Of a stretch of DNA of 27,888 nt, positions 1 through 27,888 are shown piece by piece (position 1 is the first letter of the stretch; each line of letters begins with the position of its first letter). The notes beneath the pieces were generated by a model. The model had not been told where the DNA came from. It did no database searches and worked only from the letters and a program-made list of their open reading frames with translations. This DNA comes from a virus: positions 1 through 27,888 of the IMG/VR virus record IMGVR_UViG_3300045996_002277; one strand, 5' to 3'. Made by a program: the position numbers and the translations under genes.

Positions 1-223
1 GCAGGCATCGGCCGGACGCGAACTCCGCAGCGCTTCCTACCTCGAATTCCCCGTGGTCGTCGTACCAGCACCGCACCGACCCGTCAGGCTGCTCTCCTAG
101 CGTTTCGCCGGTGAAATCCGTGAAGAGCACCCCGTCGGCATCGCTGTAAGCGGAACCCTCCAGCGTGACGGAGTGCGCCAATGCCTCCGCAACCGTAAGG
201 GTCGGAGTCGCGGGAGGCGGCAC
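1..223 (-). CDS. Hypothetical tail-region protein, 3' end cut by window
   Basis: The frame opens with GTG at 223 and stays open to the window edge, giving 74 visible residues (begins MPPPATPTLTVAEALAHSVT). GGAGG lies six bases upstream of the GTG, and the previous gene stops one base before it, so the start is well supported. The visible part is acidic, with short beta-type segments (DADGVLFTDF, VRCWYDDHGEFEVG). No family is recognised. Its place two genes after the tape measure suggests a distal tail or minor tail role, which is inference from gene order only. Confidence 0.75.
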   Translation of the reverse strand, partial: MPPPATPTLTVAEALAHSVTLEGSAYSDADGVLFTDFTGETLGEQPDGSVRCWYDDHGEFEVGSAAEFASGRCL

Positions 224-224
224 C

Positions 225-581
225 TTAGGCCTCCCGAATTACGAGCGAGAGGCTTTCGTTGAACCCCGTCCAATCCTGATAGCCGCCCGAAACGTCGGGA
301 CCGAAGGAGGCGCCCTCCAGCGTCACCTTGCACGAGAGGTTGGCGTTCCGGAACGCGGGACCCGTGCAGACGACCGCGCCGGCGTCGATGGCGGCGCGCA
401 GGGCGTCGGCGTCCTCGGCCAGCATCTCAATGGTCTCGCCCTCCCATGACCGTTTCTGGGAATCCGTGCCGTCCAGCAGCGTGTTGTCGAACGCGTCCAC
501 TACCTCGCCGCGGAACGTGCGCGGCCGCTCGCGGAAGCGGACGAACTCCACCTCGATTCCGGCGATGTTCGCGAAGGACAT
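225..581 (-). CDS. Hypothetical tail protein downstream of tape measure
   Basis: 118 residues. The start ATG overlaps the tape-measure stop as TGATG, and GGAG lies eight bases upstream, so translation is probably coupled. The protein is mixed alpha/beta and acidic, with no membrane segment or signal peptide and two Cys (CTGPAF, NLSCKV). No family is recognised. Genes in this slot of siphovirus operons often encode distal tail or baseplate parts, but nothing in this sequence proves that role. Confidence 0.75.
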   Translation of the reverse strand: MSFANIAGIEVEFVRFRERPRTFRGEVVDAFDNTLLDGTDSQKRSWEGETIEMLAEDADALRAAIDAGAVVCTGPAFRNANLSCKVTLEGASFGPDVSGGYQDWTGFNESLSLVIREA

Positions 582-3500
582 CAGGAGGGCTCCGGGTAGA
601 GCTCGAACACCGGGCGGAAAGAGGGGTTGGCGAGCGACAGGCGCCGCATCTCGCCGTAGAGCTGGCGGTACGTCTCGCGCCCATCGCCTGACGTCTGGAT
701 GGTGATCGGGATGGAAAGCCCGGAGATGTTGACGGCCGCCCCGGACCCGCCGGCGGGAGTCAGCGGCGGGCGCGCGGGGCCCGACGGCGGGGCAATGGCG
801 TCCGCCGCCCGCGTGGCGTCGAAGCGGAAGCGCGCGAGCTTGAACCCCTCCACCACGTTGACCAGCCCCGTAGCCGCACGGTTCGCGGTCTGGGTGAAAG
901 CGTCCAGCGCGCGGTCCGTGTCCAGAAGATGCTTGATGAATTCGTCTACCGATTCGAAGCCGGCGATCATCTGCGCGCTGATTGCCCCCTCGCCGAGCGC
1001 GGTGATCATGTCGCGAAGGCCCTGCTCCAGCACCGCGCGGGCGGCCGATGAGTCAAGGTTCAGGTTCGCCAGCCCGAAGTCGCGCAGCAGTTCCGGGGCG
1101 AGGCCCTGCTCCAGCAGCGCGAACTGGCCTTGCAGCTTCTCCAGCGGGTCGGTGACGTCGAAGATTTCCAGCCGCGCATCCAAAAGGCGCTGCTGGCCTT
1201 CGATGGTCGCCGCGAAGCGCTCCACCGAGAGAGCCGAGAGCCGCAGCGCTTCCTCAAGTTGATCCAGCGCGCCGATGATGAGGCGCCCCTTCTCGTCGAG
1301 GATCTGGACGTTGACGCTCTCTGCGATGGCGTTCAGCTGGTCCAGGCTGATGCCGAGACGCAGGAGCGCGCCCTCCAGGATCTCACTAGCCGCGCCGGCG
1401 CCGCGCGTGCGGAAGACGGTATCAATGGCGCCCTGCACGCCATCCAGAGCGGAGAGCGCCCGCGACACCTGATCCTCAGCCCCGAACGTGAGGCGGAACC
1501 CGGCCAACTCCGCCCGCGTGCGGTTCAGCTCATCCGTGTTCCGGTCGATTGCGGCTTCCCACTCCTGTTGGCGAGCGGATGGGCCGAGCAGCTGGGAGCC
1601 CAGCGAGAGCGCAGTCCCCAGCACGCCCACAGCGCCAGACAGCGCGGCCCCAAAATCGGGGAGGCCGGTCAGTGCACCCCCGTTCATCGCATCCCGGAGT
1701 TGCTTAGCGGCGCGGGTCAGTTCCACGATGTCGCTCAGCATCCGCGCGGTGCCGTCGTTCACAGACTCCAGCCCGCGCAGCACGCGCTCCAGCCCCTCGG
1801 CTACGGCGACGTACGCGTCTAGAGCGCCATGCGTGCGGCGCCACGCGCGCTCCTGTGCGTCGATACCCTGCGTGAGTTTTCCGACCTGCGTGTCCATTAC
1901 GGCGAGCGCACGAAGAGATTGCGAGCTGATCTCCGCACTGATTTCGAGAACGGGCGGGTTTTGGAAGAGGTTCGCCAAGCGGTTCTGGAACGCCGCGAGT
2001 TCCTCGTCAGCCGCCCGCTGCTCCCGCCTCAGCGCATCCAGCAGGCGGAAAGCTTCGGGCGGGGCGAGTGCACCGAGCTTCGAGAGAGCGTCAGCCAGCC
2101 GATCCACGCGCTCACGTGCCTCTTCGGCCGCACCGAAACTCCGCTGGAGGGCTTCGGGTAGTTCGGCCACGCGCGCGAAGCCGAACTGAGATGCGACGGC
2201 GAAGTCGCGCAGTTGCGCGTTCACGCTCGCGAAGGTATCAGCGAGCTTGTCAAGGTCGCCGGTTGGAATAATCGGCGGGCTTGTCGGGGGTTGAAGAGTC
2301 CCGGCCTGCTTTATCAGGCCCTCGATCAGGGCGACTTTCCCCTGCGCCTCTGAGATCTGCCGGTCTAGAGCGGCCAGCCCGACGGATGTGATGAGTGGAG
2401 AGATGCGGGGGACTTCACGCTCCTGAAGTCTGATCGTCGCGCCCTCGCGAATGTTCGGAGCGATAGTCGCGACAGAGCGCGTCGCGTTTGCCACGTTATC
2501 GAGCGCCTCGCGATACCGCGTCAAATCTCTGATTCGGCTGTTGAGCGCGTGCTTCTCGCCTTCCAGATCCACTCCGGAAAGACCGGCGAGGCTTGCACGG
2601 TATGCGTCTACGGCGCCCGCTGCGGCGAGTGCATCTAGTTTGTTCTTGACGAGGAGGGCGGCTAGCACTCCAAGACCCGCGACTACCGGCCCTCCAACCG
2701 CAATGAGCGGCAGCAACCCTACACCGATGGCGGACGCGAGAGACGTGACGGCCGCGGTGAGAGCACCAACCAGCAAGAGCAGGGGACCCATCGTCGCGGC
2801 AACGGCTCCGATAGCCACTCCCCAGCGTACCATGTTCGGATCAAGATCCCGAACTCGTTCCAAAAGTTTTGCCAACCCCTCAACGAGCGGCAACACGGCG
2901 GGAATTAGCACCTCACCGATGGCGGCTCGCGCGCGGAAGAAGGCGTCTGAAAGGTTCTCGAAACTGTTGGACACCCCGCCGGAGACACGCGGCAGGCGCT
3001 CTAGCTGCGCGGTAAGGCGGTCGAAGAACTCCGTGCTCGTAAGCTTGAGCTTCTGGATTAGTTCAGTGTCAGCCGAGCCAAACGCGTCGAGCAGCGCAGT
3101 GCGTACCTGCGGAGCACGCTCAGCGAGTTGGTTGATCTCCTCGGCGGCGACCTTCCCCTTGCCGGCGATCTGCTGCAACGCCAGCGTCACCCCGTCCAAC
3201 TCCGCCTTCCCGCCGCCAGCCGCCGCAACGGCGTTGCCGAAGGCGACGAGCATCCGCTCCGCGAGCCCCGCGTCAATGCGCACGGCCTGAAGGCGGATGC
3301 TCCCCTGAATCGCCTCACGGAATCCGAGCCCCGGAAGCTTGGCCACCTCCTCCAGGCGATCCAACTGCTCGGCGGTTTTCTCCGCCGAGCCTGTCACCGC
3401 GAGCAGCCCTCGCTCCAGCCGGTCCATCTCCGCCGCTGCGCTGACAGCAGCAGCACCGACGGCGAGCGCCGGCAGGGTGACGCCGATGGTGAGCCCACGG

Positions 3501-3619
3501 CCGAGCGCGGTCATGCGGTCCGCAAGCCGGTTCGCCGCCCGCTCCGCTGCGGTGAAGCCGCGTTCGAGACCTTCAAGGTCCGCGTCAATGCGGACGACCA
3601 GCTCGCTCAGCGGCGGCAC
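581..3619 (-). CDS. Tail tape measure protein
   Basis: 1012 residues from a GTG start, five bases after the small T-type open frame stops. It sets tail length and is threaded through the tail tube, leaving at DNA injection. The N-terminal third (about residues 5-260) is helical and matches the tape-measure N-terminal domain pattern: an early Gly/Ala-rich helix, then GLGFREAIQGSIRLQA and an IAGKGKVAAEEINQLAERAP segment. Residues about 268-325 form strongly hydrophobic stretches (GPLLLLVGALTAAV, PVVAGLGVLAALLV), usual for the family. The rest is long heptad-rich helix. By the general rule of about 1.5 angstrom per residue, the tail would be near 150 nm. The position directly after the chaperone pair is the standard siphovirus arrangement. 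Confidence 0.95.
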   Translation of the reverse strand: MPPLSELVVRIDADLEGLERGFTAAERAANRLADRMTALGRGLTIGVTLPALAVGAAAVSAAAEMDRLERGLLAVTGSAEKTAEQLDRLEEVAKLPGLGFREAIQGSIRLQAVRIDAGLAERMLVAFGNAVAAAGGGKAELDGVTLALQQIAGKGKVAAEEINQLAERAPQVRTALLDAFGSADTELIQKLKLTSTEFFDRLTAQLERLPRVSGGVSNSFENLSDAFFRARAAIGEVLIPAVLPLVEGLAKLLERVRDLDPNMVRWGVAIGAVAATMGPLLLLVGALTAAVTSLASAIGVGLLPLIAVGGPVVAGLGVLAALLVKNKLDALAAAGAVDAYRASLAGLSGVDLEGEKHALNSRIRDLTRYREALDNVANATRSVATIAPNIREGATIRLQEREVPRISPLITSVGLAALDRQISEAQGKVALIEGLIKQAGTLQPPTSPPIIPTGDLDKLADTFASVNAQLRDFAVASQFGFARVAELPEALQRSFGAAEEARERVDRLADALSKLGALAPPEAFRLLDALRREQRAADEELAAFQNRLANLFQNPPVLEISAEISSQSLRALAVMDTQVGKLTQGIDAQERAWRRTHGALDAYVAVAEGLERVLRGLESVNDGTARMLSDIVELTRAAKQLRDAMNGGALTGLPDFGAALSGAVGVLGTALSLGSQLLGPSARQQEWEAAIDRNTDELNRTRAELAGFRLTFGAEDQVSRALSALDGVQGAIDTVFRTRGAGAASEILEGALLRLGISLDQLNAIAESVNVQILDEKGRLIIGALDQLEEALRLSALSVERFAATIEGQQRLLDARLEIFDVTDPLEKLQGQFALLEQGLAPELLRDFGLANLNLDSSAARAVLEQGLRDMITALGEGAISAQMIAGFESVDEFIKHLLDTDRALDAFTQTANRAATGLVNVVEGFKLARFRFDATRAADAIAPPSGPARPPLTPAGGSGAAVNISGLSIPITIQTSGDGRETYRQLYGEMRRLSLANPSFRPVFELYPEPS

Positions 3620-3624
3620 GGGGC

Positions 3625-3750
3625 TTACTTTCGCTTGCGTTCGCGGTGCTCTTCGGCCAGCAACTCGCCGAACTCGACCAGCTCCTCGGCTGTCAGTCCG
3701 TCCTCCACTTCGTGCGGGAACTTCTTAAGCTCCCGGCACGCTGCCCACAT
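3625..3750 (-). CDS. Tail assembly chaperone T-type frame (part of GT fusion)
   Basis: A 41-codon frame (begins MWAACRELKKFPHEVEDGLT, ends KRK) lies between the G-type chaperone and the tape measure. Its ATG overlaps the G-type stop as TGATG. Its frame is -1 relative to the G-type gene, and a GGGAAAA slippery heptamer lies 30-36 bases before that stop. It is therefore most likely the extension of a frameshifted GT protein of about 181 residues, as in lambda G/GT, and may not be made alone. It is charged and helical. The start chosen here is the in-frame ATG; in the fusion, ten more codons precede it. Confidence 0.8.
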   Translation of the reverse strand: MWAACRELKKFPHEVEDGLTAEELVEFGELLAEEHRERKRK

Positions 3751-4169
3751 CAAGCGTCGGCCGGGGCGGGCGAGTCGTCTTTTCCCGCCTCTACCGCCGC
3801 GCCGTCCATCCCCGAGAGCCGCAGCGCGATGGTGGCGACGCGGTCCACCTCCTCCGAGTCGAGGCTGTCGACGAGGGCGACGTCCGAATCAGCGAAGATG
3901 CGCTCCTTCGTCGCCGGGTCGCGCACCGTCTGGAGCACGAGGGCGGGGAAGAGCTTGGCGTAGATCGGGACCGTCTTCCCGCCGACACGCCCGTAGCCGA
4001 TGTCCATCACGCGGTGCTTCTCGCCAGCGGTCATGCCGGAGACGAGCACCGCCTCGCCCATCAGGGTCGTCTCTTCGTAGCGCACGCGGCTCGCGGCGGC
4101 GGCGGCCATGCGCTCGGCGAGGGCGGAGCGGGCCGGACCCTTGTCGGCCTTTGAATTCTGGGTGCTCAC
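3750..4169 (-). CDS. Tail assembly chaperone, G-type
   Basis: 139 residues, GTG start, with AGGAG seven bases upstream. It lies between the tail tube gene and the tape measure, the invariant place of the siphovirus tail chaperone that binds the tape measure during tail assembly. The N terminus is basic and Ala-rich. The middle (VRYEETTLMGEAVLVSGMTA, then a GKTVPIYAKLFPALVLQTV stretch) is beta-type, and the acidic tail ends DDSPAPADA. Codons 129-130 (GGA AAA) lie in the -1 slippery heptamer G GGA AAA, so a fraction of ribosomes should continue into the downstream T-type frame. Recognition rests on position, size and slippery site rather than close sequence similarity. Confidence 0.85.
   Translation of the reverse strand: MSTQNSKADKGPARSALAERMAAAAASRVRYEETTLMGEAVLVSGMTAGEKHRVMDIGYGRVGGKTVPIYAKLFPALVLQTVRDPATKERIFADSDVALVDSLDSEEVDRVATIALRLSGMDGAAVEAGKDDSPAPADA
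3780..3786 (-). promoter_or_regulatory. -1 ribosomal slippery heptamer GGGAAAA
   Basis: On the minus strand the heptamer is phased exactly as X XXY YYZ (G GGA AAA), with GGA as codon 129 of the G-type gene. Slipping by -1 joins K130 to RRLARPGRRL and then to the 41-residue T-type frame. Lambda uses GGGAAAG at the same place. The sequence just downstream is very GC-rich and could form a stimulatory structure, which I did not fold. Confidence 0.85.
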
Positions 4170-4231
4170 GAATCATCTCCTGGTGGTGAGCGGCCGGGCC
4201 CGGAGGCGAGCACCGGCCGTCAAGGTGTGGA

Positions 4232-4681
4232 TCAGGTCGGGACGGTGTACGGCACGCGCACGCCGTAATCGCGGAGTTGGAAGCTGCACTGGACCCACTC
4301 GCCGTCCGACTCGCCGGAGTCACCGTACTGAGTCACCCGGCATTCCTGCTGGTACCCTTCCGCGCCGGAGACAATCTCCTCCGTATCGGGATCCCACCCG
4401 CCGGGCAGCACGCGAATGAACACCGTGGTGCGGTTGTCCTTTGCGTCCCGGAGTACGTTCTGCCCGTCGGTGTCGTCGGTGTTGTAGAGGCCCGACAGGG
4501 AATACTCGTCCGTGTCATTACCGGCGCGGCGGTAGGGAGTTGCGCGCCCGAAAACGCGCGTCTTGATCTCGTCCTCTTCGCCGTGCGTGGCATCATACGA
4601 ACTGAGATCGGCGATGATCGCGTACGGACCCGCCTCGGCGGCGGCGACCATCAAGACTGTGGTCTCGGGATCAAACGGCAT
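4232..4681 (-). CDS. Probable major tail (tube) protein
   Basis: 149 residues. The ATG has GGAGG five bases upstream. It is acidic and mostly beta-strand in character (AEAGPYAIIADLSSY, DEYSLSGLYNTDD, TTVFIRVLPGGWD, EWVQCSFQLRDYGV), with no hydrophobic helix. Being just before the chaperone pair and the tape measure, it is the expected tail tube subunit, which polymerises around the tape measure. The size is at the short end of tube proteins. The call rests on position and beta-rich composition; I do not see a diagnostic motif. Confidence 0.75.
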   Translation of the reverse strand: MPFDPETTVLMVAAAEAGPYAIIADLSSYDATHGEEDEIKTRVFGRATPYRRAGNDTDEYSLSGLYNTDDTDGQNVLRDAKDNRTTVFIRVLPGGWDPDTEEIVSGAEGYQQECRVTQYGDSGESDGEWVQCSFQLRDYGVRVPYTVPT

Positions 4682-4925
4682 TTCTTCCTCCGTCCTCGTT
4701 GGTGGTGGTCTTGCGCGCTTCCGGCGCGCTCAGGTCTTCGGTGGCGGCGGTCTCGCCGGTGCGCGCTGTACGGCGCTGCTCGATGGCCCGCCGTACAGAC
4801 GGGGGAATGTAGAGACCCCCACCGCCGGTCTCGCGGTCAGCCACGGCATCGAGCGGAGTGGCCGGTCGGAGGTTCGCCGTCGGCTTCTTCGCGGCCGGCT
4901 TCGTTCTACGGTTTCTTTCCGCCAT
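4671..4925 (-). CDS. Small basic hypothetical protein
   Basis: 84 residues, ATG start with GGAGG six bases upstream, overlapping the tail tube start by 11 bases. It is Arg/Lys-rich at the N terminus (MAERNRRTKPAAKKPTANLR), has a short segment GGGGLYIPPSVRRAIEQRR in the middle, and ends in an acidic, disordered-looking tail. No known domain. Its place between the tail completion gene and the tube gene suggests a virion assembly accessory. Confidence 0.65.
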   Translation of the reverse strand: MAERNRRTKPAAKKPTANLRPATPLDAVADRETGGGGLYIPPSVRRAIEQRRTARTGETAATEDLSAPEARKTTTNEDGGRNAV

Positions 4926-5085
4926 GACGGTCCTCCGGGTTGGAGCGTTGTCCGAAGCGCCGCGGCTCTGCGGGCGCTGCTGGAGCGGCAGGATCTTCCT
5001 TCGCCAGTAGCCGCAGCGAGGCGTTGATCTGCTCCCGCTGGGCGAGAAGCATGTGGATCAGCGCATGCCGGTCGTCTTCACTCAT
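4906..5085 (-). CDS. Small hypothetical protein (59 aa)
   Basis: The ATG overlaps the stop of the upstream DUF3168-like gene as ATGA, and the stop falls 20 bases inside the next gene. The 59-residue product starts with a short amphipathic helix (ALIHMLLAQREQINASLRLL) and continues as a Pro/Ala/Arg-rich tail ending HGGKKP. The coupled overlaps at both ends support it being a real gene, although it has no recognisable family. Confidence 0.6.
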   Translation of the reverse strand: MSEDDRHALIHMLLAQREQINASLRLLAKEDPAAPAAPAEPRRFGQRSNPEDRHGGKKP

Positions 5086-5492
5086 GCCGCGGCCCTCGTT
5101 CGGATGCGGTAGCGCACGGGCAGGTGGCGCAGGGGCGCGTCCCCAGTGCGGTCTACCAGCGTGGTGGCGAACTCCGGCTTGAGCCGGGCAGTGCCGAAGC
5201 CCGCGACGGTCAGCGGCGTCTCCAGCGCGGCGTTCATCTGAGCCATGATCCCGAGCGCTTCCTTGCCCCCGTTGTAGGCGCTCCAGACATGCGCCGTTAT
5301 CGTGTCTTCATGGCCGGCGCGCGCGAAGGAGCGGCGCGGTGCTTCGGTCATCTCCCCCACCACGATGTAGGGCGGTGCCGCTCCGTCCGGTGCAGCGCCG
5401 TCGTAGACCTTTGCGCCCACGAGCGCGACCAGCGGAGCGTATCCCTTCCATCGCGCTACCAGCGCCACCTGCACAGGCCACAGGCTGCTCAC
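5082..5492 (-). CDS. Tail completion / DUF3168-like protein
   Basis: 136 residues. The GTG start overlaps the previous stop as GTGA, with GAGG eight bases upstream. The same frame is open much further upstream, but that part only mirrors the gene before it. The pattern fits DUF3168 (lambda gpU-like tail terminator family): an N-terminal helix, PLVALVGAKVYDGAAPD, PPYIVVGEMTEAPRRSF, HEDTITAHVWSAYNGGKEAL, and a C-terminal beta part ending PVRYRIRTRAAA. It caps the finished tail and connects it to the head. Its position after the gp10-like gene and before the tube matches this. Confidence 0.85.
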   Translation of the reverse strand: MSSLWPVQVALVARWKGYAPLVALVGAKVYDGAAPDGAAPPYIVVGEMTEAPRRSFARAGHEDTITAHVWSAYNGGKEALGIMAQMNAALETPLTVAGFGTARLKPEFATTLVDRTGDAPLRHLPVRYRIRTRAAA

Positions 5493-5854
5493 CGTGTCGC
5501 CCTCACGAATGCCGAGCCCAACTGCTCCTTGAGCCGCCGCACGAATTCCGGCTGCTCCTCCTCGATTGCGGGCAGGAGGAACGGCTGAGCGGGCATGTAG
5601 CGCGTCCCGAACTCGACGTAGGGGGCGTACTCGACGTTGGTCCCCACGGTGCCTGACAAGCCCTCGTCTGCGGGCTCTATCGCGATGCTGTTCCGCAGGC
5701 GACCTGTGTCGACGGGGCAGCGCTCCTTGGCGCGGCGCTGGACGTTGAGCAACGAGCGGAACACCTCCCGCTGCACGGTGCGGCGACCTTCCGCGTCCAC
5801 GTTCAGCAGCGCGCGGCGCAGGGCGCTCATTCCTTCCACCCGGACGCGGATCAT
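5489..5854 (-). CDS. HK97-gp10-like head-tail/tail protein
   Basis: 121 residues, ATG start overlapping the previous stop as ATGA. The HK97-gp10 family signature is clear: RRAKERCPVDTGRLRNSI (about residues 40-57), then VGTNVEYAPYVEFGTRYMPA and PFLLPAIEEEQPEFVRRL toward the C terminus. Members act in tail completion near the neck. The C terminus is basic and helical. The neighbours, head closure upstream and DUF3168-like downstream, are the family's usual partners. Confidence 0.92.
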   Translation of the reverse strand: MIRVRVEGMSALRRALLNVDAEGRRTVQREVFRSLLNVQRRAKERCPVDTGRLRNSIAIEPADEGLSGTVGTNVEYAPYVEFGTRYMPAQPFLLPAIEEEQPEFVRRLKEQLGSAFVRATR

Positions 5855-6225
5855 TTGTGCACAGCGGCGCGGAGGTTGATCCCGAACGAACTATCAGCTC
5901 CACGTCCCCACGCATGAGATCCATCTTCCGCTTCATGCCATTTACCACCGTGGCCAGCGGGGAGGGCGCATCTGTCGGTCCCGTTGAGAGAGGGGCAACG
6001 CTCCGGGGTAGCCGTAGCCTCTACGCAATCGATGATATCGAGAACCGATACCCCGATTCGGAACGTCGTATCAATCCACGGGTCATCCGCGGTCGCCCGG
6101 ACGGAGATCTCTTTAACGCATCGAATGGGCGTGCCGTTTAGGTACACGCCGAGAATTTCTTCGCGGTTCGCCTCAATGCGTAGCGTCCGGTTGCCGCGGA
6201 TGGGGGGCTGCCTTTGGGCGCTCAT
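5851..6225 (-). CDS. Hypothetical virion-operon protein with Cys/His motif
   Basis: 124 residues, ATG start overlapping the head-closure stop as ATGA. The first 75 residues look like beta-strands (NRTLRIEANREEILGVYLNG, IRCVKEISVRA, TFRIGVSVLDI). The C-terminal half has ERCPSLNGTDRCALPAGHGG followed by KWHE, a C-x8-C-x5-H pattern of the kind found as a small metal-binding loop in phage proteins. No family is named. It sits between the head closure gene and the gp10-like gene, a slot that often holds a variable insert. Confidence 0.7.
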   Translation of the reverse strand: MSAQRQPPIRGNRTLRIEANREEILGVYLNGTPIRCVKEISVRATADDPWIDTTFRIGVSVLDIIDCVEATATPERCPSLNGTDRCALPAGHGGKWHEAEDGSHAWGRGADSSFGINLRAAVHK

Positions 6226-6542
6226 GCAAGTTCCTCACAGAGAAGTTGGAGTTCCACGCGCCGCTCCTCGGGGTCGATCACCCGCCGGATGTCCAGGTAC
6301 CGCGTTCCAAACCGAATCCGCATCCCGGTCGTCACGCCCGGCCGGTAGCGCATCGTCACCTGGTGCGTAACCGTTGCTTCCGCCTGCATCGCCCGCAGCG
6401 CCTCGTTACCCGAGAGCGGTCGCACCTCCGCCCAGATCGGTCCCGCGTCGTCGCCCCACACCTCCGCCCCCCCGCCGCCTTCGTCCTCAGTGCGGGTGAG
6501 GCCCTGGAGGTAGACCTGATGCCGTAGGTCGCCTGGATTCAT
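6222..6542 (-). CDS. Head closure protein (head-tail joining family)
   Basis: 106 residues. I take the ATG at 6542 that overlaps the connector stop as ATGA; an in-frame ATG 18 bases upstream is less likely because MNPGDLRHQV is the usual family opening. The Phage_H_T_join (SPP1 gp16-like) pattern is visible: GDLRHQVYLQGLTRTEDEGG, IWAEVRPLSGNEALRAMQ, THQVTMRYRPGVTTGMRIRF, and TRYLDIRRVIDPEERRVELQ. The protein forms the ring beneath the connector and closes the head after packaging. Confidence 0.9.
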   Translation of the reverse strand: MNPGDLRHQVYLQGLTRTEDEGGGGAEVWGDDAGPIWAEVRPLSGNEALRAMQAEATVTHQVTMRYRPGVTTGMRIRFGTRYLDIRRVIDPEERRVELQLLCEELA

Positions 6543-7105
6543 ACGCCGTGGCGAATCCACGGGCCCAGAAGGTCACGGAGCGTGAACTCGATCTCCGGAG
6601 CCACAGTTCCAACCGCCACGGGGACGCGATGCTCCCACCAATGCGAGACGAGGTACGTTACGGCTTGGCGGATGTCCGGCGGCTCTTCGCTCGGCTCGTA
6701 TCCCACCGTCGCCGTGACGACGTATTCCAGCGCCGAGTCCCAGAAGACGCCGCCGCGCCGCAGGATTTCGGTTCCGTGCGAACCGCCGGCGCGAAGCCGC
6801 AGGAGCCATCCGTCGTCATCATCCTCGCCGATTACTGTCTCTTCGCCGCCCAAGTAGGAACGGCTCGCAACGCTTGTGATCTCCGCCGCGCGCTCCGGAA
6901 GCCGTAGCGTCCCGGCGGCGGAGCCAGGGAGCACGTACTCCGCGTCCTCCAGAGGCGGGCCGAAGTAGCGCCCCGTGCGCCGCTCGATCCACGCGACAGC
7001 CGCAGCCTCCAGATCCTCCAGATACGCCACCTGCGCCTCTTCGGCGTAGGCGTCCTCCAGCGTGTCGATCCGGAGCGCGGTCTTGAGGTCGGAGACGGGG
7101 ATCAC
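6539..7105 (-). CDS. Head-tail connector protein (gp6-like)
   Basis: 188 residues. The start is GTG at 7105, overlapping the previous stop as GTGA; the open frame further upstream only mirrors the neighbouring gene. The phage gp6/gp15-type connector pattern fits: VSDLKTALRIDTLEDAYAEE, a helix ending AVAWIERRTGRYFG, then LPGSAAGTLRLPERAAEITS and a C-terminal helical part with DIRQAVTYLVSHWWEHR. The protein docks on the portal, and the next gene encodes the ring below it. Confidence 0.88.
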   Translation of the reverse strand: MIPVSDLKTALRIDTLEDAYAEEAQVAYLEDLEAAAVAWIERRTGRYFGPPLEDAEYVLPGSAAGTLRLPERAAEITSVASRSYLGGEETVIGEDDDDGWLLRLRAGGSHGTEILRRGGVFWDSALEYVVTATVGYEPSEEPPDIRQAVTYLVSHWWEHRVPVAVGTVAPEIEFTLRDLLGPWIRHGV

Positions 7106-7365
7106 GGCGTCTCCTTCCGTTCCGGCTCCTGCTGAGTCGCGGGAGGCCTGTTCAGCCACCGGACCCAATTCGGGCGGACATTGGCTGCGGCTTCAAAGGC
7201 TCTATCAGCAGCATCTTCGCGCTTCCGCATCCATCGCCACGCGTATCCGAGGTTCTGGAGTAGGTGGCGCCAGTAGCCTATCGGCCGGTAGTGGCACTCG
7301 CGCTCGTATACCCACCACGGGAGCACGCCGAACCAGAGGGCGCAGAAGATCGCGCGGGTCCTCAT
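7102..7365 (-). CDS. Small hypothetical protein, Trp-rich
   Basis: 87 residues. The start ATG overlaps the methyltransferase stop as ATGA and the stop overlaps the connector start as GTGA. The N terminus has one weak hydrophobic stretch (IFCALWFGVLPWWVY) that may be a membrane or signal-like segment. It is followed by a Trp/Tyr/Arg-rich part (YWRHLLQNLGYAWRWMRKRE) and a Pro/Glu-rich tail. No family is recognised. Its exact fit between two coupled genes supports it as real. Confidence 0.65.
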   Translation of the reverse strand: MRTRAIFCALWFGVLPWWVYERECHYRPIGYWRHLLQNLGYAWRWMRKREDAADRAFEAAANVRPNWVRWLNRPPATQQEPERKETP

Positions 7366-8030
7366 GCGATCCTCCGGAACGCGAACGTGTGGATGTCCTC
7401 GCGGCCCAGCGTTGTCTCGATGTCGACAATTTCGACGCATGTCCAGCCGTGTTCTGCCATCCAACGCATAAGACCTCGCGCCGTCCAATACCAACAGTGT
7501 TCGTCCGGGCGGAAGTGCTTGCTACTGAGCACATGCTCGGGACCCGTGAAGATGGGGAGGCAGCAGAACACCCAACCTCTTGCGTGCGCCAGGAGGGGCC
7601 CCGGATTCGGGATGTGCTCCAGCGAGTCCCAAAAGGTGAGCGCGTCGTAGCGCTCCGATGTCAGATCGGCCTCTAGCCCGCGCTCGCGCAGCCAGCGAAT
7701 GCCAGCCGGGTTCACGTCGGTACCACGCGTGAATGGGCGTGCGGTGATGAAGTCACCGCAGCCGATGCCGATATCGCAGACCGAGGCGTCCGGACCGGCG
7801 TAGCGGTTCACCAGGGCCACGCGCGCGGCCGTTATGCGCCGGCCCATCTCCGTGTCCGCGTACCCCTGATATTTGGCGAAGTAAGCCGCGTCGTAGGGCG
7901 CCTCAGTGACCGGATACCAGCCCATGCCGCGTTGCGGCAGCCAGACGAGCCCCTCGGATGCCCAGCGCTCGAAGACGCTGTCCCGCTCGGTCGCCGGGCG
8001 CGCAGACGGAGGGGGCGTGGTGGCGATCAT
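7362..8030 (-). CDS. Class I SAM-dependent methyltransferase
   Basis: 222 residues, ATG overlapping the glycosyltransferase stop as ATGA. The Rossmann-type SAM motif I is clear at residues 84-93 (VCDIGIGCGD), the acidic residue at the end of strand 2 at D105 (GTDVNPAG), and the motif IV region at 135-143 (DSLEHIPNP). This is the Methyltransf_23-like layout used by small-molecule, sugar or lipid methyltransferases, not a DNA methylase, since no NPPY/DPPY is present. Its partner is probably the adjacent glycosyltransferase, so methylation of a glycan on the virion or on a cell-surface sugar is a reasonable inference. Confidence 0.88.
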   Translation of the reverse strand: MIATTPPPSARPATERDSVFERWASEGLVWLPQRGMGWYPVTEAPYDAAYFAKYQGYADTEMGRRITAARVALVNRYAGPDASVCDIGIGCGDFITARPFTRGTDVNPAGIRWLRERGLEADLTSERYDALTFWDSLEHIPNPGPLLAHARGWVFCCLPIFTGPEHVLSSKHFRPDEHCWYWTARGLMRWMAEHGWTCVEIVDIETTLGREDIHTFAFRRIA

Positions 8031-8956
8031 GCGTCCGTTACCTCGGCAAGCGCCGCCGAAAATCGCGACGGAAAGTCACGGATCGTCTTCTCGCACTGGT
8101 GCCTGTTGTTTCTGCATCGACAGTAGCGGTCAGGCAGGAGGAACCGCATGCGACCAGCGTCCATCCGCCTGTCCACCAGCACCTCCGGCGCGTTGTGGCC
8201 GCCGACTCCGCCGCCGACAATCACCGCCGGTACCCGATCGGCCAGCGCGGCAGGCACGAGCCAGCCAACCCCACCGACCACGACCGAGGCGTGCTGCACC
8301 AGCGCGAGAAGCCGCGTCGTGTCCAGTTCACCCCTGATCCAATACACGTCGGCGTCTGGCAACTCACCCTCCAGCCACTCGCGTCGCCCGTCGATGTCTG
8401 CCACGCACACGACCTTGAGCCCGCCGCGCCTGAGCACCTTCGCCGCTTCATTCAGGTACTGCGGCCGCGGGTTGCGCGCGGGGTTCGACCACTCGCGGCG
8501 CACGGTCGCGGGACGGATCACAGCGTAAGGCGCCTCCAGCGGCGGTGCTCCGAAGTCAGGCAGATCCATGGTGAGCCCGGGGAGCCGCACGCCGGCGTGA
8601 GTCTCCAGTTCCGACGAGATCGAACTGCGCATGTCGCGCAGCGCGTAGAGCAGCCGGACCTGGCGAACGGCCGCAGGGGGCAGGTGCCACGTATCTGCCG
8701 ACTGCCGCTCCATGTTCTTCATCTGGCAGCGGAGATCCAGTGTCGCCCACCGAACCGGCCTCACGTTCTCCAGATCGGCGTAGATCTCCGGATACGGCGT
8801 CGAGAGCCAGACCGGGCCGGCCTCCGCAAAGTGCCGCACGAGCGGCCGCTGGTAGATGTTGTCGCCGAGCCCGCCCATGCTCTTCAGCCAAACGCCTGCG
8901 GGCGCCCGACGGGGCGCCGACACGCGCAGCCGCGGGGCAGGGCGGACGACGGTCAT
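8027..8956 (-). CDS. Glycosyltransferase, family 9-like
   Basis: 309 residues, ATG overlapping the previous stop as ATGA. It resembles GT-B glycosyltransferases of the ADP-heptose transferase (GT9) type. The N-terminal domain begins with a GGLGDNIYQRPLVRHFAE loop (residues 28-45). The C-terminal nucleotide-sugar domain has YAVIRPATVRREW, a GGLKVVCVADIDGR strand, and ASVVVGGVGWLVPAALADRVPAV before a Gly-rich loop. The C terminus ends with a Cys cluster (YCRCRNNRHQCEK) as in several GT9 relatives. A transfer of sugar to a virion protein or host glycan is inferred. Location inside the head-gene operon is unusual. Confidence 0.85.
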   Translation of the reverse strand: MTVVRPAPRLRVSAPRRAPAGVWLKSMGGLGDNIYQRPLVRHFAEAGPVWLSTPYPEIYADLENVRPVRWATLDLRCQMKNMERQSADTWHLPPAAVRQVRLLYALRDMRSSISSELETHAGVRLPGLTMDLPDFGAPPLEAPYAVIRPATVRREWSNPARNPRPQYLNEAAKVLRRGGLKVVCVADIDGRREWLEGELPDADVYWIRGELDTTRLLALVQHASVVVGGVGWLVPAALADRVPAVIVGGGVGGHNAPEVLVDRRMDAGRMRFLLPDRYCRCRNNRHQCEKTIRDFPSRFSAALAEVTDA

Positions 8957-9321
8957 TCCTCGTCTCGCTCGGCCGCGGCCTTCACGTCAGCGACGGTGTA
9001 CCCGCGCGCGCCGCTCGGCTGAAGCTCGCTGAGCTGCTCCGGCCCCACCTTCAGCTTCTTCGCCAGAGCCTCGGCCTCGTCGCTGGCGAACTCGACCTCA
9101 CCGGTGGGTGCGGGTGCCGCCTTGTTCTGCGCCGGACCTGCCGCGCGCTTGTTCGCGGCGGGCTTGGCCTCCGGCTTGCCGATGCGGATACGGTCGCCGC
9201 GCCGCGCATTCAGCGCCTCAATCGCCCGCGTCTCCGCTTCGATTGCGCCCTGGTTCCGAGCGTCGTGCTCCGCGTCACGTGCGACCCGCGCTTGGCGCGC
9301 CTCCAAGGACTCCCGTGCCAC
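8953..9321 (-). CDS. Small pre-capsid-region protein with E3-binding-like end
   Basis: 122 residues, GTG start with AAGGAGG six bases upstream, ending in an ATGA overlap with the glycosyltransferase. The N-terminal half is a charged helix (MARESLEARQARVARDAEHD and onward), followed by a Lys/Ala/Pro-rich linker. The last 40 residues (FASDEAEALAKKLKVGPEQL, then SGARGYTVADVKAA) closely follow the peripheral subunit-binding (E3-binding) fold pattern. Proteins here in other phages may be head assembly or decoration accessories. The function is not known. Confidence 0.75.
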   Translation of the reverse strand: MARESLEARQARVARDAEHDARNQGAIEAETRAIEALNARRGDRIRIGKPEAKPAANKRAAGPAQNKAAPAPTGEVEFASDEAEALAKKLKVGPEQLSELQPSGARGYTVADVKAAAERDEE

Positions 9322-9400
9322 GCTCCACCTCCTTGTCTCGTTGGCGGCCCGGCGCGGCGCTTAGTCCGCGCCGGGCTCACCTGGTTCAGATCCGTCAGCG

Positions 9401-10933
9401 TCAGGTCGAGGGGGCCTGCGTCTCGAAGTGCGCGAACGCCGCGGGCGCGTAGATGGGTAACGCCAGTCGCTCCTCCGCGAGAAGTGTCCGCATGTTCTTG
9501 ATCAGCTGGTCGTTGATCAGCCCCACGGTCACGGTGAGCTGCATCCGGTCCAGGATCTGGGCGCCCATCTGCCCGTCGCCGACGATCAGCTCGCGCGCCT
9601 CGGTCGGGTTCCCGGCCCGCTGCTCGAGCGCGACGGTCTCCACCACGCGGAGCGACCACAGCCGACTACCGTTGTTGTCCGTGACGATGATCCAGACGTA
9701 GTGGTTGTCGGTCCCCTTCTGGAGGATGATCTCCTCCCAGTCGTAGGGGTGGATCGCCACGAAGTTGGGCTGGTAGCCGGCCACCATGACATCGGTCATG
9801 CCCATCCGAACCACGTCGATCAGGGTGTGGTCAGACGAGTTGTACCGGCCGTTCGCGGCGATGTCGGTGGTACCGGCGACCTGGAGCAGCCCCTCGATGT
9901 TCGCGCCGCTTCCGCTGCCCCAGGCGAGTTGGTACTCGCGCCGACGCTGGACGCTGTAGCGCAGCCGATTCTCGATCAGCGACCGGAGCTGCGGCCAGTC
10001 CTCAAGCTGCTGGTTCTGCACGGGCATCCAGCCGGCGATGGTGCGTACCTGCGCGGTCTGGACGGAGTACTCCAGCGCCTCCTCGGGCTTGGACCCGCCG
10101 TGCGCCGTCTCGGCAGCCGCCTGGGTGTGCGACTCCTCGCGCACGTACTCGATGGACCCGGCGCTGGTCGTGCCCGTCGAGATCACGTCCGCGAGCGTCA
10201 GGCGGTCGTCCGCCGTCACCTGCGGAATTCGCGCGATGCGCTGTGCGTCGATCACCCCCGTGCCGAGGGTCGGCGCGGCCTTGGTGGAGATCAGCTCCTC
10301 GAAGGCCTTTCGCTGCTCGCGCGTGAGCGGTACCAGCGGCTCGCCGCGGTCGGAGAGCAGGGCCCGCTTGCCCAGCAGCGAAATCCCCTCGATCTCGACG
10401 AGCGCGTGGGCGCCTTGGGAGTACCGCGTCTGCACGAACTTTCCGAACGCCGGCGAGGCGATCACGTAGTCGCCCACCGTGAGGTACCCGGCCACCTGGC
10501 CCGCGCCACCGTTGCGCTTCGACTCCGGCTCATCGGGGATCGGCGGGTCGACGATCTGGCGGCCTTTGGCGGTGAGGTTGGCGATCCGCTCGTAGCTGTC
10601 GATCTCCGCTTGCAGAGCCTCGGCCTCTTTCGCCTTCGCCTCAAGTTCCTCACCGCGAGAACGGGAGAACTCCGTGGCGCCCTCCATCTCCTTCTGACCA
10701 GCCTCAAGCTCCGTGAACAGCTTGGAAAGCTGGATGCGCTTCTTCGCGATGGCGTTGTCCGTCAGGTCGCCCACAGCGCCGACCACCAGCAGCACGGGGT
10801 CCATCCCCGACCAGCGCAGTACGCAGTTCACGGGCGCTGCGAGCGCGCACACCGCCCTTGCCATCCCGTCCGCCACCCAGCCCGCCACCAGCGCAAGCAG
10901 CGCGGTGACCCGTCTCTTCTTCAGCATGTTCAT
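9401..10933 (-). CDS. Major capsid protein, HK97 fold
   Basis: 510 residues, ATG start with GGAG nine bases upstream. After an unusual hydrophobic N terminus (residues 9-38 and 43-54) comes a coiled-coil delta-like scaffolding domain (about 62-120, FTELEAGQKEMEGATEFSRS and onward). The HK97 capsid core runs from about 180 to the end: IPQVTADDRLTLADVISTGT, AETAHGGSKPEEALEYSVQT, GWMPVQNQQLEDWPQLRSLI, and PNFVAIHPYDWEEIILQKG. The C-terminal part holds the usual glycine-rich inner region and TVGLINDQLIKNMRTLLAEE. The delta domain should be removed by the prohead protease encoded next. Confidence 0.95.
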   Translation of the reverse strand: MNMLKKRRVTALLALVAGWVADGMARAVCALAAPVNCVLRWSGMDPVLLVVGAVGDLTDNAIAKKRIQLSKLFTELEAGQKEMEGATEFSRSRGEELEAKAKEAEALQAEIDSYERIANLTAKGRQIVDPPIPDEPESKRNGGAGQVAGYLTVGDYVIASPAFGKFVQTRYSQGAHALVEIEGISLLGKRALLSDRGEPLVPLTREQRKAFEELISTKAAPTLGTGVIDAQRIARIPQVTADDRLTLADVISTGTTSAGSIEYVREESHTQAAAETAHGGSKPEEALEYSVQTAQVRTIAGWMPVQNQQLEDWPQLRSLIENRLRYSVQRRREYQLAWGSGSGANIEGLLQVAGTTDIAANGRYNSSDHTLIDVVRMGMTDVMVAGYQPNFVAIHPYDWEEIILQKGTDNHYVWIIVTDNNGSRLWSLRVVETVALEQRAGNPTEARELIVGDGQMGAQILDRMQLTVTVGLINDQLIKNMRTLLAEERLALPIYAPAAFAHFETQAPST

Positions 10934-10964
10934 CGTTCCCGCTCCTCGGATGTGAACTTGGGGT

Positions 10965-11768
10965 TCAGGAACTCACGGCGTGCCGGGCCGGACCGTTCCG
11001 GGTGGCGGGGCCTCTGAGCTTGACCGTGCGCAACAGCAGGCGAAGGCGGAGCCTATCCAGGTCCACCCCCTCCAGCTTTGCATCGGTCGGCGCGGGTCCG
11101 GGGGGAGTCTCGGCGGGCGGCGCGGGATCATCCACGGCCGGTGCCGATTCGTCCTCCAAGAGTGCACGAAGGTTCTTGCGCGTCTCTGCGGGCAGGGCCT
11201 TGAGTTCGGCCTGCTCTTCCTCACTGAGTCGCCCCTCGCGGAGCGCTTCCGCTAGCGCCTTAACGCTTGTCGTGTCGATCACGGCGTGGGGGTTCATCGG
11301 CCAGATTACGACCGACACTTCCCGTAGCTTGATCTCCTTCAGGTGGCGGATGGCGTCCCATGCGTCGGTTCCTTCCGCGCGCTCCATCTCCCACTTCACG
11401 GCCTCGTAACCGATGGAGAGCCCGTCGACGTAACCGCCTTTCACGCGCCGCAGGACTTCGTCGCCGTCCGGCCCCTCGATCACCTCGAAATCGCACTCAA
11501 GGCCTTCCGTCGTTTCCTGCGCGCTCAGCATCTTGCCGACAACCGCGCGGACGGAGCCGTAGTTGTGGTTGTCGATCAGCGGAAGCACGCGCCCGCTGGA
11601 GCGCCAAGCGTTGAGCGTGCGTTTGAAGGCGCCCAGCTCGATCACGTCGTTGCCGAGGTCGAGATCCCAGGTGGACGCGAGACCGCTGAAGGTCCGGGCC
11701 TCCTCGTCAACGGACTTGACGGCGAAGGGCCGCGTGAGCGGAGCCTTGCGCTCGGCGAGCGTCTTCAT
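10965..11768 (-). CDS. Prohead protease, HK97 family (S78-type)
   Basis: 267 residues. I use the ATG at 11768, which overlaps the portal-MuF stop as ATGA; the same frame is open a little further upstream inside the intein end but that is only a shadow. The HK97 protease layout is clear: RPFAVKSVDEEARTFSGLAS at the start, a WDLDLGNDVIELGAF strand pair, the catalytic His in LPLIDNHNYGSVRAVVGK and the catalytic Ser in GGYVDGLSIGYEAVKWE, then LKEIKLREVSVVIWPMNP. The C-terminal 110 residues are helical and Pro-rich. It matures the capsid by trimming the scaffold domain. Confidence 0.95.
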   Translation of the reverse strand: MKTLAERKAPLTRPFAVKSVDEEARTFSGLASTWDLDLGNDVIELGAFKRTLNAWRSSGRVLPLIDNHNYGSVRAVVGKMLSAQETTEGLECDFEVIEGPDGDEVLRRVKGGYVDGLSIGYEAVKWEMERAEGTDAWDAIRHLKEIKLREVSVVIWPMNPHAVIDTTSVKALAEALREGRLSEEEQAELKALPAETRKNLRALLEDESAPAVDDPAPPAETPPGPAPTDAKLEGVDLDRLRLRLLLRTVKLRGPATRNGPARHAVSS

Positions 11769-14700
11769 TGCGTCTCCAGTTCGTAAACAAGGGTGCACCG
11801 GCAGTTGCTTACGACGACTCCGGCGGCGATATTCCATCCGGAAACCGACTGGAGGTCGTAGACGTGGCCCGTGTAAAAGTCTCGCCCGACGCGGACGATC
11901 TGGTCAGGCGCTATCAGGGTGGGGAAGCGACCACACAGATCATCCGCGAGTTGGGCATCAGCCCCCCGGTCCTCTACCGCGTTCTGCGTGAGCGCGGTGT
12001 CCGCCTGCGCGGAAAAACCCGCGTCCTCGTGCGGCGGAAGGCTATCAGTGTCGCCCCGTTGGTAGCGGCTTATGCGGGTGGCGAATCCCTCAAGGCGCTC
12101 AGCAAGCGAACCGGGGAGACTCGTGCGACGCTCGCCCTCCGCCTCAAAGAAGCGGGGGTGAAGCTCAGAGGCCGCTCCGAAGCGGAGCGTCTGAAGTGGA
12201 GGCAACTCAAGGCGGCGGACAGCCGCATCGTGGATCGTCAGTGCTCCGCTGCTTGGGCAGCCGCGCGAGGGCGCGTCCAAGTCCCAGCCGAGAAGGTCCG
12301 ACGCGCCCGCACTATCGGCCTCCGCCTCCTCCATCGCGGCGAGCACGAGGATCTGATCGCGGGGCACCTCCGGCAACGGGGAGCGCGTGTCGTGCAGCAG
12401 TATCCCGCCGGGCCCTACAACCTCGATCTCGCCTTGGACGCTGGCCGCGTCGCCGTGGAGGTTTTCAACCGCCGTGTCTCGACTAAGGCGCGGGTAACGC
12501 TCCGCGAGCGCACGGAATACCTCCTCAATCGCGGCTGGGCCGTGGTGTTCGTCCGTCCCCGGAGGGCATTCCCCTGCAACGCTGGGGCGGTAGCCGACCA
12601 GATCATCGCCCTCGCGGAGATCTTTCGCGGCGACGAAGCCACGCGGCGTCAGTATCGGGTGGTTCGGGGTGACGGTGAGATAGCGACCGCCGGCAGTCTG
12701 GATTACGACCACTTCGCCCGCATAATCGGCGCGTAAACCGCCCACGTAAGCGCCCTCGACGACGGTGCCGGCGACGAGACAGTTCGGCTCGGATGGCTCC
12801 TGCAGCCCGTTGCTGAAGGCCTCGTCGATGCCGCGGACCTCGCCGTCCAAGGGCGGGCGGTGCGCATCCCGCACGCGGCCGTCACGGGCAGACAGCCAAC
12901 GTTTCGTGACGCGGCCGCCGATTTCCTTGGCGTAAGCGCTCAGGCTCTCGCGCTGCGCACCGTTGGCCACCCGCGTGACCTCCGTTCGCGCGATCAACTC
13001 GGCACGCGAGCGGCTGAACGCCCCGGCCTCCTCGATCCGCTTGCGGAGGGCGGGGATCGCCTCCCCTTCCGCGAGCCCGGCCGCGAGCGCGGTGCGGATG
13101 GCTTCCTTCGTGGTGCCGGTGACGCTCTGAACCAGGAACGCGGCCTCGCGCTCCACGAAGGCGTCCAGACCCGGCTGGAGGACGTCGAACGAGATCGCCA
13201 ACTCAGCCGCGACTCGCTCCACGGATCGCCGGCCGACCGCCTCGATCAGCCCTTGCGTGCCCTTTCGCCATGCCGTGGCGGCATCGCCGTCCAGGCGCTC
13301 AGCTACGCGACGGATCAGCTCGCGGACGCTCCCGGCATCGGCGGGTCGGAACGGTGCATCGTCCTTGACAGGTTCGGCTCGGAGCGTGGCGTCAGCGAGC
13401 GCGAGGCAGGCGCGGCGGTCCTCTTCGAGCAGCGCATGGGCGGCGAGTTCCCAGCCGGGCTCCTGCCCCGTGAGGACCGCGTCGTGGATCGCCCACCGCA
13501 TCTGATCCGGGTCGACGGTTCGGGCCTTCGCACTCGCGGGTTTGCGCTTCTCGCCCGTGGCGGAGTCCACACCTCCGCTCTCCACAACGGCGCCATCCTC
13601 CAGTAGCCGATCCCCGCGCTCGTCCTCCAACGGCTGAAGCCCGAGCATGGCCCTGGCGTCGTTGACCGTCAGCGCGCGGCCCGCCTTCCCGATGATTTCC
13701 GCTTGGTGCCCTAGATCCGCCTGTAGCGCCTTAACGGCGCCGTGGTCGAAGCGGATAAAGCGGAGCGGGTTCTTGTCTACCGGCCGAAGGAGCCCGCGGG
13801 TGAGCGCCTTCTCCATCCGCGCCCAGGTGGGGATGATGGCGTTGTCGTAAACCAGCAGGACCGACGTCTCCAGGTTGTGGCGGTCGCTGCTGTTCGCGAG
13901 CCCGACGTAGGCGCCGATCACCACGGGCGGGAGTTGGAAGCACGCGCAGACAGCCGCCTCGTTCTCTTTCGACAGTTCGCCGCCTTCGAGCCCGGCGAAG
14001 CCGAGCTTGTTCCGCGAGGCCGTCGCGCCGCCGCCGACCACCAGCGCTTTGCCGTGGTTCCGCGCGCCCTCGTAACCGGCTGCTAGGTCCGCTTTGATTT
14101 CCTCGCGTTGCTCCGGCGTGAGGATTTCGGTCGCAGGGAAACTCAGCGTCATGCCGGGGACAACGGAGTTGAGGAGCCCGCCCCGGATCGACTGAAGCAA
14201 GGTCCGATCGATCCCGAGCCGGGAGAGCGCAGCATCCAGAGGAGCAACGGCGTCGTGCGGGTCGTCCGGATCCACGTTCCGGAACAGAATCACATCATCA
14301 GGACCTTTGATCTTCTCGCTCGCCGTGGTCGTCAACTCGAACTCGCCGTAGATCCGCCCGTCTTTCGCGCGGCTCGTGAACTGATCCTTGCTGTACGGGT
14401 AGAGCGCAGCGACCCGCCCCCCGCGGTCGTAGGCCTTCACCCAGAGGCAAGCGCCCGTCGTATCGAGGAACAGGCTGGTGACCTCCAACAGGTCCACCAT
14501 CTCCATGTCCGGGTTCGGGCGTTCCAGCAGCTCCGCGAGCGGGTGGTCTCCCTCCAGCCAGGTCTCCGTACCGTCACGCTCCTCGCGGATCCAGAGCGGC
14601 GCCTCGATCAGCTTCGTGGCCCGGTAGCGCATGCACGCGTAGGCGAGCCACGCCGCGCGGTACCAGCTCCGCGCTCCGCCGACCCCGTAGTCGAGCGTCG

Positions 14701-14860
14701 TCCCGCCGTTCCCGTTCGTCGGCCAGAAGTTGACCGAACCGGAGAAGATGCGCGGGTCGACGATCACCGACTTCTGCGGTCCGCCGTTCGTTGCCGCGCC
14801 GTTGAGTGAAGGCGCCGCCGTGTACTTGGGGAAGAACCTGAGCCGTGGCTGAGCAGCCAA
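11765..14860 (-). CDS. Portal-MuF (minor head) fusion protein containing an intein
   Basis: 1031 codons from a TTG start with a weak ribosome site. Residues 1 to about 430 are an HK97-type portal: RSWYRAAWLAYACMRYRATK, PNPDMEMVDLLEVTSLFLDT, VAPLDAALSRLGIDRTLLQS, and an ACFQLPPVVIGAYVGLANSS segment. After a linker (about 430-560) comes an SPP1 gp7/MuF-like head morphogenesis domain, with RAELIARTEVTRVANGAQRE, KRWLSARDGRVRDAHRPPLD and the closing NCRC motif. Portal and MuF are usually separate genes; here they are one frame. Residues 694-1019 are an intein, leaving a 705-residue spliced product. The 3' end couples to the protease gene. The intein DNA also encodes an endonuclease-like gene on the opposite strand. 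Confidence 0.93.
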   Translation of the reverse strand: MAAQPRLRFFPKYTAAPSLNGAATNGGPQKSVIVDPRIFSGSVNFWPTNGNGGTTLDYGVGGARSWYRAAWLAYACMRYRATKLIEAPLWIREERDGTETWLEGDHPLAELLERPNPDMEMVDLLEVTSLFLDTTGACLWVKAYDRGGRVAALYPYSKDQFTSRAKDGRIYGEFELTTTASEKIKGPDDVILFRNVDPDDPHDAVAPLDAALSRLGIDRTLLQSIRGGLLNSVVPGMTLSFPATEILTPEQREEIKADLAAGYEGARNHGKALVVGGGATASRNKLGFAGLEGGELSKENEAAVCACFQLPPVVIGAYVGLANSSDRHNLETSVLLVYDNAIIPTWARMEKALTRGLLRPVDKNPLRFIRFDHGAVKALQADLGHQAEIIGKAGRALTVNDARAMLGLQPLEDERGDRLLEDGAVVESGGVDSATGEKRKPASAKARTVDPDQMRWAIHDAVLTGQEPGWELAAHALLEEDRRACLALADATLRAEPVKDDAPFRPADAGSVRELIRRVAERLDGDAATAWRKGTQGLIEAVGRRSVERVAAELAISFDVLQPGLDAFVEREAAFLVQSVTGTTKEAIRTALAAGLAEGEAIPALRKRIEEAGAFSRSRAELIARTEVTRVANGAQRESLSAYAKEIGGRVTKRWLSARDGRVRDAHRPPLDGEVRGIDEAFSNGLQEPSEPNCLVAGTVVEGAYVGGLRADYAGEVVVIQTAGGRYLTVTPNHPILTPRGFVAAKDLREGDDLVGYRPSVAGECPPGTDEHHGPAAIEEVFRALAERYPRLSRDTAVENLHGDAASVQGEIEVVGPGGILLHDTRSPLPEVPRDQILVLAAMEEAEADSAGASDLLGWDLDAPSRGCPSSGALTIHDAAVRRLELPPLQTLRFGAASELHPRFFEAEGERRTSLPGSLAERLEGFATRISRYQRGDTDSLPPHEDAGFSAQADTALTQNAVEDRGADAQLADDLCGRFPTLIAPDQIVRVGRDFYTGHVYDLQSVSGWNIAAGVVVSNCRCTLVYELETQ
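11851..11855 (+). promoter_or_regulatory. Ribosome binding site GGAGG of the antisense gene
   Basis: GGAGG lies eight bases before the GTG at 11864 on the plus strand. It falls opposite the codons for the intein motif VYDLQ. It decides the start of the antisense gene over the earlier, unlikely TTG at 11768 in the same frame. Confidence 0.65.
11864..12736 (+). CDS. Putative homing endonuclease encoded antisense to the intein (Vsr-like nuclease with two HTH repeats)
   Basis: 290 residues, GTG start with GGAGG eight bases upstream, TAA stop. The whole gene lies inside the intein DNA on the opposite strand. Residues 12-50 and 65-103 are two related helix-turn-helix repeats sharing LVxxYxGGE, a central Gly, and ExGVxLRG. 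Residues about 153-225 resemble the Vsr/EDxHD or PD-(D/E)xK nuclease fold: RGEHEDLIAGHLRQRGARVV, QQYPAGPYNLDLALDAG (candidate D188), VAVEVFNRR (candidate E199), and ERTEYLLNRGWAVVFVRPRR. The C terminus is QYRVVRGDGEIATAGS. Two aligned HTH repeats plus a nuclease-like domain are not expected from a chance antisense frame. Target and activity are inferred: cleavage of intein-free MuF genes to spread the intein. A chance frame remains possible because the codons are in register with the intein's. Confidence 0.78.
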   Translation: MARVKVSPDADDLVRRYQGGEATTQIIRELGISPPVLYRVLRERGVRLRGKTRVLVRRKAISVAPLVAAYAGGESLKALSKRTGETRATLALRLKEAGVKLRGRSEAERLKWRQLKAADSRIVDRQCSAAWAAARGRVQVPAEKVRRARTIGLRLLHRGEHEDLIAGHLRQRGARVVQQYPAGPYNLDLALDAGRVAVEVFNRRVSTKARVTLRERTEYLLNRGWAVVFVRPRRAFPCNAGAVADQIIALAEIFRGDEATRRQYRVVRGDGEIATAGSLDYDHFARIIGA

Positions 14861-14888
14861 TGGCGGATCTACTTGGGCGAAACGACAA

Positions 14889-14925
14889 AAGGCCTTTCGT
14901 CCCCGGATCAGGGACGAAAGGCCTT
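14889..14925 (-). terminator. Intrinsic-terminator hairpin in the portal leader
   Basis: A perfect 15-bp inverted repeat, AAGGCCTTTCGTCCC, with a 7-base loop. On the minus strand it is followed by TTTTGTC, the layout of a Rho-independent terminator acting leftward. It lies only 29 bases before the portal start and just after a promoter-like sequence, so it either ends the terminase transcript or regulates entry into the head genes. Confidence 0.8.
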
Positions 14926-14970
14926 CGAAGAGGCTCAGGCGGCGCGGTGGCCGCTATGCCAATGACCTAA

Positions 14971-14998
14971 GTTACACTACGGACGGTCTATCAGTCAA
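14971..14998 (-). promoter_or_regulatory. Possible leftward promoter before the portal gene
   Basis: On the minus strand TTGACT (5 of 6 consensus) and TGTAAC (4 of 6) are 16 bases apart. Transcription would begin near 14964 and meet the terminator hairpin after about 40 bases. This stretch is AT-richer than its surroundings. The -10 is weak, so this is a tentative call. Confidence 0.4.
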
Positions 14999-15051
14999 GG
15001 AAAAGAGGGCCTTGGTGCTGCTGGCGGGTTAGACGACGGGGGGCGTTCCAG

Positions 15052-15348
15052 TCACCAAGCGCCCCCATTTCGCCGGTGGTCCGGCGCGTCTTTTCGGGCC
15101 CCCGTTCTTCCCCTACGGCGCCGCGTTTGTACCGCTGTCCCGAGGGGGCAGCAGGACGCGAGCGCTTGGAGGTCAGCGGCCTCACTAAGCGGATGCGCAT
15201 GCACCTGAATGTGCCACCGGGGCCGCCCGTCAACGCCGACGTTGGCACGCTGAATCATCAGATCAGCAGAGAGGCGAGCGCCATCCCGCCACTCTTCTGC
15301 GGAGAGCGCGGGTCTGACCGCTCCGGCCTCTCCCTCGTCAGGATTCAT
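15052..15348 (-). CDS. Hypothetical protein between terminase and portal
   Basis: 98 residues. The ATG overlaps the previous stop as ATGA, with GGAG and AAGG just upstream. The first 60 residues look like a real protein (PALSAEEWRDGARLSADLMI, then VDGRPRWHIQVHAHPLSEAA). The last 25 are Arg-rich (TRRRRGRTGARKDAPDHRRN) and may bind nucleic acid or be unstructured. No family is recognised. It is the last gene before the terminator hairpin. Confidence 0.6.
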   Translation of the reverse strand: MNPDEGEAGAVRPALSAEEWRDGARLSADLMIQRANVGVDGRPRWHIQVHAHPLSEAADLQALASCCPLGTAVQTRRRRGRTGARKDAPDHRRNGGAW

Positions 15349-15632
15349 TCCCTTCGCCTCCACCCGCCTGGGCGCCTACCTTCGCCAAACTGGAAGACGA
15401 AGCCAGCGTTCTCCGCTTCTTCCTCTGTCAGTAGTTTGATGTTGGCCGTGCCCTTGCCAATCAGGTAACCGTCTCCATCGTCTATCGGCAACCCATCGTC
15501 GCCGATCACCATGAATTCGAACTCGCCTGTCTCGTCATCTACCAAGGTGACGTTCTCAATCACCTCGCCGGTGTCGAGGTTCACCGGGATCCAGCAGTGC
15601 GAGTCGACCATGTCCTGAGCGCGGAAACGCAT
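15345..15632 (-). CDS. Hypothetical acidic protein
   Basis: 95 residues, ATG start with a purine-rich GGGGGTG element upstream. The protein is strongly acidic and beta-type (WIPVNLDTGEVIENVTLVDD, GEFEFMVIGDDGLPIDDGDG), then a helix LLTEEEAENAGFVFQFG and a basic tail overlapping the next gene. No family is recognised. A 135-base stretch upstream, before the Com-like gene, shows no further gene. Confidence 0.7.
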   Translation of the reverse strand: MRFRAQDMVDSHCWIPVNLDTGEVIENVTLVDDETGEFEFMVIGDDGLPIDDGDGYLIGKGTANIKLLTEEEAENAGFVFQFGEGRRPGGWRRRE

Positions 15633-15767
15633 GCTACACCCCCCTGGTTAATAAGTGATGCGGCACGTCGAGCGACTTCATCCCGCGTCAATTCGCGTGG
15701 CCTGCAGTGCAGTAAGGCGGAAGTCCGCCATCCGTCGCCCGCCGTTCCACCTGCGCCAAATATACCC

Positions 15768-15968
15768 TTACGCCGCCTTGGATTCCACCGTGTAGACGGT
15801 CCCGCACCGCGGGCACCGCAGTCCTACCCCTCCGGGCGGGATCTGCTCCTGCGCTCTGACATCAACAGTGCCGGGGATCGCGTCCGCCATCCTTCCCCGG
15901 CATCGGCGTCCCGCGTGTGTCGGGTGGGGCGCCGTGCATCGGATGGGCGCGGCGGCGAGGTTTTTCAT
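15768..15968 (-). CDS. Com-like small zinc-binding protein
   Basis: 66 residues. The ATG at 15968 overlaps the terminase stop as ATGA; the open frame further upstream is a mirror of the terminase end. The layout IRC (C11), then RRCRG (C23), and LRCPRCGTVYTVE (C52, C55) resembles the zinc finger of phage Mu Com, which binds mRNA to activate translation of the mom DNA-modification gene. The match covers motif spacing at the C-terminal knuckle; the N-terminal half is longer than in Mu. No mom-like gene is visible in this window, so the role is open. Confidence 0.65.
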   Translation of the reverse strand: MKNLAAAPIRCTAPHPTHAGRRCRGRMADAIPGTVDVRAQEQIPPGGVGLRCPRCGTVYTVESKAA

Positions 15969-17263
15969 GCGCTGAAGGCGAACGGCGTGGGGGCGTTCTG
16001 CAGCATGAGTTCGGTCAGCGCCCAAACCAGGGCGTCCATGCGATCAGGGCTTGGCACGCCCGTGCCGGGAACCCACTGGCTCATCTGGTCCTCGAGCTCA
16101 GCGAACCCGCCGACATGGTGAACCTTCCCCTGTTCGTAGAGCGCCGCCACGGGCTCAGCTCGCGTCCGTTTTCCGCGACTGGCGTGCACCTTTTTGAATG
16201 CTGCGGAGCGGTCGACCGTCCGAATGTTCACCTCCACCAGGTCGCCGCCGTTGTTCGCCTCTCCGATGATACGGTCGGCCTTCTGCGTTCGATAGGCGCC
16301 GACTGCTTTTTTCGCCCACGTATCCGGCGACCATCGGCCCGAAAGATCCTCCAGAACGTACCCGTGGCCGTCTTCGCCCAAGCCAGCAACCACGATGCCG
16401 GTTTCATCGGAATCCGCTCCGCTGGTGACGGCAGGATCGATAGCCACTACGATGCGCGTAAGCTTCGGGTGCTCGCGTCGGCGAAGCGCATCGATCATCC
16501 CCATTGACCACAGAGCCCCCTCCACATCCTCCAGAAGCTCGGCGTTCAACTCCTGGCGACCGAGCCGCGACCCCTCATACCGTGCGATGATCTGCTGGAA
16601 GAACACGGGCGAGAGGTTGTCCCGGTTTTCATAGGTGCTCCCGCGCGTGACAACTACACCCTCCATGCTCAGTAGTTCTCGGAGTAGCGGGAGCGGCTTC
16701 GGCGTAGTAGTGGCTACCCCTCGCGGCGATGCGCCGAGGCGGAACCCGAACATCAGTTGATCCCAGGTCTCTCGCAGGTACTTCCATGCCGCCACCTCAT
16801 CCGCCCAGAACGCCTCGCATTGTGGGCCACGCAGGCGCTCCGGTTCCTCCGCGGAGAAGAGCAGCGCTGACGCGCCGTTGGGCCAAGTAAGCTTGCGCTT
16901 GGACGGCTCATACGTCGGCCGTTTCCCAGGTGGGGCGGTCGCCAGAATCCCGCTATCGCCCTCGACCATCGTGTCGCGTGAATCAGCAGCTGTCGGGGCG
17001 ACAAAGTGCCAGCGCCCATAGTGGTCGATGTTCTCGTGTACCCACTCGGCCCCGGTCCGCGTTTTTCCGAAGCCGCGTCCAGCGAGGATCAGCCATAGCC
17101 ACCACTGTCCGCTCCCCGTCGGCGGTAACTGGTTCGCGCGCGCTACGGTACGCCATGGTTTGAATCCGGCGTGCACCTCGGCATGGGAAGTAACCCCCGC
17201 GACTGCCGCCCGGATAGCATCCAGCGCGAGAGGCTCAGGCGGCGCGAATAGATAGCCACCCAT
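15965..17263 (-). CDS. Terminase large subunit
   Basis: 432 residues, ATG start 29 bases inside the small-subunit gene. The ATPase domain has Walker A at residues 61-69 (AGRGFGKTR), Walker B with the catalytic DE at 155-156 (FWADEVAAW) and the coupling motif ATTTPKP at 184-190. The nuclease domain has the first metal Asp at D276 (VVAIDPAVTSGADSDETG), and a late acidic site at D410 (SPDRMDALVWALTELM). It cuts and pumps DNA into the prohead through the portal encoded downstream. Length is usual for the family. Confidence 0.96.
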   Translation of the reverse strand: MGGYLFAPPEPLALDAIRAAVAGVTSHAEVHAGFKPWRTVARANQLPPTGSGQWWLWLILAGRGFGKTRTGAEWVHENIDHYGRWHFVAPTAADSRDTMVEGDSGILATAPPGKRPTYEPSKRKLTWPNGASALLFSAEEPERLRGPQCEAFWADEVAAWKYLRETWDQLMFGFRLGASPRGVATTTPKPLPLLRELLSMEGVVVTRGSTYENRDNLSPVFFQQIIARYEGSRLGRQELNAELLEDVEGALWSMGMIDALRRREHPKLTRIVVAIDPAVTSGADSDETGIVVAGLGEDGHGYVLEDLSGRWSPDTWAKKAVGAYRTQKADRIIGEANNGGDLVEVNIRTVDRSAAFKKVHASRGKRTRAEPVAALYEQGKVHHVGGFAELEDQMSQWVPGTGVPSPDRMDALVWALTELMLQNAPTPFAFSA

Positions 17264-17951
17264 CCTGAATCTTCTCGCGGGTCTCCTCGTCTGCTACGTA
17301 CCGCGCCACGACGCGCCCCATCTCCTGCATCAACCGCATAAGGTCTGGTCTACTTATGGCGTTCGCCGCTCGCACACGTTCGATGCGCTCGGCGATCTTG
17401 GTGACCTCACTCAAAATCCGGTAGGCGTCGGCAATATCGAGGATCTGGATAGGCTTCCCCTCCGTCGGCGAGGCGATCAGCGAAACGAATTCTCGCGCCT
17501 TCTTCAAATCCTTCTCCTGCCGCTCGGTTGATTCGCCGCGCTCGTTCAGCAAAGCCTCGTATTCATCCAGGGCAGAGTCAAATGCGGTCCGAAGATCGCC
17601 GGGGATCGGTCGTCCGGAGGCGCGGTAGGTTTCGTGCCAGGCGAGCAACCCATCGCGCCACTCATCGTAGCGCTCGATGAAGTCCTGAAAGAGTGCCCGT
17701 GCGGCCGCGAGCTCCGGGAAGATGTTGAGAGGGTCCGGGTCGGCCTGGTGCTTCTCGATCAGGTCGCGAAGCGCCTCGCGCTTTAACGTGCTGTACCGCC
17801 CATGCCGGACGGGTGTGGCGCCGCCGTGAAGCTTGCACGGACCCGAGCCCACGTGGTCCGTTCCCCACCCCGCCGGGCGGCCGCACGCTCCACCCTGCCG
17901 ATTACGTTTCCCGCACTTGACATGGGGTGAAGTAGGAACCACGTCTGTCAT
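17235..17951 (-). CDS. Terminase small subunit
   Basis: 238 residues. I take the ATG at 17951, which overlaps the previous stop as ATGA. The N terminus has a Cys/His-rich patch (KCGKRNRQGGACGRPAGWG, GPCKLHGGATPVRHGRYS) seen in a family of phage small terminases. The central part is long helix (LNIFPELAAARALFQDFIER and LDEYEALLNERGESTERQEK). The C-terminal helices (EVTKIAERIERVRAANAISR, RPDLMRLMQEMGRVVARYV) probably form the oligomer core. It recognises packaging DNA and recruits the large subunit encoded immediately after it. Confidence 0.88.
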   Translation of the reverse strand: MTDVVPTSPHVKCGKRNRQGGACGRPAGWGTDHVGSGPCKLHGGATPVRHGRYSTLKREALRDLIEKHQADPDPLNIFPELAAARALFQDFIERYDEWRDGLLAWHETYRASGRPIPGDLRTAFDSALDEYEALLNERGESTERQEKDLKKAREFVSLIASPTEGKPIQILDIADAYRILSEVTKIAERIERVRAANAISRPDLMRLMQEMGRVVARYVADEETREKIQDGWLSIRAA

Positions 17952-18190
17952 GGGCCATCCACGGAAGCCGCCCTCGCGATGCAGGCGAGCGGCGGCGGAG
18001 GCGCACCAGCGCGACCGTAGAGCGGACACCTGCCGTCGCGAGTGGGACTCATACCTGTGGCGAGGCAGTCGTACAGGTAGTCATAAGCCTGGAGGCGCTC
18101 CGCCTCTCTTAACGCCTCCGCCTCATCTACCCCGGCCGCGTCGGCGACCAATCGAAGGCGGTTCACGGCGGCGTCCCGGCTGTAGTTCAT
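17948..18190 (-). CDS. Small hypothetical protein before terminase
   Basis: 80 residues. The ATG overlaps the regulator stop as ATGA, with GGGAG six bases upstream, and its own stop overlaps the small terminase start as ATGA. The N-terminal half is helical (MNYSRDAAVNRLRLVADAAG, VDEAEALREAERLQAYDYLY); the rest is Pro/Gly-rich with two Cys. No family is recognised. Confidence 0.65.
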   Translation of the reverse strand: MNYSRDAAVNRLRLVADAAGVDEAEALREAERLQAYDYLYDCLATGMSPTRDGRCPLYGRAGAPPPPLACIARAASVDGP

Positions 18191-18630
18191 CGCGTTCTCC
18201 CTTTCGGCTTCCCCCGGCTGCGCCCCACCTGCTTCTCCTTGGAGTAGGGCTCGATCCCGCCCGCGTCCTCTCGCTTCCCCTTCTTACCCTTCTCTCCTCC
18301 TCCTGGTGCTTGCTTGGGAGGAGGGGGGATCGGGGGTGCGTGGTGCGGCGGGTCAACGACGGCGCGGACATCAGAGGCGGCGGCGCGGAGGCGGCTGGCT
18401 TCGTCTCCTTCTCCCGCGCTGGCGAGAAGGTGCGCCGCGACGTCGAGCAGGCGGCGGGCGTGCTTCCCGAGCCCTCGCCCGAGCTTTCGCAGGGTGTCCG
18501 GCCCCGCGCCCTGGTTGCCGGCGGAGAGCTGCTTGACGTAGCCGCGGGGGACGGACGAGTCCTTGGCGATCTCGCCTAGCCCGTAGCGGGCGCGCGCCAG
18601 CTCGTCTCGGACGTTCATCCCCTCCAGCAT
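18187..18630 (-). CDS. XRE/Cro-type HTH transcriptional regulator
   Basis: 147 residues. I start it at the ATG at 18630, which has GGGGAG nine bases upstream; an earlier in-frame GTG at 18678 would fall at or near the predicted transcription start. The HTH spans about residues 8-50 (YGLGEIAKDSSVPRGYVKQL and then GPDTLRKLGRGLGKHARRLL). The C-terminal 60 residues are Pro/Lys/Gly-rich and low in complexity. It is the first gene of the leftward virion operon. Two palindromes and two opposed promoters lie directly upstream, so it probably binds there and controls both directions. Confidence 0.78.
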   Translation of the reverse strand: MLEGMNVRDELARARYGLGEIAKDSSVPRGYVKQLSAGNQGAGPDTLRKLGRGLGKHARRLLDVAAHLLASAGEGDEASRLRAAASDVRAVVDPPHHAPPIPPPPKQAPGGGEKGKKGKREDAGGIEPYSKEKQVGRSRGKPKGRTR

Positions 18631-18660
18631 AGCGACTAACTCCCCGGTGAGCAATGACCC

Positions 18661-18689
18661 TTGACTGGCACTAACCACACGGTTATTAT
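18661..18689 (+). promoter_or_regulatory. Rightward sigma-70-type promoter
   Basis: TTGACT (5 of 6) and TATTAT (5 of 6) are 17 bases apart. The first palindrome covers the spacer and start of the -10. It would start transcription near 18696 and drive the rightward small-gene operon. Confidence 0.75.
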
Positions 18690-18706
18690 ACTAGCCAGAC
18701 GGTTAG
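18671..18706. promoter_or_regulatory. Two palindromic operators
   Basis: CTAACCACACGGTTAT (18671-18686) and CTAGCCAGACGGTTAG (18691-18706) are 16-bp near-palindromes with half-site CTAACC. They are 20 bp apart, about two helix turns, so two dimers could bind on one face. They overlap both divergent promoters. The likely binder is the adjacent XRE-type regulator, by inference. Confidence 0.72.
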
Positions 18707-18714
18707 TATGTCAA
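18685..18714 (-). promoter_or_regulatory. Leftward consensus sigma-70 promoter
   Basis: On the minus strand TTGACA (18714-18709) and TATAAT (18690-18685), both exact consensus, are 18 bases apart. Transcription would start near 18678, about 48 bases before the regulator ATG. The second operator sits between the -35 and -10. Confidence 0.82.
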
Positions 18715-18745
18715 GACGGACGCACCCCAACGACGGAGCCCACGC

Positions 18746-18982
18746 ATGACCTTCACGAGCCTCAAGGACCAGATCAACGCGGGCGAGCCGGGCTACTGCC
18801 ACGACTGCGACCTGACGCATCGCGACGGAGAGTGCCCCTACTGGCGGCACGTTACCAACGAGGGCGACAGCGCGTGGAACGAGCACCCGGACGGCTGCTA
18901 CCACTGCGGCTCCTCGCACCACCACTCGTCGGACTGCCGCTACGTCGAGGACGAGGACGGCGAGCGCATCTGGGGCTACTGA
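18746..18982 (+). CDS. Small Cys/His-rich protein, probable zinc binding
   Basis: 78 residues, ATG start with GGAG seven bases upstream; first gene of the rightward operon. It is rich in Cys and His: GYCHDCDLTHRDGECPYWRH then GCYHCGSSHHHSSDCRY, with two CxxC pairs and further Cys/His able to bind two metals. The tail is acidic (VEDEDGERIWGY). No family is named. Being first under a repressible promoter suggests an early regulatory or host-interaction role, which is inference. Confidence 0.8.
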   Translation: MTFTSLKDQINAGEPGYCHDCDLTHRDGECPYWRHVTNEGDSAWNEHPDGCYHCGSSHHHSSDCRYVEDEDGERIWGY

Positions 18983-19023
18983 CCCGCCCCCTTCACCTGA
19001 TCCACCGAACGCGAGAACCGACG

Positions 19024-19356
19024 ATGCCGACCGAGAGCGAGATTCAGGAAGCCGTCCGGCGCCTCACCGCCGAACTGGAGCACCCCGCGATGCAGGCGGC
19101 GATTGCCGCGCCAGCGGGGCAGGAAAGTCGCAGCCGCGGAGGCCGTGTTGTCGAAGAGCATGGGGCGCATCCGCAAGCAGCCGAAGCCCTGGACCTGCGA
19201 CGCCTGCGACGCCTGCGGCCAGCGGCACCCGGCGAACACGTCGGCGCACGTCGTGTGGGAGGACCAAGCGCATCCGATGCCGCCCGTCCGCCGCCTTTTC
19301 TGCACGACGCACTGAGCGGCTTCCACCCCCAACGCGCGAGCGAACCCCCGAAATGA
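19024..19356 (+). CDS. Possible small gene, overlapping reading frames
   Basis: 110 codons from ATG, ending in an ATGA overlap with the next gene. The first 27 residues (MPTESEIQEAVRRLTAELEH and on) look like a real helix, but after about residue 30 the frame becomes Arg/Ala/Pro-rich in the way antisense or out-of-frame DNA does. A second frame (from 19103) is more protein-like over that part. Either both exist, or one gene has suffered a frameshift near 19100. The good ATGA junction is the main reason for keeping this frame. Confidence 0.4.
   Translation: MPTESEIQEAVRRLTAELEHPAMQAAIAAPAGQESRSRGGRVVEEHGAHPQAAEALDLRRLRRLRPAAPGEHVGARRVGGPSASDAARPPPFLHDALSGFHPQRASEPPK
19103..19315 (+). CDS. Small CxxC protein (start uncertain)
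   Basis: 70 codons from TTG; the GTG at 19145 or ATG at 19160 could be the true start. The C-terminal part is clearly protein-like: KPWTCDACDACGQRHPANTS then HVVWEDQAHPMPP and RRLFCTTH, with CxxCxxC and a late Cys/His, typical of a one-zinc ribbon. Translation may instead reach this frame by a shift from the ATG at 19024. No family is recognised. Confidence 0.5.
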   Translation: MPRQRGRKVAAAEAVLSKSMGRIRKQPKPWTCDACDACGQRHPANTSAHVVWEDQAHPMPPVRRLFCTTH

Positions 19357-19544
19357 GCGAGACGACTGAAACGACGATTCGCGGAAGCGTGATGAGCCAC
19401 ATGCTCGGCGCGGAGCCGCACAAGGTGTTCTACGGCGCCAACGCGATTCGCGGATTCGCGCGCCTTTTCGTTCAGGAGCACGACACCCTCCCCGATGGAC
19501 AGCAGATGCACAGTATCGCGGGGGCGCTCATGACGGAAGATTGA
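19353..19544 (+). CDS. Small hypothetical protein
   Basis: 63 residues from ATG. The ribosome site is weak, and the start overlaps the preceding open frame as ATGA. The protein is mixed-charge and helical (GANAIRGFARLFVQEHDTLP, MHSIAGALMTED) without Cys or membrane segments. No family is recognised. Confidence 0.6.
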   Translation: MSETTETTIRGSVMSHMLGAEPHKVFYGANAIRGFARLFVQEHDTLPDGQQMHSIAGALMTED

Positions 19545-19587
19545 CGGACGAGAAGGTCACGGCGAATGGCATCAGGACGCCGCCCTC

Positions 19588-20034
19588 GTGGACAAATGGG
19601 TGCGCTGGATGAACGACGAGTACGGCGCCGGGACACACTGGCGCGAGACGCGACCAGGCACCAAACCACGAAGCGAGCGACCTATGAGCGGCAAGAGCGA
19701 GACGGAACGACGGGCGGCGGAGGTGCTCGCGCCGCACTGGCCGGAGACGTTGAAGTCGCGCCAGTTGTACGAGCGGCCTTGCGACGACAAGCGGTACGGT
19801 CGCCTCACCCTGTCGTTCTCCGAGGATGGCGACGCTTGGGTGACGGTCCACGAAGGCGAGCGCGAAGATCTTAGCGACTTCCACACGGCGACGGTGCGCA
19901 TCCGCACGTTGTTCGGCGGTGGCCGCTCCATCCGCACGCGGCAGGCGCTTCTCTGGCTGGCCGAAGCGATGCGCCAGGATGAGGCCGAGTACCCGATCCA
20001 CCGCCTCTCGCCGGGGCCATCCGATGCCGACTGA
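19588..20034 (+). CDS. Hypothetical protein
   Basis: 148 residues from GTG; an in-frame ATG at 19684 would give a 116-residue form (MSGKSETERRAAEVLAPHWP). The N-terminal section (DKWVRWMNDEYGAGTHWRET) reads as real protein, so I keep the longer form. The middle is beta-type (RYGRLTLSFSEDGDAWVTVH) and the end helical (RQALLWLAEAMRQDEAEYPI), ending SDAD-stop in an 11-base overlap with the next gene. No family is recognised. Confidence 0.65.
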   Translation: MDKWVRWMNDEYGAGTHWRETRPGTKPRSERPMSGKSETERRAAEVLAPHWPETLKSRQLYERPCDDKRYGRLTLSFSEDGDAWVTVHEGEREDLSDFHTATVRIRTLFGGGRSIRTRQALLWLAEAMRQDEAEYPIHRLSPGPSDAD

Positions 20035-20131
20035 GCCACGCCTGTGCCAGAAGTGCGGCGAGCGCGGGGCCCGCAAGGTCCGGGTGCGCGGCGTCTGGCG
20101 ATGGCTCTGTACCCACTGCTGGAGGACATGA
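20024..20131 (+). CDS. Very small zinc-ribbon protein (35 aa)
   Basis: 35 residues, ATG inside the end of the previous gene (ATGCCGACTGA overlap). The layout is RLCQKCGERGARKVRVRGVW then RWLCTHCWRT: two CxxC knuckles 20 residues apart, a minimal zinc ribbon. It is too short for routine gene calls, but the paired knuckles and the shared overlap type support it. It may bind RNA or an enzyme partner; this is not shown. Confidence 0.65.
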   Translation: MPTEPRLCQKCGERGARKVRVRGVWRWLCTHCWRT

Positions 20132-20135
20132 GACG

Positions 20136-20357
20136 ATGAGCAACGAGCAGCAGGAGTACCCGTTCGTGCGCTTCGAGCGCGGCGCGTGGTTCGCGTTCCC
20201 GGCTGGCGAAGGAAGCGCAATCGGACCGTTCAGCGACGAGGAACAGGCGTGGGGCTTCCTCTCCGGCGATCCGGACCCGGACGAAGACGAGTTCGACCAC
20301 GCGCTCCGGCTGGCGGAACGCTTCGGCTGGATTCGGGAGGTTCCCGATGCCGACTGA
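20136..20357 (+). CDS. Small acidic hypothetical protein
   Basis: 73 residues, ATG four bases after the previous stop. It has aromatic beta-type residues (YPFVRFERGAWFAFPAGEGS, GPFSDEEQAWGFLSG) and an acidic helix (DEDEFDHALRLAERFGWIRE), ending PDAD-stop in the same ATGCCGACTGA overlap as an upstream pair. No family is recognised. Size and charge would suit a host-protein inhibitor, but that is speculation. Confidence 0.7.
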   Translation: MSNEQQEYPFVRFERGAWFAFPAGEGSAIGPFSDEEQAWGFLSGDPDPDEDEFDHALRLAERFGWIREVPDAD

Positions 20358-20928
20358 CACCGTCACCCGCGAGCCGATGCGCCGCTGCTGTCCTGCTGGT
20401 TGCCCGCTCTGCCGCGCCGCCGAGGAACCCATGAGCACAGCCGAACCGAGCACCGCCCGCGAGCCTGACGACTACACGGGCAACGCGCAGGCCGCCTGCG
20501 ACCGCTGCTCCTGGCGCGGACCCTACCCCGCCGACACCGGCGTCTGCCCGTCCTGCGGCGGCGGGCTTGACGCGGGGAACCTGCTGCGGCGGAGATCCCC
20601 GTCCTGCGCGCGAAGCGGCGGCGCCTCCTCCCCGCGCATCCCGGCCAGGAAGGCGAGGCAGGCGACGCAGTCCTCCACCCGGTGCTCCACTGGTCTGATC
20701 CCCGCCGGCGCCAGCCAACCGCGGATCGCCTCCTGCTCCTCTGTCGTCAGTTGCATCGTCTCACCTCGTAATCGTGCGTCGTGCCCCCGCGCGTCTCTTG
20801 CTGCTGGGGGGGCGTGGCGGATCAGGTGCTGCGGCGGTTCTGCTGCGGTCGACGATCCGGTCCGGTCAAGCACACCTGGTAGCACCTCGAGAGCCGCGAG
20901 GCGATCCGCGCGCCGTGCTCGCTCTTAG
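20347..20928 (+). CDS. Zinc-ribbon protein with doubtful C-terminal extension
   Basis: The frame runs 193 codons. The first 75 residues are convincing, with Cys pairs RRCCPAGCPLCRAAEE, AACDRCSWRGPY and GVCPSCGGGLDAGN. An in-frame ATG at 20431 could be a second start. From about 20,570 on it overlaps the convergent minus-strand gene 20523-20756 and turns Arg/Ser-rich, so the real gene probably ended near 20,600 and its stop has been lost or lies in another frame. This is the convergence point of the two operons. Confidence 0.55.
   Translation: MPTDTVTREPMRRCCPAGCPLCRAAEEPMSTAEPSTAREPDDYTGNAQAACDRCSWRGPYPADTGVCPSCGGGLDAGNLLRRRSPSCARSGGASSPRIPARKARQATQSSTRCSTGLIPAGASQPRIASCSSVVSCIVSPRNRASCPRASLAAGGAWRIRCCGGSAAVDDPVRSSTPGSTSRAARRSARRARS
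20523..20756 (-). CDS. Small hypothetical protein, last gene of the replication operon
   Basis: 77 residues, ATG with a good GAGGTGA site about five bases upstream. The first 45 residues look real (MQLTTEEQEAIRGWLAPAGI, HRVEDCVACLAFLAGMRGEE). The rest (ending DGQTPVSAG) overlaps the rightward zinc-ribbon gene tail-to-tail and may only mirror it. No family is recognised. Confidence 0.6.
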   Translation of the reverse strand: MQLTTEEQEAIRGWLAPAGIRPVEHRVEDCVACLAFLAGMRGEEAPPLRAQDGDLRRSRFPASSPPPQDGQTPVSAG

Positions 20929-21922
20929 TCTCCACCTTCTCAATCGGGTGGTTGCTAGTGAAGAGGTCGCTGCGGCCGCGGCGGGACTCGAGCACCGTGA
21001 AGATCAGTCCGGGCGCAAAGTCCGTCGCCCACCGCTCGGCGCCGAAATCATCCCATATCAGCAACTCAGGTTCCACCAGCATCCGCATTACCTCGCCAGT
21101 TCGCTTCTCGTCCATCGCCGCCTTGTAGTCCTCCAGCAGCTTCGGCACGAATACGTAGCGGACGTCTACGGGCTTGACCAGCGGCTCGAGCAGCAGCGCG
21201 CGGCCCACGGCGTTCGCCAAGTGCGACTTGCCGGCGCCGGCGGCGATGGTGGAACTTCCCGGCCGCTTGCTCCAGAGGTAGAGGCTCGGGCGCTTCCCGG
21301 CGATGAACGCGGCCACGAAGCGCGTGGCGGCTCTCAGCGCCGGGGCATCGGGGTTGGGGTCGAAGTTCTCCAGCGTGCACCGGCCGTACTCGAGCCAGTT
21401 CATCCCCGCCGCCTGCATCAGCGTGCGAATCGACTTCTCCCGCTGCTGGCGCTCCATCTCGAGCCGCCGCGCCTGCTCTTCGGCTTGTTCCCGATCCAGA
21501 CAGGCATCGCAGGCTCGAGGGACGGGCTGGCCGCTGGCTGGCCTAAAGACCGCCGCCGACCCGCCGCATGCGTTCACGCACGCCAGTCGTACCACGTCCG
21601 ACCGGACCCGTGCCTCGAGCCCGTTCCACTCTTCGCACTTCCGTCCCGCCTTCTCCTGCCCTACCGGCCCAAACACGGGTTCTCCGGTCTCCTGGTCGAC
21701 CACGAACCAGCGACCGCTCTTGTCGGGCCCGGCCAACGTGTACCGCGCGTCCGACGCCACCAGCTCAGGCAGCGGCGGCGCCTCCTTCGTCCTCCGCCCA
21801 ATCAGGGGGCGGGAGATTGGCGTACTTGCCGAGCTCGTAGACTTCTCCACCCCCACCCGATCCCGAATCGCCGCCGCCCTGGCCGCGAGATCCTGAACGT
21901 CCGCCACCGCTTCCGTTGCCAT
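20822..21922 (-). CDS. DnaC/IstB-like helicase loader ATPase
   Basis: 366 residues from the ATG at 21922 (GGGAG five bases upstream), overlapping the previous gene by 158 bases. The N-terminal part has a Cys cluster (C115, C119, C138, C141; CVNACGG and RACDACLD) as in several phage loaders. The AAA+ core has a slightly atypical Walker A, AAGAGKS (227-233, first Gly replaced by Ala), Walker B LLIWDDFGAE (287-296), sensor TSN (322-324) and Arg finger in RIASRLSR. It would load the replicative helicase at the phage origin, probably with the winged-helix protein encoded just before. Confidence 0.9.
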   Translation of the reverse strand: MATEAVADVQDLAARAAAIRDRVGVEKSTSSASTPISRPLIGRRTKEAPPLPELVASDARYTLAGPDKSGRWFVVDQETGEPVFGPVGQEKAGRKCEEWNGLEARVRSDVVRLACVNACGGSAAVFRPASGQPVPRACDACLDREQAEEQARRLEMERQQREKSIRTLMQAAGMNWLEYGRCTLENFDPNPDAPALRAATRFVAAFIAGKRPSLYLWSKRPGSSTIAAGAGKSHLANAVGRALLLEPLVKPVDVRYVFVPKLLEDYKAAMDEKRTGEVMRMLVEPELLIWDDFGAERWATDFAPGLIFTVLESRRGRSDLFTSNHPIEKVETKSEHGARIASRLSRCYQVCLTGPDRRPQQNRRST

Positions 21923-22595
21923 TGGCGCTCCCGTGGTGTTGGCCCGCCTTACGTAGCCAGTTGCGAGCGGTCGCCGGCCAGTCCGAGCGAGGATTTCGGA
22001 ACTCGTAGTCCCGCATCTGCGCAAGCTCGGTTTCGAAGTTCACGCCGCACTCTCCCGCAAGAGACCTAAGCTCCTGCTCCTCGGCGTCGGTGAACTGATA
22101 ATCCTTGGGCATCCGGCGGGACGCTCTCACGCGCGTACTCACGTGCTCCGTAGGAGCACGTTTCTTCTTCTCTTTCTTACCTTCTTCCCCTTCCTTCTCT
22201 ATGTGGCTCGTCTGCGGTACCGTCGGTGGCTCGTCTGCGGTACCGTCGGTGGTGCGCGGGACCACGCAAGCGCCGTGGTCGCAGATGGTTAGGTGGTACT
22301 GTGGGCGGCTCTGTTTGATGCTCAGCCAGTGCGCATCGGCGAGACGCGCCAGGAATCGCGCGACCCGGCCGCGGCTCCACCCCCAGCGCCGCTCTAGCCC
22401 GCGTTCGGAGGTGACTAGGTCGCCCGGCTCGAGCCGATAGATCTTCCCCCCGATCAGCCGCTCATGCGTGCTGTGCGCCGCCATCTGGCGCAGGTCAATC
22501 CTGGCCGAGCGAGAGTCAAAGGGTTCCTTGCCGCCCCACAGAAGATCGTCGGCGTCGAATTCGGAGCGTGGGATGCGGATGTGCGGGACAGGCAC
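21765..22595 (-). CDS. Winged-helix replication initiation protein
   Basis: 276 residues, GTG start six bases after the previous stop. The N-terminal domain has the phage replisome-organiser pattern: LLWGGKEPFDSRSARIDLRQ, then KIYRLEPGDLVTSERGLERR and WGWSRGRVARFLARLADAHW, a winged helix for origin binding. A Lys-rich linker (EGEEGKKEKKKRAPTE) leads to a second helical part (YQFTDAEEQELRSLAGECGV, then PRSDWPATARNWLRKAG) resembling DnaD-like C-terminal segments. The tail is Gly/Ser-rich and ends with GKYANLPPPDWAEDEGG. Placed directly before the helicase loader, it is the likely initiator; the origin was not located. Confidence 0.85.
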   Translation of the reverse strand: MPVPHIRIPRSEFDADDLLWGGKEPFDSRSARIDLRQMAAHSTHERLIGGKIYRLEPGDLVTSERGLERRWGWSRGRVARFLARLADAHWLSIKQSRPQYHLTICDHGACVVPRTTDGTADEPPTVPQTSHIEKEGEEGKKEKKKRAPTEHVSTRVRASRRMPKDYQFTDAEEQELRSLAGECGVNFETELAQMRDYEFRNPRSDWPATARNWLRKAGQHHGSANGNGSGGGRSGSRGQGGGDSGSGGGGEVYELGKYANLPPPDWAEDEGGAAAA

Positions 22596-22601
22596 GATGT
22601 A

Positions 22602-22895
22602 TCACCGCTCCGATGGAAGGGCGGCCGCGTCGTCCCCCAGCGTCTCCAGATCCGTCACGATCATCCCCGGCTCTTCGTCGGGGTACGCCGCCAGCAAATC
22701 GGCGGCTTCGGCGTCCGTCGCCGGTGCGACTATTGGGGCCAGCGGTGCCGCGTAGAACCCCGTGTGCACGGCGATCATCAGCCGGTCGCGCAGTTCTTCG
22801 AGGTCCGCCGGCATCGTCTCTCCGAACGCCGTCCAGACCTTCAGGCGCGCGTCCGCGTACCGCTGCGCCGCCGACCTTCGTTCCTTCGTGTCCAT
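22602..22895 (-). CDS. Hypothetical protein
   Basis: 97 residues, ATG start. Helical N-terminal half (MDTKERRSAAQRYADARLKV, LEELRDRLMIAVHTGFYAAP), then an acidic Ala-rich part (APATDAEAADLLAAYPDEEP). No family is recognised. It lies just before the replication initiator, six bases upstream, so it is probably co-transcribed and may serve replication. Confidence 0.7.
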   Translation of the reverse strand: MDTKERRSAAQRYADARLKVWTAFGETMPADLEELRDRLMIAVHTGFYAAPLAPIVAPATDAEAADLLAAYPDEEPGMIVTDLETLGDDAAALPSER

Positions 22896-22934
22896 CCTTG
22901 GGGTGCGGCCTTTCGTCCGCGGCGGTTCAGTGCG

Positions 22935-23432
22935 TCAGGGGTGCGGGAGCGCGTGGAAGGCGAGCCGGACGGTCTCGCGCACGTGGCGGTTGTGGTTCGG
23001 CCAGTCGGCTTCGGAGACGGAGCCGGGGAACAGCGTGTCAGCGAGACCGAGCGCGAGGCCAGGGGAGCGGGAGGCGCCGAAGTCGCAGTGAATCAGCAGG
23101 GCGGGCGCGTCGGCGTGGCCTTGTACGAACTCGAGCACTTGGCGCGCGAGTTCCGGCGAGAACACCACGTCGCCCCGCGCCTCAGCCATCTCCGGCGTCA
23201 GCCAGCCGTACCCGCCGCCGTACATCGTGAGCGGCTGATGATCGGCGTCCACGAAGGCGAGGCGCAGCACGTCCGCGAACCGCCATGACAGGTCAGCGGT
23301 CGACGTCCCATTGTCGCCCGGCGTCCGGATGGAGATGCACACCTCGCCATCACTCGCGGGCTCGTACTGCTCCGCCAGACGACGCGACAGCACAACCACC
23401 CGCGGCACGGCAGCGGCCTCAGTCGGAGGCAT
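22935..23432 (-). CDS. CX5R protein phosphatase (PTP/DSP-like)
   Basis: 165 residues. I start it at the ATG at 23432, with GGAGG five bases upstream, rather than at the earlier open frame. The signature LLIHCDFGASRSPGLALGLA (residues 112-131) carries C116 and R122 as HC-x5-R-S, the catalytic loop of tyrosine/dual-specificity phosphatases. An upstream acidic segment (SWRFADVLRLAFVDADHQPL) could supply the general acid. It would remove phosphate from a protein or small molecule; the target is unknown. Phage-encoded copies occur scattered in early regions. Confidence 0.85.
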   Translation of the reverse strand: MPPTEAAAVPRVVVLSRRLAEQYEPASDGEVCISIRTPGDNGTSTADLSWRFADVLRLAFVDADHQPLTMYGGGYGWLTPEMAEARGDVVFSPELARQVLEFVQGHADAPALLIHCDFGASRSPGLALGLADTLFPGSVSEADWPNHNRHVRETVRLAFHALPHP

Positions 23433-23828
23433 CGGAGCCTCCGGCCGTCGCGCTGCGGGTGGACGCTCTTGCAGTAGGCGTCCGACGCGCGCGCAATCAA
23501 CGCGTCCGACGGCGCCCCACCGTTCTCCCGCGCCTCCTTCGCACCCCGCTTCAAAAGCGGCTGCCACTTCGCTGATCGTATAGAACCACCCCTGCACGGG
23601 CTCGCGCTCCTCTGCCCCCGTCGTCGCGGGGGCGCTGCTCGTCTCAGGCAAGCGAACGGTTTCAGCGTCGGGGGCGCGTGGGTCTAAGTCTGGCGCGGGC
23701 ATGTCGGGCAAGTCGGGCCTCCATCCAGGGGTATGCGGGATCACCTGCCGCGGGGGCTTGCTTTTGCCCGGCTTGCATCCACAGTCGGACGCACCGATGT
23801 GACCGCACTCGTTGCAGACGTTAGGCAT
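23419..23828 (-). pseudogene. Zinc-ribbon-start gene with probable frameshifts
   Basis: It begins at ATG 23828 (MPNVCNECGHIGASDCGCKP) with a CxxC and CxC start, overlapping the previous gene by eight bases. Frame 1 reads well to GWFYTISEVAAAF near 23,560. From there frame +1 reads better (LKRGAKEARENGGAPSDALI, then ARASDAYCKSVHPQRDG). Near 23,440 a third frame ends GGSDASD-stop at 23419, where the ATG of the phosphatase gene overlaps, as at other junctions here. Two single-base shifts would link these parts, so it is either broken or carries sequencing errors. Frame 1 remains open into the phosphatase, which could be called as one 298-residue protein. Confidence 0.55.
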
Positions 23829-24225
23829 CGGGGGCCTCCGTGGTGGGGGTGAGGACATCGGAGGCGGCGCGGCACTGCCCGTCGTGCGGTCCGGTCGCGG
23901 TCCTGTACTCGCACCAGCAGCGTTTCCCGTCTCGGAAGACCGCCACGTTGCGCAGGGCGGCGCGCAGCCGGTCCCGCTCCGCCTCCAGCGCGGTGATGCG
24001 CTCGCATGCGGCTCGGAATTCCAACTCCAGTCCGTCGAAGTCGCTCTGCCACTTCGCGATCCCATCCTCCAGTTCCGCGATGCGCTCCGCGTCTTCACGG
24101 CGGCGCTCCTCCAGGTGGAGGGCGTAGCGGGCAAGGTCGCTTCCGAGTTCCGGCCACTCCGCGAAGCCTCCGACCAGCTCCTCCAGCGGCGGGCGCTCCG
24201 GGGCGCCATGTGTGTGCTCAGGCAC
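23821..24225 (-). CDS. Coiled-coil protein with Cys-rich tail
   Basis: 134 residues, GTG start in an 8-base overlap with the one-helix membrane protein gene. A long coiled coil spans about residues 38-95 (LEERRREDAERIAELEDGIA and on to EAERDRLRAALRNVA). It ends with a CWCEYRTATGPHDGQC motif and PDA-stop, overlapping the next gene. Likely a small structural or scaffold protein; no family is named. Confidence 0.75.
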   Translation of the reverse strand: MPEHTHGAPERPPLEELVGGFAEWPELGSDLARYALHLEERRREDAERIAELEDGIAKWQSDFDGLELEFRAACERITALEAERDRLRAALRNVAVFRDGKRCWCEYRTATGPHDGQCRAASDVLTPTTEAPDA

Positions 24226-24358
24226 CGGGTCCGTCCTTTCGCCGCGACTGGCTGCGGTCCTTGAAGTATTCCGTGTAGAGCTTGAGCGTGAGCCCGAGCA
24301 CGGCGAGGTTCGCCAGCAGGATCAGCGCATTCGCTACCAGCAGCGCGAGTTCAGGCAT
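24218..24358 (-). CDS. Small one-helix membrane protein (46 aa)
   Basis: 46 residues, ATG start. Residues 3-25 are a clear single membrane helix (ELALLVANALILLANLAVLG), followed by a basic, cytoplasmic-looking tail (KLYTEYFKDRSQSRRKDGPG). Both ends are in 8-base overlaps with its neighbours (ATGCCTGA upstream, GTGCCTGA downstream). A lysis, spanin or superinfection-exclusion role is possible but not shown; its place in the early region argues against a holin. Confidence 0.72.
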   Translation of the reverse strand: MPELALLVANALILLANLAVLGLTLKLYTEYFKDRSQSRRKDGPGA

Positions 24359-24677
24359 GGGCGGCGAGCCTCCGGCGAAGGCGGCGGATCGTGCGGCGCA
24401 GGCGGGCGATCTCCGCGCCGGCCAGAGAGGTGTCCGCGATGTGGATGTGCGGCGGCGGCTCCATGGAGAAGAAGGCCGCCGGGAAGCCGAGCACCCACGA
24501 CATCGCCGCGACCGCTTCGGCAGTGGGCTCCGCGTCCCCGCGCTCCCAGAACCGCACCTCCGCCCGCGACACGTCGAGCAGACGCGCCAACTCCTCCTGC
24601 GAGAAGCCGCGCCGCCGCCGCGCGAGGCTCAGCCGCGACCCCGTGAAGCCCTGTCCATGAGGGGCGTGCTCAGGCAT
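24351..24677 (-). CDS. XRE-type HTH regulator
   Basis: 108 residues from the ATG at 24677, inside an 8-base overlap with the previous gene. The HTH spans about residues 15-60 (SLARRRRGFSQEELARLLDV, then SRAEVRFWERGDAEPTAEAV), followed by a WVLGFPAAFFSMEPPPHIHI segment common after such HTH domains, and an Arg-rich helix (AEIARLRRTIRRLRRRLAAH). A transcription regulator of the early operon is likely. No target is visible. Confidence 0.85.
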   Translation of the reverse strand: MPEHAPHGQGFTGSRLSLARRRRGFSQEELARLLDVSRAEVRFWERGDAEPTAEAVAAMSWVLGFPAAFFSMEPPPHIHIADTSLAGAEIARLRRTIRRLRRRLAAHA

Positions 24678-24858
24678 TGGGGGTGTCCTCCGGCTCGGAG
24701 CAGTCCGCGCCCATGTCGGCGGCGAGCAGGTGCACGTGGTGGTGGCACCAGCCGCAGACGAGGAGTTCGCAACGCTTGCATCGGATGCGACGCTGGCCCG
24801 GTTCGATCTCTTCTCCGCAGTCCTCGCACTCCAGCACAGGAGTCTCATTCGTGCTCAT
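24670..24858 (-). CDS. Small zinc-finger protein
   Basis: 62 residues from the ATG at 24858, with GGAG nine bases upstream; an ATG at 24873 is an alternative without a ribosome site. It has LECEDCGEEI, RRIRCKRCELLVCGWCHHHV and further His/Cys (HLLAADMGADC): CxxC, CxxC and CxxC-H pairs for two zinc ions. The acidic end is EPEDTPNA-stop, overlapping the next gene. No family is recognised. Confidence 0.75.
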   Translation of the reverse strand: MSTNETPVLECEDCGEEIEPGQRRIRCKRCELLVCGWCHHHVHLLAADMGADCSEPEDTPNA

Positions 24859-24886
24859 GGTCTCAGTCTCCATCGTTGGTGTGCGG

Positions 24887-25246
24887 TCAGAACGGATTCG
24901 GGGCGCGGGAGAGCCAGCGCAGCCCGTGGAAGTCGTTGGCGTGCCAGTCGGCGGCGTGGCGGGCGCCCATGCTGCAGCGGACGGGGACGCCGTTCGCGTG
25001 GATGATCGCGGTGCACTGAGCGGGCGCGTCCTCTTCGGTCGTGAGCGCGGCGACGGAGATCCCGAAGGCTCCGGCGACGGCCTCCACGCACGACAGCAGG
25101 CAGTCGGACCCGCGTTCCATCCGGCTGATCGTCGCCGTGCTGACGCTGCCTCCCGTCCGCTCCGCCAGATCGCGCACCGTCCACCCGCGCGCCTCCCGCA
25201 TCGCCCGGAGCCGGTTCCCGATGGCGTTCAGGTACTCAGCGCTCAT
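24887..25246 (-). CDS. XRE-type HTH regulator with Cys/His tail
   Basis: 119 residues. I use the ATG at 25246, with GGAG six bases upstream, inside the end of the previous gene. The HTH spans about residues 8-65 (NRLRAMREARGWTVRDLAER, then GSVSTATISRMERGSDCLLS). The C-terminal part has QCTAIIHANGVPVRCSMGAR and HAADWHANDFHGLRWL, a Cys/His set like those of small phage proteins that bind a metal. Cro- or repressor-like regulation is likely. Confidence 0.83.
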   Translation of the reverse strand: MSAEYLNAIGNRLRAMREARGWTVRDLAERTGGSVSTATISRMERGSDCLLSCVEAVAGAFGISVAALTTEEDAPAQCTAIIHANGVPVRCSMGARHAADWHANDFHGLRWLSRAPNPF

Positions 25247-25490
25247 TCTCGGCTCCATCGTTGGTGAGGGTCGCGAGGCACCGGATGCAGAGGCGAAGTC
25301 GCCGGAGCCGTCGCGTCGCCGGGACTTCACGGGAACAGCGGCGGCACCACCGAGCCCCACGGCGCGTGTGCGGTACGTGGCGGGCTCTCAGCGCCTGATA
25401 GACCACGGGCGGGCGCACTCCATCCTCGCGGGCAACGTCTTCCGCTGTCGCTCCGGCGAGCACACGGCGCGCTCTATCGTCCGTCTTCAC
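25236..25490 (-). CDS. Small HTH plus zinc protein
   Basis: 84 residues from the GTG at 25490, with GAGG seven bases upstream. The N-terminal half is an HTH (DDRARRVLAGATAEDVARED, then GVRPPVVYQALRARHVPHTR). The C-terminal half has ARWCRRCSREVPATRR and RLCIRCLATL, a CxxC...CxxC ribbon. The stop overlaps the start of the next gene by 11 bases. DNA binding is likely; no family is named. Confidence 0.75.
   Translation of the reverse strand: MKTDDRARRVLAGATAEDVAREDGVRPPVVYQALRARHVPHTRRGARWCRRCSREVPATRRLRRLRLCIRCLATLTNDGAENER
25259..25273. repeat. 15-bp repeat, copy 1
   Basis: CGTTGGTGAGGGTCG here is identical to the copy at 25501. On the minus strand it reads CGACCCTCACCAACG and ends a few bases before the ribosome site of the gene at 25246. 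It may be a duplicated leader. Confidence 0.6.
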
Positions 25491-25500
25491 GTCGCAGCCT

Positions 25501-25515
25501 CGTTGGTGAGGGTCG
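25501..25515. repeat. 15-bp repeat, copy 2
   Basis: The second exact copy of the 15-bp repeat, directly before the ribosome site of the gene at 25490. A partial match (first 8 bases) lies at 24874-24881 before the small zinc-finger gene. Confidence 0.6.
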
Positions 25516-25542
25516 GTGCCCCCGGACGTGCTGGGGAGGCGG

Positions 25543-27888
25543 TCAGACGCCGCACATGCCCTCGCACTCGTTGGCGAATCCGTCGAACAGGTTGCCTTGA
25601 CCGCGCTCCTCGGCCGTGCTGAAATCCACTTCGTCCAGCGGGACGCAGGAGCGATGGAGGAAGTTCTGGCCGCGGAGCTTGACGCCAGCGGGCGCGCCAT
25701 CGCGCATGTACCTGTCAAACTCCACCGCTTCGGCAAACTCACCGGGCGCGTTCTCCTTCATCTCGCGCCAGCGATGATCCTCCGTGTAGGGACAGATGAT
25801 GCAGGCGCTCTTTGGCGGCGACGGGAGTCCGCGCGCTTCCCACCAGCGGAGGCAATCGCGCCGCGTCATCCTGAGATCGATAAGAGGGTATCGGTTGCGG
25901 ACCCACGGCGTGCGGCTGTCCTTCATTCGCACAGCTTCGTCCAGACTGATCCCCATCCACTGCTCCGCGAAGACGCGCCCGCGCGGCAACGGCCACCCGC
26001 GGATCGCGGCTGCGACACAAGCGCCTGCGTCAATCCGATCCCAGATGCGTTGCGGTACTAGACCCGGTTCGGCCTTCATCAGCCGTTCCGCCACCAATTC
26101 ACGGAGGCGTCGGATGATGGGCTCAATCTTGAATTCCTTGGTGCACTGGCGATGGGCCATGCCGGTGCTGCCGTCCGTATTGCGGACGAAGAGGGGCAGC
26201 GTTGCGTAGCGCTTCCCGGTGCTCCGCGCCGTATAGATTCGTTCAGCGATGTTCCCGGCCGAGACGCGATAGATGGGGATCACGCCACGAACCTGCTCCT
26301 CCAGCCAGTCCAGCCACTCGTAGACCGCGCGCGGCTCCTTCTCCGTGTCCGCGAAGATCGCCGCGTCGGGCATGTGCTCCAGTTCTCCCGCGGCCGCCAT
26401 CAGAAGGAGCGTGGACGACTGCACCCCAGCGCCGAGCGACAGGACGCGGAGCGGCGGGCGGGTCATGCAAGCCGCACCCGTGGGAGCGAACGCGTCGAGG
26501 TCGAACGAGGGCTGGTGTGCGTCGATTCTGGCGAGGCGGGCGCGGGATGCTTCGGCGTCCTTGGGGTTCAGCTCGATCCCGATGAAGCGGCGGCCGTGGC
26601 GCAGGGAGACGACGCCCGTAGTGGAGCGGCCGGCGAAGGGGTCCAGCACGACGCAGGGGACGGGCGCGAGGTGGCGGGCGGAGGACGCTGCTGTGTCTGC
26701 GATCCGCGTCCAGTCGGAGCCGGAGAGAGCGGCGTCCTCGCCGGGGTAATAGCCCGCCACGGCGCTGCGGAGGCAGTCGCACGTTGGCTCCCATCCTGCG
26801 GTCCGGTTCGCTGCGAAGGCGAACTCTCGGAAGTACCCGCCGAGAAATCCCTTAGCTTCGTCAGCGAGGCGCTGGGTCTCCTCGGCGTTGGCACCGGCGC
26901 CCGTCTTCGTCGAAAGCGCCTTGCCGGCGTCCTGCACCCCTACCGCGCGGATTGCTGCAAGGTGGGCGTCGGTCAGCCCGGCCTCGCGGAATAGCGCCAC
27001 AGTGCGAGCCGCTTGCGGGCGCGACGTGTCGGGCATTCCCGAGCGATCGACGACTCGCGCCCACGGCGCCCCGCACTCAGGGCAGCACCCGCGCTCCGAT
27101 GTACCGGCGAGGACGCACGGCTCCGGCAGGCCCGGCGGGAAGGTGGCGTAGTGGTCCCCGGCGTACGCTTTGGTGCTCACCCGCCAGACGGAGCGCTTGT
27201 TGCGACCGCCGCCCGGCGTCCACTGCTCGTCATTCCCGCGCCCGTCGTAGGACAGCCGATGCTCGCGCTTGAAGCCGTTCCCGCTCGCCTTCCCGCCGTC
27301 CGCCTCTCGCACCGCGTCGGCGTCGTAGAAGTAGGTCGCGCTCTTAGCGAAGTGGAACACGTATTCGTGAGCGCGCGTAGTGCGGTCGCGCACGCTCTCC
27401 GGCATCGGGTTGTCCTTCGCCCACACGTTGTCCTGCCGGATCCACCACCCGTCCGCCTGCATCGCGAAGGCGAAGCGCCAGGGGATGCCGATGAGATCCT
27501 TCCCCTTGAGGCCCGTCCCCTGCGGGATGCTCCCCGTTCGGGCCTGCCCGCGAGGGTGCGCTTCGATCTGGCGTTCGCTGATGGCGCGACCTCGAGGTCG
27601 GTTGCCGTCGAGCGTGGAAGTCCCCTTGTCGCTCGCCCCGCGCGACTGAGCTCCCCAAGACCCGGCGTAGCTGTCCCCGAGGTTCACCCAGCAGGTACCA
27701 TCCTCCCGCAGCACGTCGCGCACAGCGCGGAAGATCAGCACCAGGTGCCCGATGAACGCCTCGGGCGTCGGCTCCAGCCCCAGCGCGCACTCCATCGCCG
27801 GAATCTCCACCGGAGGCAGGCCGGGCATCGGCGCGTAGGAGACGGCGGGCCAGCGCGTCGGCGGCACCTTGTAATCCCGTAGCCCGTA
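25543..27888 (-). CDS. DNA methyltransferase fused to PP-loop/PAPS-reductase-like domain, 5' end cut
   Basis: The frame runs to the window edge, so the true start lies beyond 27888: YGLRDYK, which follows the SPPY catalytic motif in this family, is just visible at the edge. The first 470 residues are a beta-class N4/N6 DNA methyltransferase: GLEPTPEAFIGHLVLIFRAV, LREDGTCWVNLGDSYAGSW, RTTRAHEYVFHFAKSATYFY, a CCPECG-CDC zinc insert, and SAM motif I in VVLDPFAGRSTTGVVSL. The last 300 residues start with MTRPPLRVLSLGAGVQSSTL, a PP-loop (SLGAGVQSS) of PAPS-reductase type, and end with SACIICPYTEDHRWREMKEN. No stop or ribosome site separates the two parts. It probably protects or modifies phage DNA. 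The chemistry of the second domain is unknown. Confidence 0.88.
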   Translation of the reverse strand, partial: YGLRDYKVPPTRWPAVSYAPMPGLPPVEIPAMECALGLEPTPEAFIGHLVLIFRAVRDVLREDGTCWVNLGDSYAGSWGAQSRGASDKGTSTLDGNRPRGRAISERQIEAHPRGQARTGSIPQGTGLKGKDLIGIPWRFAFAMQADGWWIRQDNVWAKDNPMPESVRDRTTRAHEYVFHFAKSATYFYDADAVREADGGKASGNGFKREHRLSYDGRGNDEQWTPGGGRNKRSVWRVSTKAYAGDHYATFPPGLPEPCVLAGTSERGCCPECGAPWARVVDRSGMPDTSRPQAARTVALFREAGLTDAHLAAIRAVGVQDAGKALSTKTGAGANAEETQRLADEAKGFLGGYFREFAFAANRTAGWEPTCDCLRSAVAGYYPGEDAALSGSDWTRIADTAASSARHLAPVPCVVLDPFAGRSTTGVVSLRHGRRFIGIELNPKDAEASRARLARIDAHQPSFDLDAFAPTGAACMTRPPLRVLSLGAGVQSSTLLLMAAAGELEHMPDAAIFADTEKEPRAVYEWLDWLEEQVRGVIPIYRVSAGNIAERIYTARSTGKRYATLPLFVRNTDGSTGMAHRQCTKEFKIEPIIRRLRELVAERLMKAEPGLVPQRIWDRIDAGACVAAAIRGWPLPRGRVFAEQWMGISLDEAVRMKDSRTPWVRNRYPLIDLRMTRRDCLRWWEARGLPSPPKSACIICPYTEDHRWREMKENAPGEFAEAVEFDRYMRDGAPAGVKLRGQNFLHRSCVPLDEVDFSTAEERGQGNLFDGFANECEGMCGV

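Follow-up and report, generated by a model that had tools for sequence, protein, structure and literature searches.

The intein-bearing head gene

The window, that is, the whole stretch of DNA analysed, is a 27,888-base IMG/VR virus fragment of 67% GC, in which a minus-strand head gene (positions 11765-14860, product of 1031 aa) is recognised by Pfam as both a portal (Phage_portal, 1e-42) and a MuF protein (Phage_Mu_F, 2e-15). Note that portal and MuF are fused in this gene and are separate genes in the annotated relatives inspected. Twelve codons upstream of its stop, the gene is interrupted in frame by an intein of 326 codons (11804-12781, minus strand), which starts with Cys1, ends in Ser-Asn before Cys+1 and is followed by the C-extein CRCTLVYELETQ (11768-11803, minus strand, part of the same gene); the extent and frame proposed in the earlier note are exact. 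Indeed, the insert shows the marks of an intein, namely a block A nucleophile, a block B TxxH motif (TPNHPIL), blocks F/G (block F being HVYDLQ) and a C-terminal Asn before the nucleophile. The block B His and Thr are conserved in 91 of 91 relatives, profile searches matched the KlbA, RecA and RadA inteins, and the AF2 model of the sense protein displays a HINT fold at residues 1-65 and 286-326 (pLDDT >90). The Pfam Intein_splicing match to the portal-MuF product (5e-5) remained under the family cut-off. Profile searches of the window intein found no endonuclease family in the intein frame, in line with the earlier suggestion that it has no endonuclease of its own.

It could be argued that the sense insert is a bacterial-intein-like domain that cleaves instead of splicing, since its penultimate residue is Ser and not the usual His, the Ser-Asn ending recurs in half of the relatives, and MuF genes are known hosts of intein-like domains. 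However, Cys1 is present in 124/124 relatives parsed and Cys+1 in 118/124, and the C-extein encodes a CxC motif that intein-less genes possess as well, so we regard a merely cleaving domain as quite improbable and treat the insert as a presumed splicing intein.

The antisense gene and its product

The opposite strand of this intein carries a gene of 290 aa (11864-12736, plus strand, stop codon at 12734-12736), whose GTG start codon (11864-11866) is the complement of intein block F His306 and stands 8 nt downstream of a GGAGG Shine-Dalgarno sequence (11851-11855, plus strand), itself the complement of the block F codons D-L-Q. Its predicted product contains two HTHs supported by Pfam and by the helices of the AF2 model (residues 10-43 at 11891-11992, HTH_7, 5e-7; residues 63-96 at 12050-12151, HTH_58, 1e-9), then a helical linker seen in the AF2 model (residues 104-154, 12173-12325) and a Vsr/EDxHD-like nuclease domain (12341-12631), all on the plus strand. 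The HTH pair of the family profile matches Cbp1 (2lvs) at 7e-9. Members of the family have between zero and two HTHs, and the antisense nuclease of Rhodococcus phage REQ3 (L015, 2495-3037) lacks any. On the sense side, intein residues 131-272 (11966-12391, minus strand), whose complement encodes the end of the first HTH through the first half of the nuclease, are modelled with low confidence (pLDDT mostly <50), so that a floppy linker lies opposite the DNA for most of the HTH region and for the front half of the nuclease.

The assignment of the nuclease domain relies on profile matches, structure comparison and conserved residues. Although the match to MTES_1575 (Pfam PF18741, a REase family; 5e-6) stays below threshold, with 26.9 bits against a gathering cut-off of 38.2, the family profile matched 3hrl (5e-7) and I-Bth0305I (3r3p, 4e-4) in the PDB, and E162 and E199 align with glutamates of both. 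The AF2 model (mean pLDDT 90.9) placed I-Bth0305I and Vsr near the top of the Foldseek results with a probability of 0.96-1.0, but with weak E-values (0.015-0.12). Combined, these results support a Vsr-like alpha/beta fold and a sequence relation to such nucleases. The putative active-site residues are the most conserved ones in the family, and the window copy keeps E162 (12347), N186 (12419), D188 (12425), E199 (12458) and R216 (12509). With respect to the E-D-x-H-D motif, conservation extends to E162 and D188 and is complete at E199, but the H/D part varies among relatives, and the GG..H present in many of them is absent from the window copy; the full EDxHD motif is not established. The two HTHs, the Vsr-like domain and the GGAGG ribosome site that had been read from the letters alone were all recovered by these analyses, the last being selected across 66 relatives (see below).

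Distribution of the layout among relatives

Using the antisense protein as a tblastn query, we retrieved 90 phage records (phages of Gordonia, Mycobacterium, Rhodococcus, Pseudomonas, Salmonella, Klebsiella, Vibrio and others), in nearly all of which the match lies antisense to a MuF/head-morphogenesis gene, and which include homologues at 47-52% GC. Together with an earlier scan and an IMG/VR scan by the nuclease core, which carried no intein information, these records yielded 181 nuclease ORFs (145 distinct), so that the layout is a widespread class and not peculiar to this phage. All 181 oppose an open frame in the same codon register, compared to 0 and 4 in the other two registers, and all distinct homologues except one lineage sit antisense within an intein. 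A scan with the N-terminal 130 residues of the intein detected at least 553 relatives, with the antisense gene in 80/80 of those kept; note that this query overlaps the nuclease and thus favours carriers. In genome_contigs only two loci were found, both with the same layout. The IMG/VR scans gave no close relatives of the window proteins, the nearest relatives of the element reaching ~40% identity at best, and the diversity of two nuclease-core alignments (A2 and A3) was too high for some scans. In the existing annotation, two Salmonella phage records call a piece of the antisense strand a hypothetical protein, and nothing is annotated on that strand in the 17 other phage records inspected.

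The exceptional lineage (L123:2042-2875 and its twin L124) holds a free-standing nuclease gene that is convergent with an intein-less MuF gene and overlaps its 3' end, and the sense frame opposite the nuclease is broken there, which provides a natural control. It is possible that this lineage represents an escape from the intein arrangement or a forerunner of it. An ancestral position was considered for it; in the tree, however, it falls within the family, on a weakly supported branch (0.74), which leaves the origin unresolved.

The element has also entered other sites. Indeed, one MuF gene (L070:2941-5220) is interrupted by inteins at two different sites, with an antisense nuclease for each of them, and in two other records (L116 and L147) the intein with its antisense nuclease occupies a uracil-DNA glycosylase/DNA polymerase A fusion gene and not MuF. 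As side observations, the intein-bearing MuF gene of L049 (1144-5004) also has a C-terminal ADP-ribosyltransferase-like domain (Pfam ADPrib_exo_Tox), and a near full-length antisense match (37.5% identity) lies in a minor head protein gene of Candidatus Promineifilum breve plasmid III (L267), a Chloroflexota plasmid with phage head genes.

Selection on both strands

The two genes overlap in exact codon register, i.e., sense position 3 pairs with antisense position 1 and the second positions pair with each other. In GC-rich DNA, chance frequently leaves antisense ORFs in this register open, and an open frame by itself therefore cannot count as evidence. A spurious ORF that merely mirrors the conservation of the sense protein therefore had to be weighed, the more so as this register is where chance ORFs are longest, the window has 67% GC and tblastn can mirror sense conservation. 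However, the substitution pattern is reversed in the overlap: the fastest codon position inside it is sense position 1, the antisense wobble, in 53/53 close pairs, whereas outside it, in the same pairs, the most substituted is sense position 3, the sense wobble. Note that these 53 pairs are not all independent. Likewise, pooled over 17 pairs, divergence at four-fold sites of the host gene (extein) was 0.326 for the sense and 0.053 for the antisense frame, compared to 0.072 and 0.241, respectively, in the middle of the overlap. When synonymous codons were shuffled with the sense protein fixed, antisense profile scores dropped from 222-342 bits to at most 207 bits in 12/12 tests, the shuffled sequences staying in each test below the score observed for that test, and the same was true of the converse test; the real nuclease scores are thus far above all sense-preserving shuffles. 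Among 93 relatives at <55% identity, against an expectation of 399 sense-frame stops within the nuclease genes, we observed 2, both in L123. These results, with the HTH and REase matches, the nuclease fold and the homologues at 47-52% GC, led us to reject the mirror artefact, to which we grant virtually no credence. The selection tests and the homologues of lower GC leave practically no doubt that the antisense gene is real, conserved and selected.

Stop avoidance, shuffles, four-fold rates, codon choice and the constraint map all point to purifying selection in both frames, as required of an overlapping gene pair. The question raised in the earlier note, whether the antisense frame stays open and under selection in homologous MuF inteins, can thus be answered positively. 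Along the element, the block A side is constrained in the sense frame only, the first two tenths of the overlap in both frames (block B versus the nuclease C-terminus QYRVIRG), the fourth tenth, with the catalytic strand, again in both, the middle in the nuclease only, the vicinity of block F in both, and the part beyond the nuclease start in the sense frame only. Consequently, the suggestion that the overlap forces both proteins to evolve together holds at block B, the catalytic strand and block F, but this constraint is uneven, with a nuclease-dominated middle where the sense protein is a predicted disordered linker.

Two stretches of the window illustrate the dual coding on both strands: the antisense C-terminal QYRVVRGDG lies over the sense block B TPNHPIL (12650-12676), and the antisense V-A-V-E199 strand over sense (N/D)-(L/F)-H-G-D (12449-12463). 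In 92 relatives the codons of the [VI]-A-V-E199 strand are nearly fixed (Ala GCC in 86/92, Val GTG in 79/92, Glu GAA in 81/92, giving F-H-G-D in the sense frame), unlike those of N186 and E162, which are used freely. This codon choice suggests that the sense motif is itself under selection. The motif itself, (D/N)(F/L)HGD at sense residues 107-111 (12449-12463), is conserved opposite the catalytic strand of the nuclease, and its role is unknown.

Start signals within block F

In most relatives block F reads G-H-V-Y-[DN]-L-Q, and its complement, CTGGAGGTTGTACAC-ATG, comprises a Shine-Dalgarno sequence and a start codon; in relatives with a TTG start, the sense residue is Gln. The block F His codon is CAT, which gives ATG, in 53 of 66 canonical cases (22.9 expected), and a Shine-Dalgarno match of at least 4 nt occurs in 60 of 66 (38.3 expected from host-gene codon usage). 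Judged from codon choice and the Shine-Dalgarno sequence, to which the evidence is limited, the putative antisense start codon and ribosome site within block F are selected. The His before block F was dropped as a feature unique to this class, since the canonical KlbA intein has GH there too. No sigma-70-like promoter was recognised for the antisense gene in our scan, and the idea that the endonuclease is expressed apart from the late head operon is not shown.

Evidence for mobility

Among Gordonia Vividuovirus, 152 records match the MuF gene, only 7 of which contain the Fosterous-type gene, intein included, over at least 80%, and Gordonia phage ChadMasterC has an exact empty site at N|C with flanks of 97.3%. 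At the same Gordonia position, Sedona harbours a different, 825-bp intein that carries an antisense nuclease of its own and comes from a separate clade of the tree, so that one site holds two different inteins, of 948 and 825 bp. Jerseyvirus also displays presence/absence polymorphism of the intein, with an empty site at N|C in Salmonella phage MA12. Moreover, between Escherichia phage GZMU_E2010 and Salmonella phage sidste the intein diverged by 3% and the host gene by 27%, and the first 40 codons upstream of the intein differ by 5-7%, a low divergence that is as expected if co-conversion had taken place; a further pair (L046/L047) likewise shows 0.6% for the intein versus 12% for the host gene. 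Low intein divergence results in part from double constraint and not from transfer, but double constraint does not explain the conserved flanks. Altogether, four features of the genome comparison point to homing: presence or absence at precise empty sites, one site occupied by two unrelated elements, inteins that diverged less than the genes that host them, and conserved flanks. Site-specific presence/absence with intact empty alleles, and with it this inference, applies to the Vividuovirus and Jerseyvirus relatives and not to the window copy, which has no near relative.

These observations also bear on whether the antisense gene, even if real, might perform another job, for example as a late-operon regulator or as a nuclease against competing phages, with the intein as hitch-hiker. 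Its two HTHs resemble regulators and Cbp1, and no cutting has been shown. Nevertheless, its near-obligate linkage to inteins at several MuF sites and in the UDG-DNA polymerase gene, the precise empty sites with conserved flanks that homing predicts, and the strong conservation of the putative active-site residues make such a job very unlikely. A homing role could still be a thing of the past, with the nuclease a decayed relic in the window and many relatives, and inteins persisting by splicing alone. In L241/L251 (2528-3124, antisense), an in-frame deletion removes the conserved E162 region while the intein frame is intact, and such sequences show what appears to be nuclease decay. The nuclease can indeed decay without harm to splicing, since nuclease-frame stops are ordinary Leu and Ser codons in the sense frame. 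However, most copies keep all conserved residues with low antisense amino-acid change, and the window copy retains its five, so a general relic remains unlikely, and a homing endonuclease is the reading that we retain.

A proposed mechanism

We thus hold with high confidence that these elements form a class of inteins whose homing endonuclease is encoded wholly antisense, and the antisense protein is very likely a homing endonuclease that moves its own intein, with cleavage, splicing and expression being inferred. In the mechanism we propose, the sense intein would splice itself out of the MuF protein, translation of an antisense transcript would begin at the block F ribosome site, the nuclease would bind across the codons of the intein-free MuF gene (...N|CRC...) and cut there, and repair would copy the whole element into the intein-free gene. 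All this relies on sequence and predicted structure; no cleavage, splicing, transcript or protein was observed, and the GTG start of the window copy, the penultimate Ser of its intein (a residue that half of the relatives share) and the lack of a recognised promoter count against it. The fuller proposition, that this is a widespread and so far unrecognised intein class in which the splicing domain and the homing endonuclease lie on complementary strands in exact register, block F doubling as ribosome site and start and the catalytic strand sharing codons with the intein DFHGD, is one that we favour with reservations.

Such a class would represent a novel means of equipping an intein with its own mobility enzyme, and would account for some phage inteins that seem to lack a nuclease. 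It would also mean that standard annotation, limited to one strand, overlooks a large family of nucleases that might serve as site-specific cutters. In addition, more than 100 diverged natural examples show two full-length conserved proteins overlapping in antisense, and with them the long-standing question of how both strands of one gene can encode folded proteins becomes directly testable.

Comparison with known systems

The earlier note knew of no standard description of this layout. The open literature searched yielded no account of an endonuclease encoded antisense within an intein, but hidden homing nucleases in other frames have precedents (PMC11855218, PMC9548176). Novelty remains provisional, as a survey of actinobacteriophage inteins, Gordonia phages included (Gosselin, Arsenault, Gogarten; bioRxiv 10.1101/2025.01.02.630785, cited in PMC11855218), announces a non-canonical architecture and may overlap with our findings, although it need not deal with this very layout. 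Canonical inteins with in-frame LAGLIDADG or HNH nucleases share with the present elements the HINT splicing domain, the insertion at a conserved residue, the sporadic presence and the homing logic, but their nuclease lies in frame, whereas here it is a separate polypeptide of the opposite strand and the in-frame middle is a nuclease-less linker. The EDxHD homing endonucleases (I-Bth0305I and those of fractured split-intein genes) have in common the Vsr-like fold, the phage origin and multi-domain DNA binding, and I-Bth0305I resembles the antisense family with a profile E-value of 4e-4 and a Foldseek probability of 0.99-1.0; they are, however, free-standing or intron genes, some beside split inteins, and not buried antisense in an unsplit intein. 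The ShiLan element, an out-of-frame HNH homing nuclease hidden on the same strand of a phage methylase gene (PMC11855218), likewise conceals a homing nuclease in a second frame of an insertion that is itself in frame with a phage gene, but it has no splicing domain and no detectable ribosome site, in contrast to the antisense, Vsr-like nuclease within an intein and the conserved ribosome site described here. Finally, antisense homing endonuclease genes of nuclear group I introns, such as I-DsqI, shown to be expressed and active (PMC9548176), also lie on the strand opposite the host gene; yet a group I intron works as RNA and needs no translation, whereas both strands of the present elements must encode a working protein.
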